A stretch of 64,000 bases of DNA from Fundidesulfovibrio putealis DSM 16056 (lineage in GTDB: Bacteria > Desulfobacterota > Desulfovibrionia > Desulfovibrionales > Desulfovibrionaceae). The translations under genes and the position numbers were made by a program. The notes beneath the pieces were generated by a model. It was not told the DNA's origin, did not search any database, and worked only from the letters and a program-made list of their open reading frames with translations. Within the stretch, counting starts at the first letter, position 1; each line of letters begins with the position of its first letter. Of the stretch, positions 1 through 64,000 are shown piece after piece. Where the stretch lies: positions 19,653 to 83,652 of the forward strand of contig NZ_KE386886.1 in the NCBI RefSeq assembly GCF_000429325.1. Reading direction: 5' to 3'.

Positions 1-543
1 GAGTACACCGGCCTCGACCTGCTGACCCCCCAGCTGACCTTCTGGTACTCCACCGGCGAAGACAGCTCCACCCGCAACGGTTCCGAGCGTATGCCTTCCG
101 TCATGGGCTACTGGGGTCCCTCGACCTCCTTCGCCTTCGACTCCTCGCAGGCTTACACCCGCGGCTACATGGGTGTGAACCCGATCGGTTCCTGGGGCTT
201 CGTGTTCTCCCTGAACAAGATCTCCTTCATCCAGGACCTGACCCATCGCCTGACCTTCACCTACGCTCAGGGCACCAACAACGCTCGCGCCCTGCGCGTG
301 GCTAACGGCCTGGTCGGCGTGGGCAACTACGTCTCCATGGGTCGCGACCTGACCACCAACGAGTACGTGATGGCGATCAACTTCGACCACCAGTACAACA
401 TCTATGAGAACCTGGCTGCCATCGTTGAAGCCGGTTGGGCTCACGGCTCCTTCCAGAAGTCCGTCTGGGGACGCCGCATGGTCAACCAGGCTCAGGACGG
501 CGACTCCTGGAAGGTCGCTTTCGGCCTGCAGTACAAGTTCTAA
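1..543 (+). CDS. Outer-membrane homotrimeric porin, 3' part (5' end outside window)
   Basis: The frame is open from base 1 to the TAA at 541-543, giving the last 180 residues of a larger protein. The sequence is rich in Tyr, Trp, Phe, Ser and Asn with alternating polar and aromatic residues (for example 'HRLTFTYAQGTNN' and 'EYVMAINFDHQYNIYENL'). It ends in Gly-Leu-Gln-Tyr-Lys-Phe, an amphipathic final beta strand with the C-terminal Phe used for BAM-dependent outer-membrane insertion. This matches the abundant porin family annotated in Desulfovibrio as 'outer membrane homotrimeric porin', which forms a general diffusion channel for small hydrophilic solutes. Codon use is strongly biased to C-ending codons, as expected for a highly expressed gene. 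A strong terminator follows 24 bases after the stop. The start and signal peptide are not visible. Confidence 0.8.
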   Translation, partial: EYTGLDLLTPQLTFWYSTGEDSSTRNGSERMPSVMGYWGPSTSFAFDSSQAYTRGYMGVNPIGSWGFVFSLNKISFIQDLTHRLTFTYAQGTNNARALRVANGLVGVGNYVSMGRDLTTNEYVMAINFDHQYNIYENLAAIVEAGWAHGSFQKSVWGRRMVNQAQDGDSWKVAFGLQYKF

Positions 544-567
544 GAAGGTTTAGCCGGACATGCCATA

Positions 568-598
568 CGGCCGGGACGAAAGTCCCGGCCGTTTTTTT
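568..598 (+). terminator. Rho-independent terminator of the porin gene
   Basis: A perfect 10-bp stem (568-577 with 582-591) closes a GAAA tetraloop and is followed by seven T residues at 592-598. It lies 24 bases after the porin stop. Confidence 0.92.
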
Positions 599-903
599 GT
601 GCCCAATGGCCAGATGGCCCAGCCCCAACACTGCATTCCGGACTGTGCCGCCAACGCTATTTCTTGCACGTCCGCACTGATCTCAAGCTGTCGCCATCAA
701 GTCGCCGCCCGGATATTCGGAAACCACGCCCCGAACGTTCCCACCCACCAGGGTCACACGCCTACCGCTCTCCCGGCTGACTCTGCCTTGCACCTTCCCG
801 AGGTGATACGGCTGCCCAATGCGCCACTCAATCTAAACGGATTTCGCTGGCTCGCGAGCATGCACTTGATGCCATTATTCCGGCATCCGCCTGCCATCCA
901 GGC
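599..903. other. Intergenic stretch, no gene recognised
   Basis: About 300 bases between two terminators that face each other. A frame is open on the plus strand, but its translation is low-complexity Pro/His/Ala-rich, has no Shine-Dalgarno sequence and matches no family I recognise. I see no tRNA, repeat or promoter worth naming. Confidence 0.5.
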
Positions 904-940
904 AAAAGAAAAGAGGCCGGGGACGCTCCCCGGCCTCTTT
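904..940 (-). terminator. Rho-independent terminator after the minus-strand hypothetical gene
   Basis: A perfect 14-bp stem (910-923 with 927-940) has a 3-base loop. Read on the minus strand it is followed by TTCTTTT. It ends the transcript of the gene at 978-1373. Confidence 0.85.
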
Positions 941-977
941 CGAACTTCCGTACTACACGCTGCGAATCAAACCGATG

Positions 978-1373
978 CTACTTGTCCACATCCTGCTGGA
1001 TGGATTTCAGCATCTCCTCCACCTTGGCCAGGCGCTCCTGGTACGACGCGTCCAGCTGGCCCTTGAGCATGCCCACCTTGTGGGTCACATCGCCCAACGT
1101 GTTGGACACGATGACCTTCTGGGCCATGGCCTTCGGCGCGTTCATGGCCTCCACGGCCTTGGCCTCAGCGGCGGTGATGCGCGCCTCATAGGCATTCATC
1201 TTGGCCCCGAACTTGGCCTCCACCGCAAAATACACGCCCGCAGCGGCCAAAATGGCCACCAGAGCCAGCATGATTCCCATGGTCGAAGCGGAACGACCCG
1301 GTCCCTGGGGCTCAGTGCCCTCATCGCCCTGCATCTGCCTGATGGCATCCACACGTTTCTCAAGTCCAAGCAT
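978..1373 (-). CDS. Small single-pass membrane protein with coiled coil, unknown function
   Basis: 131 residues from ATG 1373, chosen because GGAGG lies 6 bases upstream; a longer frame reaches 1439 but adds 22 residues without a ribosome site. The layout is a short cytoplasmic N-terminus (MLGLEKRVDAIRQ), a Pro/Gly/Ser linker, and one transmembrane helix around residues 32-50 (MGIMLALVAILAAAGVYF). An Ala/Glu/Lys-rich segment follows, predicted to be helical and probably a coiled coil, ending in Asp-Lys. I do not recognise a family. It lies 62 bases after the PFK-2-like gene and may be its last co-transcribed member; the terminator at 904-940 follows it. Confidence 0.65.
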   Translation of the reverse strand: MLGLEKRVDAIRQMQGDEGTEPQGPGRSASTMGIMLALVAILAAAGVYFAVEAKFGAKMNAYEARITAAEAKAVEAMNAPKAMAQKVIVSNTLGDVTHKVGMLKGQLDASYQERLAKVEEMLKSIQQDVDK

Positions 1374-1435
1374 TGTGGTCCTCCGATGGTGTGACGCCCC
1401 CCTGAGTCCTTCTATGGCACGCCATGGGGCCGTGA

Positions 1436-2656
1436 TCAACCCATGAATTTGACCAGCTCGAAAACTTTGCGTGAATGCGTGGAAACAATGTGGAAATAGC
1501 GGTCCTGGGGGATGTAGATGTACGGGACATCCTCGGTGCGCCGGTACAGGAAGTGTGAGAGGATCATCCGGTTGACGGCCTGATGGCCCACGATGAGGAT
1601 ATGCTCGGCGTTGCCGGAAAGGTACAGGGCCTTCTTGACGCCCCGCTCCACGCGCTCCTTGAGGGTGCCGTAGCCTTCGCCTCCGGGATAGACGTAATTA
1701 TACTTGTCGCGGGTGCGGGCTTCGTGCACCTGGGGCATGTCCTGGGCGATGCGGTCGTAGGTCATGCCTTCGCAGACGCCCGCGTCGATCTCATCGAACT
1801 CGGCCAGCTGGATCACGCGGCAGTCGGTGCGCCCGTCGCAGATCATGGAGGCCATCTGCTGGGTGCGTTTTTTGGTGCTGGTGAACACGTAAGGCAGCGG
1901 CGTCTCGCGGAAATGCCAGGCCAGGGACTGGGCCTGAACCAGCCCGCGCGCCGTGAGCTCCGAGTCGCCGCCGATGCGCATCTCCAGGTTGAAGGCCGTC
2001 TCGCCGTGGCGCACCACGTAGAGGTTGCGCACCCAGTCCGACACCAGCAGATCCCGCAGGATTCGGTAGTGCGGCAGCACGCCCTGCACGCGCTCGCGCT
2101 CGATGCGGTTGTGCAGCGTATCCAGCACCACGAAGTTCTCTTCGTCTCCAAGCGGCTGGTAGATGCGCTCGTAGTAGCGGATACGCTCCCGGAAGCTCTC
2201 TTGTGCGGCCTCGCGGGTCATGTGCGCGAAGTCCGGCATGGCGGCCTTGCGGCTGATGCTGGCTTCCACCAGCTCCGGGTCCGGATTGACGCACTCCACG
2301 AAGAAGACCGGATAATCGCGCAGGCTTTCCTTTATGGTCTGGCGACGCTTGCGCGAGACGTTGGTGGCGTCCAGCACGGCCACGTCGCCCTTGCCGGAAA
2401 GATACGTGGCCGCCCGCTCCAGGTTGATGCGCGCGATCTTCTCACGGATGGCCACCCCCTGCTCGTACTCGGGAGCGTAGAAATCGGAACAGGTGGTGTC
2501 GCTGTCCCGGCAGACCTCGCGGCGCACGTCGCCGTTGTTGAAAACTTCCACCGCCACGCCCTCCGCGCCCAGGCACTGCCTGAGCTTGGAGGAGACCGTC
2601 GACTTGCCCGACGCGGGCAACCCCACCATGGCGATGACGAGTTTTCTCTTGTCCAT
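1436..2656 (-). CDS. Bifunctional 6-phosphofructo-2-kinase / fructose-2,6-bisphosphatase-like protein
   Basis: 406 residues with two domains in the order of eukaryotic PFKFB enzymes. The N-terminal kinase carries Walker A GLPASGKST (12-20), followed by the family-typical FNNGDVRR (39-46) and VLDATNVSRKRR (94-105). The C-terminal histidine-phosphatase domain has RHGE (216-219, phospho-acceptor His217), RIGGDS (227-232), EIDAGVCEGMTY (289-300) and GHQAVNR (His358). These blocks are almost those of animal fructose-2,6-bisphosphatase. The known family makes and breaks fructose 2,6-bisphosphate, which controls phosphofructokinase and fructose-1,6-bisphosphatase; whether this bacterial protein does so is inference. 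It starts 3 bases after the cysE stop, so it is probably the distal gene of the cysteine operon. The eukaryotic N-terminal regulatory extension is absent. Confidence 0.85.
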   Translation of the reverse strand: MDKRKLVIAMVGLPASGKSTVSSKLRQCLGAEGVAVEVFNNGDVRREVCRDSDTTCSDFYAPEYEQGVAIREKIARINLERAATYLSGKGDVAVLDATNVSRKRRQTIKESLRDYPVFFVECVNPDPELVEASISRKAAMPDFAHMTREAAQESFRERIRYYERIYQPLGDEENFVVLDTLHNRIERERVQGVLPHYRILRDLLVSDWVRNLYVVRHGETAFNLEMRIGGDSELTARGLVQAQSLAWHFRETPLPYVFTSTKKRTQQMASMICDGRTDCRVIQLAEFDEIDAGVCEGMTYDRIAQDMPQVHEARTRDKYNYVYPGGEGYGTLKERVERGVKKALYLSGNAEHILIVGHQAVNRMILSHFLYRRTEDVPYIYIPQDRYFHIVSTHSRKVFELVKFMG

Positions 2657-2659
2657 GCG

Positions 2660-3589
2660 CTATCCGCCGTTTTCCGCAGGGTTGGCCTTGAGCACCTTGG
2701 CCCCGGCAGCCACGTCAGACGTCACCCACACGTTCGCGCCGATCACCGCGCCCTTGCCCACTGTGATGCGGCCCAGCACCGTGGCCCCGGAATAGATGGT
2801 CACGTCGTCCTCCACGATGGGATGGCGGGCCAGACCCTTCACCGGGTTGCCGTTGGCGTCCTTGGGGAAGCTCTTGGCCCCGAGCGTCACGCCCTGGTAG
2901 AGGCGCACGTTATCGCCGATGATGCAGGTCTCGCCGATCACCACGCCGGTGCCGTGGTCGATGAAGAACCCTTTGCCGATCTGCGCGCCGGGGTGGATGT
3001 CTATGCCGGTGCGGGCGTGGGCCATCTCCGTTATTATGCGCGGGATGATGTCCACCCCGAGCTTGTGCAGCTCATGCGCGATGCGCTGGTGGATCAGCGC
3101 CGTTATGCTCGGGTACGAAAAGATGGTCTCGCCGGGGCTTTTGGCCGCCGGGTCGCCGTCGAAGGCGGCCTGCACGTCCAGCACCAGCTTCTCGCGGATT
3201 CCGGGCACGGAGCGCAGGAAGGCCGTGGCCTTGTCCATGGCCTGGTCCTCGCATCCGGTGCAGGCGCGGTTCTCGCCCAGGCACACGAAGCAGAAGCCGC
3301 GCTTGACCTGGTCGGCCAGCTTGCGGAACACCACGTCCAGGTGCGCCCCGGTGTGGTAGGCCAGCGTGTCCGGCGTCACTTCCGAATCGCCGTAGTAGCC
3401 CGGAAAAAGGACGGCCTTCAGCCGCTCCACCACTTCGGTGAGCGCCTCGATGGACGGCATGGGCGAATCCGTGAGCTTGCGGCAGGCGAACGCCTGATAC
3501 GACGAGGGCGCGCACAGCTTGCCCACAACATCCTCGATTACGTCCCGTTCAGGGCTCAGACTGGCCAGCACATGGCGTTCGTGCTTCAC
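2660..3589 (-). CDS. cysE: Serine O-acetyltransferase
   Basis: 309 residues from GTG 3589. This start overlaps the cysK stop in a GTGA junction and has GGAGG 7 bases upstream; the frame itself extends to 3649. The enzyme transfers acetyl from acetyl-CoA to L-serine, the first step of cysteine synthesis. The N-terminal half is helical. The C-terminal half is a left-handed beta-helix of hexapeptide repeats ([19 protein letters not shown], then [19 protein letters not shown]), with the catalytic-type His in FIDHGTG. It is longer than E. coli CysE and carries an insert with four Cys residues ([14 protein letters not shown]), which could bind metal; I do not know its role. The C-terminus ends in Asn-Gly-Gly rather than the Ile that docks into CysK, so complex formation is uncertain. 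Confidence 0.9.
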
Positions 3590-4524
3590 TTCGTTTCCTC
3601 CATGCCTGTAAACAGGGCGGTGCTCAGATAGCGCTCGCCCGTGTCGCACACAATGAATACGATCATTTTTCCCTTGTTTTCAGGTCGCCTGCCCAGCTCC
3701 ACCGCCGCGTGGCAGATGGCTCCCGAGGAGATGCCGCACAGGATGCCCTCCTCTTGCAGCATGCGCCGGGCCATTCCAATGGCCTGATCGTTGGTGACGC
3801 GGAACACCTCGTCGATCAGGTCCACCTCGAGCACCTCGGGCACGAAGCCCGCGCCGATGCCCTGGATCATGTGCGGGCCTGCCTCGCCGCCGGACAGCAC
3901 GGGCGAGGCGTCCGGCTCCACGGCCACTGCCTTGAGCTCCGGCTTCCTGCCCTTGAGCACCTGGGCCACGCCGGTGAGCGTGCCGCCCGTGCCCACGCCA
4001 GCCACGAAAATATCCACCTTGCCGTCGGTGTCGTGCCAGATCTCCTCGGCCGTGGTCAGGCGGTGGGCCTCCGGGTTGGCCGGGTTGGCGAACTGCATGG
4101 GCATGAAGGCCTTGGGCAGCTCCGCCACCAGCTCACGGGCCTTCTCGATGGCGCCCCTCATGCCCTTTGAAGCCTCCGTCAGCACCAGCTGCGCGCCAAA
4201 CCCCTTGAGCAGCGTGCGCCGCTCGATGCTCATGGACTCGGGCATGGTCAGCACCAGCTTGTAGCCGCGCACCGCGCACACGAAGGCCAGGCCGATTCCC
4301 GTGTTGCCGCTGGTGGGCTCCACGATAACCGTGTCGTGGTCCACGAGCCCCCGGCGCTCCGCGTCCAGGATCATGTTGCCCGCGATGCGGTCCTTCACCG
4401 AGAAACACGGGTTGGCGGACTCCAGCTTGGCCACCAGCTGCACATCCAGACCAGCGCCTATACGATTCAGCCGTACCAGGGGCGTGCCGCCCACCAGTTC
4501 CAGCATGTTGGAAGCTATTTTCAT
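3586..4524 (-). CDS. cysK: Cysteine synthase A (O-acetylserine sulfhydrylase)
   Basis: 312 residues, the normal length for the family. This fold-type-II PLP enzyme converts O-acetylserine and sulfide to cysteine. The PLP lysine is Lys44 in SVKDR. The substrate loop TSGNTG, the phosphate-binding GTGGT and the C-terminal ISSGA serine contact are all present. The start overlaps the DUF1835 stop by four bases (ATGA at 4521-4524), and its own stop overlaps the cysE start, so the three genes are translationally coupled. In a sulfide-producing anaerobe this would be the direct route from sulfide to cysteine. The neighbouring nifS would then use that cysteine as a sulfur donor. Confidence 0.95.
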
Positions 4525-5462
4525 TCTATCACTCCAGGCCCGTCCAGCCGGGTCAGCGTTTCACTGTCGGGTACGTAGCGCCAGTCGTGAGAGCCATCAA
4601 GACGGACGCCGCCTATCCAACGCCCTTGGCCGCCAGCGCGCATCCAATCCGATTGACCGTTCAGCGTTCTCTCGCCGGCGCTGGTCAGCCGGACGGTCCG
4701 CTCCGGAAAAGTTCCTTCGCCCCCTGCAAGCAGCGGCTCGGGGCCGGACATGAGCCGCGAAGCCACCAGCCAGCACGGCCAGTCGCCGAAGAAGGGGCGC
4801 TCCTCCTGCCGGGACACCGCCTTGAACAGTTCCGCACCGCTCACGGCCCCGGACGAGGCCGCCTGGAGCATGGTCCGCTCCAGGCGCGACAAGCCGTCTC
4901 GCATTCCCGGATATTCCTCAAGGAGCCTGCCCAGGGCCTGTCCGGCGAAGGGCAGACCCGCGACACCCTTGGCCGCGACACGCGCAAGACCGGACGGATC
5001 GGGCGAGCAGAAAGCCACCCACGCCTCGTGCGCCGAACGCATGGTTTGGGCGCTTACGGGCGCAAGCCCCGCACGCAGGTCGTCCGCGCCAAGTCCGGAA
5101 AACCCCGCGCCACCGAACAGCTGTACACGCTCAGGCGCAGTGCCGAGTCCATAAAGCCTCGACAGCACCTCCAGCAGCTGCAACTGGTCGTACAGGTCTG
5201 CCTCGAACCACAGCGCAGCACCCTGTTCCCCCGATTCCTCAAGCAGGCGGTCGCGCTCGTCCAGCGACTCAAGCACGTCGCCGTAAGCTCCCCAGCCGCA
5301 GGAGGCGATGAAGTCCGCCCTAATCTCGCGCATCTCGCGCCCGGTGACGTCCGAGGGCACCGGGCCTTCGTGCAGCACGTCCCGCCAGGGCAGCGCTGCA
5401 TCCGCCACACCCGCACGCCTGAGTTCATCCGCCGCGAAGTCGCCGCAGGTTATGTGCAGCAT
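4521..5462 (-). CDS. DUF1835 domain-containing protein
   Basis: 313 residues. The N-terminus carries the signature I associate with DUF1835: LHITCGD at residues 2-8, then [13 protein letters not shown] around 24-36. A helical middle and C-terminal region rich in Arg and Leu follows, with no catalytic motif I can name. There is no signal peptide or membrane helix, so it is cytoplasmic. It overlaps cysK by four bases and follows the DUF1847 gene after nine bases, so it belongs to the cysteine operon. The family has no established biochemical function that I know of, and the operon position alone does not define one. Confidence 0.75.
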
Positions 5463-5471
5463 AGGGTCCGC

Positions 5472-6164
5472 CTATTCCAGAGTCTTTTTCAGGTAGCGAT
5501 AATAGCCGTCGTACTGCTGCACGGCGGCCAGGGGGTTGTGCCCCAACACGCGGTCCTTCACGGCCAGCACGGTGCACGGGGCCTGGGCGTATTTCAGCAC
5601 CAGCGAGTCATGCCCCACGCACAGCCCCAGCAGCACGTTGAAATCCACGTCCGAGGCATTCAGGGCCTCGGCCTGGAACACCGGGTTGCACATGGACTCG
5701 TGCGTTGCGCCGGGGTCCACCTGGTCGCAGGCCATAAGCCCCAGGTCCGACTTGGGCACGGCCCCGGCCTTGCAGGCCACGGACACCGTGTCGAAGCCGT
5801 TGGTCTCGAAAATCTCCTGGACAACGGCGGCCTCCTTGCGAAGGCCGATGCAAAAGGCCAGCCCAAGGCGCTTGTACCCCATGCGCCGCGCAAACTCCAC
5901 GATCTCCACGATGCGGGGCTTCATGGGCCTGACCGCTGCGTAGCCCTGGTCGCGCCCGCCGTAGCCCTCGGATTCCTGCACGGAAGCCTGCCGGGCGAAC
6001 TCCAGGTTCTCGTCGGAAAGCGTCGCCTCGGTGGCGCGCTCGGACACGTCCCGCAGCCGGATGGATGGGCAGTTGGCAGGGGCCTTGCCTTTGCCGGTGC
6101 GGCAGAAACGGACGCTCCAGTCGTAGGGGCATGCGGCGCAGGTGGGATGGTCTGGAGTGGCCAT
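5472..6164 (-). CDS. DUF1847 domain-containing (putative metal-binding) protein
   Basis: 230 residues. It contains ten Cys residues. Four lie near the N-terminus (CAACPYDWSVRFC, then ANCPSIRL at about 32), and others follow in AFCIGLRKE, SVACKAG, LMACDQVD, SMCNPVFQAE, GLCVGHD and APCTVLAVKDR. This pattern and the block VKDRVLGHNPL are what I know as the DUF1847 family, annotated as metal-binding and common in anaerobes. No transmembrane segment is present. It appears to be the first gene of the run into DUF1835, cysK and cysE. The weak upstream sequence shows no clear Shine-Dalgarno. A repeat-filled gap separates it from nifS. Function is unknown; binding of an Fe-S cluster or zinc is a guess from the cysteines. 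Confidence 0.78.
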   Translation of the reverse strand: MATPDHPTCAACPYDWSVRFCRTGKGKAPANCPSIRLRDVSERATEATLSDENLEFARQASVQESEGYGGRDQGYAAVRPMKPRIVEIVEFARRMGYKRLGLAFCIGLRKEAAVVQEIFETNGFDTVSVACKAGAVPKSDLGLMACDQVDPGATHESMCNPVFQAEALNASDVDFNVLLGLCVGHDSLVLKYAQAPCTVLAVKDRVLGHNPLAAVQQYDGYYRYLKKTLE

Positions 6165-6191
6165 GGAATCTCACTGGACTGGAAGATTATG

Positions 6192-6262
6192 GCGGGGCGC
6201 TGCCCCGCACCCCGGCGGGCTCCGCCCTGCACCCGCCAGGGGGATGATCCCCCTGGACCCTC
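6192..6262. repeat. Palindromic intergenic repeat, copy A (GGGGGATGATCCCCC type)
   Basis: Several adjacent hairpins: GCGGGGC/GCCCCGC at 6192-6208, a GC-rich run, then a 9-bp stem CCAGGGGGA/TCCCCCTGG around TGA at 6236-6256. The second part recurs in inverse orientation at 25050-25076 with the flanking GAGGGTCC also conserved, so this is a dispersed element. The rest of the 6165-6519 gap holds no gene. Confidence 0.7.
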
Positions 6263-6470
6263 AGTTGGCTTCGCGGTCTGGTGCGGCGGCCGGGGGCTGG
6301 AGGCTGTCCCGTTCGCGGCATGCGCGGCGGGCTCGAACCGATTTGAAGACGATTCGTCGCCCGCCGCGCATGCCGCGCTCGTTACACCCTCCAGCCCCCG
6401 GCTCCCCGAAACGACATACTGCCGCGCTGGAATGCGAAGCTACGTAAAAGTTTTTGAGAGGAGGTCCCGG

Positions 6471-6517
6471 AGGAGAACTTTTTTCAAAAAGTTCTCCTCT
6501 GGGCCGCCGGAGGCATT
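6471..6517. repeat. 13-bp palindrome plus GGCCGCCGGAGGCATT repeat next to nifS
   Basis: A perfect 13-bp stem (6471-6483 with 6486-6498, AGGAGAACTTTTT against AAAAAGTTCTCCT) with a 2-base turn is followed by GGCCGCCGGAGGCATT at 6502-6517. The latter string recurs exactly at 25109-25124, and its core recurs inverted at 18219-18231. The palindrome starts 22 bases after the nifS stop (minus strand) and could also serve as its transcript end, although no long T run follows. Confidence 0.65.
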
Positions 6518-6519
6518 TC

Positions 6520-7704
6520 TTAACAAGTACACGCCGGAGCTTCGCCTTCGGTCCTCTTGAAGGGCGAAATCTCCCTGAGGCGATGGATGATCTTGGGCAG
6601 CTCGGCCACCACCAGATCGACGTCGGCCTCGGTGTTGAAGCGCGACAGGCTGAACCGGATGGAGCCGTGCGCGTAGGTGAACGGCACGCCCATGGCGCGC
6701 AGCACGTGCGACGGTTCCAGCGACCCGGAGGTGCAGGCCGAGCCGGAGCTGGCGCAGACCCCGAAGGCGTCCAGCATCAGCAGGATCGATTCGCCCTCCA
6801 CGAACTGGAAGGCCAGACTGGTGGTGTTGGGCAGGCGCGAATCCACCACGCCGTTGATGCGCGTGTCGGGCACGGCCTCGATCAGCTTCTTTTCCAGCTT
6901 GTCGCGCAGCGCCCGCACCACGGTGTTCTCGTGGGCCACGTTGCCCATGGCCAGCTCGCAGGCTTTGCCCAGGCCGATGATGCCGGTGGTGTTCTCGGTT
7001 CCGGCGCGGCGTCCGTGCTCCTGGTGCCCGCCCATCATGAAGGGGCGGAACTGCACGCCCTTGCGCACGAACATGGCCCCGACGCCCTTGGGGGCGTGGA
7101 CCTTGTGGCCGGACACGGCCAGGAAGTCCACGGGGATGTCCTTCAGGTCGAAGGGGACCTTGCCCAGCACCTGCACGGCGTCGGTGTGCATGAGTACGCC
7201 GCGCTCCTTGGCGATCTCGGCGATCTCCTTGATGGGGAAGATGACGCCGGTCTCGTTGTTGGCGAACATCACGGAGATGAGCGCGGTGTCGTGGCGGATG
7301 GCGTCGCGCAGTTCGTCCAGGTCCAGGCGTCCCTGCTCGTCCACGCCGAGGTAGGTGGCCTCGTAGCCTTTGCGCTCCAGGTGCTTGACGAGGTTCAAGA
7401 CGGCCGGATGCTCCACGCGGGTGGTGATGATGTGGCGTTTGTCCGGCTGCGAGGCCAGGGCCGAGCGGATAGCGGTGTTGTCGCCCTCGGTGCCGCAGGC
7501 GTTGAAGATGATCTCGCCGGGCTGGCAGCCGAATGAGGCGGCCACGCGCTCGCGCGCTTCGCTGATCTTGCGCCCCACCATGCCGCCGAACATGTGCATG
7601 CTGGAGGGGTTGCCGTACTGCTCGGAGAAGTAGGGCAGCATCTCCTCAAGCACCGCCGGGTCCACTTTGGTGGTGGCGTTGTTGTCCATGTAGATGACGG
7701 GCAT
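6520..7704 (-). CDS. nifS: Cysteine desulfurase NifS
   Basis: 394 residues from ATG 7704, which has GGAGGAGG upstream; the frame extends 7 codons further. The enzyme takes sulfur from L-cysteine as a persulfide and hands it to the NifU scaffold. The PLP lysine is Lys201 in SGHK. The catalytic Cys is Cys324 in SSGSACTSG, a short loop typical of NifS/IscS group I enzymes. His98 (RVEHP) stacks on PLP in the family. The gene begins one base after the nifU stop, so the two are co-transcribed. There are no nitrogenase genes in the window. In Desulfovibrio-like bacteria NifU/NifS are generally the housekeeping Fe-S system, and I read them that way here. Confidence 0.95.
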   Translation of the reverse strand: MPVIYMDNNATTKVDPAVLEEMLPYFSEQYGNPSSMHMFGGMVGRKISEARERVAASFGCQPGEIIFNACGTEGDNTAIRSALASQPDKRHIITTRVEHPAVLNLVKHLERKGYEATYLGVDEQGRLDLDELRDAIRHDTALISVMFANNETGVIFPIKEIAEIAKERGVLMHTDAVQVLGKVPFDLKDIPVDFLAVSGHKVHAPKGVGAMFVRKGVQFRPFMMGGHQEHGRRAGTENTTGIIGLGKACELAMGNVAHENTVVRALRDKLEKKLIEAVPDTRINGVVDSRLPNTTSLAFQFVEGESILLMLDAFGVCASSGSACTSGSLEPSHVLRAMGVPFTYAHGSIRFSLSRFNTEADVDLVVAELPKIIHRLREISPFKRTEGEAPACTC

Positions 7705-7705
7705 G

Positions 7706-8548
7706 CTAGCGCACCTCCTCCACAACCAGATCGGGGTCCACGGCGTCGCGCAGGCGCTTTTCCACGAACTGCTTGAGCGTCAGCTGGCTGGACTTGCACG
7801 AGGAGCACGCCCCGCGCAGCTGCACCAGCACGGTCTTGCCGTCCACGTCCACCAGTTCGATGTTGCCGCCGTCCTTTTGCAGGCTGGGGCTTATCTCCTC
7901 GTCGATGATCTTGGAGATGAGCTTCATGCGCTGCAGGTTGGTGAGTCCTGCGGGACGCGCGGGCGCGACCGGTTGCAAGGGTTTCAGCACGCCCTTGGAC
8001 TCGGCCAGCAGATCCGCCAGCTTGTCCAGGCACTTGCCGCAGCCGCCGCCCGCCTTGGTGAAATCGGTGATCTCCTCGACGGTCTTCAGGTTGTTCTCGG
8101 CGATGGCCTTGCGGATGGTGGTGTCTGTCACGCCGAAGCATTCGCAGACGATCTCGCCTTCCTCGTGCGGAGCCATGGGCAGGCCGCGCAGGTTGGCCAC
8201 GGCGGCCTCCAGGGCCTCCTTGCCCATCACGGAGCAGTGCATCTTTTCCTTGGGCAGGCCGCCCAGGAATTCGGCGATGTCCTGGTTGGAGACGTCCATG
8301 GCCTCGTCCACGGTCTTGCCTTTGATCATCTCGGTCAGGGCGGAGGAGGACGCGATGGCGCTGGCGCAGCCGAAGGTCTGGAACTTGGCGTCCACGATGC
8401 GGTCGTTCTCGTCGACTTTCAGGTAGAGCTTCAGCGCGTCGCCGCAGGCCAGCGAGCCCACCTCGCCCACGCAGGATGCATCAGCTATTTCCCCGACATT
8501 CTTGGGGTTTATGAAGTGCTCGCGCACTTTATCGGTATATTCCCACAT
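7706..8548 (-). CDS. nifU: Fe-S cluster assembly scaffold NifU (three-domain form)
   Basis: 280 residues with all three classical modules. The IscU-like domain has Cys35, Cys61 and Cys105. The central BFD-like [2Fe-2S] domain has Cys135, Cys137, Cys170 and Cys173. The C-terminal Nfu domain has CxxC at Cys248/Cys251. It assembles Fe-S clusters with sulfur from NifS and passes them to apo-proteins. ATG 8548 is preceded by GAGGAG. The upstream region carries a short palindrome TCCTG-A-CAGGA at 8586-8596, which could be an operator for an Rrf2/IscR-type regulator, although I cannot show this. nifS follows after one base. Confidence 0.95.
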   Translation of the reverse strand: MWEYTDKVREHFINPKNVGEIADASCVGEVGSLACGDALKLYLKVDENDRIVDAKFQTFGCASAIASSSALTEMIKGKTVDEAMDVSNQDIAEFLGGLPKEKMHCSVMGKEALEAAVANLRGLPMAPHEEGEIVCECFGVTDTTIRKAIAENNLKTVEEITDFTKAGGGCGKCLDKLADLLAESKGVLKPLQPVAPARPAGLTNLQRMKLISKIIDEEISPSLQKDGGNIELVDVDGKTVLVQLRGACSSCKSSQLTLKQFVEKRLRDAVDPDLVVEEVR

Positions 8549-8714
8549 TGCAGTTCTCCTCGTTGGGTGTGCGCTTTAAATAGCGTCCTGACAGGATAAC
8601 ACCTCGCCCCGGTCTATGGAAGTGTTTCGGGAGGAAATAGCCGGAAAGTCGGGGACGTTTCCGGCGATTGCCCGTTTCGCACGCCCATTCCAGGGAGCGG
8701 ACACCACAACCGGG

Positions 8715-9131
8715 CTAGTCCGCCTCGTAGAGGGCCTCCACCACGATGCCGATGCCGCCGCGCGGGCGGAAATTGCCCGTGACCATCATCCGGCGCGGCT
8801 TGCAGGCCGAGGACAGGTCGTCCAGGATGCGATTGGTCAGGGTTTCCATGAAGCTCGGCTCGCCCCGGTAGCTGAACAGGTACAGCTTCAGCGACTTGGA
8901 CTCGATGCAGCGCTCGCCCGGCACATAGGTGATGGTTATGGTGCCGAAGTCGGGCTGGCCGGTCATGGGGCAGAGGCTGGTGAACTCCTCGGTCTCGAAG
9001 GTGATCTGGTATTCGCGCTCCGGGAAGCGGTTGGGGAAGGTTTCGATAAGCCCCGGCTCCACGCGCTCGGGGTAGGCGGTCCCGGCCTGGCCCAGGTGGG
9101 TCAGGGCGGACACGTCGTCTTGTACGCTCAT
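8715..9131 (-). CDS. queF: NADPH-dependent 7-cyano-7-deazaguanine (preQ0) reductase
   Basis: 138 residues from ATG 9131, chosen for AAGGAG 6 bases upstream; the frame extends 21 codons further. This single-domain type I QueF reduces the nitrile of preQ0 to the amine of preQ1 in queuosine synthesis. The T-fold signature is clear: EEFTSLCPMTGQPDFG gives nucleophile Cys54 and Asp61, and ESKSLKLYLFSYR is the NADPH/substrate block. It is divergent from queE-queC across an 84-base gap, which probably holds both promoters. QueD and tgt are not in the window. Confidence 0.95.
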   Translation of the reverse strand: MSVQDDVSALTHLGQAGTAYPERVEPGLIETFPNRFPEREYQITFETEEFTSLCPMTGQPDFGTITITYVPGERCIESKSLKLYLFSYRGEPSFMETLTNRILDDLSSACKPRRMMVTGNFRPRGGIGIVVEALYEAD

Positions 9132-9215
9132 TGCTTGCTCCTTGCGGCGGCATCTTTTGACACCGCGCCCCATCTGGATTAGGCTTTCGTCCATCTTGCG
9201 TCAAATGGTGGGCGG

Positions 9216-9854
9216 ATGCCGGTAGTCGTCACGGAGATTTTTCATTCCATCCAGGGGGAGTCCTCGCACGCGGGGCGTCCCTGCACTTTCGTGCGTCTCT
9301 CGGGTTGCAACCTGCGCTGCTCCTGGTGCGACACCAGCTACTCCTGGGCTGACGGCAAGGTCATGAGCCGAAAGGACGTGATGTGGGCCGTGGCCCGGCA
9401 CCGCTGCCGACTGGTGGAAATAACCGGCGGCGAGCCCCTGGCCCAGCGCGAGACGCCGCTTCTGGCCAAGAAGTTCCTGGAGCACGGCTACGAGGTGCTG
9501 GTGGAGACCAACGGCACGTTCCCCGTGGACGTGCTGGACAAACGCGTGACCGCCATCGTGGACATCAAATGCCCGTCCAGCGGCATGCACACCTCCACCG
9601 AGTGGAGCAACCTGGAGCGGCTGCGCGAAAAGGACGAGCTGAAATTCGTCATCGCTGACCGCCAGGACTTCGACTACGCCGCAGGCATCGTGCGGCGCAT
9701 CCTGCCCCAGACGCGCCACATCCACTTCTCGCCCGTGCTGGCCCAGCTGCCGCCCGCCGAGTTGGTGGCCTGGATTCTCGAAGAGCGCCTGCCCATCCGC
9801 CTGGGGCTGCAACTCCACAAGCTCATCTGGGACCCCGACGCGCGCGGGGTCTGA
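9216..9854 (+). CDS. queE: 7-carboxy-7-deazaguanine synthase (radical SAM)
   Basis: 212 residues. This radical SAM enzyme contracts the ring of carboxytetrahydropterin to 7-carboxy-7-deazaguanine, which QueC then converts to preQ0. The cluster motif CNLRCSWC gives Cys31, Cys35 and Cys38. The N-terminal EIFHSIQGES is the substrate block seen in all QueE proteins, and EITGGEPL is the SAM-binding GGEP motif. The length is normal for the short bacterial form. It is followed after 21 bases by queC and lies opposite queF. The Shine-Dalgarno is weak (GGGCGG very close to the ATG), so the start is less certain than the identity. Confidence 0.95.
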   Translation: MPVVVTEIFHSIQGESSHAGRPCTFVRLSGCNLRCSWCDTSYSWADGKVMSRKDVMWAVARHRCRLVEITGGEPLAQRETPLLAKKFLEHGYEVLVETNGTFPVDVLDKRVTAIVDIKCPSSGMHTSTEWSNLERLREKDELKFVIADRQDFDYAAGIVRRILPQTRHIHFSPVLAQLPPAELVAWILEERLPIRLGLQLHKLIWDPDARGV

Positions 9855-9875
9855 CATCATAATCGAGGTTTCATC

Positions 9876-10559
9876 GTGAAGAACGCCGTCGTCCTGTTCT
9901 CCGGAGGCTTGGACTCCTCCACCTGTCTGGCCATCGCCAAATCGCAGGGATACCGTGCTTATGCCTTGAGCTTCCGCTACGGACAGCGCCACGAGGTGGA
10001 GCTGGACGCCGCGCGGCGCGTGGCAAAGCATCTGGGCGCCGCCGGGCACCTGATTTTGGACGTTCCGCTGGGGAAGATCGGCGGGTCGGCGCTGACCGCC
10101 GAGATCGACGTGCCGAAAGACCGGGACGTGAGTGTGATGGAGGACGAAATCCCCGTGACCTACGTCCCAGCCAGGAACACGGTTTTCCTGTCGCTGGCGC
10201 TGGCCTGGGCCGAGGTGCTGCCCTCGGCGGACATCTTCATCGGGGTGAACGCGCTGGACTATTCAGGGTATCCTGATTGCAGGCCGGAGTTCGTGGCCGC
10301 GTTCGAGAATATGGCCAATCTGGCGATTAAAGAGGCCGTCGAGGGACGGCTGAAGATGAAGATCCACGCGCCGCTGATGCACTGGGACAAGGCGCGGATT
10401 ATCCAGGAAGGCATGAAGCTGGGGGTGGATTACGGGCTGACGCACAGCTGCTACGACCCGAGCGAGGACGGGCTGGCGTGCGGGAGATGTGATTCGTGTT
10501 TGCTCAGGAAGAAGGGATTTGAAGAGGCTGGGGTGGAGGACCCGACGGGGTATTGTTAA
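9876..10559 (+). CDS. queC: 7-cyano-7-deazaguanine synthase
   Basis: 227 residues from GTG 9876, with CGAGG 7 bases upstream. This ATP-dependent enzyme turns 7-carboxy-7-deazaguanine and ammonia into preQ0. It has the PP-loop SGGLDS at residues 9-14 and the zinc site Cys192, Cys202, Cys205, Cys208 (CxnCGRCDSC). It is the last GC-rich gene before an abrupt fall in GC content. The stop is at 10557-10559, and the AT-rich islet begins within a few bases. Confidence 0.95.
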
Positions 10560-10692
10560 CCTATCCTACATTCGACTGGACATTGTGGTCAATTTCACAC
10601 ATCATTTTCTCGGGATTGCCAGCTCACCGCAACACACCGACCAATTATTCAGTTCAAATCGGGACGTATTTTTTTGCTAATACCACTGCCAG

Positions 10693-11097
10693 ATGCAATT
10701 CTTTAACAGAACCATTACAGAACCCATCGTGGGAGGGTCCGCCAGGATTGAACCAACTGTAGGGTCATTCCAAGAAGCGTATTGCCTATACGAGGCTGAC
10801 TTTTTGAGGCTGCAAAGCAACGACTCCTTGCCCATAAAAGGCGCAAAATATTCTGCGACGGTTAGCCTTGGATACTTGCTCAGTGTACTTGCCAAGTACG
10901 CCGTTAACTTCTATACGCCAAACAAATACACAATAGAACAATGGGAGTGGGCTATCCCAATTGTTGGATTTATTATTTCTTTGCTGATGTTCCTCATAAG
11001 CCTTGCCTTTCCTAGCGAAAAAAAGAAAGTCTTGAAGAAAATTCAAAAGCATTTCTCTGAAGCACCGCAAGTTACGGAGATCAGAAATGGTCGCTAA
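10693..11097 (+). CDS. Hypothetical two-helix membrane protein in AT-rich islet
   Basis: 134 residues. The N-terminal ~50 residues are soluble. Two membrane helices follow, at about 53-73 (SATVSLGYLLSVLAKY) and 87-107 (AIPIVGFIISLLMFLISLAF). The C-terminus is strongly basic (SEKKKVLKKIQKHF), so the tail should face the cytoplasm. No clear Shine-Dalgarno precedes ATG 10693, so the start is uncertain. The GC content is far below that of the neighbours, suggesting horizontal acquisition. It overlaps the next gene by 11 bases, so the two form a translationally coupled pair. I recognise no family. Small membrane protein plus soluble partner is a layout seen in toxin-immunity and defence modules, but nothing here proves such a role. 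Confidence 0.6.
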   Translation: MQFFNRTITEPIVGGSARIEPTVGSFQEAYCLYEADFLRLQSNDSLPIKGAKYSATVSLGYLLSVLAKYAVNFYTPNKYTIEQWEWAIPIVGFIISLLMFLISLAFPSEKKKVLKKIQKHFSEAPQVTEIRNGR

Positions 11098-11542
11098 ATT
11101 TTCAGATCTCCACGTTCCCGACGGATATACTCCGTTCGGCACCATTGAACTCTGTGGCAACACAATAATCAATGGCGAAATACTATTCTTAATAAACACA
11201 TTCATACCACTTCTTATCGGAACTGGGAAACAACCTCGCATATGGCTATCAGGATACGCGAAGAACAACGCATATCCAATCCAGTACATCGTCGATTCCA
11301 AATCACAAGCAAACTTTGTTCACATAAAAAGAAATGCAAACAAAACAAAAGTCAAAATCGAATCAAACAACATAATCACCATCATCAAAACTTCTGCGGA
11401 CAAAATAACAATTCCGCACATCGACCTGCGGCCCATTGGAATAAACATCCACGGAGACACGACTGAACTCAAGGTTTCAAATGGAACACTCCGCAAAAAT
11501 AAATTCGTAAACACAAAAATAATGATCAAATTTACGGAGTAA
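11087..11542 (+). CDS. Hypothetical soluble beta-rich protein in AT-rich islet
   Basis: 151 residues from ATG 11087 (GGAG about 8 bases upstream), inside the end of the preceding membrane-protein gene. The sequence alternates Ile/Val with Lys/Asn/Thr (KTKVKIESNNIITIIKTS, KITIPHIDLRPIGINIHGD), which suggests mostly beta strands. One hydrophobic stretch (EILFLINTFIPLLIG) may be a buried strand-helix rather than a membrane span. No catalytic motif is visible. Of the 60 bases at 11341-11400, 20 are G or C, against roughly two thirds in neighbouring genes, and codon use is A-rich (AAA, ATA, AAC). Both features point to foreign origin. Function unknown. Confidence 0.6.
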   Translation: MVAKFSDLHVPDGYTPFGTIELCGNTIINGEILFLINTFIPLLIGTGKQPRIWLSGYAKNNAYPIQYIVDSKSQANFVHIKRNANKTKVKIESNNIITIIKTSADKITIPHIDLRPIGINIHGDTTELKVSNGTLRKNKFVNTKIMIKFTE

Positions 11543-11709
11543 ACGACTCAGAACTCACAATCAGAAGAATGAAGAACAAGAATTAAGCGTGGACCTCCTC
11601 CAACCCCAACTACAAATTCAACAACTACCCAATTACGCAACGCAGCAGCATCTGTTGCACACATTCGAGGGAGAGAGGAAGCACCACTTTACCACCACCT
11701 CTCATCCTT

Positions 11710-11897
11710 TCATTCGCCTCCACCCCAGGCACTTGTATCTTCCAAAAACTCCAACACCTCCTGCTCATCCACTCCCTGGCTCGCCAGCAGCGACTGACGC
11801 CTGAACTCCTGCGCCCTGCCGAGCCGTTCAAATCCGGCACCCAAAGTTCCACCAGCCGCATGCCCGGCCTTTCTTCCTCGCGCCTTTCCATCACCAT
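11710..11897 (-). pseudogene. Frameshifted MazE-like (DUF3018-type) antitoxin remnant
   Basis: From ATG 11897 the frame reads GMRLVELWVPDL, the hallmark of the DUF3018 MazE-like antitoxins (RPVQIWVPDT in relatives). The frame then loses sense. The -1 frame from about 11830 continues with FERLGRAQEFRRQSLLAS and EVLEFLEDTSAW up to TGA 11710-11712, which is exactly the expected C-terminal half (ARRQSLL..., FID...W). One net base has therefore been lost. The N-terminal ~15 residues typical of the family also seem short. It starts five bases after the ElyC/YdcF-like gene. No intact MazF-type toxin follows on the minus strand. Confidence 0.65.
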
Positions 11898-11902
11898 CCC
11901 CC

Positions 11903-12700
11903 CTACTGAAACACCCGCTTCAACTTAAACCACGCCATCCCAATCAACTCATGAGCGCACGCCCCGGACAGCACCGCCCCTGACGCCGAGGGGAACAACA
12001 AAAATTTCAGCTGCGGGTGCGTGGTGGAGATATGCGCCGTCGGCGCTGCCACCACATCCACCCCGTAGGCCTCAAACAGCATCATGGACCGGGGCATATG
12101 CAGCGCGGACGTCACCAGCAGGACCCTGTCGCCGCCGACCACCCCGGCGATGATCTTGGCCTGCTCCTCGGTATCCCTGGACTCCGGTTCCATGACGATC
12201 CGGTCCGGCGAGACTCCCAGATCACGCGCCATCTCGGCCATCACATTCGCCGCAGGCCCGCTCTCCACATAGCCGCCGCCCGATACCAGCAGCTTCGCCT
12301 CCGGGAACCGGTTGGCCAGCACCACCCCCTCCACCACGCGGTGCAGCGTGTCGCCGGAGTTGCGGCTGGTCACGGGGACGTATGTGTTGTTGGTGGACGC
12401 GCCGCTCAGCACCACGATCCACTTCGCGCCGCCGGGAACTGCGGTCTCCTTCAGCACCGGCGGATACTCGTACTCCAGCCGCCGCATGCACTCATTGGGC
12501 ACGTACGGCACGGACTGGACGATCAGGAAAAGAACGCCGACCGCAGCCAGCCACTTGCCGAGCCTGACCCGCCGCCCCAGGCAGATGCACCCGACCCCGG
12601 CGGCCACAAGAATCAGCGCCAGGGAATACGGATAGATCAGCAGCGAGACTATTTTCTTGATCACGAAGAAATCAAAGGGAGAATCCATCATACCTGCCAT
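11903..12700 (-). CDS. ElyC/SanA/YdcF family (DUF218) envelope protein
   Basis: 265 residues (start could also be ATG 12688). Two N-terminal membrane helices (about 17-40 and 47-66) are followed by a DUF218 domain: WIVVLSGAST, then NRFPEAKLLVSGGGY, SRDTEEQAKII and LLVTSALHMPRSMMLFEAYG. These blocks, including Glu-Glu and the His of SALHMPR, are typical of the ElyC/YdcF group. In E. coli ElyC affects peptidoglycan precursor (undecaprenyl carrier) metabolism and SanA affects outer-membrane barrier function. The catalytic domain should face the periplasm. It is transcribed towards the antitoxin remnant. Family assignment is good; the exact role is inferred. Confidence 0.8.
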   Translation of the reverse strand: MAGMMDSPFDFFVIKKIVSLLIYPYSLALILVAAGVGCICLGRRVRLGKWLAAVGVLFLIVQSVPYVPNECMRRLEYEYPPVLKETAVPGGAKWIVVLSGASTNNTYVPVTSRNSGDTLHRVVEGVVLANRFPEAKLLVSGGGYVESGPAANVMAEMARDLGVSPDRIVMEPESRDTEEQAKIIAGVVGGDRVLLVTSALHMPRSMMLFEAYGVDVVAAPTAHISTTHPQLKFLLFPSASGAVLSGACAHELIGMAWFKLKRVFQ

Positions 12701-12801
12701 TGCGGGAACGCCTGTTCCTGCGCGTCATTGCGTGTTCATCAGGCCATGCGGCGGACGACTCATCTTTCCAGGTGCACTCCCTGCGCTGCCGCAAGTCTCT
12801 G

Positions 12802-13905
12802 CTAACGGCAAAGATAGTGCGTATTGAACGGGTCCGTGGGGATCTCGCAGACTTCGACGGCATCAAACCCGGCCTCTTCCAGCATCTCCAGCGCCTTCTG
12901 CCTGCCCCACATGGTGCCAAGCCCCGCCCCGCCGTCCACCAGCCCCACCTGCATGCAGTGCATCAGGCTGACCGTATACAGGAAGGTGCCTATGGGATGA
13001 TTCAGGTTCCCGGCCAGGGGCGTCTCGGCCTTGATGTCCACCATGGAGAACATGCCGCCCTCGGCCAGCACGGCCCGGACGCCGCGCAGCACCTCCAGGG
13101 GGCGGGTCTGGTCGTGCACGGAGTCGAAGGCGGTGATGTAGTCGAAGCGCCCGAACCGGCCAGCGCAGTCGGCGTCGACGGCCAGGCTCGCCGCGTCGCA
13201 CACCTCGAAGCGCGCGTTCCCAAGCCCCAGGCGCGCGGCCTCGGCCCTGGCCAGCTTAACGGAAGCTTCCGAGATGTCGATGCCCAGAAACTCGCTGCGG
13301 GGAAAGGCCGCCGCCATCAGCAGCGACACCAGCCCCTCGGAGCACCCCACGTCCAGCACCCGGACGCCGCGCGCGAGCCGCCGCGCCATCTCGCCGTCGG
13401 CCACGGAGGGAACAAACACGTCAACCAGCACCTGCCGGTGTTTCGTGGCGGCCACCTGCCCCATCCAGTCCTGGAAGGACGGGTAGCGGTCGTAGGGCAC
13501 GCCCGCGCCGGTGGCCATGCCCTGCTGCACCTCATCCAGGGCGCAGCGGGTCAAAAGCGGCAGCTCCTGGGTGTACACGCCGAAGTTGTCGCTCCCGGCC
13601 CGCAGGGTCAGGAAATCCGCGTGCTCGCGCGGCAGCAGGAACAGGTCCTCGCCCTGGGGCGACTCGGCAAGCTCCACCACGCCGCCGCAGACCATCACGG
13701 CCAGCCACTCGCGCACCGGGCGCTCGGCCAGCCCGGCGGCGCGCGCCACCTCGGCGCAGCTGGCGGGAGCGGCCAGCTTGTCGAGAGCCTCGAACAGCCC
13801 GGCCCGGTAGCCCAGGCACATGGCCGTGCCGAGCGCGGAGAGGTTCAGGATGTCGGTCATGCGGCCTGCGAAGGCGGCGCGCTTGTCGGCGGAGTCTGTA
13901 GTCAT
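12802..13905 (-). CDS. SAM-dependent methyltransferase with N-terminal winged helix
   Basis: 367 residues from ATG 13905 (GAGGAG upstream; the frame extends five codons). The N-terminal ~100 residues resemble the dimerisation/winged-helix domain of O-methyltransferases (AAPASCAEVARAAGLAERPV). The C-terminal class I SAM domain has motif I VLDVGCSEG, the ribose-binding acidic residue in LGIDIS, and YITAFDSVHD. It resembles the plant/bacterial O-methyltransferase and hydroxyneurosporene-methyltransferase-like group annotated generically in Desulfovibrio. The substrate cannot be told. It lies 33 bases downstream of a secreted protein gene on the same strand and may share its transcript with gluQ. 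Confidence 0.78.
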   Translation of the reverse strand: MTTDSADKRAAFAGRMTDILNLSALGTAMCLGYRAGLFEALDKLAAPASCAEVARAAGLAERPVREWLAVMVCGGVVELAESPQGEDLFLLPREHADFLTLRAGSDNFGVYTQELPLLTRCALDEVQQGMATGAGVPYDRYPSFQDWMGQVAATKHRQVLVDVFVPSVADGEMARRLARGVRVLDVGCSEGLVSLLMAAAFPRSEFLGIDISEASVKLARAEAARLGLGNARFEVCDAASLAVDADCAGRFGRFDYITAFDSVHDQTRPLEVLRGVRAVLAEGGMFSMVDIKAETPLAGNLNHPIGTFLYTVSLMHCMQVGLVDGGAGLGTMWGRQKALEMLEEAGFDAVEVCEIPTDPFNTHYLCR

Positions 13906-13938
13906 GGACGCTCCTCGCACCGGGTTTGGTCGGACAGG

Positions 13939-14544
13939 CTATTTCACAATGAATCCCAAAGCCTTGAGGTTCTTGCCCCAGACGCTCCAGTGGCCGGTCT
14001 TCATGGTCACCAGCTTGCCCTTCTCGTCGTACACTGCCTGCACGTCGGTCTCGATGGAACACTTGCGGTCATAGTTGGTGTGCGAGAGCACCAGATCCCA
14101 GTGGCCGTTTCCCAGGTCGCGGACCTTCTCCACCACGAACACGTGGCCCGTGCCCATGCGGTGCTTGGAGTTGTCCCCCAGGATGAAGATGGCGGGCGCG
14201 GCGGGCCTGGACGACACGTGCCCGTTCTGGTCCTCGCACTTGTACCAGTTGATGGGCGAAAGCTCGTAGTTGCCCCGGCAGCAGGAGTTGCCCACGCGGC
14301 AGCGCCCGTAGGGCAGGCTCTGCGGCTCACAGCGGTGGAACAGCCTGCCGTGGCTCAGCTTGTAGCAGGGTTTTGAAGGGGCATTGACGTCGATGGGCTC
14401 GCCCGTGGCCTGCGGCTTCTTCTTTTCGCTCTTTTTGGCGGCCAGCGCCACGCCGTCCTGCCCGGCCAGCACCAGCCCGAGAACCGCCGCCACCACCCAG
14501 GCCGCCCGCACGACGGACAGCCGCGACAAAAGACCCTGCATCAT
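13939..14544 (-). CDS. Secreted Cys-rich protein, possibly CHAP-like
   Basis: 201 residues from ATG 14544, with GGAGG upstream and an ATGA overlap with the gluQ stop. A signal peptide (positive MQGLLSRLSVVR, hydrophobic core, cleavage near VALAA-KK) is followed by a Lys-rich linker and a domain with seven Cys residues. Late in the domain GTGHVFVVEKV and LVLSHTNYD resemble the His and Asn parts of CHAP cysteine amidases, and GNSCCRGNYE could supply the nucleophile. This resemblance is weak and by eye only. It is exported, so a cell-wall or envelope role is plausible. No family name can be given with confidence. Confidence 0.6.
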   Translation of the reverse strand: MMQGLLSRLSVVRAAWVVAAVLGLVLAGQDGVALAAKKSEKKKPQATGEPIDVNAPSKPCYKLSHGRLFHRCEPQSLPYGRCRVGNSCCRGNYELSPINWYKCEDQNGHVSSRPAAPAIFILGDNSKHRMGTGHVFVVEKVRDLGNGHWDLVLSHTNYDRKCSIETDVQAVYDEKGKLVTMKTGHWSVWGKNLKALGFIVK

Positions 14545-15587
14545 CCAACCACCTCCATCCAGTTGTGCTCCACCACCAGCGGCCCGGCGGGCAGCGGAGC
14601 GAAGCTGAATCCGTCCACCAGATCCTGGGGCGCAGCGCGGCGCGGCGCGTCCAGAAGCCCGGCCTTCCAGGCCAGATAACCCACGATGGCCTGAGGGGAG
14701 GCCCCGGCGTCGCGCAACTGGCCGAGATCAACGTCGCCCCGGCGCTTGGAGAGGCGCCTGCCGTCCGGGTCCACCAGCAGGGGGACGTGGGCGTAGTCCG
14801 GCGCGCGCCAGCCGAAAGTATGGAACAGGTGAATCTGACGCGCCGTGGAGCTCAAAAGGTCCGCCCCGCGCACCACCTCGGTGATCTGCTGGTTCGCGTC
14901 GTCGGCCACCACGGCCAGCTGATAGGCGTGGACGCCGTCGGAGCGGCGCAGCACGAAGTCGCCGCACTCCTCGGCCAGCTCCTGCGACTGCGGGCCGAGC
15001 ACCCTGTCTGTGAACGATATGCGCACGCGGGGCACCACGAGGCGAAGCGCCGCGCCGCGCCCGCGCCCCTGGCGCGCGCTGCGCTCCTCGGGGGTGAGGC
15101 GCAGGCAGGTTCCGGCGTAGACCGGCTCGGCCTCGCCCGCGTGGGGGGCCTGGGTGACGCCGGAGTGCGGCGCGCCGTCATCGGCAACATCTCCGCTGCC
15201 TGCCCCGGCATCGGCCTGGGAAGCCTGCGCTGCGCGCAGCTCCGCGCGGGTGCAGGTGCAAGGATAGACCATCCCGCGCGCGGCCAACTCGTCCAGGCAG
15301 CGCTGGTACAGGTCGCGCCGTTCGTCCTGGGTGTAGGGGCCGTGCGGGCCGCCCACGTCCGGGCCTTCGTCCCAGTCCAGGCCAAGCCAGGAGAGGTCCT
15401 CCAGGATGTGGCGGGCGAAATGGGGCTTGCAGCGGTCCGGGTCCAGATCCTCCATGCGCAGGATCATCGCCCCGCCCCTGGAGCGCGCCGAGAGCCAGGC
15501 CAGCAGCGCGGTCCAGGCGTTGCCCAGGTGCATGCGGCCAGACGGGCTCGGAGCGAAGCGCCCCCGTATTTGACAGGACGGGTTCAT
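14541..15587 (-). CDS. gluQ: Glutamyl-queuosine tRNA(Asp) synthetase
   Basis: 348 residues from ATG 15587; the frame is open further upstream but homology begins at GRFAPSPSGRMHLGN. This truncated glutamyl-tRNA synthetase paralogue attaches glutamate to the queuosine base of tRNA-Asp. The HIGH-like HLGN and KMSKS-like RLSKRRG motifs and the zinc-site start CTCTRAEL are present. The anticodon-binding domain of GluRS is missing, as expected. An Ala/Gly/Asp-rich insertion (about residues 140-170) is longer than usual. No Shine-Dalgarno is visible before the ATG. It complements queF/queE/queC in the same window. Confidence 0.92.
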   Translation of the reverse strand: MNPSCQIRGRFAPSPSGRMHLGNAWTALLAWLSARSRGGAMILRMEDLDPDRCKPHFARHILEDLSWLGLDWDEGPDVGGPHGPYTQDERRDLYQRCLDELAARGMVYPCTCTRAELRAAQASQADAGAGSGDVADDGAPHSGVTQAPHAGEAEPVYAGTCLRLTPEERSARQGRGRGAALRLVVPRVRISFTDRVLGPQSQELAEECGDFVLRRSDGVHAYQLAVVADDANQQITEVVRGADLLSSTARQIHLFHTFGWRAPDYAHVPLLVDPDGRRLSKRRGDVDLGQLRDAGASPQAIVGYLAWKAGLLDAPRRAAPQDLVDGFSFAPLPAGPLVVEHNWMEVVG

Positions 15588-15632
15588 GGAGTCTAGGAAG
15601 TATAGAATCTGAAATAATGAGAGGTCGTCACT

Positions 15633-16196
15633 ATGATCACCCTTCTCGTTCTGCTGGGTGCCGCGTTGCTGCTGGGCCTGTTGGTGATGGCCCTGTACAA
15701 CAGTTTGGTTCGAAGCGCCAACATGGTGCAGGAGGGACTGAGCGGCGTGGACGTGCAACTCACCCGCCGAGCCGAGCTCATACCGAACCTCGTCCAGACC
15801 GTGAAAGGCTACATGACCCACGAGCGCGAACTGGTGGAACAGATCGCCGCGCTGCACGCCAGGAGCATGGCCGCGCAGGACACCGGCGAGCGACTCCAGG
15901 CCGAGGGGCTTCTGGGGCAGGCCCTGGGCAAGGTGCTGGCCCTGGCCGAGGCCTACCCAGACCTGAAGGCCAGCGCCAACTTCACGCAGCTGCAAAGCGC
16001 CCTGGCGGAGATAGAATCCGAACTCCAGATGGCCCGGCGCTACTACAACGGCGCAGTGCGCAACCTGAACATCGCCGTGGACTCCTTCCCCTCCAACATC
16101 GTGGCCCGCATGTTCGGCTTCGGCAAGGCCGAATTCTTCGAGGCCGAAAACGACTCCAAGCGCCAGGTCCCCGTGGTGGATTTCGCCTCCAAGTGA
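15633..16196 (+). CDS. LemA family protein
   Basis: 187 residues, the usual length. One N-terminal transmembrane helix (residues 2-22) leads into the helical LemA domain with VQLTRRAELIPNLVQTVKGY and RRYYNGAVRNLN, the most conserved blocks, and ends SFPSNIVARMFGF. LemA proteins are small membrane-anchored helical-bundle proteins of unsettled function, frequently next to DUF2207 or TPM-domain proteins. That is the case here: the DUF2207 gene starts 26 bases later. It is divergent from gluQ with 45 bases between starts. Confidence 0.93.
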   Translation: MITLLVLLGAALLLGLLVMALYNSLVRSANMVQEGLSGVDVQLTRRAELIPNLVQTVKGYMTHERELVEQIAALHARSMAAQDTGERLQAEGLLGQALGKVLALAEAYPDLKASANFTQLQSALAEIESELQMARRYYNGAVRNLNIAVDSFPSNIVARMFGFGKAEFFEAENDSKRQVPVVDFASK

Positions 16197-16222
16197 CCCG
16201 CACAGCACCAAGAGGATCGTTC

Positions 16223-18133
16223 ATGCATCATGTCCTGACGCGCGCTCTCCTGCTGTGGGCTTTCTGCCTGGCCGTGCTCGCCCATCCGGCCCGGGCCTAC
16301 GCGGAGCACGTCATCTCCTTCGATGCGGTGGTTGCGGTCCGCCAGGACGGCCTGACCGAAGTGACGGAGACCATCACCGCCCTGGTCCAGGGGCGCGACA
16401 TCAGGCGCGGCATCTACCGAGACCTGCTGAAACCGCCCTTCGACTGGATCGGGGTCATGTCCGGCCAGCCCTATCAGGTGCTGGAGGTCCGGCGCGGCGT
16501 AGGCCCCGAGAACTGGCGCATGGAGGACAAGGGCGAGAGCGTGCGCATCTACCTGGGCCACAAGGATTCTTTCCTGACGCCGGGCGTCTACACATGGACG
16601 CTGCGCTATCTGGCCGCGTCGCAGGTCCGCTTCTTCGACAAATACGACGAGATCTACTGGAACTTCACCGGCAACAGCTGGAGCTTTCCCATCGAGCGCG
16701 TACGGGCCGTGTTCATCGTTCCGCCCAGAGCGAATGTCCGTCAGTTCGCCGGGTACACCGGCCCCAAGGGCGCGCAGGGCCTGGATTTCACCGTCAGGCA
16801 GGAGGGGTCGGGGCGCATCGTCTTCCAGACCACCCGAGCCCTGCAACCGGGCGAGGGGTTCACGGCGGCGGTGGCCTGGCCCAAAGGGTTCGTGGCAAGC
16901 CCGTCCGCCTGGGAGCGACTGCTGCACGCGCTCTCCGTGAACAGGTTGCTGGCCGCGTCGCTTGGGCTGTTCGCGCTGCTCATGGCCTACTATCTCGCGG
17001 CCTGGTTCAAGGTGGGGCGCGACCCCGACAAGGGGACCATCATCCCGCTCTACGCGCCGCCGCCGGACATCTCCCCGGCAGCCGCGCGCTACATCTCCCG
17101 CATGGGCTACGACGACAAGGACCTGCCCTGCACCATCGTCAGCCTGGCAGTACAGGGTCTGGTGACCATCACGGAAAAGGACAAAGGGGAATTCAGCCTG
17201 AAGCAGCGCAAGGAGCAGAAGACGGCTTCCAGGCTGGACGAGGACAGCGCCATGCGGGTTCTCTTCAAGGGCGGCTCCCCCCTGGAAGTGGAACGCTCCA
17301 ACCGCACCGCGCTGAACGACGCCCAAAGCGCCCTGCGCAAGGCGCTGCGCGATTCCTACACGGGGTATCTCTTCAACCCCAACCTCGGCTGGTTCTGGCC
17401 CGGAGTGGCCATAGCGCTGGCTGCGGGCCTGTGCGCTGTGTTTTCCGGGCCGAGCACCGACCAGTCCCTGTTCATGGCGGCCTGGCTGAGCATATGGACG
17501 GCGGGCACGGTCATGCTGCTGTCGCGCGTGGCAGCCTCCTGGCACGAGGCGGTCAAAGGCCGGGGCAGCTTCATGGCCTGGGCCGGAGCCATCTTCTTCA
17601 CGGCCTTTGCCACTCCCTTCGTGCTGGGCGAGTTCGCGGGACTGTTCTTCCTGGGCGCGGCCACCACGCCCCTTGCCGCCGCGATACTTTTGGCCTCCGG
17701 CAGCGCCTGCGCAACGTTCTACCATCTGCTGAAAGCCCCCACCGAGGAAGGGCGCAGGATCATGGACCAGATCGAGGGCTTCGCCCTGTACCTGGGCGTG
17801 GCCGAGGAGGAGCGCCTGAACCTCGTCAATCCGCCCGAAGAGACGTCCGAATTGTTCGAGAAGTTCCTGCCCTATGCCATGGCCCTGGGGCTTGAGCACC
17901 AGTGGGGCAAGCGCTTCGCCCAGGTGCTGGCGCGGGCCGCCCAGTCGCCCGACGGCTACACGCCGGTCTGGTATCACGGGTCCAGTTGGGACGTCTCTTC
18001 GCCCGGCGACTTCTCGCAGAGCCTGTCCAGCGGCTTCTCGTCGGCCATGGCGTCGAGTTCCGGTTCGTCTGGGAGCGGAGGCGGGGGCGGTTCCGGCGGC
18101 GGCGGCGGAGGCGGCGGTGGCGGCGGCTGGTAA
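16223..18133 (+). CDS. DUF2207 domain-containing membrane protein
   Basis: 636 residues from ATG 16223 (AGAGG 7 bases upstream), preceded by a frame that overlaps lemA and is not coding. A signal peptide (cleavage near ARAYA-EH) is followed by the DUF2207 beta domain (ISFDAVVAVRQDGLTEVTE, RGIYRDL, WNFTGNSW). A membrane helix follows near 240-260, then a soluble segment (YAPPPDISPAAARYI), a cluster of membrane helices around 395-500, and a C-terminal Ser then Gly tail ending GGGGGGW. The Gly-rich tail is typical of the family. It pairs with LemA; the function of the pair is unknown, with envelope stress or phage/bacteriocin interplay suggested in the literature only loosely. Confidence 0.9.
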   Translation: MHHVLTRALLLWAFCLAVLAHPARAYAEHVISFDAVVAVRQDGLTEVTETITALVQGRDIRRGIYRDLLKPPFDWIGVMSGQPYQVLEVRRGVGPENWRMEDKGESVRIYLGHKDSFLTPGVYTWTLRYLAASQVRFFDKYDEIYWNFTGNSWSFPIERVRAVFIVPPRANVRQFAGYTGPKGAQGLDFTVRQEGSGRIVFQTTRALQPGEGFTAAVAWPKGFVASPSAWERLLHALSVNRLLAASLGLFALLMAYYLAAWFKVGRDPDKGTIIPLYAPPPDISPAAARYISRMGYDDKDLPCTIVSLAVQGLVTITEKDKGEFSLKQRKEQKTASRLDEDSAMRVLFKGGSPLEVERSNRTALNDAQSALRKALRDSYTGYLFNPNLGWFWPGVAIALAAGLCAVFSGPSTDQSLFMAAWLSIWTAGTVMLLSRVAASWHEAVKGRGSFMAWAGAIFFTAFATPFVLGEFAGLFFLGAATTPLAAAILLASGSACATFYHLLKAPTEEGRRIMDQIEGFALYLGVAEEERLNLVNPPEETSELFEKFLPYAMALGLEHQWGKRFAQVLARAAQSPDGYTPVWYHGSSWDVSSPGDFSQSLSSGFSSAMASSSGSSGSGGGGGSGGGGGGGGGGGW

Positions 18134-18218
18134 GCGAGCCCGTTCCGGGCAACCCGGCGTTGGCGAGTATGGCGTTCCCAAATACGAGAGGGACTCGCAG
18201 CATTCGCAGTAGGGGAAC

Positions 18219-18250
18219 GCCTCCGGCGGCCAAAGGGCTGCGCCCTTTGG
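18219..18250. repeat. Palindromic intergenic repeat, copy B (GCCTCCGGCGGCC + CCAAAGGGC hairpin)
   Basis: GCCTCCGGCGGCC (18219-18231) is the inverse complement of the core at 6502 and 25109. It runs into a 9-bp hairpin CCAAAGGGC-TGC-GCCCTTTGG (18230-18250). The same arrangement, inverted, lies at 25093-25121. Confidence 0.7.
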
Positions 18251-18349
18251 AATCCGCAAGTATCCCAACCTGTTGCCGACTTACCCCTTTGTCCGGGCAG
18301 CGGCGGGCGATAATTTTGGGAAATCCCTAAGCAGCCAAGTTATTAGTCT

Positions 18350-18385
18350 GACCCGTGAAACACATGCCCATGTTCTTCACGGGTC
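18350..18385. repeat. AACATG-type palindrome, copy 1
   Basis: A perfect 10-bp stem (GACCCGTGAA with TTCACGGGTC) encloses ACACATGCCCATGTTC. The inner core TGAAACACATGCCCATGTTCTTCA is a near match to the palindrome at 28223-28256. It begins 5 bases after the M15 peptidase stop (minus strand). Confidence 0.65.
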
Positions 18386-18390
18386 CGGCG

Positions 18391-19164
18391 CTAGCGCCCC
18401 TGGGCCTTGGCGATAAGCTCCGGCCTGTACTCGAAGTGCATGATGTCGAACTCCGCCCATTTTCCGCCCCAGATGAATCCGTGCCGCTCGAACACTTCGG
18501 CCACTTCCGCCGGGAAATCCTGGCGCAGCTTCAACGGATTGTTCCCCGTGTACCAGCGCCAGTAGCCGTTTTTCTTGGCGTTCAGGTCGATGGCCGCGCC
18601 GAAGCTGTGCATGGACAACCGCTCGGTCCCGGCGATGGGCCTCCAGGCGAAGGTGCCGCTCAGCGGCAGCACGTGGCCTTTGAATCCGGGATGCGCGGCC
18701 AGCAGGGCTTCCAGGTCGCGCCCCACGGCTTCAAGCGCCTGGGCTGCGCCGTTTCGCTGGTTGAACAGCACTGTCTTGCCCAAAAAGGACACCGGCACGA
18801 GGTTGGCCTTCACCTCGGTGGCATCGTGGCCGTAGGCAGCCTTGAACAGGGCGACCACCCGGCGGCGTCCGGGATGAAAATTCGGCGCGGGTTCGGCGGT
18901 GACGCGCGAAAGCGGATAGGGCTGGGCCAGCATGTCCTCGATGTCCGGGTCGTCAAGCGCAGCCTCGGCGTCCTTGGCGCGGCCGTCGTCGTAGACGATG
19001 CGCGCGCCGTCGGAGAGCACGAGCCCGTCTGGCGTCACCGAGGCCACGGCCTGGGGAAAGAAGCGTCGGATGAGGTCCAGGTCGGAGGCCTTGTCCGCCA
19101 GGGCGGGCGCGGCCAGACAGAGTATGAATGTGAGGGAGAAAAGGAGCTTTTTCACGGGCCGCAT
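18391..19164 (-). CDS. M15-family D-alanyl-D-alanine carboxypeptidase (VanY-like), secreted
   Basis: 257 residues from ATG 19164; GTG 19200 and GTG 19155 are alternatives and no Shine-Dalgarno decides. A signal peptide (VKKLLFSLTFILCLAAPALA) precedes a metallopeptidase domain. The zinc signature SMHSFGAAIDLN supplies His and Asp, and HFEYRPE near the C-terminus supplies the second His. These are the motifs of the M15 (peptidase_M15_4) group, which trims the terminal D-Ala of peptidoglycan stems. GYWRWYTGNNPL and FIWGGKW between them are also family features. It should act in the periplasm on cell wall. A palindromic repeat lies just after its stop. Confidence 0.85.
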   Translation of the reverse strand: MRPVKKLLFSLTFILCLAAPALADKASDLDLIRRFFPQAVASVTPDGLVLSDGARIVYDDGRAKDAEAALDDPDIEDMLAQPYPLSRVTAEPAPNFHPGRRRVVALFKAAYGHDATEVKANLVPVSFLGKTVLFNQRNGAAQALEAVGRDLEALLAAHPGFKGHVLPLSGTFAWRPIAGTERLSMHSFGAAIDLNAKKNGYWRWYTGNNPLKLRQDFPAEVAEVFERHGFIWGGKWAEFDIMHFEYRPELIAKAQGR

Positions 19165-19222
19165 AGTGTCATGCGGCCAGGGCGGCGTCAATTTCGGCAC
19201 CTGCCGGAAGATGCGGCGGAAC

Positions 19223-19879
19223 CTATTTGCGGGTCATGATCCGGGTGAATATGTCCTGGGAGTTCTTCTCGGCCTGCCGGTGCTCTTCCGAGGTCAGGCC
19301 AGCGCCCAGGGCGATCATGCGCCGCATGTCCTGGGAGACCAGGTCGCCCGGCGCGTGGGCGTCGTTGTTTATCACAAGCTTCGCCCCGCAGGTGCGCGCC
19401 ATCACGGCCACGTGTCCGTTGGTCAGGCTGTGGCCCTTGCGGGTGGTGATCTCCAGGTGCACGCCGCGCTCGGCGGCAAGCCCGGCTTCCTCGATGGTGA
19501 TGAGCCCCGGATGGGCCAGCACGTCCGCTCCGCCCTCGATGGCGGCCAGGTTCGTGCCGCGAAGCACGGGCTCCACAATGGTCTCGCCGTGCACCACCAC
19601 CAGCTGGGCTCCCGCCCGGCGCGCCTCGGTGATGAGGCCTGGGATCAGCGCCGGGGGAATGTGCGTCAGTTCAACGCCCACGGCCAGGTTCACGTCCAGG
19701 TGCGGGCCGGTGTCCTCGGCGAAACGCAACAGGTTCTCGATGATGAGATACATGTTGGAGGGATCGGCGTGGTCGGTGATGGCCAGCCCCTTGTATCCGG
19801 CCTTGGCGGCGCGGCGGGCGAGTTCGGCGGGGATCAGCTCGCCGTCGGAGAACGTGGTGTGGGTGTGCAGGTCTATCAT
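19223..19879 (-). CDS. PHP-domain phosphoesterase (histidinol-phosphatase-like)
   Basis: 218 residues. The polymerase-and-histidinol-phosphatase (PHP) metal ligands are all visible: HTHT (residues 5-8), TDHAD, GVELTHI, VVVHGET, LAHPGLI and NNDAH. The protein is cytoplasmic and probably hydrolyses a phosphoester using a tri-metal centre. The true substrate is unknown, as this short group is annotated only as 'histidinol phosphate phosphatase domain-containing protein'. It starts 4 bases after the DUF151 gene stop, so it is the third gene of the miaB - DUF151 - PHP run. Confidence 0.88.
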   Translation of the reverse strand: MIDLHTHTTFSDGELIPAELARRAAKAGYKGLAITDHADPSNMYLIIENLLRFAEDTGPHLDVNLAVGVELTHIPPALIPGLITEARRAGAQLVVVHGETIVEPVLRGTNLAAIEGGADVLAHPGLITIEEAGLAAERGVHLEITTRKGHSLTNGHVAVMARTCGAKLVINNDAHAPGDLVSQDMRRMIALGAGLTSEEHRQAEKNSQDIFTRIMTRK

Positions 19880-19883
19880 GGCT

Positions 19884-20369
19884 CTACATCTTGTATTTGT
19901 TGTCGCCGGGGTTGTAGCTTTCCAGGATGTCCGTCCACTTGTCGTCGCCGTCGGAGGCGATGACCGGCTTGGGCTTTCCCTCTGCCAGGGACGCGATCAC
20001 GGCGGGGTCCACCAGGATGGACGCCCCGGCGCGCAGGGCCAGGGCCACGGCGTCGGAGGGCCGCGCATCGATCTGGAGGGTCTTGTCCCCCTGCTCCACG
20101 GACACGGCCGCGTAGAAGGTCCCCTCGCTCAGGTGCGTGACCGACACGGCCTTCACGGTCCCGCCCATGAGGCCGATTGTGGAGAGCAGCAGGTCGTGGG
20201 TCATGGGCCGGGGCAGCTTCACGTCGTTTAGCGTGAGCGAGATGGCCATGGCCTCCATGGCGCCGATCCATATGGGAAGGGTGAGCTTGTCCTCAAGGTC
20301 CTTGAGGATGAGCACCGGGGCCTGGGTATCTTCGTCCAGCGCGAGGCCGAACACTTTCATCTCGATCAT
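19884..20369 (-). CDS. Bifunctional nuclease family protein (DUF151)
   Basis: 161 residues from ATG 20369, which overlaps the miaB stop as ATGA; an upstream ATG at 20387 is possible. The DUF151 fold is recognised by LPIWIGAMEAMAI, RPMTHDLL and IDARPSDAVALALR. Family members have been reported with nuclease activity on DNA and RNA; the domain is widespread but its physiological role is poorly known. The C-terminal tail (EGKPKPVIASDGDDKWTDIL) is a short acidic extension. Coupling to miaB suggests co-expression rather than a shared pathway. Confidence 0.88.
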   Translation of the reverse strand: MIEMKVFGLALDEDTQAPVLILKDLEDKLTLPIWIGAMEAMAISLTLNDVKLPRPMTHDLLLSTIGLMGGTVKAVSVTHLSEGTFYAAVSVEQGDKTLQIDARPSDAVALALRAGASILVDPAVIASLAEGKPKPVIASDGDDKWTDILESYNPGDNKYKM

Positions 20370-21706
20370 GACGACTGCTCCCCCCACAAGGAATGCTTCT
20401 TGGCCTGGATGATGCGCACCGGGACGATGCGTCCCGTCAGGTCATGCGCGGAGGGCGCTGCGGCGAAGTTCACCACGCGCCCGGCCTCGTCGCGGCCCTT
20501 CCAGGCCGGTTCCTCGGAGTCCCGCCGGGCTCCGGGGCCTTCCACCAGCACCTGGGCCATGCTTCCTGCCAACTCGTTCAACATGGCCTGCTGCTGGTCA
20601 TTTTGCAAGGCCTGAAGCTCGGCCAGACGCCAGGATTTGATGTCGTCTGGCACCTTGGGCTCCATTTTGGCCGACGCCACGCCTGGACGGTCGCTGTAGA
20701 GAAACGAAAAGGACGTCTCGAAGCGCGCGGTGCGGATAAGCTCCAGGCTGGCCCGGAAATCCGCCTCGGTCTCGCCGGGAAAACCCACGATGAAGTCCGT
20801 GCTGAGCGACAGTTCCGGCCTCGCGCCGTAAAGCGCCTCCACCTTGGAGAGATACTGCGCCAGCGTGTACTTGCGGCCCATGCGCTTAAGCACCGCGTCC
20901 GAGCCGGACTGCACCGGCAGGTGCAGGCTGGGGCTCAGGTTAGGCAGCTCGCCGAAGGCAGCGATCACGTCGTCGGCCAGATCCTTGGGGTGCGAAGTGG
21001 TGAAACGTAGGCGCGACACCCCCTCCATGGCGGCCACGGCGCGCAGGAGCTGCGGGAAGCTCATCCCGTCTCCGCCCGCGTCCAGACCGAAGCTGTTCAC
21101 GTTCTGGCCAAGAAGCGTGATGTCCTTCACGCCGCTTGCGGCCAGGGCGCGGCACTCGGCCAGCACCGAGGCGCTGGAGCGCGACTTCTGGCGGCCGCGC
21201 ACGTGGGGCACGATGCAGTAGGTGCAGAAGTTGTCGCAGCCCTGCATGATGTTCACGAAGGCGCGCGGGGACACGGCGGTTGCGGGCAGCGCCGGGTCGC
21301 GCTCCACGTAGGACTGGGTGAAATCCAGAAGCGACAGGCGAAGCTGCGGCTCTTCGGCCAGGCGCACCAGCGCCTGCGGGGCCTGGGAGATGCCGTCGGT
21401 GCCGAACACCAGCCTCACAAAGGGGAAGCGGTCCCACAGGCCCGCGCCCACCTGTTGGGCCACGCAGCCGCCCACGGCGCAAAAAATGGCCGGATCGCGC
21501 TCCAGATGGGCGGCCAAGCGCCCCAGCAGGCTGTAGACCTTCTGTTCGGGCTTGTCGCGCACGGAGCAGGTGTTGACGATAAAGACCTGGGCCTCGTCGG
21601 CAGGAACCTCCTGCCAGCCTAATTGGGCCATGCTGCGGCCCAGCCAGCCGGAATCGGCGGCGTTCATCTGGCATCCGAAGGTGAGGACGTGAAACTTCAT
21701 CCTCAT
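20366..21706 (-). CDS. miaB: tRNA-2-methylthio-N6-dimethylallyladenosine synthase
   Basis: 446 residues from ATG 21706; ATGs at 21718 and 21700 are close alternatives and the frame is open to 21853. The enzyme adds a methylthio group to i6A37 of tRNAs reading UNN codons. The N-terminal UPF0004 domain has Cys residues in FGCQMN, NTCSVRDKPEQK and VGGCVAQ, which bind the auxiliary cluster. The radical SAM core has GCDNFCTYCIVP with the CxxxCxxC ligands. The C-terminal TRAM domain ends near LTGRIVPVRII. DUF151 and PHP genes follow in the same transcript. Confidence 0.94.
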   Translation of the reverse strand: MRMKFHVLTFGCQMNAADSGWLGRSMAQLGWQEVPADEAQVFIVNTCSVRDKPEQKVYSLLGRLAAHLERDPAIFCAVGGCVAQQVGAGLWDRFPFVRLVFGTDGISQAPQALVRLAEEPQLRLSLLDFTQSYVERDPALPATAVSPRAFVNIMQGCDNFCTYCIVPHVRGRQKSRSSASVLAECRALAASGVKDITLLGQNVNSFGLDAGGDGMSFPQLLRAVAAMEGVSRLRFTTSHPKDLADDVIAAFGELPNLSPSLHLPVQSGSDAVLKRMGRKYTLAQYLSKVEALYGARPELSLSTDFIVGFPGETEADFRASLELIRTARFETSFSFLYSDRPGVASAKMEPKVPDDIKSWRLAELQALQNDQQQAMLNELAGSMAQVLVEGPGARRDSEEPAWKGRDEAGRVVNFAAAPSAHDLTGRIVPVRIIQAKKHSLWGEQSS

Positions 21707-21963
21707 ATCATACGTCATGTATGGAGAGCGGTCAAAGGGAGGGGCCGGGCCTTCGCCCTTGACAGCTGACGGGCCGGACTGCAATTGGACCGACAGGCAT
21801 GGAAATTCACGCATCAGGAAATCCAGACAATGCCTGGGCACTCCATATGGCACGTACTTTTATAAAATCGTGACGAAATGATGCCGTGAATGCGCCACAC
21901 CGCTCGACCAACCTTGTTAGCAACACATACAAATCCCGCTTCAACGCATTCAAGAGGATCGCA

Positions 21964-24315
21964 GTGAAAAACAGATTTCGCAGTATCGAGGCAGTTGTCT
22001 CATCTGTCATCGGCGTTCTGCTTCTTGTGGCCATTGTCAGCCTGGTGATTTACGTATCCAGGTCTTTCTACTCCAACACACTGAGCATCGAAACCAGGGG
22101 CATGGGCGAAGCGCGGGCAAAGCTCGCCGCAGCGACCAACGACTTCATCGACAACACCCACGGCACGGTCCAATCAATAGCCCGCCAGCCCCACGTTGCC
22201 GACGTGCTTAAGGGCGACGCCGTCCCGCTTCCGGTCATCGCGGGCCAGCTGTCCTCGCTGGTGGACACCCGCAAGGACTTGAACAGCGCCTTCATCCTGG
22301 ACAAGACCGGCAAGGTGGTGGCCGGGTTCACCTCGCAGGGTGAATCCATGGCCGGGATGGACCTGTCCGGACGTGCCTACTGGAAGGACATCCTGCGCGG
22401 GCAGGACTTCATCTCCAAGACCATTTCCAAAGGCGCGACCACAGGAGCGCCGGTCTTCCTGGTGGTCGTTCCGGCGCGCGACGCGGCCGGGGCAGTCGTG
22501 GGCGGCGTGGGCATCGCTGTGAACTGGTCGCGCTTCGTGGAGAGCCATATTCTGTCGGTGAAGATCGGCAACACCGGCTACGTCTACATGCTCGACGAAA
22601 GCGGAACGGTGATCGCGCATCCGGACAAGACCAAGCAGCTCACGGACGCGAGCGGGGTGGCTCACATCAAGGACATCCTGTCGCGCAAGGAAGGCTTCAT
22701 GCGGGTTGCGTCCGATGGAGCCGAAAACGTGCAGGTGTTCGGCCCCATCGAGCGCACCGGCTGGATCGCCTGCGTGAGTGAAAGCGAGGAGGAGCTCGCG
22801 GCGGAGGCCACGGCGCAGCGCAACATCTTCATCGCGGCAGGCGCGGCGCTCTACGTGCTGCTGCTGGGCATGATCCTCTATCTGGTCCGCAGGCTAGTGA
22901 TAAAACCCCTGGCAGGCATCAAGGACTATACCTTCGAGGTGGCCTCGGGCAATTTCCAGGCAACGCTCAAAGGCACTTTCCATTACGAACTGAGCGAACT
23001 GGCAGACAACATCCAGCACATGACCCGCGAGCTCAAGCATAAGCTGGGCTTCGCCCAGGGAGTGCTGGACGGGCTGACCATCCCCTTCATCGTCTGCGAC
23101 GCCTCGGGCAGGGTTACCCGCACCAACCATGCCATGCTGCGACTCCTGAAAAAGCCGGGGACCCCGGACGCGCACACCAGCGAGCAACTGGGCGAGTTCT
23201 TCTACGGTGACGCAGGCCGCCAGACCATCGCCAGGCGCGCCATGCAGGAGCGCAAAGCCTTCGAGGGCCAGGAGCTGAGCCTGCACTCCGGGGGTGACGT
23301 GCTGCACCTGTCCGTGGACGCCGCTCCTATCTACGACCTGGACCAGTCCCTCATCGGAGCCATCACCATCATCACGGACCTGACCGCCATCAGGGCGCAG
23401 CAGTTGCGCATAGAGGACCAGAACGCAAGCATCACCGAGGCGGCAATGGGCATGGAGGACATCTCCGAGCACGTGTCCATGGCCACGCAGGAGCTTTCGG
23501 CCCAGATCGAACAGTCCACAAACGGCGCGCAGGAGCAGTCCGTCCGCGTGGCCGAGACGGCCACGGCCATGCAGCAGATGAACGCCACGGTGCTGGAAGT
23601 CGCCCGGAACGCCTCCCAGGCCTCCGAGACCTCCGAACACGCCCGGAGCAAGGCGGTGTACGGGGCCGAGGTGGTGGGACAGGTGGTCAGCTTCATCGCG
23701 CGCATCAACGAGAGCTCCCGCACGTCCAGCACGGATATGGAGGCGCTGGGCAAGCAGGCCCAGGGCATCGGGCAGGTTCTGGGCGTCATCTCGGACATCG
23801 CGGACCAGACCAACCTGCTGGCGCTTAACGCGGCCATCGAGGCGGCACGCGCCGGAGACGCCGGGCGAGGCTTCGCCGTGGTGGCCGACGAGGTGCGAAA
23901 GCTGGCCGAAAAGACCATGACCGCCACCAAGGAAGTGGGCGAAGCCATCGAGGCCATCCAGCAGGGCACGCACAAGAACTCCCAGAACCTGGAGCTGACC
24001 GTGAAGGCCCTGGAGGAAGCCACGGGGCTTGCCGAAAAGTCCGGCGTGGCCCTCAAGGAGATCGTGGACCTGGTGGACCAGTCCACCGATCAGGTGCGCT
24101 CCATCGCCACCGCGTCGGAGCAGCAGTCCGCCACCAGCGAGGAGATCCACCGCAGCGTTGAGGACGTGAACCGGATCTCCTCCGAGACCTCGCAGGCCAT
24201 GGAGCACTCCGCGCGGGCCGTGGGCGACCTGGCCGGACAGGCCCGGGAACTCAGGCGGCTGATCGCCGGGATGCGCCAGCAATCAGGCGGCGCGCAACTC
24301 TCCCTGAGCGCCTGA
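21964..24315 (+). CDS. Methyl-accepting chemotaxis protein with periplasmic dCache-type sensor and PAS
   Basis: 783 residues from GTG 21964 (AAGAGGA 5 bases upstream); an ATG at 21886 has no ribosome site. Order: transmembrane helix 1 (about 11-31), a periplasmic ~250-residue sensor with [15 protein letters not shown] and [20 protein letters not shown], which are dCache features, transmembrane helix 2 (about 285-305), a HAMP-like linker, a PAS domain ([17 protein letters not shown]), and an MCP signalling domain. The tip reads [20 protein letters not shown], the CheA/CheW-binding hairpin. The ligand cannot be predicted; dCache domains often bind amino acids or small carboxylates. It is monocistronic, with a hairpin at 24336. 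Confidence 0.93.
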
Positions 24316-24335
24316 TCACACGCCGCAAATACGAA

Positions 24336-24365
24336 CGGGGCGGCCACAAAGACCGCCCCGCTTCA
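24336..24365 (+). terminator. Probable terminator between the chemoreceptor and the kinase gene
   Basis: An 8-bp stem CGGGGCGG/CCGCCCCG (24336-24343, 24353-24360) is followed by CTTCATTTCC. The T run is poor, so strength is uncertain. It sits between convergent genes. Confidence 0.55.
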
Positions 24366-24389
24366 TTTCCTTCTGCCGCCATTCCCGCC

Positions 24390-25010
24390 CTATCCCAGCC
24401 AGGCGGCGAACCGCTCCAGCACAGCGTCCCGCATGGCGTCCACGCTTAAGCTCGCGGCGTCCAGCACCAGCTCGGCCTGGGGGTCTTCCTCGAAGGGGAC
24501 GTCCACGCCGATGACCTGCCCGAGACCCTCGAACTTCTGTCCCGTGGCTTTTCGCTTCATGGCCTTGGCGTAGAGCCCGGCCATGACCGTGCCGTCGGGA
24601 CGGGCGCTCTCGCGCTTCATTGCGGTGGTGACGCCGCAGCGCAGGTGCACCTCGGCGAAGCGCTCGATGATGCCGCGGGCGTAGCGCCGCATGGAAAGCT
24701 GCGACCCGGAGCCGTCCATGAGCACCACCCTGCCCTCCCGCACAAGCACGGCGGCCTCGTCGGCGAACATCCGGTAGGCCTCGGCGCGTTCCCTGGCGGT
24801 GTAGATGGGACGCGGGGTGTAGTGCTTGCGGCGGTCGTCCATGCGCAGGTGCACCACGTCCAGCCCGCGCGTCTTCAGCACTTCCAGCACCGCGCCCGCC
24901 ACGGTGGATTTGCCCGCGCCGGGCAGGCCGGTGAACCACAGGGCAGCCCCCGCCTTTCCGGCTTCAGGCTCGTCGTCGTCTTCCAACGCGGTATTTCCAT
25001 CAATCTGCAT
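24390..25010 (-). CDS. Adenylylsulfate-kinase-like P-loop kinase
   Basis: 206 residues from ATG 25010; the frame runs to 25130 through a repeat and is not coding there. After an acidic N-terminus (EDDDEPEAG), Walker A is GLPGAGKST. The next blocks (LRMDDRRKHY, then AEAYRMFADEAAVLVREG, then EVHLRCGVTTAMKRES) follow the layout of APS kinase (CysC), but the canonical DGDNVR is replaced by MDDRR. The closest label is APS kinase, which makes PAPS; a related small-molecule kinase is also possible. The gene follows the aminoglycoside-phosphotransferase-like gene with a repeat between them. The Shine-Dalgarno is weak. Confidence 0.7.
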   Translation of the reverse strand: MQIDGNTALEDDDEPEAGKAGAALWFTGLPGAGKSTVAGAVLEVLKTRGLDVVHLRMDDRRKHYTPRPIYTARERAEAYRMFADEAAVLVREGRVVLMDGSGSQLSMRRYARGIIERFAEVHLRCGVTTAMKRESARPDGTVMAGLYAKAMKRKATGQKFEGLGQVIGVDVPFEEDPQAELVLDAASLSVDAMRDAVLERFAAWLG

Positions 25011-25049
25011 GATACTACCATGTTCCCATTCTATCCCGCGAAGCCCATT

Positions 25050-25124
25050 GAGGGTCCAGGGGGATGATCCCCCTGGCGGGAGAGTCCAGAGAGGGCGGAG
25101 CCCTCTTTGGCCGCCGGAGGCATT
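25050..25124. repeat. Palindromic intergenic repeat, copy C (composite)
   Basis: Composite element: GAGGGTCC plus the CCAGGGGGA/TCCCCCTGG palindrome (25050-25076, inverse of copy A), then an AGAGGGC/GCCCTCT hairpin, then GGCCGCCGGAGGCATT (25109-25124), identical to 6502-6517. It fills nearly the whole gap between the two kinase genes. Confidence 0.72.
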
Positions 25125-25137
25125 GTCCACGGGTCAA

Positions 25138-26367
25138 CTAATCCAAATACTTGTTAATCCCCCGCCAGTCGAACTTTTCATCCTCCAGTACCCGCTCAAG
25201 GAAACGCAGAAGACCCTCCCGCACCGGCTCGGGGTGGTGCGGATACCACTGGGGCGAGGCGATCACCAGCCCGCGAAACATGTAGAAGGGCGCGATGACC
25301 TCCAGGATTTCCTCGTCGCCGGTGCGCTCCAGATACTCTTCCCAGAATGACAGATAGAGCTTCTCGAACGCGCCTTTGAGCCTGGGCTTTCCCAACTGCC
25401 CGTAGAGCCCGAAGAGCACGAAGTTGAGGCTCATGGTGGCCACGTCGTCGGCGGGTTCCCCGTATTCGCCCCGGCTGCGGTCCAGCACGGAGAACTCGTA
25501 ACGGCCGCCCTCCTCGCGCACCAGGGTGTTCCAGGGGTGGAAGTCGCCGTGCACCACGCTCAGGCGGTGGGTGTAGCGGCGCAGCTTCCAGCGCCAGTCG
25601 ATGATGCGCTTCTCCAGGGCCTGGAAGCGCTCGGGGGGAAATTTGTCGTAGGGGTAGGGATAGGCGTCCACCAGCCCGAAGATGCACTCGGAGGCTCCGA
25701 TCAGGTCGCGCACGCGGCGCAGGTAGAGGTCTGGGTCTTCGTATTTGGCCGAGTGGATTTCGGCGAGCCAGGCGGCGAAGCCGCGCGACAGGTCGATGTC
25801 GGCCTGGGTGGCCGCCGAAGCGCCCTCGGGAGCCCCGGAAGCGACTCCCGCTCCAGCACCCTCAGCCGAGCCATCGGAGACTGGAGCGCCGCCTGCGGCC
25901 TGGGCGTTCAAGGCAGCCTCGTCCCTGCCGATGCGCTCCAGGTGCAGGTAATAGTCCTCGCCGTCCACCAGTTCTGTCAGGCTGAAGAACTCCTTGGGCT
26001 CCACCACGGCCACCATCTGGTCGCGCGCGTCGAAATAGCCGAGCCCCAGGGGCTTGGCGTGCCGGGCTAGGCGGCCCGAGGTCTCGTGCTGGAACATGAG
26101 GATGGCGGCGCGGTCCCAGTAGAACTGATGGCCGTACTTGTCGCCGCGCATGATGGACAACACGGCGGACTGGAGCTTTCCGCCCACGGAGTACTCCACG
26201 CGAAGGGGCTTTCCGTAGCCGAACTCCTTCATGCCCTGCACGCCGTGCGAGCCGATCTCCCCCAGCCAGGAGATCCTGGCGGTGTTGCCGTAGAGTTGCG
26301 TGAGATACGCCTGGATCTTCTCGGAACTTACGCGAAGCGGGGTCTTCTCTTCGGTGCCGGTGCGCAT
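25138..26367 (-). CDS. Aminoglycoside-phosphotransferase (APH) family kinase
   Basis: 409 residues from ATG 26367 with GGAGG upstream. The protein-kinase-like fold is recognised from the catalytic loop VVHGDFHPWNTL (His-Gly-Asp, Asn) and the metal-binding LDRSRGEYGEPADD, which replaces the usual IDFxxxxxGxxxxD. An Ala/Gly-rich insert around residues 158-187 looks like a linker. Despite the name, many APH-fold proteins act on sugars, choline or homoserine, so antibiotic resistance should not be assumed. It follows the hemerythrin gene after 21 bases and precedes the APS-kinase-like gene. In other bacteria APH and P-loop kinase domains occur fused in one protein, so the pairing may be functional. 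Confidence 0.75.
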   Translation of the reverse strand: MRTGTEEKTPLRVSSEKIQAYLTQLYGNTARISWLGEIGSHGVQGMKEFGYGKPLRVEYSVGGKLQSAVLSIMRGDKYGHQFYWDRAAILMFQHETSGRLARHAKPLGLGYFDARDQMVAVVEPKEFFSLTELVDGEDYYLHLERIGRDEAALNAQAAGGAPVSDGSAEGAGAGVASGAPEGASAATQADIDLSRGFAAWLAEIHSAKYEDPDLYLRRVRDLIGASECIFGLVDAYPYPYDKFPPERFQALEKRIIDWRWKLRRYTHRLSVVHGDFHPWNTLVREEGGRYEFSVLDRSRGEYGEPADDVATMSLNFVLFGLYGQLGKPRLKGAFEKLYLSFWEEYLERTGDEEILEVIAPFYMFRGLVIASPQWYPHHPEPVREGLLRFLERVLEDEKFDWRGINKYLD

Positions 26368-26388
26368 GGGGTGCCTCCGTGGCCGATT

Positions 26389-26796
26389 TTATCCGTTGCC
26401 CGCCGCCAGAAAGTAGTCCTTGAGGCGCAGGTCCTCGTGCTTGATGTGGTTCACCAGCCAGCCCACCAGGAAGTTCTGGAGTTTCAGCAGCTCCCCGCTG
26501 TCCGCCGCGTCCCGGTTGGTCTCGTAGCTTGCGACCAGCGCCGCGAAGGCTGCATGGGCGCCCTGGTGCATGGCAAGCTCCGGGCAGCCGCACCGCGCGA
26601 GCAGCTTCTCCTCGGTGGCGAAGTGGTAGGTGACGTAGTTCTTGAGGCTGTCCAGCACCACGCCCAGGGCGAAGGCGTCGTCCTCCGCGCCGATCCTGTC
26701 GTGGAAGCTGTTGATGACCCGGAAGAGTTCCCGGTGCTGGGTATCGACGATCTCCACCCCGATGGCAAACGACTCGTCCCACTCGACGATGCCCAT
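26389..26796 (-). CDS. Bacteriohemerythrin
   Basis: 135 residues, a complete single-domain hemerythrin. All seven di-iron ligands are in place: His21 (DTQH), His58 and Glu62 (HFATEE), His77 and His81 (HQGAH), His117 and Asp122 (HIKHED). The protein reversibly binds O2 at a carboxylate-bridged di-iron centre. In anaerobes and microaerophiles it is thought to serve oxygen sensing, scavenging or delivery. AGGAG precedes ATG 26796. The APH-like gene follows after 21 bases on the same strand. No fused signalling domain is present. Confidence 0.95.
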   Translation of the reverse strand: MGIVEWDESFAIGVEIVDTQHRELFRVINSFHDRIGAEDDAFALGVVLDSLKNYVTYHFATEEKLLARCGCPELAMHQGAHAAFAALVASYETNRDAADSGELLKLQNFLVGWLVNHIKHEDLRLKDYFLAAGNG

Positions 26797-26859
26797 GATC
26801 GGCTCCTCTTGGCGGCGACGGCGCGGAGCCGAAGCCCCGCGCCTGTTTCCGGCAATGCT

Positions 26860-27795
26860 CTATTCGGCCGGGCCGAAGTTCTCTTCGTAGCGCGCCCAGA
26901 ATTCAGCCTGGGTGAAGACGTGCTCCTGGGTGCCGTGCTGCTCCACGCAGTAGGCGGCGGTCACCGCGCCCATGCGCGCGGCCACGGGCAGGGATTTGCC
27001 CAGGGCCAGTCCGCGCAGAAGGCCCGAGCGGAAGGAGTCGCCCGCGCCGGTGGGGTCCTTCACGCCGGAGATCCTGGCGGCTGGGACCTTCGTCTCCACG
27101 CCCTTCTCGTTTATCACCGAGCCTTGCTCGCCCAGCGTGGTGATGAGCGTGCCCACACGGTGCAGGATGGACTCCTTGGAGAGGCCGGTGGCGTTCATGA
27201 TGAGCTGGAGCTCGTAGTCGTTGGTGATCAGGTAGCTCGCGCCGGTGAGCATCTCGGCCAGCTCCTCGCCGGAGAAGGCGGTGATGTTCTGGCCGGGATC
27301 GTAGAAGAAGGGGATGCCCAGCTCCTTGAATTTGGCGCTGTAGTGCTTCATGTCGGCCAGGCATCCGGGGGCCACGATGCCCAGGGTGTCCGCCGGATCG
27401 AAGGAGTCCACGGCGAATCCGGCCTGGACCTTCATCGCGCCGGGGTTGAAGGCGGTGATCTGGTTGTCCGACTGGTCCGTGGTGATGTAGGCCCCGGCGG
27501 TGAACTCCTCGGGGACCAGCTTGATGCCCTGCATGCTCAGGCCCTGCTTGGTCAGCCAGGCGGCATAAGGCTCGAAGTCCTTGCCCGCCGAGGCGACGAT
27601 CAGGGGGCTGTCGCCCAGAAGGCCCAGGGAATAGGCGATGTTGCCGGCCGTGCCGCCAAACTTCTCCTGCAGGCCCTCCAGGACGAAACAGACCGAGAGG
27701 ATGTGCAGCTTGTCGGGCAGGATGTGGTCGGCGAACTTGCCGGGGAAAGTCATGATCCGGTCATAGGCCATGGACCCGAAGACGAGGATGCGCAT
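26860..27795 (-). CDS. PfkB-family carbohydrate/nucleoside kinase (adenosine-kinase-like)
   Basis: 311 residues from ATG 27795 (AAGGAG upstream; a TTG one codon earlier is less likely). PfkB signatures are the N-terminal GGTAGNIAYSLGLLG (substrate side) and the C-terminal DPTGAGDSFRSGLL with the catalytic Asp and anion hole. The insert EKFGGTAGN and the general layout resemble the adenosine-kinase/ribokinase subgroup common in Desulfovibrio, but the substrate is not determined. It is preceded by cutA after nine bases, on the same strand. Confidence 0.85.
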   Translation of the reverse strand: MRILVFGSMAYDRIMTFPGKFADHILPDKLHILSVCFVLEGLQEKFGGTAGNIAYSLGLLGDSPLIVASAGKDFEPYAAWLTKQGLSMQGIKLVPEEFTAGAYITTDQSDNQITAFNPGAMKVQAGFAVDSFDPADTLGIVAPGCLADMKHYSAKFKELGIPFFYDPGQNITAFSGEELAEMLTGASYLITNDYELQLIMNATGLSKESILHRVGTLITTLGEQGSVINEKGVETKVPAARISGVKDPTGAGDSFRSGLLRGLALGKSLPVAARMGAVTAAYCVEQHGTQEHVFTQAEFWARYEENFGPAE

Positions 27796-27804
27796 CAAGG
27801 CTCC

Positions 27805-28128
27805 TTACCGTTGGGGACCGGTCTCGGCGGCGATCCAGTCCAGGAAATCGGGGTTGCCGTCCGCCACCGGCAGGGCCACTACGCAGGGAACATCGTAGGA
27901 GTGCAGCTCCTTGACCCGCTTGACGACCTTGTCCACCAGCTCGCGGCGGGTCTTGGCCACGAAGCAGGCCTCGTCTTCCTCCTGGACCGCGCCGTCCCAC
28001 CAGTAGACGGAGCGCAGGCCGTCCAGCACGTTGACGCAGGCCACCAGCCGCTCGGACACCAGCGTGCGCCCGATGGACAGGGCCTCGGCTTTGTCCCTGG
28101 CGGTAACGTAGACGAACATTGCGTCCAT
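27805..28128 (-). CDS. cutA: Divalent-cation tolerance protein CutA
   Basis: 107 residues from ATG 28128 (AAGG upstream; ATG 28119 is also possible, and the frame extends to 28185). The family pattern is complete: FVYVTARDKAEALSIGRTLV, LVACVNVL, SVYWWDGAVQEEDEA, KTRRELVDKVVKRV, HSYDVPCVVALPV. CutA forms a very stable ferredoxin-like trimer. It was linked to copper tolerance in E. coli, but its true role remains unclear. It is upstream of the PfkB kinase in a two-gene run. A palindromic repeat lies about 50 bases upstream of the start. Confidence 0.93.
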   Translation of the reverse strand: MDAMFVYVTARDKAEALSIGRTLVSERLVACVNVLDGLRSVYWWDGAVQEEDEACFVAKTRRELVDKVVKRVKELHSYDVPCVVALPVADGNPDFLDWIAAETGPQR

Positions 28129-28178
28129 TGGAGTGCCTTGTTTTCTGGAGGCCATGCCCGTGTGGCGTTCGCAAAACA

Positions 28179-28256
28179 CGCTCATACTGTCTATGACCTA
28201 AACCAAGAGAACCAGTTATTTTGTTTTTGAAAAACATGCTCATGTTTTTCAAAAAC
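28179..28256. repeat. AACATG-type palindromic element, copy 2 (best preserved)
   Basis: The right end is a perfect 16-bp stem with a 2-base turn (GTTTTTGAAAAACATG at 28223-28238 with CATGTTTTTCAAAAAC at 28241-28256). The left part, from CGCTCATACTGT to CAAGAGAACCAGT, matches 46176-46234 at 44 of 59 positions by hand alignment. It lies between the cytochrome stop (28303) and the cutA start, both minus strand. Confidence 0.7.
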
Positions 28257-28302
28257 GAGACACGATCCCAGGGTCCGGCACAGGGGCCAGCGCACAGCCG
28301 CC

Positions 28303-28590
28303 CTATTCGCAGACGGGCTTGGCTCCGGGCTGCTGGGCGGCCAGCCATTCCACCACCACGGGCTTCTCGGCGGCGGAAACGGCCGCGCCTTTGCCGATCA
28401 TGCGGGTCACGGTGGCGTCCCAGGCGGCCTTGTCCTTGGCGCCGAAGCCCGCGCAGACGCGCTTGGTGTTGTGGCACTTGGAGCACGCGGCGGTCACGGT
28501 CTGGGACGCTTCCTGGGCGAAGGCCAGGCCTGCCAGGGACGCGGTGACGGCCAGCGCGGCCACTGCTGCGGTCAAGCGGGTACGTGTCAT
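28303..28590 (-). CDS. Small periplasmic monoheme cytochrome c
   Basis: 95 residues from ATG 28590 with AAGGAG 8 bases upstream. A signal peptide (TRLTAAVAALAVTASLAGLAFA) is followed by a single heme-binding motif CSKCH at 36-40. A likely distal Met sits in VTRMIGKGA. The mature protein of about 70 residues is in the class I cytochrome c size range, similar to small c-type cytochromes of Desulfovibrio. A C-terminal Cys (PVCE) together with the Cys of KRVCAGF could form a disulfide, which is unusual for this class. It probably carries electrons in the periplasm; the partner is unknown. Confidence 0.85.
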   Translation of the reverse strand: MTRTRLTAAVAALAVTASLAGLAFAQEASQTVTAACSKCHNTKRVCAGFGAKDKAAWDATVTRMIGKGAAVSAAEKPVVVEWLAAQQPGAKPVCE

Positions 28591-28701
28591 AGGATGGTCT
28601 CCTTGAAAAGGGATTTGCTAGCCTGTTCCATACACGACGCCCCGTTTTTTGCAACGCATCAAGGCTTGCCCGCAGGGCCGTGCCCCGGCTAGTACTGCGC
28701 C

Positions 28702-29352
28702 ATGCAGCGACGCGACGTGCTTCTCGGCTATTATCAGGCCATGCTCTCGGCCAACGGTCCGCGAAACTGGTGGCCCGCAAAGACCCCCTTCGAGGTCTGC
28801 GTGGGCGCGGTGCTCACCCAGAACACCGCCTGGAAGGGCGTGGAGAAGGCCCTCTCCAACCTGGAGCGGGCCGGGGCGCTCGATCCCCGCACGCTCCACT
28901 CCCTGAGCCTGCCCGACCTGGAGCGGCTCATCCATCCGGCGGGATATTTCCGGGTGAAGGCCCGGCGGCTGCGGAACCTCCTGGACTATCTGGCGGCAAG
29001 CTGCGATTTCGACCTGGGACTGCTGGCGGAGCGCGACATGGCGGACGTGCGCGGGGAGCTGCTGGAAGTGAGCGGCATCGGCCCGGAGACGGCGGACTCC
29101 ATCCTGTGTTATGCGCTCCAGATGCCGAGCTTCGTGGTGGACGCCTACACCCGGCGCATCCTCTCGCGACACGGCCTTCTGCCCGAGGACGCGGACTACG
29201 AGGAGACGCGCGACTTCTTCATGGACGTGCTGGACCCGGACCCCGCCCTCCTGGGCGACTTCCACGCCCAACTGGTGGGCGTTGGCAACCAATACTGCAA
29301 AACCCGGAATCAGCTGTGCGACACATGCCCCTTGGGTTCCTTCCTCTCCTGA
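28702..29352 (+). CDS. Endonuclease III-like HhH-GPD DNA glycosylase
   Basis: 216 residues. The helix-hairpin-helix is SGIGPETADS (124-133) and the catalytic Asp is Asp147 in FVVDAYTRR. The Lys used by bifunctional endonuclease III (GVGRKTA) is replaced by Glu129, so it is more likely a monofunctional glycosylase of the COG2231 type. The [4Fe-4S] loop has Cys199, Cys206 and Cys209, but the fourth Cys expected at 215 is Leu. The last codons overlap envC by 28 bases. It should excise damaged bases; the exact lesion is unknown. Confidence 0.85.
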   Translation: MQRRDVLLGYYQAMLSANGPRNWWPAKTPFEVCVGAVLTQNTAWKGVEKALSNLERAGALDPRTLHSLSLPDLERLIHPAGYFRVKARRLRNLLDYLAASCDFDLGLLAERDMADVRGELLEVSGIGPETADSILCYALQMPSFVVDAYTRRILSRHGLLPEDADYEETRDFFMDVLDPDPALLGDFHAQLVGVGNQYCKTRNQLCDTCPLGSFLS

Positions 29353-30407
29353 TCGCGGCCCTTCTGGGCCTCGCGCCGCATTCCCTGGCCCAGCCCCCGG
29401 CAAAACAGCCGCCTGCGGAGCCCACCCAGGCCGAGCGCGCGGCACGCCCCGAACTTGACAAGATCCTAAGCGACATCACTTTTCTTGAGGCGCGGCTGAA
29501 AACCCAGAAGACCCGCCAGGCCGCGCTCTCGGGCGAACTGGCCAGGCTCGCGCGGGAGCGTCAGGCTACCGAGGACGAACTGGCAGGCCTTGCCGCCCAG
29601 TTGCGTGCCCTGCTCCCCAAGCTCTGGGAGATGGACGTGCGCCTCAAAGGCATGCTGAGCGCCCCCTCCGCCCCCTGGGACGAGACGGACCGCAGCCTGA
29701 ACTGGCTCGGCGCGCAGTATTCCGAGGTGCGCGGGGACCTCGCGCGCTTGAGCACGAAGAACAGCGAGCTGACCGCCAATCTGGCCAGGGAAGCAGAGCT
29801 CAAGCCAGAGGCCGACGCCCAGAACGCCCTGGTGGAAAAGACCCGTGACGCCCTCCTGGAGGCCCGCCTGAAGCTGCGGCGGGAGCTGGCCTCCGTGCGC
29901 CATGAACGCCTCGCGCCACGGGAGCAGCTGGAGCGCATCCTGGAGATCGTGGCCCAGGCCGAGCTTTCGCCAGCCATGGTCCAGGACAAGCCCCTGGACG
30001 CGGCCCAGGGGCAGCTTGCGCGCCCTGTTGCCGGGGAGGAGGTCCAGGCGTTCGACCCGGAGGCCACCCCTGCGCGAAACGGCTTGGGCTTCAGGACCGC
30101 CAGGGGAGAGGCCGTGCGCGCCGCCTACTGGGGCCGGGTGGCCTTCGCGGGAGAGATCAAGGGTCTGGGGCAGGTGGTGGTGCTGGCCCATGGGGGCGCA
30201 GCGGCCACCGTGTATGCCCATCTGGCCCGCCTGAGCGTGAAGCCGGGCCAGGATGTGACGCGTGGCGAAACACTCGGAGTTGCGGGTGAGTTCCCGGCTC
30301 CCGGTGCTTCCGGCATGTCTTTTGAATTGCGTTTCGGCTTGAAACCAAGTAACCCCAGCCGATGGTTTGTGGCCGGTCACGTGACCGTCCCGACCCCGGC
30401 ATCCTGA
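29325..30407 (+). CDS. EnvC-like murein hydrolase activator (degenerate LytM/M23)
   Basis: 360 residues from ATG 29325, inside the end of the glycosylase gene. A signal peptide (LPLLIAALLGLAPHSLA) is followed by a long coiled coil (about 40-210, rich in Leu, Arg and Glu) and a C-terminal LytM domain (WGRVAFAGEIKGLGQVVVLA, TVYAHLARLSVKPGQ). Zinc ligands of active M23 peptidases are missing: the first His/Asp motif reads NGLGFRTARGEAV and the HxH reads MSFELRF. Together with the coiled coil this fits EnvC, which activates amidases at the division septum rather than cutting wall itself. ctpA and the deacetylase follow, the usual gene order. Confidence 0.85.
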   Translation: MPLGFLPLLIAALLGLAPHSLAQPPAKQPPAEPTQAERAARPELDKILSDITFLEARLKTQKTRQAALSGELARLARERQATEDELAGLAAQLRALLPKLWEMDVRLKGMLSAPSAPWDETDRSLNWLGAQYSEVRGDLARLSTKNSELTANLAREAELKPEADAQNALVEKTRDALLEARLKLRRELASVRHERLAPREQLERILEIVAQAELSPAMVQDKPLDAAQGQLARPVAGEEVQAFDPEATPARNGLGFRTARGEAVRAAYWGRVAFAGEIKGLGQVVVLAHGGAAATVYAHLARLSVKPGQDVTRGETLGVAGEFPAPGASGMSFELRFGLKPSNPSRWFVAGHVTVPTPAS

Positions 30408-30451
30408 TTCATCCGCACTATTGCGGTCGGATTTTCGCTGGAGGCGATATT

Positions 30452-31738
30452 ATGTCCCGCTTTTCCAAGGCTGGGTTGGCCGTCATGGTCGTCGCCCTGC
30501 TTCTTACTGCCGGGCTTGCCCTGGCCCAGGAGGACCGCTTCGGCCCTCTGAAACGTTTCAGCCAGGTGCTCGAGCTGGTTGAAGGCAACTACGTCAAAAG
30601 CGTGACGCGCCAGGAACTGATCGACGGCGCAATCGTGGGCATGCTGCAGCAGCTTGACCCCCATTCCAGCTTCCTGACCAAGGAAGACTTCAAGGAGATG
30701 CAGGTCAGCACCTCCGGCGAGTTCTCCGGCATCGGCATCGAAATCACCGTGGAAAACGGCCGCATCACGGTCATCTCCCCCATCGACGACACCCCCGCCG
30801 ACAAGGCCGGCCTGCGCGCCGGGGACGTGATCGTGGAGATCGAAGGCCAGTCCACCCAGGACATGTCCCTGATGGACGCGGTGCAGCGCATCCGCGGCCC
30901 CAAGGGCAAGCCCGTCTCCATGACCATCGTGCACAAGGGCAGCAACAAGCCCGAGAAGCTGCGCATCGTGCGCGAAGCCATCCCCATCGTGTCCGTGAAG
31001 GCCTCCGAGGTCGAACCCGGCTACCTGCTGGTGCGCATCACCCGCTTCAACGAGAACACCACCAACGAGCTCAAAGACGCCGTGAAGAACGCCTCCAAGG
31101 CTGAAGCGCCCATCAAGGGCATCATCCTGGATCTGCGCAACAACCCCGGCGGCCTGCTCGACCAGGCCGTGAGCGTCTCCGACTTCTTCCTGTCCAAGGG
31201 CCGCATCGTCACCATCAAGGGACGGCGCGACGAGCAGCGCAAGGACTTCGAATCCAAGAAGGACGGCACCGAAGTAAGCATGCCGGTCACCGTGGTGATC
31301 AACGCCGGTTCCGCCTCCGCCTCGGAGATCGTGGCCGGTGCGCTCCAGGACAACAAGCGCGCCCTGCTGGTGGGCGACAAGACCTTCGGCAAGGGCTCCG
31401 TGCAGACCGTCATTCCCCTGAACGACGGCTCCGGCGTCAAGCTGACCACCGCCCTGTACTACACGCCCAGCGGCCGCTCCATCCAGGCCGAGGGCATCGA
31501 ACCTGACTTCAAGGTGCCCCTCCAGGACCTGGACAAGGAAAAGGACCTCTTCGCCCAGGGCCATCAGGTGCGTGAGCGTGACCTGTCGCGCCACCTGGAC
31601 AACCTGAGCCGCAAGAAGAAGACCACCGAGAGCGGCGATCCCAAGGTCAGGATCAAGGAGCTCATGGAGCGCGACAACCAGCTCAAGCTGGCCCTGGAAC
31701 TGCTTAAGTACGCTCCCGTGACCTCGGCGGCCAACTAA
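30452..31738 (+). CDS. ctpA: C-terminal processing protease (S41)
   Basis: 428 residues from ATG 30452 with GGAGG 8 bases upstream. Signal peptide, then the S41 N-terminal helices (LIDGAIVGMLQQLDPHSSFL), a PDZ domain (about 80-165, GIGIEITVENGRITVISP) and the protease core. The catalytic dyad is Ser in NAGSASASE and Lys in KTFGKGSVQ. It cuts periplasmic proteins from their C-termini and in several bacteria limits peptidoglycan hydrolases, which fits the envC gene upstream. The C-terminal ~60 residues are charged and helical. The next gene begins 10 bases later. Confidence 0.95.
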   Translation: MSRFSKAGLAVMVVALLLTAGLALAQEDRFGPLKRFSQVLELVEGNYVKSVTRQELIDGAIVGMLQQLDPHSSFLTKEDFKEMQVSTSGEFSGIGIEITVENGRITVISPIDDTPADKAGLRAGDVIVEIEGQSTQDMSLMDAVQRIRGPKGKPVSMTIVHKGSNKPEKLRIVREAIPIVSVKASEVEPGYLLVRITRFNENTTNELKDAVKNASKAEAPIKGIILDLRNNPGGLLDQAVSVSDFFLSKGRIVTIKGRRDEQRKDFESKKDGTEVSMPVTVVINAGSASASEIVAGALQDNKRALLVGDKTFGKGSVQTVIPLNDGSGVKLTTALYYTPSGRSIQAEGIEPDFKVPLQDLDKEKDLFAQGHQVRERDLSRHLDNLSRKKKTTESGDPKVRIKELMERDNQLKLALELLKYAPVTSAAN

Positions 31739-31748
31739 CCGGACCACC

Positions 31749-32756
31749 ATGCCCAAGAAAAGCCCCGGCAAGCCCCGGCGGCGTCCCGCAAAATCCCAGC
31801 GCGGCCGGAAAGACACTCCGGCCGCGCTCGTTTTCTTTGCGGGCGTGGCCGTTGCAGCCATCATCCTGTTTTTCGGCTACGCCTTCTTCTATCTGCCGGA
31901 CCAGAAGGCCCCCAAGACTCCCACCGCACAGACCAAGGCTCCGGCTCCCGCCGCCCCTGCGGCTCCGGCTCCCGGCACGCCCGCGCCTGCGCCCACTCCC
32001 GAGAAGCCTGCCGCGTCCCCGGATACGCCTCCGACGGCCCCCGCTGCCACTGCACCGGCGACACCGGCCCAGCCCGAACCGCCGCTTAAAGCCGGCAGCC
32101 CGCGCCTGACCATCGTCATCGACGACCTGGGCGGCTCCCTGGAGCAGGCCAGGGACCTTCTGGACCTGGGCCTGCCCGTCACCTTCTCCATCATGCCCAA
32201 CCTCCCCCACACCAAGGACGTGGACGCCATGGCGGCCAAGGCCGGGATGGAGGTCATCCTGCACCAGCCCATGGACGCGCACGGCTCCGCGCCGCAAGCC
32301 GCCGGAACCCTGCGCACCGGCATGACCGTGCCGGAGACCGCCGCCATCCTGGCCGCGCATCTGGCCCAGGCGCCCCACGCCGTGGGCGTCAGCAATCACA
32401 CCGGCTCCAAGGCCACAGAAGACGCCGTGCTCATGGCCGCAGTCATGGCCGACCTCAAGGGGCGCGGGTTGTTCTTCCTGGATTCGCTCACCTCGGCCAA
32501 GAGCGTCGCGGGCAAGGAAGCCGCGAAAGCCCAAGTGCCCACCCTTTCGCGCACCGTGTTCCTGGACAACGAGCGCGGCCAGCAGCCCACGCTGCTCATG
32601 CTGGCCCAGGCCGAGAAGGAGGCCCGCGCCAAGGGCCGCGCCGTGGCCATCGGCCACCCCTACCCCGAGACCATCGCCGCCCTGGCCGCCTGGGACATCC
32701 GGCGCGACAAGTCCATCGCCCTGGTGACCCTCTCCCGGCAGCTCAAGGGCAATTGA
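31749..32756 (+). CDS. Divergent polysaccharide deacetylase family protein (YibQ-like)
   Basis: 335 residues. A basic N-terminus and one membrane helix (about 26-48) are followed by a long Pro/Ala linker (52-112) and a deacetylase-like barrel beginning RLTIVIDDLGGS. The family motif HQPMDAHG and the block GVSNHTGSKATED supply metal-site residues (His, Asp). It is anchored in the inner membrane with the domain in the periplasm. The envC - ctpA - yibQ order is conserved in many Proteobacteria. The substrate is not established; an envelope polysaccharide is inferred from the fold. Confidence 0.9.
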   Translation: MPKKSPGKPRRRPAKSQRGRKDTPAALVFFAGVAVAAIILFFGYAFFYLPDQKAPKTPTAQTKAPAPAAPAAPAPGTPAPAPTPEKPAASPDTPPTAPAATAPATPAQPEPPLKAGSPRLTIVIDDLGGSLEQARDLLDLGLPVTFSIMPNLPHTKDVDAMAAKAGMEVILHQPMDAHGSAPQAAGTLRTGMTVPETAAILAAHLAQAPHAVGVSNHTGSKATEDAVLMAAVMADLKGRGLFFLDSLTSAKSVAGKEAAKAQVPTLSRTVFLDNERGQQPTLLMLAQAEKEARAKGRAVAIGHPYPETIAALAAWDIRRDKSIALVTLSRQLKGN

Positions 32757-32793
32757 GGCTCGCCGAACCAACTGATTATCTCGCCTGAAACGC

Positions 32794-32825
32794 GCCCATG
32801 CCCGCATGATCCTGCGGGCATGGGC
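32794..32825 (+). terminator. 13-bp hairpin at the end of the envC-ctpA-deacetylase operon
   Basis: Perfect stem GCCCATGCCCGCA/TGCGGGCATGGGC with a 6-base loop, 38 bases after the stop. No T run follows, so it could be a terminator of the L-shaped type or an mRNA 3'-end stabiliser. Confidence 0.5.
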
Positions 32826-33006
32826 CGATCAGGCCGGACCTCGTCCCTTCCGCTCGACCTCGGCACTCGCCCCCCCCCAGACGCGGCGACCCTGTCCGCC
32901 ACGCACCGCATGACCATACGTGTGCATTGCGCTGATACGCTCCCCCATGGTATGAATTCCCCCGCATTTGCCAGAATCTGGCGACAACAGCAGACAAGGA
33001 GCAGGC

Positions 33007-33954
33007 ATGAAACGTTTTCTCACACTGATGGCCGCAGCCGTTCTGGCGCTCGCCGCCACCACGGCGCTGGCCCAGCAGAAGGTCGTCTCCATCACCCAGA
33101 TCGTGGAGCACCCCGCCCTGGACAACGCCCGCAAGGGCTTCATGGACGGCCTGAAGGAGATGGGCGTGGACGCCAAGTTCAACGTCCACATCGCCCAGGG
33201 CAACGCCGCCACCAACGTGCAGATCGCCGGGCAGATGCTCGACGAGAAGCCCAACCTGGTGCTGGCCATCGCCACCCCCGGCGCGCAGGTCTGCGCCCAG
33301 AAGATCAAGGACATCCCCGTGGTGTTCACCGCCGTGTCCGACCCCGTGGGCGCCGGCCTGGTCAAGACCATGGAAGCCCCCGGCGGCAACCTCACCGGCA
33401 TGACTGACATGCCCCCCGTGGACAAGCAGCTCGAGCTCATCAAGACCATCGTGCCCAAGGCCACCCGCATCGGCATCGTGTACAACGCGGGCGAGGCCAA
33501 CTCCGTGAGCCAGGTCAACGCCGTGAAGGCCGCAGCCGCCAAGATGGGACTCACCGTTGCCGAGGCCACCGTGGCCAACTCCGGCGGCGTGTTCCAGGCC
33601 GCCAAGAGCCTCGTCGGCAAGGCGGACGCCATCTACATCGGCCTGGACAACACCGTGGTCTCCGCCTTCGAGTCCGTGGTGAAGGTCTGCGAGGAGAACA
33701 AGCTCCCCCTGTTCAGCTCCGACAACGAGTCCGTGTCCAAGGGCGCAATCGCCGCGCTGGCCATTGATTACTACGCCATGGGCAAGCAGACCGCCGCCAT
33801 GGCCAAGAAGATCCTGGACGGCGCGAAGCCCGCCACCATGCCTGTTGAAAGCCTGAAGAACCTGGACGTGCACCTGAACCTGAAGGCCGCCAAGGCCCAG
33901 GGCGTCACCGTGCCGGAAGAGGTGGTGAAGAAGGCTGTGAAGAAGTTCGAGTAG
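33007..33954 (+). CDS. ABC transporter substrate-binding protein (DUF534/TrpX-like)
   Basis: 315 residues from ATG 33007, with AAGGAG 6 bases upstream. Signal peptide (FLTLMAAAVLALAATTALA), then the periplasmic binding fold of the ABC_sub_bind family: VVSITQIVEHPALDNARKG, AIATPGAQVCAQ, VFTAVSDPVGAGLV, DNTVVSAFESV and LFSSDNESV. Relatives with known ligands bind aromatic amino acids or purine-like compounds; the ligand here is not known. The matching permease and ATPase genes lie 1.7 kb downstream, beyond an oppositely oriented hydrolase gene. A strong terminator follows this gene. Confidence 0.9.
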   Translation: MKRFLTLMAAAVLALAATTALAQQKVVSITQIVEHPALDNARKGFMDGLKEMGVDAKFNVHIAQGNAATNVQIAGQMLDEKPNLVLAIATPGAQVCAQKIKDIPVVFTAVSDPVGAGLVKTMEAPGGNLTGMTDMPPVDKQLELIKTIVPKATRIGIVYNAGEANSVSQVNAVKAAAAKMGLTVAEATVANSGGVFQAAKSLVGKADAIYIGLDNTVVSAFESVVKVCEENKLPLFSSDNESVSKGAIAALAIDYYAMGKQTAAMAKKILDGAKPATMPVESLKNLDVHLNLKAAKAQGVTVPEEVVKKAVKKFE

Positions 33955-33978
33955 ATCGCCCGGTACGTACTTTATGCG

Positions 33979-34015
33979 GGGGGAACGGGGTCAGCCCTGT
34001 TCCCCCTTTGTTTTG
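33979..34015 (+). terminator. Rho-independent terminator after the binding-protein gene
   Basis: A 12-bp stem with one G-T pair (33979-33990 with 33995-34006), TCAG loop, then TTTGTTTTG. Confidence 0.85.
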
Positions 34016-34083
34016 TGAGTGGACTCAATACGGGCGTGGCGCTCCGCGCATTCGCCCCCGTGTTGAACGCGCTGCCGCAAGGA

Positions 34084-35304
34084 TCAATCGACTTGCAGGG
34101 AGCGAAACCATTCCACCTGATCGGACAGCCCGAATACGAACGTTCCCCGATGATTCGCCCTGTCACCGGCAAACACGGCCTGGGACTCGGCCCCGCCGAT
34201 GGCCCGCTGATACTCCACGGGAAGCGTGGCTACGTACGGGGGAACGACCTCATCGATCTTTCCGTAGTAGAAGCGCGTTTTGGTCTTGAAGCGCCAGCAG
34301 TAGGCTATGTTCTCCTGGAGCTTCGCGAAAAAACCGCCTCCGGCGATCGCTCCGAGCTCCGCGAATTGTTCCTGCACGAAGTCTTTGCTGTAAAATGGCA
34401 ACTCCTTCTCCGCAGCTTCCCAGGACATCGAATTGCCGTACAATTTGCGCGCGGCCGCCAGGTACTCGGGCCTGACCGCATCCGAGCGAAGCGTCTGCGG
34501 TCCGTAATAATTCTCATACGACCCCAGTATGAGAAGAGTCACGCCTACGAGCCAGTTGACGTCCTGGGGCGATTTTGCGTTCAACCACCTCTCAAGGCAG
34601 AGATAGAGATCGTTGGGCGTACTTGCTACGCCCAAGGCGGCCACCGGGACGCCGCTGGCTTCGAGCTTCTTCAAAAACACCAGGGTGCTGTATGAGCCCT
34701 GGGACCAGCCGCTCAGGAACAGCTTGCCGAGGCCGACGCCAAGCTCGGCGCAGACCGCCTTGGCCGCGAAAAGCATGTCGAAGCAGGCCTGGGCGGTGCT
34801 GTCCTTCACGAGATAGCTGTCCGGCTCGGTGGAGACGCCCTTGCCGATGTAGTCGGCGGCGACGACAACATAGCCCTGAGCGGCGAAGCTGGCCAGCACC
34901 AGCCGGGTTTCTGCCGACTGCTCGGGAGAAGACGGCACCTCCGTTTTCGAAAACACGGTCCCATGCTGGTACGACACGACATCAAAACGATCGCCGCCCG
35001 TCTGCGGCACAGCCACAAGACCGGACGCGACAGTTCGCCGGTTATCCTTCTCCGGGATCACAGTGTCATAGGTGACTTTGTACAGCTTGACAGCGTACCG
35101 TGCAGGGGAAAAGATGGTCTTTTCTTTTGTGAATTGCTTTAAATCATTCGCCAGAATGGCGTCTAGTTGTTCAACGCCATATTCACCGATGTATTCGTAT
35201 TTCACAAAATCATTCTTGCCTGGAGATTTTCCGTTTCCAGCCGAGCAATGAACAGATGAAAGCAACACGACAAGCAAACTCGACAGCACAAACACAGCAC
35301 GCAT
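34084..35304 (-). CDS. Secreted alpha/beta hydrolase (lipase-like)
   Basis: 406 residues from ATG 35304, with GGAAG upstream; the frame extends 40 codons further without support. Signal peptide VFVLSSLLVVLLSSVHCSAG, then an alpha/beta hydrolase domain: YQHGTVF (oxyanion region), nucleophile Ser in SGWSQGSYS, and late Asp and His candidates in KIDEVVP and DRANHRGTF. The arrangement resembles secretory lipases/esterases acting outside the inner membrane. The 5' half has visibly lower GC (for example around 35100) than its neighbours, which suggests it was acquired. It lies between, and opposite to, the parts of an ABC transporter. Confidence 0.75.
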   Translation of the reverse strand: MRAVFVLSSLLVVLLSSVHCSAGNGKSPGKNDFVKYEYIGEYGVEQLDAILANDLKQFTKEKTIFSPARYAVKLYKVTYDTVIPEKDNRRTVASGLVAVPQTGGDRFDVVSYQHGTVFSKTEVPSSPEQSAETRLVLASFAAQGYVVVAADYIGKGVSTEPDSYLVKDSTAQACFDMLFAAKAVCAELGVGLGKLFLSGWSQGSYSTLVFLKKLEASGVPVAALGVASTPNDLYLCLERWLNAKSPQDVNWLVGVTLLILGSYENYYGPQTLRSDAVRPEYLAAARKLYGNSMSWEAAEKELPFYSKDFVQEQFAELGAIAGGGFFAKLQENIAYCWRFKTKTRFYYGKIDEVVPPYVATLPVEYQRAIGGAESQAVFAGDRANHRGTFVFGLSDQVEWFRSLQVD

Positions 35305-35627
35305 AACGGTCTTCCTTGTTCTTCTTTCAATTGGATGTATCCAAGCGGCGTCATTCAATTTGCGTCGCGACGCCGAACACTCGTGCTCCAATCGCCTGGG
35401 CGCAATCCGGCTTTCTTGCCACAATCACTATATGGCAGTCCCGTCAACCACAACCGATTCCAGGGGGAATACAGCCCCGCGCGCAGGGAGACCTGGAAGT
35501 CCCGACTCTCGCCGTGCAAGACTTTTCAGGGGCGAGAAGGCGTCCCGGACTTTACAAACCCGGCTTTTCGAGGCAAAGCTCCGGGGTTTCGCGGCCAATA
35601 GCGCCATAATCTGGAGCCATCACCGAC
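35305..35627. other. Intergenic stretch upstream of the ABC permease
   Basis: No gene recognised. Near the permease start there is a nested imperfect hairpin at 35556-35589: an outer AAACC/GGTTT arm and an inner GCTTT/AAAGC arm. It could be a leader structure for the transporter mRNA. The divergent promoter of the hydrolase should lie at the left end. Confidence 0.4.
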
Positions 35628-36512
35628 ATGTCTTTTTACGCATTCATCGGCGCGCTCGAACAGGGCTTCGTCTTCGGTCTCATGGTGCTGGGGGTGTATC
35701 TCACCTTCCGCATCCTGGACTTCCCCGACCTCACCGTGGACGGCTCGCTCCCCCTGGGCGCTGCCGTGTCCTCCGTGTGCATCGGCGCGGGGATGGACCC
35801 CTACCTGTCGCTCATTCCGGCCACCCTCGCCGGGTTCTGCGCCGGTGCGGTCACGGGCCTTCTCAACACGCGCCTGAAGATTCTTCATCTGCTGTCTTCG
35901 ATTCTGACCATGATCGCGCTGTATTCCATCAACATCCGCATCATGGGCAGGCCGAACTTCACGCTCCTTGGCAAGACCACGGTGCTCGACCCCCTGGCGG
36001 CGCTTGGCATGCCCTCCTGGATGGCCGCGCCCGCGCTGTTCGCGCTAATAACCATCCTGGCGGCCGTCACGCTCATCTGGTTCACCCGCACGGAGCTTGG
36101 CCAAGCCATGCTGGCCACGGGCGACAATCCGCGCATGATAACGGCGCTCGGCGTGAACACCGGCAACATGATCATTTTGGGCGTCGGCCTGTCCAACGCC
36201 ATGGTGGCCCTGTGCGGCGCGCTGGTGGCCCAGAACCAGGGCTCGGCGGACGTGAACATGGGCGTGGGCACCATCGTTGCGGGGCTTGCCTCGGTTATCA
36301 TCGGGGAGACGCTGTTCGGCCAGGGGAGCATCTCGCGCATGATCCTGGCGGCGGTGTTCGGCTCGGTGGCCTACCGGCTGGCCATCGCCTTCGCGCTGTC
36401 GCTCAAGGTGGGCAGCTTCTCCTTTTCGCCCAGCGACCTGAACCTCATCACCGCGCTCATCGTGGTGGTCGCACTCACCGCCCCCAGGCTCAAACGCAAG
36501 GTTGCAGGCTGA
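35628..36512 (+). CDS. ABC transporter permease (BPD_transp_2 / TrpY-like)
   Basis: 294 residues with about eight hydrophobic helices. Typical branched-chain-type permease blocks are ILDFPDLTVDGSLPLGAA near the N-terminus and TELGQAMLATGDNPRMITALGV, the cytoplasmic coupling loop that contacts the ATPase. The C-terminus ends in Lys-rich RLKRKVAG. It forms the inner-membrane channel for the substrate delivered by the binding protein at 33007. The stop overlaps the ATPase start by one base (TGATG). Confidence 0.92.
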   Translation: MSFYAFIGALEQGFVFGLMVLGVYLTFRILDFPDLTVDGSLPLGAAVSSVCIGAGMDPYLSLIPATLAGFCAGAVTGLLNTRLKILHLLSSILTMIALYSINIRIMGRPNFTLLGKTTVLDPLAALGMPSWMAAPALFALITILAAVTLIWFTRTELGQAMLATGDNPRMITALGVNTGNMIILGVGLSNAMVALCGALVAQNQGSADVNMGVGTIVAGLASVIIGETLFGQGSISRMILAAVFGSVAYRLAIAFALSLKVGSFSFSPSDLNLITALIVVVALTAPRLKRKVAG

Positions 36513-37306
36513 TGCTGACGCTCGAAGGAATCACCAAGCGTTTCCACAAGGGCAGCATCAACGAGGTGCTGGCGCTGGACGGCGTGAATTTGAACATCCG
36601 CCAGGGCGACTTCATCACCGTGATCGGCTCCAACGGCGCGGGCAAGTCCACCACGCTGAACTGCGTGGCCGGATGCTTCTTTCCCGACAAGGGGACCATC
36701 TCGCTTCACGGCGAGAACATCACCGCATGGCCGGAACACAAGCGCGCCCGCTTCATAGGCCGCGTCTTCCAGGACCCGCTCATGGGTTCGGCGGCCTCGC
36801 TCTCCATCGAGGAGAACATGGCCCTGGCGGACCGGCGCGGCAAGGCGCGCGGACTGTCGCGCGGCGTGAAGGCCCGCGACCGCGACCGTTTCCGGGAGCT
36901 GCTCTCCCAGATCGGCCTGGGGCTGGAAGACCGCCTGAAGGACAAGGTGGGCCTGCTCTCAGGCGGACAGCGCCAGTCGCTCACCATGATCATGGCCACC
37001 ATGGTGCGCCCGGACCTCTTGCTGCTGGACGAGCACACCGCCGCCCTGGACCCCAAGACCGCCGGACACGTACTGGAACTTACGGACAAGATAGTGGAAT
37101 CGCAGAAGCTCACCACCCTGATGGTGACGCACAACATGAACCACGCATTGAAGCTGGGCAACCGCCTGATCATGATGCACCAGGGCCGCGTCATCCTGAA
37201 CATCGAGGGCGAGGAGAAGAGCCGCTTCAGCGTGGAGGATCTGCTCGAACGCTTCTTTACCCTGAAGGGAGAAGCGTTTTCGTCGGATAAGATGCTCCTG
37301 GTGTAA
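36512..37306 (+). CDS. ABC transporter ATP-binding protein (TrpZ-like)
   Basis: 264 residues from ATG 36512. Walker A is GSNGAGKST. The ABC signature is LLSGGQRQS, a slight variant of LSGGQ with Arg-Gln after it. Walker B is [12 protein letters not shown], with the H-loop in VTHNMNHA. The unusual DEHTAALD (for DEPTAALD) is a feature of this TrpZ-like subgroup. It powers import through the permease encoded just upstream. A non-coding frame runs upstream into the permease gene and should be ignored. Confidence 0.93.
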
Positions 37307-37461
37307 TAGCCGACCTGCGCGCGGGGACAGGGGTGTTTCCTGGGTGCGGGCATGATCTGGTTCCGGCGGGGCGCCGGAAAAAGCACTCTCGTGGTGGGCA
37401 CGGGATGCTTTCCATCCAGGAGCGTTTGGACTGCCAACCTCTACCGAAGGAAGGTCCCCCG

Positions 37462-37878
37462 ATGGAACTCACCCTCTGCCTCATCAAGCCCGACGCCGTG
37501 CGCCGGGACCTCACCGGCAGCATCCTGTTCATGATTCAGAAGGCCGGTCTGAAGGTCGTGGCCCTGAAGATGGTCCGCCTGGACCTCAATCAGGCGCAGG
37601 GCTTCTACCATGTGCACCGTGAGCGCCCGTTCTTCGGCGAACTCACCGAGTACATGGCTTCCGGCCCCATCGTGGCCGTGGTGCTGGCTGGCGACAACGC
37701 CATCAAGCGCTACCGCGAGCTGATGGGCGCCACCGACCCCACCCAGGCCGACGAGGGGACCATCCGCAAGGTGTTCGCGCTGTCCAAGCAGGAAAACTCC
37801 GTGCACGGCTCCGACGCCCCCGAAACCGCCGCTTTCGAGATCTCGTACTTCTTCAACGCAATGGAAATGGTAGGATAA
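37462..37878 (+). CDS. ndk: Nucleoside diphosphate kinase
   Basis: 138 residues from ATG 37462 (AAGGAAGG about 8 bases upstream). It equilibrates NTP pools by a phospho-His intermediate. The active His is in [16 protein letters not shown] at the N-terminus and [15 protein letters not shown] are family signatures. It is followed after four bases by proC, so the two are co-transcribed. The 155-base region upstream contains GC-rich short hairpins but no recognised element. Confidence 0.96.
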
Positions 37879-37882
37879 CACC

Positions 37883-38683
37883 ATGAGCGCCACCGTCTCC
37901 TTCATCGGCACCGGAAACATGGGGACAGCCCTGATCAAGGGGCTCTCCGGCTTGGACGCCGTCCGCCTGACGGGCTTCGACCTGGACAGGGAGAAGCTCA
38001 ACGCCCTGTGCGTGGAATGCACCCTCTTTGCCGCCCCGTCCGTCCGTGATGCCGTGCAGGAGGGCGACTACGTGATCATGTGCGTGAAACCGCAGCAGAT
38101 GCAGGCCGTGCTCGCGCAAGTGAAGCCCGCCCTGAACGCGGACAAGTGCCTGATCTCCATCGCGGCGGGCGTGAGCCAGGAGCAGCTCTCCAGCTGGTCC
38201 GGCAACGTCTGCCCGGTGGTGCGCGTGATGCCGAACACCCCCGCTCTGGTGGGCGGAGGCGTCTCGGCCGTGTGCCTGGACGACCCCAAGCTGACCCCGC
38301 TCCAGCGGGAGATGGTGCAGACCATCTTCGCAAGCGTGGGCAGCGTGCACGTGCTGGAGGAGAAATCCTTCGACGCGTTCACCGCCGTGGCCGGAAGCGG
38401 CCCGGCCTACGTGTTCTACTTCATCGAAGCCATGGTGGAGGCCGCAGTGGCCGCCGGGCTGCCCAGGACGCAGGCTGCGGGCATCGTGGCAGAGCTGTTC
38501 TCGGGGTCGCTCAAGCTCGCAAACCAGAGCATGACCCACCCGAGCCTCCTGCGCGAAATGGTGACCTCCCCCGCCGGGACCACCATCGCGGCGCTCATGC
38601 ACCTGGACCGCCAGGCCGTGCGCGCCTCCATCATCGACGCGGTGCTGGCCGCCAAGGCCCGCAGCGAGGAACTCGGCAAGTAG
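37883..38683 (+). CDS. proC: Pyrroline-5-carboxylate reductase
   Basis: 266 residues, normal length. It reduces pyrroline-5-carboxylate to proline using NAD(P)H. The Rossmann motif FIGTGNMG (7-14), the block RVMPNTPALVGGG, and the C-terminal substrate site AVAGSGPAYVF and LREMVTSPAGTTIAAL are all present. It starts four bases after ndk and ends with a strong terminator at 38707-38737. Confidence 0.96.
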   Translation: MSATVSFIGTGNMGTALIKGLSGLDAVRLTGFDLDREKLNALCVECTLFAAPSVRDAVQEGDYVIMCVKPQQMQAVLAQVKPALNADKCLISIAAGVSQEQLSSWSGNVCPVVRVMPNTPALVGGGVSAVCLDDPKLTPLQREMVQTIFASVGSVHVLEEKSFDAFTAVAGSGPAYVFYFIEAMVEAAVAAGLPRTQAAGIVAELFSGSLKLANQSMTHPSLLREMVTSPAGTTIAALMHLDRQAVRASIIDAVLAAKARSEELGK

Positions 38684-38706
38684 ACGAAGTCCGCAACAGA
38701 AAAGAC

Positions 38707-38737
38707 AGGGCCGATCCACGGGGATCGGCCCTTTTTC
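38707..38737 (+). terminator. Terminator of ndk-proC
   Basis: An 11-bp stem AGGGCCGATCC/GGATCGGCCCT with an ACGG loop, then TTTTT. Confidence 0.92.
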
Positions 38738-38747
38738 GTGGCTGCGC

Positions 38748-38783
38748 AAAACAACAAACCCCGCCGGATCGCTCCGGCGGGGT
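38748..38783 (-). terminator. Terminator of the cold-shock gene
   Basis: An 11-bp stem ACCCCGCCGGA/TCCGGCGGGGT (38758-38783). Read on the minus strand it is followed by TTGTTGTTTTG. It lies about 120 bases after the cold-shock stop. Confidence 0.75.
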
Positions 38784-38901
38784 GAAATCAGGTTCTGACG
38801 CCGCTTCGGCCAGATCCCCCCGAATATGGTCGTTACGAACGTCCTGCCACTCCCTCCGCGCATGGCCGCAAGGCCAGCACCTCAGGACGTGAACGGAGTG
38901 T

Positions 38902-39108
38902 CTAAGCTTCCTTGAATACGTTGGTTGCCTTCATCCCGCGCTCACCCGTGACGACCTCGAAGACTACTTTCTCCCCTTCGCGCAGGGTGCGGAAACCCTC
39001 TCCCTGGATCGAGGAATAGTGGACGAAGATATCGTCCTCCCCGTCGCGAGTGATGAAACCGTAGCCCTTCTTGTCGCTAAACCATTTCACGGTACCTTCC
39101 AGTGGCAT
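38902..39108 (-). CDS. Cold-shock domain protein (CspA family)
   Basis: 68 residues, one OB-fold. The RNA-binding motifs are RNP1 KKGYGFI and RNP2 DIFVHYS. AAGGAGG precedes ATG 39108. These proteins bind single-stranded RNA and act as RNA chaperones. I cannot tell from sequence whether this copy is cold-induced or constitutive. It is monocistronic. Confidence 0.95.
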
Positions 39109-39212
39109 GATACTCCCCTCCTTAAGTAAGACGTCTCACCTTCTATGTGATGCTTTGCAAGCAAAACGTCAACAAAGACTCCGGTAGGGTTTCACGAAAA
39201 GACGCAAATTCC

Positions 39213-40139
39213 TCAGATCAGCATCATTCCCGCAAGCAATACCATTCCAATTCCAGAGGAAAGAACCAGTCTGTAAAGAATTCCGACGCTGTCAGCCGCC
39301 CAGGGTTTGCCGCGCGGCCCCATTTGCGGTTTTTGTAAAGCAACTCCAAAGTATACGGTCTCGCCTCCCATTGACGCGTCGCACAGCCAGGCGGCGGCGG
39401 CCATGGGCCACCCCGCGTTGGGGCTGGACATGGTCCTGGCGTCGGCCCGGAAATTCCGGAAAGCCTTCCGTGAATCCAGGCCCATGGCCGCACCGGCGGC
39501 CAGCAGCATGATAGCGGAGATCCTGGCGGGAACGAAGGCCAACGCATCGTCCAGGCGCGCCCCGGCCCAACCCAGATCGCGGAAACGCTCTGTCTTGTAG
39601 CCCCACATGGAGTCCATGGTGCTTGCAGTTTTATAGGCCCACAATAGTGGCGGCCCGCCAAGCACCAGATAGATAAATGGCGCAACAAAGCCGTCGCAGA
39701 AGTTCTCGCTGAGGGTTTCGGCCAAAGTGCGCCACAGTCCGGCCTCGTCCAGCACGGAGGTGTCGCGGCTGACCAGGTAGGAGAGCTCCCGGCGGGCGTC
39801 GTCCAGCCGCCCCGAGGTTATCAGGCCGGACACCGAGCGCGCCTCCCGCAGGAGCTGCCCCAGGGCCAGCCCGGCGAACGCCAGATAGATGGAGAAAAGC
39901 CAGCCCAGGCCGGGCAGGCGCACCAGCGCCAGGACCAGGACGTAGACGCAGGCGCAGAGCCCCAGCGCAACGGCCAGTCCGTAAAGGCGCTTCAGCAGGG
40001 GGGAGAGCTTTGCGGCCAGCGGCTCCAGACGCGTGAGCGCAGCCCCGATCAGACGCACAGGATGCGGCCAGCGCTGGGGATCGCCCAGTGCCAGGTCCAG
40101 GCCGAAGGCCACGGCGGGGAGAAGGGAAGTGTAGTCCAT
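39213..40139 (-). CDS. cbiB: Adenosylcobinamide-phosphate synthase (CbiB/CobD)
   Basis: 308 residues from ATG 40139; the frame extends to 40178 without a ribosome site. This membrane protein joins the aminopropanol phosphate arm to cobyric acid in cobalamin synthesis. Typical blocks are FGLDLALGDPQRWPHPVRLIG near the N-terminus, SRDTSVLDEAGLWRTLAETLSEN, STMDSMWGYKTERF and PNAGWPMAA. Several transmembrane helices are visible. No cobalamin riboswitch is found upstream, as the chemoreceptor stop is only about 100 bases away. No other cobalamin gene is in the window. Confidence 0.93.
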   Translation of the reverse strand: MDYTSLLPAVAFGLDLALGDPQRWPHPVRLIGAALTRLEPLAAKLSPLLKRLYGLAVALGLCACVYVLVLALVRLPGLGWLFSIYLAFAGLALGQLLREARSVSGLITSGRLDDARRELSYLVSRDTSVLDEAGLWRTLAETLSENFCDGFVAPFIYLVLGGPPLLWAYKTASTMDSMWGYKTERFRDLGWAGARLDDALAFVPARISAIMLLAAGAAMGLDSRKAFRNFRADARTMSSPNAGWPMAAAAWLCDASMGGETVYFGVALQKPQMGPRGKPWAADSVGILYRLVLSSGIGMVLLAGMMLI

Positions 40140-40235
40140 ACGGCGCGGAAGATGCCCCCCGCGCGTCGGACTCGTCAAGGTGGCGTTGGGAATGGCAGCA
40201 CTACATTGTCCAGCCGTCCCCGCCCCGCATCGCTT

Positions 40236-41807
40236 TTACGGATTCAACTCCTTGATGGCGGCCTGAAGCTCTCCGGCCAGGCGTTCCAGGGCCTCCACGC
40301 CGCCGGACGCGCCGCTCATGTCCTGGGCGGTCTCCATGGACACGCGGCGCACGTCCTCCACTGCCCGGGCGATCTCGTCGCTGGCGGCGGACTGCTGCTC
40401 GGCGGCGGCTGCGATGGAGCGCACCTGATCCGAGGTGGCAACCACCAGCTCAACGATCTTTTCCAGGGACTGGCCGGACTGCCCGGCCAGCTCCGTGGCG
40501 CGGGCCACGGCCTGGGCCGCCTGATCGGCCTCCCTGATGCTGCCTCGCACGCCCTCCTGGATGGCGTGGGTCACGTCGCCCACTTCCTTGGTGGCGTGCA
40601 TGGTCTTTTCGGCGAGCTTCCTCACCTCGTCGGCCACCACGGCGAACCCGCGTCCGGCGTCTCCGGCGCGCGCGGCCTCGATGGCCGCGTTCAGGGCCAG
40701 CAGGTTGGTCTGGTCGGCGATGTCGGAGATGACTCCCATGATGCGACCGATGGCCTCGGCGCGTTCGGAAAGACCGTCCATGCTGCGTTTGAGGGTGGCG
40801 GTAAGCGTCTCCACCTGCCGGATGGCCTCAACGGCGCGTTCGACCACCGCCTCGCCCTCCTGGGCCGTGGCCTGGGCCTGCCCGGCTCGCTCCGCAGCGC
40901 TGCCGGCGTTGCGGGCCACCTCCAGCACGGTGGCGTTCATCTCCTCCATGGCGGTGGCCGTCTCCTCAGTGCGCCGACTCTGCACCTGCGCCCCCCGGCT
41001 GGCTCCATCGACCTGTGAGGCCAGCACCTGGCTGGCCTGGGACAGTCCCCCGGCGATCTGCTCCACCATGTGCACGGCGCTCACCATGGTCTCGTGCTGG
41101 CGCTCGATCTGTTCGTCCTTCAGGCGTATCTGGGTGTAGTCCAGATACATGCACATGCCGCCGCTCACGTTACCGTCCAGGTCGTGCAGGGGGGAGAGCG
41201 CCGCCTGGATGAAGCGGGTGTTGCCCTTCAGGTTCTTGAATTCCACGTCGCGAACCACGCCCTGGTTCTTCTCCATGATGTCCACGATGAGCGCCTTGCG
41301 GGTGCGGTCGCCGTAGAAGAACTCGGAGAAGAACATGCCAATGTGGTCCTCGGGCCTGCCGGAACGTTCCAGCATGTCCAGGGCCATCTGGTTGCAGAAA
41401 GTCAGGTGGCCTTTGATGTCCACGATGGCGTAGGGGATGAGCACGGCCTCGGTGAGCCCCTTCCAGTTGCCCAGGGTGAGCTTCAGCTGGTCCACCACGG
41501 TCTGGATGGGTTCCACGAGCATGACCAGTTCGGATGAATTGCCTTCCGGCAGGCGTCCCTTGAAATCCCCCTTGGCCACCCTGCCCAGAAAGTCGCCGAT
41601 ATCCAGCAGGTTGCGCGTTGCGCCTCCCACCAGGGCGAACGTGGCTCCGAATCCGCAGGCCAACGCCGCCAGAGCGCTCACGGCGTATGCGGCCAGCCCC
41701 TGGAGCCCGAAGACGCTCCCGGCCAGGCTCTGGAAGACCAGGGCCAGCAGGATGGAAACAGCGCAGGCGATGAAGGCTCTGGAAAAAACCGTAATGGCTG
41801 ACGTCAT
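40236..41807 (-). CDS. Methyl-accepting chemotaxis protein without a large periplasmic domain, with PAS
   Basis: 523 residues, GAGGA upstream of ATG 41807. Two N-terminal transmembrane helices (about 10-30 and 38-60) are joined by a very short loop, so no periplasmic sensor exists. HAMP-like segment ([19 protein letters not shown]), then a PAS domain ([21 protein letters not shown]), then the signalling domain with tip [20 protein letters not shown]. Sensing is therefore cytoplasmic, probably through PAS (redox, oxygen or a bound small molecule), an aerotaxis/energy-taxis layout. Its PAS region ([13 protein letters not shown]) resembles that of the chemoreceptor at 21964. Confidence 0.92.
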
Positions 41808-41963
41808 GTAAGTCCTCGCGATATCGTGGTGGTTCGTTCAGGCCGGGTGAACCGGATGTGTGAGAAACTATACTAAGCTCTCCTGGCCTGTGAAAAGAGA
41901 AATATTACGAATCGGCAAAGAACGGGTCCGAACGGACATGATCAGGGATTGGCGGGCTCTGCC

Positions 41964-42446
41964 TCAGGGCTGGGCGGCGCTTCCGGGCAGGCCGCCAGTG
42001 ACTTTCAGGGCTTCGTAGAGCAGCACGGAGGCGGCGTTTGCGATGTTCAGCGAGCGCACGCAGCCCCAGATGGGGATGCGCACCAGATGCGGCTGCCCTT
42101 CCAGCAGTTCATCCGGCAGGCCGGTGCTCTCGGACCCGAAGACCAGGGCGTCGCCCTTTTCGTAAGCGAAGCGGTGGTAGTCGGTCCCGATGATGCCCCG
42201 GTTGCCAGACGAGGTGAACACCAGCCGTGAGGGCGCGGCGCTTTGAAGATACGCCTGCCAGTCGGGCCAGACCGAGAGCTTCACATGGGGCCAGTAATCG
42301 AGCCCCGCTCGCTTCAGGTAGCGGTCGGTCAGCTTGAAGCCCAGGGGCTCCACCAGGTGCAGGGGGGTGTCCGTGGCCGCGCAGAGCCGGGCTATGGAGC
42401 CGGTGTTCTGGGGGATTTCGGGAGCGTGGAGAACTATGTGTATCAT
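41964..42446 (-). CDS. trmL: tRNA (cytidine/uridine-34 2'-O)-methyltransferase
   Basis: 160 residues, typical SPOUT size. It methylates the ribose of the wobble base in tRNA-Leu isoacceptors in E. coli. HIVLHAPEIPQNTGSIARLC is the N-terminal signature, and the knotted SAM site is FGSESTGLP with IPIWGCVRSLNIANA. There is no Shine-Dalgarno: the ATG at 42446 follows directly on the T-rich tail of the hairpin at 42454-42477. Since alignment to the family puts the start at this Met, the gene is either translated from a leaderless or processed mRNA, or read through from the tRNA upstream. Confidence 0.93.
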   Translation of the reverse strand: MIHIVLHAPEIPQNTGSIARLCAATDTPLHLVEPLGFKLTDRYLKRAGLDYWPHVKLSVWPDWQAYLQSAAPSRLVFTSSGNRGIIGTDYHRFAYEKGDALVFGSESTGLPDELLEGQPHLVRIPIWGCVRSLNIANAASVLLYEALKVTGGLPGSAAQP

Positions 42447-42477
42447 AAAAGAAGAAGCCCCGCTCTCGCGGGGCTTC
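42447..42477 (-). terminator. Hairpin between tRNA-Val and trmL
   Basis: Perfect 10-bp stem GAAGCCCCGC/GCGGGGCTTC with TCTC loop (42454-42477). On the minus strand TTCTTTT follows and runs into the trmL ATG. It looks like the terminator of the tRNA transcript. Confidence 0.8.
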
Positions 42478-42488
42478 CGGCGTTCCGG

Positions 42489-42564
<76 letters not shown>

Positions 42565-42737
42565 GAGGGGAGGTATCTAGTGAAATACACGGACCTTGGC
42601 AAGCACTTTTTTCGCGCTCCAGCAGATTTCATTTTGCGTAGCGCGGTGGAGCGTTTTCGGGATTGATTCCGGGGCGGCTTTGAGGCAAGCAGCAGCAGGG
42701 CGAACGCCCTCCACATCTCTTCCCGGAAAGGACACCC

Positions 42738-43760
42738 ATGCGACTGCTCGTAACTGGCGGGTGCGGATTCATCGGCACCAACTTCGTGTATATGATGCTC
42801 AGGAAGCATCCGGACATGGTCATCGTCAACCTGGACAAGCTGACCTACGCCGGAAACCGCTTCAACCTGCTGCCCATCGAGAACGAATTCGGCGGCACGC
42901 GCTACCACTTCGTCCACGGCGACATCGCCAACGCCGAGCTGGTGGCCCACATAATCACCGAGCACAAGATCGACGCGGTGGTCAACTTCGCAGCCGAGTC
43001 CCACGTGGACCGCTCCATCGCGGACTGCAACCCCTTCATCCTGACCAACGTGCTGGGCACCCAGGTGCTCCTGGACACGGCCCGCCGCCTGGGCCTGCCC
43101 AAGTTCGTGCACGTGTCCACGGACGAGGTGTACGGAACGCTCGGGCCCACCGGCAAGTTCACCGAAGAGACGCCGCTCGCGCCCAACAGCCCCTACTCGG
43201 CGTCCAAGGCCTCGGCGGACATGCTCTGCCGCGCCTTCTTCGAGACCTACGACTTCCCCGTGACCATCACCCGCTGCTCCAACAACTACGGGCCGTTCCA
43301 GTTCCCGGAGAAGCTCATCCCGCTCATGATCATGAAGGCCTCGCGCGGCGAATCGCTGCCCGTATACGGCGACGGCATGAACGTGCGCGACTGGATCTAC
43401 GTCACGGACCACTGCCGGGGCGTCGAGCTGACCCTCCTCAAGGGCAAGCCCGGCCAGGCCTACAACTTCGGCGGCAACGCGGAGAAGCCCAACATCGAGG
43501 TGGTCAAGACCATCCTCTCCGCATTGGGCCAGCCCGAGACGCTCATCAACTACGTGAAGGACCGCCCCGGCCACGACCGCCGCTACGCCATGGACTACTC
43601 CATGGCCGCCCGCGAGCTGGGCTTCGAGCCTGAGTACACCTTCGAGCGCGGCATCGCCGAGACGCTTGAGTGGTACAAGTCCAACGAAGCCTGGATGGAA
43701 CAGGTGCAGAGCGGCAGCTACCGCACCTTCATGGACAAATGGTACGGAGAGCGCCAGTGA
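42738..43760 (+). CDS. rfbB: dTDP-glucose 4,6-dehydratase
   Basis: 340 residues. This extended SDR enzyme makes dTDP-4-keto-6-deoxyglucose in the dTDP-rhamnose pathway. NAD site GGCGFIG (7-13), the catalytic STDEVYG (Thr, Asp, Glu) and YSASK (Tyr, Lys) are all present, and RCSNNYGPFQFPEKLIP is specific to this dehydratase. The stop overlaps the rfbD start (GTGA). rfbA and rfbC are not adjacent. The product feeds surface polysaccharide synthesis. Confidence 0.95.
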   Translation: MRLLVTGGCGFIGTNFVYMMLRKHPDMVIVNLDKLTYAGNRFNLLPIENEFGGTRYHFVHGDIANAELVAHIITEHKIDAVVNFAAESHVDRSIADCNPFILTNVLGTQVLLDTARRLGLPKFVHVSTDEVYGTLGPTGKFTEETPLAPNSPYSASKASADMLCRAFFETYDFPVTITRCSNNYGPFQFPEKLIPLMIMKASRGESLPVYGDGMNVRDWIYVTDHCRGVELTLLKGKPGQAYNFGGNAEKPNIEVVKTILSALGQPETLINYVKDRPGHDRRYAMDYSMAARELGFEPEYTFERGIAETLEWYKSNEAWMEQVQSGSYRTFMDKWYGERQ

Positions 43761-44629
43761 AGAACCGCGTGGCGGTGCTTGGGGGCAGAACCGGACTTCT
43801 GGGCGTCCCCCTGGCCCAGGCCTTCGAGGCGGCGGGATTCGAGGTGGCCCCCGTCGGGCGCGCCGACTTCGACATCTTCGACACGGCGGCCATGGGGTCC
43901 TTCCTGGACGAGTTCCAGCCGGACTGGCTGGTGAACGCCGTGGCCTACACCGCCGTTGACAAGGCCGAGGACGAGCCCGTGGAGGCCGCCCGCGTGAACA
44001 AGTGCCTGCCCGCCCTGCTGGGCAGGCTCTGCGCCGACCGCAGCATCGGCCTGTTCCACTTCAGCACGGACTTCGTGTTCGACGGCAAGAAGAACACGCC
44101 CTACACCGAAGAGGACGCCCCCAACCCGGCCAGCGTCTACGGGCAGACCAAGCTGGACGGGGAAAAGGCGCTCACCTCGCTGAACCTGTCGCGCCTTATC
44201 ATCGCCCGCGTGGCCTGGCTGTTCGGCCCGGGCAAGAAGAACTTCGTGCGCACCATCCTCAATCTGGCCAAGGACCGCGCCGAGCTGAAAGTGGTGCACG
44301 ACCAGATCGGCTCGCCCTCCTGCACGCTGGACCTGGCGGGCTACGCCGTGGCCCTGGTGCAGGCCGAGGCGACGGGACTCTTCCACCTGGGCAACGCCGG
44401 ACGCGCCAGTTGGTGCGAGCTGGCCAGCGAGGCCGTGGCGGCAGCCGGGTACGAATGCCAGGTGCTGCCCATCACCAGCGCCGAGTACCCGCTGAAGGCC
44501 CCGCGCCCGGCCTACTCCGTGCTGGACACCTCGAAATTCACCCAGGCCACGGGCGTCGCGCCCAGGTCCTGGCTGCAGGCGCTGCGCGAATACGTGTACG
44601 CCGAAACAGCGGACGAGAACGGCCAGTAG
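43757..44629 (+). CDS. rfbD: dTDP-4-dehydrorhamnose reductase
   Basis: 290 residues from GTG 43757, which overlaps the rfbB stop; an ATG far upstream in the frame is not used. It reduces dTDP-4-keto-rhamnose to dTDP-L-rhamnose. Motifs: VLGGRTGLLG for NAD(P), VNAVAYTAVDKAEDEP, STDFVFDG, and catalytic YGQTKLDGE. The usual GxxGQLG is GRTGLLG here. A strong bidirectional terminator follows. Confidence 0.93.
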   Translation: MKNRVAVLGGRTGLLGVPLAQAFEAAGFEVAPVGRADFDIFDTAAMGSFLDEFQPDWLVNAVAYTAVDKAEDEPVEAARVNKCLPALLGRLCADRSIGLFHFSTDFVFDGKKNTPYTEEDAPNPASVYGQTKLDGEKALTSLNLSRLIIARVAWLFGPGKKNFVRTILNLAKDRAELKVVHDQIGSPSCTLDLAGYAVALVQAEATGLFHLGNAGRASWCELASEAVAAAGYECQVLPITSAEYPLKAPRPAYSVLDTSKFTQATGVAPRSWLQALREYVYAETADENGQ

Positions 44630-44658
44630 AGTCCCCTGACAATCATACGCCACGCAAG

Positions 44659-44694
44659 AAGGCCGTGGGAGCGACGCTCCCACGGCCTTTTGTT
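44659..44694. terminator. Bidirectional terminator between rfbD and the phytase-like gene
   Basis: A stem of up to 15 bp, AAGGCCGTGGGAGCG/CGCTCCCACGGCCTT, followed by TTGTTCTTCG on the plus strand and by TTCTTGCG on the minus strand. It separates convergent genes. Confidence 0.85.
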
Positions 44695-44718
44695 CTTCGT
44701 GTTGCGCGGCGAACGCCG

Positions 44719-46083
44719 TTACTTGGGCATGTACTCGGTCACCGGCTTGGGCAGGGTGAGCAGCCACATGGCGGTCTTCTCGCCGCTGGGCTTCAGGCTC
44801 ATGGTCGTCTCCACCGGCTTGCCGTCCAGCGCGAGCTTTCCGTCCCGGCCAACTGTGTAGTCGTCGGGCTTGGTGACGGTCTTGCCGTTCTTGTCCTGGG
44901 CAGGCTTGTCCAGCACTGTGGCCAGCCCGAAATCGTTGTCCGAGGCCAGGGCGATGGTGCGCGCGTCCACAAGGGCCATGCCCTCGGCCTTCTCAGCCGT
45001 CCAGCCCAAGGCCACCAGATCAGCCACCAGCCACTTGCGGGCCGGGACCATGCCGCCAAGTCCCGTGGTTTCCAGAGGCAGGTCGGGCAAGGCCGAGGCT
45101 TTGGAAATGTCCACCAGATACACCAGGTTGCGCATTTTTCCGTCCCTGCCCTCGCCCTGCTCCACGATCAGGAACTGGGTGTCGGACACGGCGGTCACAT
45201 CGCCGATCTTGGCGTCCGCCGTGCGCTTGTAGGCGGTCTCGTCGATGGGATAGGCCAGCATGCGGGTCTTGTCGGTGTCCGGGTCGTATTCAACCAGGCG
45301 GGTGAACGCGGCCTTGGAGTCCTTCACCTTGCCGTCGGTGTCCAGGATGGACTGCACGGCGGCCACCACCTTGCCCGACGGGGTCACAGCCACGCCTTCA
45401 GCGCCCCGGTTGGGCTGGCGCTTGGCCAGGATGGAGGGCAGGCCTGCGCCGGGAGCCAGCTTGCGCACGATCTGGCCGGTCTTGCGGTCCAGTTCCATGA
45501 GGAAGGGACCGTACTCGTCGCTCAGCCACAGGGTCCCCCGCCTGGAATCGATGGCGATGCCTTCGGGGTCGATGCCCTGCTGATCGTGTCCCAGCACCTT
45601 GAGGTTCACATCCAGAGGAGTCTCGCCGGTGGAGCCGTGTTCGCCCTTGGCGGGCGGCAGGCCGGTGACGGCCTTGCCGTCCAGGCCGCGAATGGGCGTC
45701 ATTTTGACCACGCTGGCGGCGTTGCCCTTGACCTTGATGGTGGCCACGGCGGGATGGAATCCGGGCGCGGGGAACATCTTGGTGGTCAGGCCCTTGTCAC
45801 CGGGGGAAGCTGCGAACTTGGGGGAATCGGCGTTGGGTCCCCGGTCGGTGACGGACAGGAACAGCAGCGAGCCGTCCTTCTCCTTGCCCGCGAAGGCCAG
45901 CCCCGAGCCGACGCCGGTGGGGAACCCCTTGGGGAAGAGTTTTTTCAGGCTGGCTGGCGCGGCCACGTAGTCGCGGGGCGAGACGGAGACATCGAACTTG
46001 CGGACCTGGGCCTGCGGTGAGTCCTGGGCGGACGCGGCGGTGCAGGTCAGCAACAGGGCCAGCAGGAGAGAGGCGAGACGCAT
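44719..46083 (-). CDS. Phytase-like / esterase-like secreted protein (PF13449-type), intact copy
   Basis: 454 residues. Signal peptide (RLASLLLALLLTCTAASA) followed by a beta-propeller-like domain. Blocks typical of the 'esterase-like activity of phytase' family are SVTDRGPNADSP, HDQQGIDPEGIAID, LWLSDEYGPFL, NRGAEGVAVTP and KAEGMALVDARTIALASDNDFG. The conserved acidic residues suggest a metal-dependent phosphoesterase or ester hydrolase in the periplasm. It lies downstream of a paralogue in tandem on the same strand with a repeat element between them. The substrate is unknown. Confidence 0.85.
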   Translation of the reverse strand: MRLASLLLALLLTCTAASAQDSPQAQVRKFDVSVSPRDYVAAPASLKKLFPKGFPTGVGSGLAFAGKEKDGSLLFLSVTDRGPNADSPKFAASPGDKGLTTKMFPAPGFHPAVATIKVKGNAASVVKMTPIRGLDGKAVTGLPPAKGEHGSTGETPLDVNLKVLGHDQQGIDPEGIAIDSRRGTLWLSDEYGPFLMELDRKTGQIVRKLAPGAGLPSILAKRQPNRGAEGVAVTPSGKVVAAVQSILDTDGKVKDSKAAFTRLVEYDPDTDKTRMLAYPIDETAYKRTADAKIGDVTAVSDTQFLIVEQGEGRDGKMRNLVYLVDISKASALPDLPLETTGLGGMVPARKWLVADLVALGWTAEKAEGMALVDARTIALASDNDFGLATVLDKPAQDKNGKTVTKPDDYTVGRDGKLALDGKPVETTMSLKPSGEKTAMWLLTLPKPVTEYMPK

Positions 46084-46175
46084 GGAAGGCTCCTTCGTGT
46101 TGGATTTATACCCAGGTATCCGCCGCCTGTGCCAGCTCTGTTACGAGCCTGCGGGCGGTGTCGCATCCCAGGCCC

Positions 46176-46252
46176 CGTTCATACTGTTTACAACCCCGCG
46201 CAAGAGGACCAGTGGTTGTATTGTTGAAAAACATCGCATTCCTTTCAAATAC
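46176..46252. repeat. AACATG-type palindromic element, copy 3 (degenerate)
   Basis: CGTTCATACTGT...CAAGAGGACCAGT...TTGTTGAAAAACAT aligns with 28179-28237 (44 of 59 positions identical by hand). The palindrome at the right end is degraded (CGCATTCCTTTCAAA). It starts just after the stop of the gene at 46258. Confidence 0.65.
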
Positions 46253-46257
46253 GCGGG

Positions 46258-47640
46258 CTAATACTCTGCAACTTTCTTGGGCAGCACGGCCACCCACAGC
46301 CGGGGAACCTCCTGCGTGGGCCGGATGCCGATGACTGCGTTGGAAGGCTTGCCCGCGAAGGCGAGCTTGCCGCCCTCGCCCAGTTCGTACTGCGCCGCGT
46401 CCAGGACGGGCTTGCCGTCCGGTCCGGCGGAGGCCCCGGCGATCTGCCCTTCCAGGCCGAAGCCGTGCCCGCTCATGAACACCAGGGTGCGCCCGTCGGA
46501 GAGGAGCGTCATGCTCTCGGCCCGCACGCCCCTGAACCCGGCCTGATGGAGATCCAGCACCAGGGTCTTGCGGGCCATTTTCTGCCCCATCTTGCGAAGC
46601 TGGGCCTTGTCGGTGACGGCTTCCAGGGTGTTGCCCTCTTCGTTGCGCACCTTGTGGATGTTGTGGGCCTGGGTCAGGTCCGCCGAGTAGACCAGGCTGC
46701 GCGGGCGGCCTTCCTTGTCGATGCCCTGCTCCAGCACCAGCGCGCGCTTGTCGGCAAAGGCCACGATCTCGCCCGTGGCCACGCTGGCAGGGTCCGCGAA
46801 GATCTCGTCGTCGATGGGATAGGGAATCTGGCGGACCCGCTCGGTGTCCGGGTCCAATTCCACAATGCGGCTGAAGATGGCGGGCTTGCCCTGCAAGGAC
46901 AAGACCCCGTGCATGATGGTGTACACCTTGCCCGTTATGCTCACGCTGACGCCGGAAAAGCCCCAGCCCGCGCGACGCGTCTCCAGGATTTCCTCCAGCC
47001 CGTCGGCGGCGGAATACATGGACATCACCCGCCCGTCGCGCGGAGAGACGCGCACCAGCGCGGGACGGTAGCCGTCCGCAATCCAGTAGACGCTGCGCTT
47101 GAAATCGTAGGCCACGCCCTGAGGGTCGATGCCGGAGGGGTCGTGCTCCAGGCGCTTGAGCTCCAGGTCCAGCGGGACCTCAGCCGGATTTGCGGGTCCG
47201 CGCGATGCGGGCGGCAGGCCGCGCAGCAGTTTGCCCTCTTCGTCCTTGAGCGGCAGCATGCCCAACACCTCGGCCTTGTCTCCGAGGATCTTCATGGTCA
47301 CCAGGGTGGGGTTGAACGCGGGCAGGATGAAGATGGTCGAGGCGGCGCGCCCGTCTTTTTGCGCAACCGACGGACCTGCCAGGGTAGGCCCGCGTCCGGT
47401 GAGCGTGTGCAGCACCACGGTGCCGTCGGCCTGCACCTGGGCGCTGTTCAGGCCGAATCCCAGGCCCGGCATGAAGCCCTTGGGGAACTGGGCGGCGAGC
47501 CTGGCTGGCGGCGCGATCATCATGGAGGGCGGGAAGACCACCTCCGGCGAGCGAATTTCCGGGCTCTGGGCGCAGGCCGGAAGACAGGCCGCGATACTCC
47601 ATGCGGCCAGAAGAAGGGACAATACAAGACGCAAACGCAT
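46258..47640 (-). CDS. Phytase-like / esterase-like secreted protein, paralogue with eroded motifs
   Basis: 460 residues, signal peptide with a Cys-containing end (AACLPACAQS). It aligns along its length with the protein at 44719. At the conserved positions it differs: TDRGPN is TGRGPT, DPEGIA is DPQGVA, AEGVAV is FSGVSV, and ASDNDFG is MSGHGFG. Loss of each acidic residue suggests the catalytic or metal site is gone. It may bind the same ligand or have another role. The frame is intact and no stop codons have accumulated, so it is probably still a functional gene of changed activity. Confidence 0.8.
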   Translation of the reverse strand: MRLRLVLSLLLAAWSIAACLPACAQSPEIRSPEVVFPPSMMIAPPARLAAQFPKGFMPGLGFGLNSAQVQADGTVVLHTLTGRGPTLAGPSVAQKDGRAASTIFILPAFNPTLVTMKILGDKAEVLGMLPLKDEEGKLLRGLPPASRGPANPAEVPLDLELKRLEHDPSGIDPQGVAYDFKRSVYWIADGYRPALVRVSPRDGRVMSMYSAADGLEEILETRRAGWGFSGVSVSITGKVYTIMHGVLSLQGKPAIFSRIVELDPDTERVRQIPYPIDDEIFADPASVATGEIVAFADKRALVLEQGIDKEGRPRSLVYSADLTQAHNIHKVRNEEGNTLEAVTDKAQLRKMGQKMARKTLVLDLHQAGFRGVRAESMTLLSDGRTLVFMSGHGFGLEGQIAGASAGPDGKPVLDAAQYELGEGGKLAFAGKPSNAVIGIRPTQEVPRLWVAVLPKKVAEY

Positions 47641-47664
47641 TATGATCTCCTGAAAGGCCGCACG

Positions 47665-49062
47665 CTAGGCCTTGAAACCCTGAGCCTCTATACCTAGCCG
47701 CTTGAGAATCTTCTGTAAACTGGCTCGCTCCAGGCCGCTGACGCGCGCGGCCTCGGAGATGTTGCCCTTGGTGCGCCCCAGGAGCTGGTCCACGTAGGCC
47801 CTGGTGAAGGCCTCCAGGGCGTGGTTCTTGGCGTCCTGGTAGCTGCCCAGCGGGCAGGCCGAGGCCTCCACCAGCCTGCCGCCGCCGTCCACCATGCGCG
47901 CGGCCTGGGCGTCGATCACCTCGCCGGGCGAGAACACCACCAGCCGCCTGACGAAGTTCAAAAGCTCGCGCACGTTGCCCGGCCAGTCGCGCCCGGCCAG
48001 ATAACCCAGCGCGTCCGGGGTCAGGCCCTTCTCCGGCAGCTTCATCTCGTTGCAGGTGCGCCGCAGGAAGTGCATGGCCAGAAGCGGCACGTCTTCTCGC
48101 CTCTCGCGCAGGGGCGGGGTCTGGATGGTCAGCACGTTCAGGCGGTAGAAGAGGTCCTCGCGGAAGGTGCGGTCCTTGATCTTCTCTTCCAGGTGCTGGT
48201 TGGTGGAGGCGATGATGCGCACGTCCACGGCCACGGTGTCGCTGCCGCCCACAGCGCGCACCTCACGCTCCTGGAGCACGCGCAAAAGCTTGGTCTGCAC
48301 GTTCATGGGGATGTCGCCGATCTCGTCGAGCAGGATGGTGCCGCCCTGGGCGGCCAGGAACAGGCCCTGGTTGGCGCGCTCGGCCCCGGTGAAGGCCCCC
48401 TTCACGTGGCCGAAAAGTTCCGACTCCAGCAGCTGCTCCGGGATGGCCGGACAGTTCACGGAAATCATCGGGCTGTCGCTTCTGCCGCTGAGCTTGTGGA
48501 TGGCCCGGGCCACCACCTCCTTGCCGGTTCCGGATTCGCCCTGGATGAGCACCGTGTAGTCCGATCCAGCCACGGCCCCCACGGTCTGCTTCAGGCGCAC
48601 GATGCCGGGCGATTCGCCGATCAGCTCGCGCCAGGTCTCGGCCTCGGCCACGGACTCGCGCAGGCGGCGGTTCTCGGAGAGCAGGCGCGCGCGCTCCAGA
48701 GCCTTTTCCAGGGCCAGGAACAGGTCTTCCGGCTCGACGGGCTTGGTGAGGAAATCATAGGCCCCGGCCTTGAGCGCGGCCACGGCGGAGCCTACATCGC
48801 CGTGCGCCGTGAGCATGACCACCGTGAGCATGGGATCGAGCGCCAAGGCCCGCTCCAGGAGCTCCTGCCCGGAGATGCCGGGCATGCGAAGGTCCGTGAA
48901 CATCAGTCCGGGACCGCGCTGCTCCAATATCGCCAGGGCCTGCGCCCCGTCGTGGGCCAGCACCACTTCCAGCGAAGGATGCCGCGACCCGATGAGCCGG
49001 GCCAGCCCCTTGGCGAAGTCCGGCTGGTCGTCCACCACAAGAATCGTCTCAGGCCGCTGCAC
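47665..49062 (-). CDS. Sigma-54-dependent response regulator (NtrC family)
   Basis: 465 residues. The receiver domain has Asp57 (FTDLRMPG) as phospho-acceptor, Asp11/Asp12 and Lys in TKPVEPEDL. The AAA+ domain has Walker A GESGTGKE, the sigma-54 contact loop GAFTGA and Walker B GTILLDEIGD. A C-terminal helix-turn-helix (ISEAARVSGLERASLQKIL) binds DNA. It overlaps the kinase gene by 14 bases, so the two are a cognate pair. It should activate sigma-54 promoters in response to the kinase's heme sensor; targets are unknown. Confidence 0.94.
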   Translation of the reverse strand: MQRPETILVVDDQPDFAKGLARLIGSRHPSLEVVLAHDGAQALAILEQRGPGLMFTDLRMPGISGQELLERALALDPMLTVVMLTAHGDVGSAVAALKAGAYDFLTKPVEPEDLFLALEKALERARLLSENRRLRESVAEAETWRELIGESPGIVRLKQTVGAVAGSDYTVLIQGESGTGKEVVARAIHKLSGRSDSPMISVNCPAIPEQLLESELFGHVKGAFTGAERANQGLFLAAQGGTILLDEIGDIPMNVQTKLLRVLQEREVRAVGGSDTVAVDVRIIASTNQHLEEKIKDRTFREDLFYRLNVLTIQTPPLRERREDVPLLAMHFLRRTCNEMKLPEKGLTPDALGYLAGRDWPGNVRELLNFVRRLVVFSPGEVIDAQAARMVDGGGRLVEASACPLGSYQDAKNHALEAFTRAYVDQLLGRTKGNISEAARVSGLERASLQKILKRLGIEAQGFKA

Positions 49063-51490
49063 GCCCGTCCTCCTCCCGCGCCAGCGGCAACCACACCGTG
49101 AAACGCGCTCCGTTCTCGCTCACGGCTTCCACGCCGCCGCCCATGTCGTTGGCCAGCCCGAAGACCACGGCCAACCCGAGGCCCGTGCCTTTTCCCACTT
49201 CCTTGGTAGTAAAGAAGGGATCGAAGATGCGCCCCAGATTGTCGGGCGCGATGCCCGGCCCGTTGTCCTGCACGCGCAGGTAGGCCCGCTCGCCCTCCAC
49301 GCCGGTGCTCACCCGGATGCGCCCGCCGCCGGGGCTGACCGCGTCCAGGGCGTTCAGCAGCAGGTTGGAGAGTATCTGCTCCAGGGCCGTGGGGTCGGCG
49401 TTGACCGGCGGCAAGCCCTCCGGCGCGTCCACTTCCAGGGCAACCCCTTCGGCGGCGGCCTGGGCCTGAAACACCCCGGAGGTGCGCCGGACCTCGGCGG
49501 CCAGGTCGCAGGGTCCGGTGGAACCCTTCTTGGGGCGCACGAAGTCCAGCAGGTCGCGCAGCACCTTCTGGGCCTGGCGGGTGTGGCGCAGGATCACCTC
49601 GACGTCCTCGCGGCTCTCCTCCACCCCGGCGCTGGCCTTCAGGAGCTCCCCGTAAAAGAGGATCACTCCCAGCGGGTTGTTGATCTCGTGGGCCAGACCG
49701 GCGGCCAGACGGCCAACGGCCAGGAGCTTCTCGTTCTGCTGGGCCAGGTCGCGCATGCGCCGCTCGCCGGTCACCTCGCGGGCGTAGGCCACCAGCCGCC
49801 CGCTCTGCCCGCTGTATTCCGGCAGGGGATAGAGCGACGCCAGAAAGGTGCGGTCGCCCGGAAGCACCACCTCGCGCACGGACGGTCCGGCCAGCACGCC
49901 CGCATCCAGTGGCCGTCCGGACTCGATGCCCAAAGACTCGGCCAGCCGCCTCGCGCCTGCGTCGGCCCTGGCCTCGATGTTCGAAGGCCCGGCCAGCCCG
50001 CGCGACGATTCGTTGGCCAGCACCACCCGCCCCTGCCCGTCCAGCAGGGCCACCGGGTCGCCGATGCCCTCGAACACGGCGTGCAAAAGGTCCTTCTGGC
50101 GCAGAAGGTTGTCCAGGGCGTCCATGTTCTCCACCACCACGCCCAGCTGCTGCCCCACGGCCATGAGCACGTCCACGGGCAGGGGATCGGGCAGGTTGTC
50201 GGGAGGCCAGCACAGGGTCAGCATGCCCTGGGACGCGCCGGAGGTGGTCACCGGGATGGAGGCGCAGCTGCCGGAGAACACGGGCTCGCCGCGCACCGAC
50301 AGGGCTTCCCAGCCCTTGGGCACGGGCGCGCATACGGACGGGTCCGGCCAGCAGTGCGCCGCTCCCAGCGCCATGGAGCTGCGGTAGGTGACGCGCTCGG
50401 CCCCGAAGCGCCTGCCCACCAGCCCCAGGCAGCGGTCCAGGATCTCGCGGCGGTCGCGGGTGTGGCTCAGGCCGTCCAAAAGGCTCACGAACAGGCCCAC
50501 GTCGGCCCTGCGCGCGTCGGCCTCGCGGCTTAAGTCCGCCGTGCGCGAGGCCACCATGCCCTCCAGGTTGGAGGCGTAGGACTGGAGCTGCACCCTGGCC
50601 TGGCGCAGGCTCTCGGCGAACTGCTCCATGGAGGAGAGCATCAGCTCGATCTCGTCTCGCGAGTGGTCCATGGGATGGGGCTTGGACGCGCTGGCCGCCT
50701 CGCTTGCGGCCTCGGGGAAGTGCCGCCCCATGAGCGACAACGCCCGGCGCAGGTTGTGCACCACCAGCCGGTTGAAGAAGGCGTAGATGGCTCCGAACAG
50801 AAACAGCGCGCCCACGCTGAACATCAGCACGAACCACAGGGTCGCGCCCTGCACGCGCATCACCGTGGCCTCCATGGGCAGACGCACCACGTGCGCCCCG
50901 GCCAGCTCGCCCTCCTTGCGCCCGAAGCCGCGCTCCGGACCGAACGTCTCCACGAGTTCCTTGGGGGCCAGGGCCGGGTCGCTGTGGCAGCGCAGGCAGA
51001 AGCCCTGGTAGCGCACGGGCTGCGCCATCACCAGATACTCTTTGCCGTTCTCCTTGATGATGGCCTCGCCCCACTCGCGCGAGGGTTCGCGCTGGAAACG
51101 CTCGATGAAGGCGCGCTCCAGGCCCACGGCCTCCAGGTCCGGGCTGCGGGCGTCGATGGCCACGCGCCGGAAGCGGAACTCCTCGTTGCCCTCCTGGCCG
51201 GAGGGGGCCATGGCGGCGCGCGCCAGGGCCGTGCAGGACATGGCTTCCAGGAGGCCCTTGTCTTCGAGGAGGTTGCCGGTGATGGCCGGGCGCAGGTTGT
51301 CCTGCACGTAGGCGTGGAGCGACTCCACCCCGCGCAGGATGACCTGGGCCTTGCCGCGCGCCTCCTGCTCCAGGGTTTCGCGCAGATAGCGCTGCAACAG
51401 GGACACGAAGAACACCCCGACAAAGGCCATCATGCAGGCCAGCCCCAGGATGAACTTGGTCTGAAGGTTTCTCGGCTTGAAGATGCTCAT
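49049..51490 (-). CDS. Histidine kinase with periplasmic c-type heme (DUF3365/Tll0287-like) sensor
   Basis: 813 residues from ATG 51490, no strong Shine-Dalgarno. Order: transmembrane helix 1 (about 12-32), a periplasmic domain of ~180 residues with CLRCH (Cys165, Cys168, His169), a covalent heme motif, transmembrane helix 2 (216-239), a HAMP-like and coiled-coil linker, GAF (about 340-455), PAS (about 465-575), then HisKA with His601 (GLAHEINNP) and HATPase (NLLLNALDA, DNGPGI, GTGLGLAV). The DUF3365 fold with bound heme is known from cyanobacterial Tll0287 and is used as a redox or gas sensor. It overlaps its NtrC-type regulator. Confidence 0.92.
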   Translation of the reverse strand: MSIFKPRNLQTKFILGLACMMAFVGVFFVSLLQRYLRETLEQEARGKAQVILRGVESLHAYVQDNLRPAITGNLLEDKGLLEAMSCTALARAAMAPSGQEGNEEFRFRRVAIDARSPDLEAVGLERAFIERFQREPSREWGEAIIKENGKEYLVMAQPVRYQGFCLRCHSDPALAPKELVETFGPERGFGRKEGELAGAHVVRLPMEATVMRVQGATLWFVLMFSVGALFLFGAIYAFFNRLVVHNLRRALSLMGRHFPEAASEAASASKPHPMDHSRDEIELMLSSMEQFAESLRQARVQLQSYASNLEGMVASRTADLSREADARRADVGLFVSLLDGLSHTRDRREILDRCLGLVGRRFGAERVTYRSSMALGAAHCWPDPSVCAPVPKGWEALSVRGEPVFSGSCASIPVTTSGASQGMLTLCWPPDNLPDPLPVDVLMAVGQQLGVVVENMDALDNLLRQKDLLHAVFEGIGDPVALLDGQGRVVLANESSRGLAGPSNIEARADAGARRLAESLGIESGRPLDAGVLAGPSVREVVLPGDRTFLASLYPLPEYSGQSGRLVAYAREVTGERRMRDLAQQNEKLLAVGRLAAGLAHEINNPLGVILFYGELLKASAGVEESREDVEVILRHTRQAQKVLRDLLDFVRPKKGSTGPCDLAAEVRRTSGVFQAQAAAEGVALEVDAPEGLPPVNADPTALEQILSNLLLNALDAVSPGGGRIRVSTGVEGERAYLRVQDNGPGIAPDNLGRIFDPFFTTKEVGKGTGLGLAVVFGLANDMGGGVEAVSENGARFTVWLPLAREEDGRAAA

Positions 51491-51716
51491 GGCGCGGCCA
51501 CAGTACTTCCCCTTGCCCCGGAGGGCAACACGCGGGGGGATGGGGGGACGCGAGGAGAGCTTAACGATCCCTGTGAAACGACTATCCCCCAAAGTAGAGG
51601 TATCCTCCCTTGCCTTACGCACTTCGGGAGGACAGGTGTCTGCTTTAAGGATTAATGAAGCGGGTCAATTTATTATCCCCACACCAGACGTGAGTGTACC
51701 ATGACAAAATGTATCC

Positions 51717-52169
51717 TTGTGCTATCGCACCGTGCTATTCTTCACAACAAATGCCCAGGCTGCGAAAAGCGATGCAATATCCATAAAATGTACCTTCACA
51801 AGGAACATTTTTTTTGAAACAGACGGGGGAAAATGGGCCTCTGGATCAAATAACAATGAAGCGCTCACCTTACAATTTCAGATATTTCAAAGCAACCTAA
51901 CGGACGTAACAATATATGGAAACAAAGGAACGAACCAGGCCATTGCATCATGGAACTCTGACGGCATAAATGTATCTGAAAAATCCCAGACTGGAAATAT
52001 TATCACCTACTCCATCATGTCTAAAGTCCTTGACGACGGGAATAATCTAGCATTCTCATTGCGAGGTATCATCATTTCAGACAATTCTGCTATCCCGAGC
52101 ATCTTAGCTGGGACGTGCAGATGTGTTGGCGCCAGCATACAGCAGATATCACAAGCCTTGCGCAAGTAA
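51717..52169 (+). CDS. Hypothetical secreted protein in low-GC DNA, 5' end doubtful
   Basis: 150 residues from the only in-frame start, TTG 51717, without a ribosome site. Residues 5-16 (TVLFFTTNAQAAKSD) look like the end of a signal peptide, and an ATG at 51701 reads MTKCILV in another frame, as if a signal peptide had been split by a frameshift. The rest is Ser/Asn/Ile-rich and beta-like (ALTLQFQIFQSN, NIITYSIMSKVL) with a Cys pair (GTCRCVG). GC is far lower than around it. No family is recognised. Confidence 0.45.
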   Translation: MCYRTVLFFTTNAQAAKSDAISIKCTFTRNIFFETDGGKWASGSNNNEALTLQFQIFQSNLTDVTIYGNKGTNQAIASWNSDGINVSEKSQTGNIITYSIMSKVLDDGNNLAFSLRGIIISDNSAIPSILAGTCRCVGASIQQISQALRK

Positions 52170-52228
52170 ATCAGCAACTATAACCGCCCCAGCCCTCAAC
52201 CCACTTGACGCGCCCCCCGCGCGTGTTC

Positions 52229-52903
52229 ATGCTCCCGCTCATGTCGCGCTCTGCTCCCCCCGCGTCCGCATCCTCCTGCTGTCTGCACGACGGCTACGAG
52301 ATCTTCTGGGCAACGCCGGACGTGGCCGTTGGGGCCATGCCCTGCAAGCCCGAGCATCTGGCGCTCCTCAAGGAGCAAGGGCTCGGCGCGGTGCTGAACT
52401 TGTGCGCGGAGTTCTGCGACCTGCCCGGCATCGAGAGCGAACACGGCCTGGCCGTGCACTACCTGCCCATCGACGACATGGACGTTCCCGACCCCGCCCA
52501 GCTGGACGTGGCGCTGGACTGGGTGGACGCCCGCCTGGCCGAGGGCCGCAAGGTGTTCATCCACTGCCGCTTCGGCATGGGGCGCACCGGAACGGTGCTG
52601 GCCTGCTGGCTGGCCCGGCGAGGCCTGTGCCTGACGCGGCCTTCCAGCTGCGACCCGGACGCGACACCCGCCGCAACATCTTCCGGCGTGACCACGCCCG
52701 CCGCAACCGGCGACCACGCGCCCCCAGCCCCGACCGCCTCTGGCGCTCTCACGGACGACCCCACGGAGCGCTCCGGCTGGCGGGCCAAGCCGGTATCCGC
52801 CGAGCAGCACCGCTTCGTGGAGGAATACCTCTGCCGCCTGGGCATCGCCCCGCCGGACCGCAACCTCTGGCGGCGGCTCCTGACCTGCCTGTTCGGGCGC
52901 TGA
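52229..52903 (+). CDS. Dual-specificity/tyrosine-phosphatase-like protein
   Basis: 224 residues from ATG 52229; TTG 52205 and ATG 52241 are alternatives and no Shine-Dalgarno decides. The active-site signature HCRFGMGRTGT (Cys and Arg of HCX5R) and the upstream general acid region YLPIDDMDVPDPAQ are clear. After the phosphatase core, an Ala/Pro/Thr-rich insert (about 144-190) precedes a short helical end (AEQHRFVEEYLCRLG). Substrates could be phosphotyrosine, phosphoserine or a small phosphate ester. It is a single gene flanked by unusual intergenic regions. Confidence 0.82.
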   Translation: MLPLMSRSAPPASASSCCLHDGYEIFWATPDVAVGAMPCKPEHLALLKEQGLGAVLNLCAEFCDLPGIESEHGLAVHYLPIDDMDVPDPAQLDVALDWVDARLAEGRKVFIHCRFGMGRTGTVLACWLARRGLCLTRPSSCDPDATPAATSSGVTTPAATGDHAPPAPTASGALTDDPTERSGWRAKPVSAEQHRFVEEYLCRLGIAPPDRNLWRRLLTCLFGR

Positions 52904-53145
52904 CCATTTCCCAGGCCGCACTCCTGCCCGCCTTGGAGCCAGGAACCGACGACGCCCAACAACCCCGGCATCGCCGCCCGAAACGCACAAGCCACCTCGC
53001 CTCGCCCGGAGAGCCTCACAGGCCAAATGGTGCGTTCCTGAGAACGCACCCTGTAAACTCAGGTTGGCGAATCCGACAGGCGACAAATCATACCAATCAA
53101 GTCATACCGGGGAATTCCGCCTTTGCGACTTGGCGCATCACCCCA
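52904..53145. other. Intergenic stretch after the phosphatase, no gene recognised
   Basis: No ORF with coding character and no terminator close to the phosphatase stop. The sequence loses GC towards 53100. The next element is the sigma-54-type site at 53146. Confidence 0.4.
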
Positions 53146-53161
53146 TGGCATGGCACTTGCT
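53146..53161 (+). promoter_or_regulatory. Sigma-54 (-24/-12) promoter candidate
   Basis: TGGCATGGCACTTGCT has GG and GC separated by exactly 10 bases and agrees with TGGCACG-N4-TTGCW in all but one position. Transcription would start near 53172. Confidence 0.6.
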
Positions 53162-53171
53162 TATATGATAG

Positions 53172-53316
53172 CGGGTTGGTTGTGGTTGGGGATGCCGCGA
53201 GAAGTAGAGCGCTCGCGCGCGTACCCCACTCGAGTTGAGAGCTTCCGGCCTCCGGGCTGGTCCTCTTCCTCAAAGGGCAGGACCGCGAAGGTGACGACCT
53301 TCGCGGTTCTCTCTTT
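53172..53316 (+). ncRNA. Candidate sigma-54-dependent small RNA (about 145 nt)
   Basis: The interval between the predicted start of the sigma-54 promoter and the T run of an intrinsic terminator holds no ORF with a ribosome site and contains short GC-rich hairpins (for example GGCC-TCC-GGGC around 53248). A promoter and terminator enclosing about 145 non-coding bases is the pattern of a trans-acting small RNA. An attenuated leader for the gene at 53359 is the alternative. Confidence 0.42.
53282..53316 (+). terminator. Rho-independent terminator upstream of the GAF gene
   Basis: An 11-bp stem ACCGCGAAGGT/ACCTTCGCGGT with a GACG loop, followed by TCTCTCTTTTCC. It lies 43 bases upstream of the ATG at 53359 and about 380 bases after the phosphatase stop. 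Confidence 0.85.
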
Positions 53317-53358
53317 TCCTCTTGCCTTTCTGAATCCCTGCTTTATCCTCCGGGACAC

Positions 53359-54606
53359 ATGTCGCCACTTGCCCAAGATATCAGTTCGGCCTGCCGATTC
53401 GAGAAGCGCCTGGACATGCGTTGTGTCATAACGCGCATCCTCGACGACGCACCCGATGCCGTCCGCGTAGCCATCATGCATTTGATGGTATCCATCAAAA
53501 CAAGCCTGGACGTCCTGGTGAAGCGCCCGGAGTTTCTCAACCTGGACCGCCCGGTGCGCGACTGGCAGGAGCTCCTCACCGGGCTCACCGAGCTGCGCCT
53601 GGACCTGGACCGCATCAAGTCCTCGCGCATTGAGCGCCTGCGCCACTGCCACCCGCACTTCATCCAGCTGGAGCACCGCTTCGAGCTACTGCAGCGCGCC
53701 TACGAGCAGTCCACGCTGATGATCGAGATCATCTACGCGCTGGTCGCCGCCGGGCAGGAGTTCACCACCGCCGAGGAAGTGCTGGAGCAGTCCGGCGAGA
53801 TCCTGCTGCGCGAGCTGGACGCCGACCTCTACGTGTGCCGCCTGTGCGACGACGAGGGCAGCTGGATCAACGTGGCCTCCAGCGACGCGGAAGGCAGGCA
53901 GACCCCCATTTTCGTCTGGGCCATGGAAGACTCCTTGCCCAACCATCCGGTGATGCGCGCCGTGCATGAGCGTGGCGTGTTCCACGTGCTCTCCAACGAC
54001 CTGCGCGGCATGGAGCGCGGCGGCGAATCCGTGGACTGCATGGCCTACCAGGAGGGCTACCGCTCCAGGCTGGCCTTCCTGCTGCGCTCGGACTGCGAGG
54101 CCTTCGGGGTCATCATGCTCTATTCGCACAACCCCGGCTACTTCGACCGCTTCGATTCGCAGTTCCTGGCCGACACCTCCAAGATCGTCTCGCTCACCGT
54201 GGGACGCCAGCTGGAAGTCGGCAAGGACGCCCTGGCCAAAGCCGCAGGCGGCATGGCCCACGTGGGCAACAACGTGCTTGGCATCATGATGAACTACAAC
54301 GCGCTGGTCATGGAGGAGCTGCAGTTCCTCTCCGGCGAGGTGAAGACCGCCCTCGGCCGCACCCTGCCCGACCGCGACGTGGAAGGCCTGGCCCGCGAGA
54401 TCGAGTCGCTGCGCAAGCTGCTCATCGACCTGGACCTGGACCGCAAGATAAACTCGCTCCAGGGCGTGGCCGACGCAATCCTGCGCCTCAAGGCCGCCAT
54501 CGAGAACCTCCTGTCCCAGGTGAAGAAGCCGGTGCTCATGCCCTACGTGCGCGGCCAGGAGGTCCTGGATCTGGAGCCCTCCCACGCCCTGCCGCCGGGC
54601 CACTGA
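53359..54606 (+). CDS. GAF-domain protein with orphan histidine-kinase H-box
   Basis: 415 residues; ATG 53359 is the first Met and has only a weak ribosome site. The N-terminal helical region (LELRLDLDRIKSSRIERLRH, coiled coil) leads to a GAF-like domain (about 130-285: ILLRELDADLYVCRLCDDEG, YRSRLAFLLRSDCEAFGVIMLYS). It is followed by AKAAGGMAHVGNNVLGIM, which is the H-box layout of HisKA domains (GxxAHxxNN), and a helical C-terminus. No N, G1 or G2 box of an ATPase follows, so it cannot autophosphorylate. It could be a phosphotransfer or dimerisation partner of a separate kinase, or a decayed kinase. hrcA follows after 63 bases. Confidence 0.7.
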   Translation: MSPLAQDISSACRFEKRLDMRCVITRILDDAPDAVRVAIMHLMVSIKTSLDVLVKRPEFLNLDRPVRDWQELLTGLTELRLDLDRIKSSRIERLRHCHPHFIQLEHRFELLQRAYEQSTLMIEIIYALVAAGQEFTTAEEVLEQSGEILLRELDADLYVCRLCDDEGSWINVASSDAEGRQTPIFVWAMEDSLPNHPVMRAVHERGVFHVLSNDLRGMERGGESVDCMAYQEGYRSRLAFLLRSDCEAFGVIMLYSHNPGYFDRFDSQFLADTSKIVSLTVGRQLEVGKDALAKAAGGMAHVGNNVLGIMMNYNALVMEELQFLSGEVKTALGRTLPDRDVEGLAREIESLRKLLIDLDLDRKINSLQGVADAILRLKAAIENLLSQVKKPVLMPYVRGQEVLDLEPSHALPPGH

Positions 54607-54608
54607 CC

Positions 54609-54664
54609 TTGACACCGGCGCGCGCCGTTGTTAGCTGTCTGGCACTCTCATAAGGCGAGTGCCA
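54609..54664 (+). promoter_or_regulatory. hrcA promoter region with CIRCE operator
   Basis: TTGACA at 54609-54614 is a good -35; the -10 around 54631 (TTAGCT) is weak. The inverted repeat GGCACTC-N9-GAGTGCC at 54641-54663, ending 6 bases before the hrcA ATG, is a CIRCE variant (consensus TTAGCACTC-N9-GAGTGCTAA). HrcA should bind it and repress the operon. Confidence 0.85.
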
Positions 54665-54669
54665 AAAGC

Positions 54670-55710
54670 ATGCGGGAATCCCCACTCATCCAGCGCGAAC
54701 TCGAAGTCCTCACGGCAATCGTGGAGGACTACATCGCCAAGGCCCAGCCCGTGGGCTCCCGCACTGTGTCCAAGGCCGGGAGCATGCGCCTCTCCCCGGC
54801 GTCCATCCGCAACACCATGGCCGACCTGACCGACAAGGGCTACCTGGAGCAGCCGCACACGTCCTCCGGGCGCGTGCCCACGGCCAAGGCCTTCCGCCTG
54901 TATCTGGACCAGGTCATGCAGCTTCGGCCCCTGCCCGTCTCCATGAAGGAGATGATGGCCTCGTCGCTTGGGCAGGCCGGGCTTGAGATCGACGACATCC
55001 TGCGCCACGCGTCGCGCGTGCTCTCCACGGCGTCGCGCCAGGTGTGCATGGTGCTGGCCCCCAGGCACTCGCTGGCCCGCTGGCGGCAGATCGATTTCGT
55101 GCTGCTGCGTCCGGGTCTGGTGATGGCCATCCTGGTGCTCCAGGGCGGGCTGGTGCAGAAGCGCGTGGTCACCGTGGCCGACGACATCGGCGCGGACGAC
55201 CTGGTGCACTTCGGCAACTACCTGAACCACCATTTTCAGGACCTCACCGTCTCCGAGGTGCGCGGGCGCATCATCGCGGAGATGGCCGCCGCCAAGCGCG
55301 AGCTCTCCAATCTTACCGGGCGGGCCATGCAGCTGGCCATGGACGCCTTCTCCACCACGGACGCCCCCGAGGTGTTCGTGGAGGGCACCCTGAACATGCT
55401 CTCCCAGCCGGAATTCACCGACCTGGGCGTCATGCGCGAGGTGCTCGGCGCGCTGGAAGAGCGCACCCGCCTGCTGGAAGTGCTGGACAAGACCATGGCC
55501 GAATACCGCACCGTGGTGGTGCTTGGCGCCGAAGCCCAGGTGAGCGACCTGGCCGGATGCGGCCTGGTGTCCTCACCCTACGGAACCCAGGGCGCGCCGC
55601 TTGGCGCGGTGAGCGTCATCGGCCCCCTGCGCATGGACTACGCCGAGGTTGTCCCCCTGGTGAACTACACGGCCCAGCTCATCACGGCCATGCTGGGGCG
55701 CCACTTCTGA
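54670..55710 (+). CDS. hrcA: Heat-inducible transcription repressor HrcA
   Basis: 346 residues from ATG 54670. The N-terminal winged helix (VGSRTVSKAGSMRLSPASIRN, then YLEQPHTSSGRVPTAKAFR) binds CIRCE. The middle and C-terminal domain (LTGRAMQLAM, GCGLVSSPYG, IGPLRMDYAEVVPLVNYTAQLI) responds to GroEL in characterised relatives. The CIRCE site is immediately upstream, so the gene is autoregulated. grpE and dnaK follow in the same direction. The ATG is within 6 bases of CIRCE, leaving little room for a Shine-Dalgarno. Confidence 0.96.
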   Translation: MRESPLIQRELEVLTAIVEDYIAKAQPVGSRTVSKAGSMRLSPASIRNTMADLTDKGYLEQPHTSSGRVPTAKAFRLYLDQVMQLRPLPVSMKEMMASSLGQAGLEIDDILRHASRVLSTASRQVCMVLAPRHSLARWRQIDFVLLRPGLVMAILVLQGGLVQKRVVTVADDIGADDLVHFGNYLNHHFQDLTVSEVRGRIIAEMAAAKRELSNLTGRAMQLAMDAFSTTDAPEVFVEGTLNMLSQPEFTDLGVMREVLGALEERTRLLEVLDKTMAEYRTVVVLGAEAQVSDLAGCGLVSSPYGTQGAPLGAVSVIGPLRMDYAEVVPLVNYTAQLITAMLGRHF

Positions 55711-55780
55711 GCACGCCCCGGCCGTTGCGCACCGGCCCCATGACATTCCCACATTACGACGAGACTCCAAGGAGCGAACC

Positions 55781-56311
55781 ATGACGCTTGAAAACGATAC
55801 CGACAAGGCCCCCGAAGCGCCCGCCGAAGAGGCCAAGCCCCTTACTCCCGAAGAAGAGATCGCGCAGCTCAAGCGCGAGGTGGCCGCCGAGGCCGACAAG
55901 CGCCTGCGCACCCTGGCCGAGACCGACAACCTCAAGAAGCGCCTTATCCGCGAGAAAGAGGAGTTCGTGAAGTTCGCCGCCGAGGGCGTCCTGGCCGACC
56001 TGCTGCCGGTGCTGGACAACCTGGACCTGGCCCTTGCCCATGGCCGCACCGTGCCCGCCTGCAAGGACGTGGTGATGGGCGTGGACATGACCCGCAAGGT
56101 GTTCCTGGACACCCTGGCCCGCCACGGCCTGGAAGCCTGCGGCACCGTGGGCGAGGAGTTCAACCCCGAAGTGCACGAGGCCGTGGGCATGCAGCCTGCC
56201 GGACCCGGCTGCGAGGTGGCCCCCAACCACGTAATGCAGGTGATGCAGGCCGGATACCGCCTGCGCGGACGCCTGCTCCGCCCGGCCAAGGTGCTGGTCT
56301 GCCAGGGCTAA
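55781..56311 (+). CDS. grpE: Nucleotide exchange factor GrpE
   Basis: 176 residues. An acidic, disordered N-terminus (EAPAEEAKPLTPEEEIAQ) and a long helix (LKREVAAEADKRLRTLAETDNLKKR) form the dimer coiled coil. The C-terminal beta-wing has FNPEVHEAVGMQPAG and VMQAGYRLRGRLLRPAKVLV. It exchanges ADP for ATP on DnaK. It lies 70 bases after hrcA, with dnaK next. The N-terminal acidic part is slightly longer than in E. coli. Confidence 0.96.
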   Translation: MTLENDTDKAPEAPAEEAKPLTPEEEIAQLKREVAAEADKRLRTLAETDNLKKRLIREKEEFVKFAAEGVLADLLPVLDNLDLALAHGRTVPACKDVVMGVDMTRKVFLDTLARHGLEACGTVGEEFNPEVHEAVGMQPAGPGCEVAPNHVMQVMQAGYRLRGRLLRPAKVLVCQG

Positions 56312-56348
56312 AGGCCCGTCATTGTCGATAAAAAATCGCCAGTACCCC

Positions 56349-56376
56349 TTTACAACCCGGAAAACCGCTTTATAGT
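56349..56376 (+). promoter_or_regulatory. Candidate dnaK promoter (TTTACA-N16-TATAGT)
   Basis: TTTACA (56349-56354) and TATAGT (56371-56376) are separated by 16 bases in the 169-base gap before dnaK. A perfect 8-bp hairpin GCGCCCGT/ACGGGCGC at 56388-56407 would lie at the start of the transcript. No CIRCE is seen here, so dnaK may also be expressed independently of HrcA. Confidence 0.5.
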
Positions 56377-56480
56377 CGGGTTCTGATGCGCCCGTCCCGA
56401 CGGGCGCTTCGCACGTAGACACTCACCGGCAGCGCATGCCTCGCCGGAAGACATCATCCCCCCCAGGAGGAACGCATTCA

Positions 56481-58391
56481 ATGGGCAAAATAATCGGTAT
56501 CGACCTCGGCACTACCAACTCGTGCGTGTACGTCATGGAGGGCAAGGACCCGAAGTGCATCACCAACCCCGAAGGGGGCCGCACCACCCCGTCCATCGTC
56601 GCCTTCACCAAGGAACGGCTGGTGGGCGAGATCGCCAAGCGTCAGGCCGTGACCAACTCCGAGCGCACCATTTTCGCGGTGAAGCGCCTCATGGGCCGCT
56701 CCTTCGACACCCCCGAGGTGGCCGAATGGCTCAAGCACTGCTCCTATAAGATCGTGGCCGGCGCGGGCGGCGACGCCGCCGTTGAAGTCGACGGCAAGCG
56801 CTACTCCGCCGCCGAAATCTCGGCCATGATCCTCGGCAAGTTGAAAAGCGACGCCGAAGCCTACCTTGGCGAAACCGTCACCGAAGCGGTCATCACCGTG
56901 CCCGCCTACTTCAACGACTCCCAGCGTCAGGCCACCAAGGACGCGGGCCGCATCGCGGGCCTGGACGTCAAGCGCATCATCAACGAGCCCACCGCCGCCT
57001 CCCTGGCCTACGGGTTCGACAAGAAGGCCAACGAGAAGATCGCCGTGTTCGACCTGGGCGGCGGCACCTTCGACATCTCCATCCTGGAAGTCGGCGACAA
57101 CGTCGTGGAAGTGCGCGCCACCAACGGCGACACCTTCCTTGGCGGCGAAGACTTCGACCACCGCGTCATCCAGTACCTGGTGGACGAGTTCAAGCGCGAG
57201 AACGGCATCGACCTGGCCCAGGACCGCATGGCCCTGCAGCGCCTGAAGGAAGCCGCCGAGAAGGCCAAGAAAGAGCTCTCCACCGCCATGGAGACCGAGA
57301 TCAACCTGCCCTTCATCACTGCCGACGCCTCCGGGCCCAAGCACATGATGGTCAAGCTCTCGCGCGGCAAGCTCGAGAAGCTGGTGGAAGACCTGGTCGA
57401 GCGCACCGCCGGGCCGTGCAAGAAGGCCATGCAGGACGCCGGGCTCTCCGCTGGCGAGATCGACGAGGTCATCCTGGTGGGCGGCATGACCCGCATGCCC
57501 CTGGTGGCCCAGAAGGTGAAGGAGATCTTCGGCAAGGAGCCCAACCGCTCCGTGAACCCCGACGAGGTGGTGGCCATGGGCGCGGCCATCCAGGGCGGCA
57601 TCCTGGCGGGCGACGTCAAGGACGTGCTGCTGCTGGACGTGACCCCGCTGTCTCTGGGCATCGAGACCCTGGGCGGCGTGTTCACCAAGCTCATCGACCG
57701 CAACACCACCATCCCCACCCGCAAGTCGCAGGTGTTCACCACGGCGGGCGACAACCAGCCCTCGGTCAGCATCCACGTCATGCAGGGCGAGCGCCCCATG
57801 GCCTCTGACAACATGACCCTGGGCCGCTTCGAGCTCACCGGCCTGCCCGCCGCCCCGCGCGGCGTGCCGCAGATCGAGGTCAGCTTCGACATCGACGCCA
57901 ACGGCATCGTGAACGTGTCCGCCAAGGACACCGCCACCGGCAAGCAGCAGTCCATCCAGATCACCGCTTCCTCGGGCCTGTCCGAAGCCGAGATCCAGCG
58001 CCTGATCAAGGACGCCGAGTCCCACGCCGCCGACGACAAGAAGAAGCAGGAGACCATCGAGGCCAGAAACCACGCGGACACCCTGGTGTACACCACCGAG
58101 AAGAGCCTGCGCGACCTGGGCGACAAGGTGGACGCCGTGACCAAGGGCGAGATCGAGGCCAAGACCGAGGCCCTGAAGGAGCTCATGAAAGGTGAAGACG
58201 CCGAGGCCATCAAGAAGGCCACCGAGGAGCTCTCCCAGGTGGCGCACAAGCTGGCCGAGAAGCTCTACCAGCAGCAGGGCGCGCAGCCCGGCGGCCCCGA
58301 AGGCGGACCTGAGGCCGGACACGGCGCTCCCGGCGGCGCTGCCAAGGACGAAGACGTGGTGGACGCCGACTACACCGAAGTGAAGAAATAA
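56481..58391 (+). CDS. dnaK: Molecular chaperone DnaK (Hsp70)
   Basis: 636 residues from ATG 56481, preceded by AGGAGG. The nucleotide-binding domain shows [12 protein letters not shown], the phosphate loop [12 protein letters not shown] and the adenosine loop [10 protein letters not shown]. The linker [13 protein letters not shown] leads to the substrate-binding domain with [13 protein letters not shown]. The C-terminal tail ([16 protein letters not shown]) ends [14 protein letters not shown], a close variant of the EEVKD-type end. It folds proteins with GrpE and a J-protein. dnaJ is not next to it: after a strong terminator comes an unrelated region. Confidence 0.98.
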
Positions 58392-58415
58392 GCCTCACGG
58401 CTCATTGAATACGAC

Positions 58416-58450
58416 AAAGCCCGGCCAGGGAAATCTGGCCGGGCTTTTTT
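58416..58450 (+). terminator. Rho-independent terminator of dnaK
   Basis: A 13-bp stem AAAGCCCGGCCAG/CTGGCCGGGCTTT (58416-58447) with a 6-base loop, the T run continuing to 58450. Confidence 0.92.
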
Positions 58451-58827
58451 GCGCGCGTGCCTGCCGGAAGGACGGGTTGATTTGTCGAAAATCTTTACGG
58501 GACGGTGTAACCTTTACAAATTCGATTCGCGCCGATTCATCGGTTTTCTTCAGCAAGGCCCCCACGAACCACGCCAGCCAAATTATTTTTCCCTCAGACA
58601 ATAAGAACAACCTACCGCAAGCGGTCCATTTCAAAAAAAATACGACGACTTTGTCGCTACTGCTAAACGCCACGTGCGACCATGTAAACAACCAACTATT
58701 GGTGCAGTTGATGCATCGCCGCCACTTAATATCCCTTTATATTCCCCGTAACATGGGAAAGTCTAGGCTGTCTATCAGGCCGAAGTATCGACGTTTGACG
58801 TGATCCTGCAAAATATGGAGGTAAATC
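58451..58827. other. Low-GC intergenic stretch before the PEP-CTERM gene
   Basis: 377 bases without a gene; the GC content is clearly lower than average. A weak sigma-54-like site, TTGGTGCAGTTGATGCA at 58699-58715, has GG-N10-GC spacing and lies 113 bases before the PEP-CTERM start. Sigma-54 control of PEP-CTERM genes is known in other bacteria, but the match is poor. Confidence 0.4.
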
Positions 58828-60078
58828 ATGTCCCTACGAAGACAACTGCTCGCCTGCCTTCTGTGTTCCATTTGTTTTATGGCTACTCCTGTGTTCAGCA
58901 TTGCAGCTACCCACGCGCAGATCAACAACGCTATTTCGACTGGTTTGTCGTACCTAGCCAGCCAACAGCAGGCTGGAGGATACTGGAATTATGGAGGTTA
59001 TGAGGTTTCAGCGACAGCATCAGCCGTACTCGCGATGATTGAACAGGGGAACAGCGAGTCCAGCGGCTTATATAAGAACAATGTAAAAAGTGGGTTGCAG
59101 TATATTTTCAATACTGCACAGTTCGATTCTGTAAACAAGCGAGTCTGGTGGGGGCCGGAAGATACCTACCAGACCGGCCTGGCACTTTCCACGATAGCAT
59201 CCACGCAGACGCCGAACGCTATAGTGGGCAGCGGGCCGCTAGCTGGCCTGACTTATAAGCAGGTGGCCGAGAACGTAGTCAAGTATTTTGCAGAGGGACA
59301 GAACAGCCCAACAAACAACGGCGTGAGCAACATCTGGCGAGGGGGCTGGCACTATGGCTTCCGGGCTGGCGACAGTGACAACTCCACATCGCAGTGGCCT
59401 GTGGTCGGTCTCATCTTTGCGCAGACCAAGATGGGCATCCCCGTCCCCGCGAGCGTCCCCACTGAATTAAGTTACTGGACCAGCTACATCCAGGATCTCA
59501 GCGGAACACCTGCCACAAACCCGAGCCATGGCTCGTCGGGTTATCAAGCACCTCAATTCAGCTACAATGACGTTTCCAAAACCGGCGGGCTGCTGCTTGA
59601 ATTCTACCTGGAAGGCAAGACCAAGAACGACCCCGTGGTCCAAGCCGCAACAGACTTCATCAACCGCAACTGGATTTCCGGCGGGACACTGGCTGGCGCG
59701 CCGTGGGACGGCAACTTCGGCCAGCCTTACGCCATGTGGTCGATATACAAGGGACTTCAGGTCATATACGGCCTTGAAGACAATACAGCTATCACCAACC
59801 TGCACGCACCCGGCGTCCTCGACCCCGGCACCACCTGGAATTGGTACCAGGATTACGCCGACTGGCTGGTGAAGAACCAAAATGCCGACGGCAGCTGGAA
59901 CGGCTACTCCTATTGGACAGGCGCACTTGCCGACGGCTGGAACATCAACATGCTTCTTGCCACCCAGATCGCACCTCCCCAGCCTTCCGTTCCGGAACCT
60001 GCAACGGTGGCACTAATGGGCGTGGGCCTGGCCGGTCTGTTCGTGATTCACCGCCGCAAGCGCGACGAGAAGAAATGA
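58828..60078 (+). CDS. PEP-CTERM-anchored secreted protein with prenyltransferase/squalene-cyclase-like helical repeats
   Basis: 416 residues, GGAGG before ATG 58828. Signal peptide (QLLACLLCSICFMATPVFSIA). The body carries repeated alpha-helical blocks such as ISTGLSYLASQQQAGGYWNYG and WLVKNQNADGSWNGYSY, the QxxxGxW pattern of the alpha/alpha toroid of terpenoid cyclases and related proteins. There is no catalytic DXDD motif, so enzyme activity is doubtful; binding is more likely. The C-terminus VPEPATVALMGVGLAGLFVI followed by HRRKR is a PEP-CTERM sorting signal: Pro-Glu-Pro, membrane helix, Arg cluster. An exosortase would cut and transfer the protein. No exosortase gene is in the window. 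Confidence 0.85.
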   Translation: MSLRRQLLACLLCSICFMATPVFSIAATHAQINNAISTGLSYLASQQQAGGYWNYGGYEVSATASAVLAMIEQGNSESSGLYKNNVKSGLQYIFNTAQFDSVNKRVWWGPEDTYQTGLALSTIASTQTPNAIVGSGPLAGLTYKQVAENVVKYFAEGQNSPTNNGVSNIWRGGWHYGFRAGDSDNSTSQWPVVGLIFAQTKMGIPVPASVPTELSYWTSYIQDLSGTPATNPSHGSSGYQAPQFSYNDVSKTGGLLLEFYLEGKTKNDPVVQAATDFINRNWISGGTLAGAPWDGNFGQPYAMWSIYKGLQVIYGLEDNTAITNLHAPGVLDPGTTWNWYQDYADWLVKNQNADGSWNGYSYWTGALADGWNINMLLATQIAPPQPSVPEPATVALMGVGLAGLFVIHRRKRDEKK

Positions 60079-60109
60079 TGCAAGCGCCCTGAAAAAGGCG
60101 AGAGATATG

Positions 60110-60141
60110 AAAGCCCGGCCAGAAGGACCTGACCGGGCTTT
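60110..60141 (+). terminator. Hairpin after the PEP-CTERM gene
   Basis: AAAGCCCGG/CCGGGCTTT (60110-60118, 60133-60141) extended by CCAG/CTGA; only a short T-rich stretch (TGCATTATTG) follows. Between convergent genes, so possibly bidirectional. Confidence 0.65.
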
Positions 60142-60179
60142 GCATTATTGTAGCTTGAACTGCTCGCGGCAGCCCCCGT

Positions 60180-60974
60180 TTATCTCTCCAGCAGCGTGCC
60201 GAAATGCGCGTACTGAACGCCATTGCGGCGTCCCAGTTCGTCCAGGAGCACCTTCAGGAAACTAAGCGATACGCTCTCCATGCGCTGATGGTGCAGCATG
60301 ATGCCGCACATGCCGCTGGCCAGTCCGTCGCTCAGTTCCTTCAGCATGTTGTCCAGCGAGGTGGACGGGTCCGGCTCCTTGCGGGTGTGCAGGTCCATGC
60401 GCACCGGGAAATCCGGCAGCCCTTCGGGCGCGTCCGGGCCTGCTCCCACGGTGCGCGAAATCCCCTTGAAGCCGATGGAAGGCATCGCGGCCAGGGAGTC
60501 GCCGTCGCAGCGGTTCCAGGGCGGGGTGAACACGGGGGTGAAGTCCGCGCCCAGGATGTCGCCCATGCGCTTGAAGCCTTTGGTCAGGTCCTGGCGTTTG
60601 TCGCGCGCCGGGCGGGCTTGGCCGAACTCGCGTTTCTTTGCGCCGGGAGCCTCGAAATTCATGTGCCGCCAGCCGTGCTGGCACCAGCAGAAAAGATCCG
60701 GCGCGCCTGCGGTCTTGCGAAGCGCGGCCCAACGGCTGAGCGTCAGCCACGCGGGAACCACGGCCATGCCCAGGGGGGCGTCTGCGTCCCTGAAGGCGTC
60801 GGCCATGGCGGTGAAGGCGTTGCTGGGCACGGCCACGTCGTCGGCCCGGAAAAACACGGTGGCGCGCCCGTCCGGGGCCAGGGCCAAGCCCTTGTCCACG
60901 GCCAGGGCCAGACGTTCGCGGTGATCGGAGGGCAGGTTCTGCCAGAGAGGGGAGACGTTGTTGGAGACGATCAT
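60180..60974 (-). CDS. Polysaccharide-deacetylase-like protein
   Basis: 264 residues, cytoplasmic by sequence (no signal peptide). A NodB-like metal site is visible: VFFRADDVAVP (the Asp pair), then CQHGWRHMNF (His-x3-His), and FTPPWNRCDG as the later active-site block. The late LHHQRM supplies a second His. It may deacetylate a lipid-linked sugar or another glycan intermediate. It is the last gene of the minus-strand glycan cluster, 19 bases after the glycosyltransferase at 60994. Confidence 0.8.
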   Translation of the reverse strand: MIVSNNVSPLWQNLPSDHRERLALAVDKGLALAPDGRATVFFRADDVAVPSNAFTAMADAFRDADAPLGMAVVPAWLTLSRWAALRKTAGAPDLFCWCQHGWRHMNFEAPGAKKREFGQARPARDKRQDLTKGFKRMGDILGADFTPVFTPPWNRCDGDSLAAMPSIGFKGISRTVGAGPDAPEGLPDFPVRMDLHTRKEPDPSTSLDNMLKELSDGLASGMCGIMLHHQRMESVSLSFLKVLLDELGRRNGVQYAHFGTLLER

Positions 60975-60993
60975 GATTGCTCGGAGTGAAAAG

Positions 60994-62157
60994 TTAGCTG
61001 TTGCGCCACATGTTCGAAACGATGAGACGGGCCGATTCCCGCGCGCCGTCCAGATTCACGCCTCCCCCGGAGGCGGGCCGCCCGTTGTGCAGAAGCCCTC
61101 CCACCAGCCCGGACAGCCGGACCGGTTCGAGATCTTCCGACGACAGCACGCCCAGCGCGCCGCGCTCGCTCAGGCGAACAGCGCGCATGGACTGTTCCCT
61201 GTTCTGGGCAAATGGCCAGACCAGGGCTTTGACGCCCGAAGCGAGGACGTTCATCGTTGTGTTGTATCCGGCCAAAGACAGCGACGCATCCGCTGCAGCC
61301 AGCATATCCAGGAAATTCCCGGCGAAGCGCGACACGAAGACGTTCTCGTGCGCGCAGGAACCGGCCCGTAACCGTGAAAAGGCATGCTCGTCAAGGAAGG
61401 GGCCCGAGAAAATCTCCAGACGGGGCGGCTTTCCGGTCCACTGGAACGGATAGGCCTGCTGTGCGGCGAACAGAAGCTCGCTGCCGACCTTGCCTCCGCC
61501 AGCGCTGGCCACCACCAGTTTGTCGCCTGGGCCGAGCCCCAGATCGCGGCGCAGGCGCTCACGTGCGCCGGGTGAGGGCTGCTCGGTCACGAACCCGGTG
61601 TAGGCCACGGATACTGTCAGCTCGCCGATTCTGGGGAAGGTCTCGTCCAGCGGGAAGAGCGCCGGGTCGGAGTGCACCAGCAGGCCGTCGAACAGCGTGT
61701 TCAGGCGGCCAATGACACGGCTCTGGAACTTCTCCGGGTCGGCCTTCTCCACCAGGATGTCGCGCAGGCTGGAGAGCACCACGGGACGGCCATACGCTCC
61801 GCCCCGGATGGCCGTGAGCACGGGGAGGAGCTCGAACTCGAAGGCGCGCCTCCCGAAGGGATAGAGCTCCACCACGAACACGTCCGGGCGCTCGCGCTCG
61901 AGGATTTCGGCCAGGCGCGCGGCCCTGTCACGCTTCACGGCCTCCAGATCGTCCTCAGCCAGGATGGAGGAGAACTCCTCGTCCATGGCCAGCACGGGCA
62001 GACGCTCGTGCACGACGTGCGCGGGAAGGTCGGCGGGCACGTCCGGCCCGCCCGTGACGAACACCACCCGGTTTGGGGCCAGGGCGCGCACGATGGCCAG
62101 GGAGCGCATGTAATGGCCCAGGCCCAGCACGTGCTGGCAGTAGAAGACGATGGTCAT
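60994..62157 (-). CDS. Predicted glycosyltransferase (COG4671/MurG-like, GT28 family)
   Basis: 387 residues from ATG 62157; the frame extends 12 codons further without support. N-terminal YCQHVLGLGHYMRSLAIV is the sugar-acceptor loop and GGPDVPADLP follows. The C-terminal half has VVASAGGGKVGSELLFAAQQ and AAADASLSLAGYNTTMNVLASGVKALV, with the nucleotide-sugar binding pattern GYNTxxE-like seen in MurG (here GYNTTMN). It is part of the deacetylase-glycosyltransferase-phosphatase-GT4 run. Product and acceptor are unknown; a lipid-linked surface glycan is inferred. Confidence 0.8.
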   Translation of the reverse strand: MTIVFYCQHVLGLGHYMRSLAIVRALAPNRVVFVTGGPDVPADLPAHVVHERLPVLAMDEEFSSILAEDDLEAVKRDRAARLAEILERERPDVFVVELYPFGRRAFEFELLPVLTAIRGGAYGRPVVLSSLRDILVEKADPEKFQSRVIGRLNTLFDGLLVHSDPALFPLDETFPRIGELTVSVAYTGFVTEQPSPGARERLRRDLGLGPGDKLVVASAGGGKVGSELLFAAQQAYPFQWTGKPPRLEIFSGPFLDEHAFSRLRAGSCAHENVFVSRFAGNFLDMLAAADASLSLAGYNTTMNVLASGVKALVWPFAQNREQSMRAVRLSERGALGVLSSEDLEPVRLSGLVGGLLHNGRPASGGGVNLDGARESARLIVSNMWRNS

Positions 62158-62320
62158 CGGGGGATACTCCGGTGGGCGTAAGTCGTGTCGCATGCCGAAG
62201 TGTGCAATAGCATGAAAACGTCCCGCAAAACCAGAGCAAAATGGTTTTGATTACTCGGTCGCCCGGAGCGCCGGATTGGGCCAGGAGAGCGCACAGCAGG
62301 AGCGCAGGACGAACGCGCGG

Positions 62321-62911
62321 TCACAGGGTCTGGTTCCAGGCTTCGATCCGCAGGCAGCCGTCTCGTGCGCGCAGGACATGCAGGGCGCGCGGCGCCAGGA
62401 TTTTGGGCTCGCAGGGCAGGTAGTCGCGCCCTTTGAGGGCGTAGAGCACCGCGCGCAGAACGCCCTCGTGGGTCACGACCAGCACGGACTCCCCGACGTG
62501 GCGCGCGGCTATGTCCATCAGGCAGTTCCAGGCGCGCTCCAGCACGGCCCTGCGGTCCTCGCCGCCGGGAGGGGTGAAGGCCCAGCCCAGGGCCTCCTGC
62601 GGTGCCAGGAGTCCCTGTTCGCGGAGATCGGCCACGGTGCGCCCGGTCCACTCTCCGAAGGCCTGCTCGCGAAGATCCGGCAGGGGCACGGGACCTAGCC
62701 CCAGCGGATCGCCCACAATGCGCGCTGTGTGCATGGCCCGTCCCAGCGGGCTTGAATACAGTGCGGAAAAATTGAACGGAGCAAGCGTCCCGGCCCAGGA
62801 GCGCGCCGCTTCCAACCCGTCTGGCGTCAGCGGCGAATCCTCATGCCCCTGGATGCGCCCGGCGGCGTTCCACTCGGTGCGGGCGTGCCGGATGAGCGCC
62901 AGGAGCGTCAC
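62321..62911 (-). CDS. Histidine phosphatase family protein
   Basis: 196 residues from GTG 62911, which overlaps the GT4 stop as GTGA. The phosphoglycerate-mutase-like RHARTEWN at the N-terminus carries the catalytic His; this is the small 'RHG/RHA' phosphatase form. LYSSPLGRAMHTA, FGEWTGRTVADL and VTHEGVLRAVL (second His) are conserved. Possible roles are dephosphorylating a sugar phosphate, a cobalamin intermediate (CobC-like) or a glycan precursor; the neighbours favour the last. A 163-base gap separates it from the glycosyltransferase downstream. Confidence 0.85.
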   Translation of the reverse strand: MTLLALIRHARTEWNAAGRIQGHEDSPLTPDGLEAARSWAGTLAPFNFSALYSSPLGRAMHTARIVGDPLGLGPVPLPDLREQAFGEWTGRTVADLREQGLLAPQEALGWAFTPPGGEDRRAVLERAWNCLMDIAARHVGESVLVVTHEGVLRAVLYALKGRDYLPCEPKILAPRALHVLRARDGCLRIEAWNQTL

Positions 62912-64000
62912 GCGTGAGCCCCGGCCAGACGCCTCAGATGCAGGTCCACCTGCATGAAGTTGACCGCTGCGTCGTGGCGGGCGCGCACGTTCTGCATGGC
63001 CGCGCGGCCCATGGCCCTGCGCCGCTCCGGATCGTCCAGAAGGGAGACCACGGCGGCGCGGTAGGCGCTCACGTCCAGGAACGGGGTCAGGATGCCGGTT
63101 TCGCCCTGGCGCATCACTTCGGGGATGCCGCCGTTGTCGAAGGCGACGACGGGCAACCCGGCTGCCTGGGCCTCCAGGTAGACCATGCCCAGGCTCTCGC
63201 GGATGCCGGGGAAGGCGAACAGGTCGGCTGCGGAGTACACCTCGAAGAGCTTCTCGCGCGGCACCTGCCCCAGGAAGCGGCAGCGCCCGGGCAGGTCCTC
63301 CCGCGCGAGTTTTTCCAGTTCCTGGCGGGTTTCGCCGTCGCCAGCCAGCACCAGCTCGAAATCGCGCCGCAACCCGGACAGGCTGGCCAGCAGGAAGCGC
63401 AGCCCCTGGGTCTTCACGTCGTCGCGGAACATGGCCACGGACAGCACCACGGGGCGATCCCCCACGCCCCACTCGGCCCGCAGGCGCGCCCTGGCCTGCG
63501 CGTTAAAAGCGAACGCGTCGGGATCAATGCCCGGAGGCACGTAGCACAGGCGGTCATCAGGCAGCAGACGGCGCAGGTTCTCCATGTCTTCCAGCCGGTT
63601 GGAGAAGACCATGTCGGCGGCCAGCAGGCTTCGCCGGTTCAGCTCGAACCCCAGGCGGGTGGCCAGACTCTTGCGCCTCTTGGTGGAATAGATGCCCTGG
63701 AAGATGGCGTAGGGCACGCCCAGGGTCCTGGCGGCGTAGGGGCCGATGACGTCCGGGGACTTGTAGTAGGCGTGATGGGTGAGCCACACATCCGGGCGAA
63801 CCCGCCAGCCGTGGGCGGCCCGGAAGGCCTCGAACGCAGCCACCGGCCACATGTACGGGCGAGAGGCCAGATTGCGGGCGCGAAACCGGCTGGGGATGGT
63901 TATCTCATGCCCCTGACCGCGCAGAAAGCGCGTCAGCCCGAGCGCGGTGGTCAGGTCGCCGCTGGGACGCGGGTGATCCAGGGGCTTGAACGGGGCGTAA
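62908..64000 (-). CDS. Glycosyltransferase family 4 protein (start outside window)
   Basis: The frame is open from 62908 to the window edge (364 residues seen). At the edge it reads YAPFKPLDHPRPSGDLTTAL, which in relatives begins about six residues after the start, so it is nearly complete. The GT-B fold is recognised from PPGIDPDAFAFN (donor sugar loop), VLAGDGETRQEL, and the EX7E motif in ESLGMVYLEAQAAGLPVVA (nucleophile-side Glu residues). It transfers a sugar from a nucleotide donor, probably in surface polysaccharide or lipopolysaccharide synthesis. It is translationally coupled to the histidine phosphatase. Confidence 0.88.
   Translation of the reverse strand, partial: YAPFKPLDHPRPSGDLTTALGLTRFLRGQGHEITIPSRFRARNLASRPYMWPVAAFEAFRAAHGWRVRPDVWLTHHAYYKSPDVIGPYAARTLGVPYAIFQGIYSTKRRKSLATRLGFELNRRSLLAADMVFSNRLEDMENLRRLLPDDRLCYVPPGIDPDAFAFNAQARARLRAEWGVGDRPVVLSVAMFRDDVKTQGLRFLLASLSGLRRDFELVLAGDGETRQELEKLAREDLPGRCRFLGQVPREKLFEVYSAADLFAFPGIRESLGMVYLEAQAAGLPVVAFDNGGIPEVMRQGETGILTPFLDVSAYRAAVVSLLDDPERRRAMGRAAMQNVRARHDAAVNFMQVDLHLRRLAGAHA

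Follow-up and report, generated by a model that had tools for sequence, protein, structure and literature searches.

The gene at positions 1436..2656 (minus strand) of the window, i.e., the whole stretch of 64,000 nucleotides of DNA analyzed here from the sulfate-reducing bacterium Fundidesulfovibrio putealis DSM 16056, very likely encodes a core-only, bacterial form of PFK-2/FBPase-2, as judged from its sequence and from a predicted structure. In animals, this enzyme both synthesizes and degrades fructose 2,6-bisphosphate (F2,6BP), a sugar signal. The explanation that we favor, and consider probable, is that this core-only enzyme sets the level of F2,6BP and in this way steers the choice between glycolysis and gluconeogenesis. 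The interest of the case lies in the bacterial circuit that is thereby predicted, in the linkage of the gene to a class I fructose-1,6-bisphosphatase (FBPase) in part of the phylum, and in the existence of a second subfamily of the enzyme.

Domain organization and catalytic residues

The protein joins in a single chain an N-terminal 6PF2K domain to a C-terminal histidine phosphatase domain, with Pfam scores of 142 bits (cut-off 27) and 128 bits (His_Phos_1, cut-off 21.7), respectively. The gene and the features that it carries are the following:

1436..2656, minus strand: PFK-2/FBPase-2 homologue, 406 aa; ATG at 2656, stop at 1436-1438
2135..2650, minus strand, residues 3-174: 6-phosphofructo-2-kinase (6PF2K) domain; Pfam PF01591, E 2.1e-41
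1460..2023, minus strand, residues 212-399: fructose-2,6-bisphosphatase (His_Phos_1) domain; Pfam PF00300, E 3.5e-37
2600..2623, minus strand, residues 12-19: Walker A GLPASGKS; sequence motif
2360..2371, minus strand, residues 96-99: DATN, Walker B Asp and fructose-6-phosphate (F6P) contacts; alignment
2000..2011, minus strand, residues 216-219: RHGE, phosphatase catalytic His217; alignment
1769..1792, minus strand, residues 289-296: EIDAGVCE, phosphatase acid Glu289; alignment
1577..1588, minus strand, residues 357-360: GHQA, second catalytic His358; alignment

All of the motifs that the original prediction had quoted (GLPASGKST at residues 12-20, RHGE, RIGGDS at residues 227-232, EIDAGVCE and GHQA) were found in the ORF translation. 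In most bacterial relatives the Walker A motif reads GLPARGK, as it does in human. The best solved relatives were human PFKFB2, PFKFB1 and PFKFB3, with residues 6-391 aligned (E to 1.8e-61), so that the alignment with human PFKFB1-3 runs end to end, at about 35-37% identity over the core.

The contacts of the F6P pocket of PFKFB3 include R74, R75, R98, D124, T126, R132, R189 and Y193 (PMC3177832), and these are identical in the window protein, where they correspond to R45, R46, R71, D96, T98, R104, R158 and Y162, respectively. The Walker A lysine (K18) is also identical to that at the PFKFB3 position, and a Ser is found at the position of PFKFB3 T48. On the phosphatase side, every FBPase-2 residue is present (R216, H217, E219, N223, R264, E289, Y300, R314, K318, Y329, H358, Q359 and R363); we take the roles of these residues, i.e., the catalytic His/Glu/His and the 6-phosphate-binding Arg/Lys/Tyr, to be those of rat liver FBPase-2. 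When 65 bacterial sequences were compared, the residues of the F6P pocket, as well as R216, H217, N223, R264, E289, R314, K318, Y329, H358 and R363, were invariant or at least 90% conserved.

The window protein is therefore like eukaryotic PFKFB1-4 in its domain order, both catalytic sets, the F6P pocket, the predicted folds and the 35-37% core identity, and it differs from them at its ends. Walker A begins at residue 42 in PFKFB3 and at residue 12 in the window protein, and the alignment starts at residues 36 and 6, respectively. Animal isoforms carry an N-terminal extension (30-odd residues in PFKFB3) and a regulatory C-terminal tail, whereas the window protein has neither, which makes regulation of the mammalian type unlikely. 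The C-terminal motif of the bacterial form, IPQxxYFHI, is also unlike that of eukaryotic PFKFB; in addition, the bacterial form falls in a separate bacterial clade and its domain packing is possibly different.

Family placement and predicted structure

The phosphatase domain was placed by means of profiles and a tree with an outgroup, and the kinase domain was separated from P-loop proteins by profile scores; the eukaryotic sequences used in these comparisons were animal only, taken from the PDB. A bacterial kinase-domain profile gave 135-142 bits with human PFKFB and at most 14 bits with those P-loop proteins of the genome that were scored. Hence, the protein does not group with general P-loop kinases, and that identity was ruled out on domain and profile scores. 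Similarly, the bacterial phosphatase-domain profile gave 146-157 bits with human PFKFB and no more than 101 bits with other histidine phosphatases of the order. In the phosphatase-domain tree, the bacterial and human PFKFB sequences formed one clade (support 100/100), apart from the CobC/PGM-type proteins, although with long branches. In a separate tree, the stem between the bacterial clade and animal PFKFB measured 2.68 changes per column.

CobC and the related histidine phosphatases share with the window protein the phosphatase fold and the RHG motif, but they are devoid of a kinase domain and form a separate clade, and the window protein scores below their NCBIfam cut-offs. Its identity as an alpha-ribazole phosphatase (CobC) was rejected on these grounds (98 bits, versus an equivalog cut-off of 162.9). 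An adenylyl-sulfate (APS) kinase was also discarded, with an NCBIfam score of 22.8 bits versus a cut-off of 138.7 that came from the Walker region only, and a Pfam match confined to residues 6-54. None of the NCBIfam equivalog models covers the window protein.

The AlphaFold model of the protein was of high confidence (pLDDT 91.6, pTM 0.86) and was compared with solved structures. With Foldseek, the top 26 matches were all PFKFB, and VIA-align gave Z values of 31-33 against PFKFB. The rmsd was about 16 A over the whole chain and about 2 A over the phosphatase domain alone, and this gap suggests either that the predicted domain packing is unlike that of PFKFB or that the monomer arrangement of the model is unreliable. 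The domains, the pocket and catalytic residues, the AlphaFold match, the profile scores and the trees all agree, and on these the two-domain, bifunctional assignment of the original prediction holds as the predicted identity of the protein.

No other 6PF2K gene was found in the whole genome (n = 1). The GC content of the gene at the three codon positions, 0.63/0.39/0.87, matches that of the adjacent cysE and cysK genes, which indicates an ordinary resident of the genome. A recent transfer from a eukaryote to this genome was excluded by the breadth of the bacterial clade, the close relatives within the genus and this normal codon composition.

Distribution among bacteria and linkage to class I FBPase

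Full bifunctional enzymes of this kind had been presumed to be rare in bacteria, and this view is not borne out, at least within this phylum. Full-length homologues, with 44-78% identity, were found in 90 of the 199 sampled genomes of the order; among 395 genomes from the phylum, 58 gave strong 6PF2K matches, and the gene was also detected in anammox planctomycetes. A GTDB scan yielded 382 relatives, the best 80 of which include Desulfovibrionales, Desulfobacterales, Syntrophaceae/Smithella and four anammox planctomycete MAGs. The sequences from the latter (L066, L075, L080 and L083) formed a single clade nested among Desulfobacterota (support 100), a position in the tree that is consistent with one lateral transfer as the likely event; the presence of the gene on these four contigs may instead be a binning artefact. 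The "Myxococcota" label that NCBI gives to MAGs in the trees titled "Deltaproteobacteria bacterium" is probably a naming artefact.

A second PFKFB subfamily was present in another class of Desulfobacterota (L132 and L174-L177, from genomes G543, G590, G594, G589 and G587). Its members are full-length and have the same two domains as the window protein, in the same order, and their motifs are more eukaryote-like (FNVGAYRRE, MPLDRII). In the phosphatase-domain tree, the phosphatase domain of this subfamily was sister to human PFKFB (95/89), a relation that bears on the origin of the eukaryotic fusion.

The neighborhood of the gene was then considered at other loci. In 21 loci of other Desulfobacterota, a class I FBPase, a classical target of F2,6BP, lies upstream on the same strand, 1.6-5.8 kb away (e.g., FBPase at L088:2014-3054, plus strand, and PFKFB at L088:6986-8197); the identity of this neighbor was checked with Pfam and NCBIfam on one representative of the 21. 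The PFKFB proteins of these loci are 60% to 97% identical (median 68%), and the genes that separate FBPase from PFKFB, on the opposite strand, are partly variable (Bax1-I, radical SAM, metallophosphatase and sometimes an M48 peptidase). No FBPase was found near the gene in the flanks examined within the window's own order. The linkage represents synteny retained in related lineages, and it is thus a functional hint rather than proof.

The upstream neighbor on the same strand is malQ in six loci, those of Halodesulfovibrio and of a Nitratidesulfovibrio relative among them, at a distance of 47-332 nt from the gene. A link to polyglucose storage was nevertheless rejected, since one genus (g3) is absent from the 114 genomes with GH77, yet most of its members carry the PFKFB gene. 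The g3 genomes gave weak glycogen-synthase-domain matches only, and another genus (g14) has both storage genes and no PFKFB. These two patterns indicate that storage and PFKFB are not associated, the adjacency to malQ notwithstanding.

Predicted function and alternative activities

Both activities, the existence of F2,6BP in this cell and its target are predicted here from the sequence. The N-terminal domain would use ATP to phosphorylate fructose 6-phosphate at C2, and the C-terminal domain would remove this C2 phosphate through a phospho-histidine at His217, so that the balance between kinase and phosphatase would determine the size of the F2,6BP pool. The most likely target would be class I FBPase and/or an ATP-type phosphofructokinase (PFK), and through it the direction of flux, glycolysis versus gluconeogenesis, would be set. 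With no regulatory tails, control would be exerted by metabolites or by expression. A regulatory role for the enzyme has, in our judgment, slightly better than an even chance. The genome has a class I FBPase and two PFKs, and the PFK examined is of the ATP-dependent type (NCBIfam); the PFK of this genome is a single unit, which we counted against the favored explanation. Almost every genome of the order has PFK and FBPase, whether or not it carries a PFKFB gene. Their presence thus does not track a target, and co-occurrence with either of them was discarded as uninformative evidence.

According to the passage of a 2022 paper (PMC9721465) that cites the review by Rider et al. (2004), no bacterium other than Desulfovibrio desulfuricans contains F2,6BP. 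This species belongs to the same order as the window genome, and the exception very probably concerns the same gene family. A 2026 preprint describes the control of PFK by F2,6BP as apparently eukaryote-specific (PMC12873801). Our literature search, in which subscription journals were thinly covered, found no paper testing a bacterial PFK-2/FBPase-2. We tentatively propose, with a little less than even confidence, a bacterial F2,6BP circuit across Desulfobacterota and anammox planctomycetes in which core-only PFK-2/FBPase-2 would set the level of F2,6BP, and F2,6BP would in turn regulate PFK or class I FBPase, the gene of which is linked to that of the enzyme in many of these bacteria. If this were true, the signal would have an earlier origin, or a wider distribution, than is assumed when it is regarded as specific to eukaryotes. 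The conserved and complete active site, together with the FBPase linkage in part of the phylum, makes the bacterial use of F2,6BP and its target directly testable.

Two other activities were weighed against the favored one. The same two folds might act on another phospho-sugar or on a nucleotide, in which case the protein would be a bacterial kinase/phosphatase switch on a different metabolite. The long stem that separates the bacterial clade from animals, the possible difference in domain packing, the absence of a covering NCBIfam equivalog and the fact that the literature search found no direct assay of the bacterial clade are all compatible with another substrate, but neither the F6P-pocket residues checked nor those of the FBPase-2 set differ from the human ones, and both groups are conserved across 65 divergent sequences, class I FBPase lies near the gene in 21 loci, and D. 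desulfuricans is cited, in the passage mentioned above, as containing F2,6BP. We consider this reading unlikely. The other activity, to which we assign the same low probability, is that one half of the protein is inactive in vivo, which would leave it with a single working activity, kinase or phosphatase, like yeast PFK26/FBP26. The yeast isoforms have each lost one activity via substitutions and deletions (PMC9721465), and the phosphatase motif is changed in a few bacterial relatives (e.g., RHSE in L051 and RHTE in L178). Such a loss is opposed by the two catalytic sets, which are complete in the window protein and conserved across the clade.

The cysE-cysK locus and other ORFs in the window

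On the minus strand, the gene order is cysK, cysE, the PFK-2/FBPase-2 gene and a small membrane-anchored ORF:

3586..4524, minus strand: cysK, cysteine synthase A; the TIGR01139 score exceeds the cut-off
2660..3589, minus strand: cysE/epsC-type serine acetyltransferase; likely GTG start at 3589, longest ORF starts at 3649
978..1373, minus strand: small membrane-anchored ORF downstream of the PFK-2/FBPase-2 gene; probable ATG at 1373, longest ORF 978-1439

If cysE does start at the GTG at 3589, its first 4 nt coincide with the end of cysK. The 3-base distance from cysE to the PFK-2/FBPase-2 gene noted originally is correct (TAG at 2660-2662, CGC, ATG). The small ORF at 978-1373 has no Pfam match, and a counterpart of it is present in L047, from the same genus as the window.

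From this position, a link between carbon flux and sulfur assimilation had been suggested, and the comparison of loci does not bear it out. Among about 100 loci, adjacency to cysE and cysK was observed only in the window genus (the window, L047, L052 and L053; four of four inspected), where the gene follows cysK-cysE, and in L035, from another genus of the same family, where the gene precedes them; the neighbors elsewhere are varied (TyrRS, malQ, peptidase U32, DsbD, malate synthase). That the gene serves to tie cysteine synthesis to carbon flux is very improbable: the shared strand, the 4-nt overlap, the 3-nt gap, the arrangement kept in four loci of the genus and the cysK-cysE pair that follows the gene in the distant L035 speak for it, but no further case was found in that set of loci. 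The position next to cysE and cysK probably reflects a lineage-specific event that put the gene into a housekeeping operon, from which it is transcribed, and not a functional partnership, and a switch in sugar metabolism is a better fit than a cysteine switch.

Other ORFs of the window were also noted. An ORF of 313 aa at 4521-5462 (minus strand), which shares 4 nt with the beginning of cysK, has no Pfam or NCBIfam match, and no equivalent of it was detected at the corresponding position of L047. At 62321-63472 (minus strand), a protein of 383 aa carries a histidine phosphatase domain at residues 191-381, with no Pfam match in its N-terminal half. Finally, an APS-kinase-like protein (62 bits) is encoded at 24390-25130 (minus strand), in a host that is a relative of sulfate reducers, and adjoins an ORF of the phosphotransferase family (APH) at 25138-26367.
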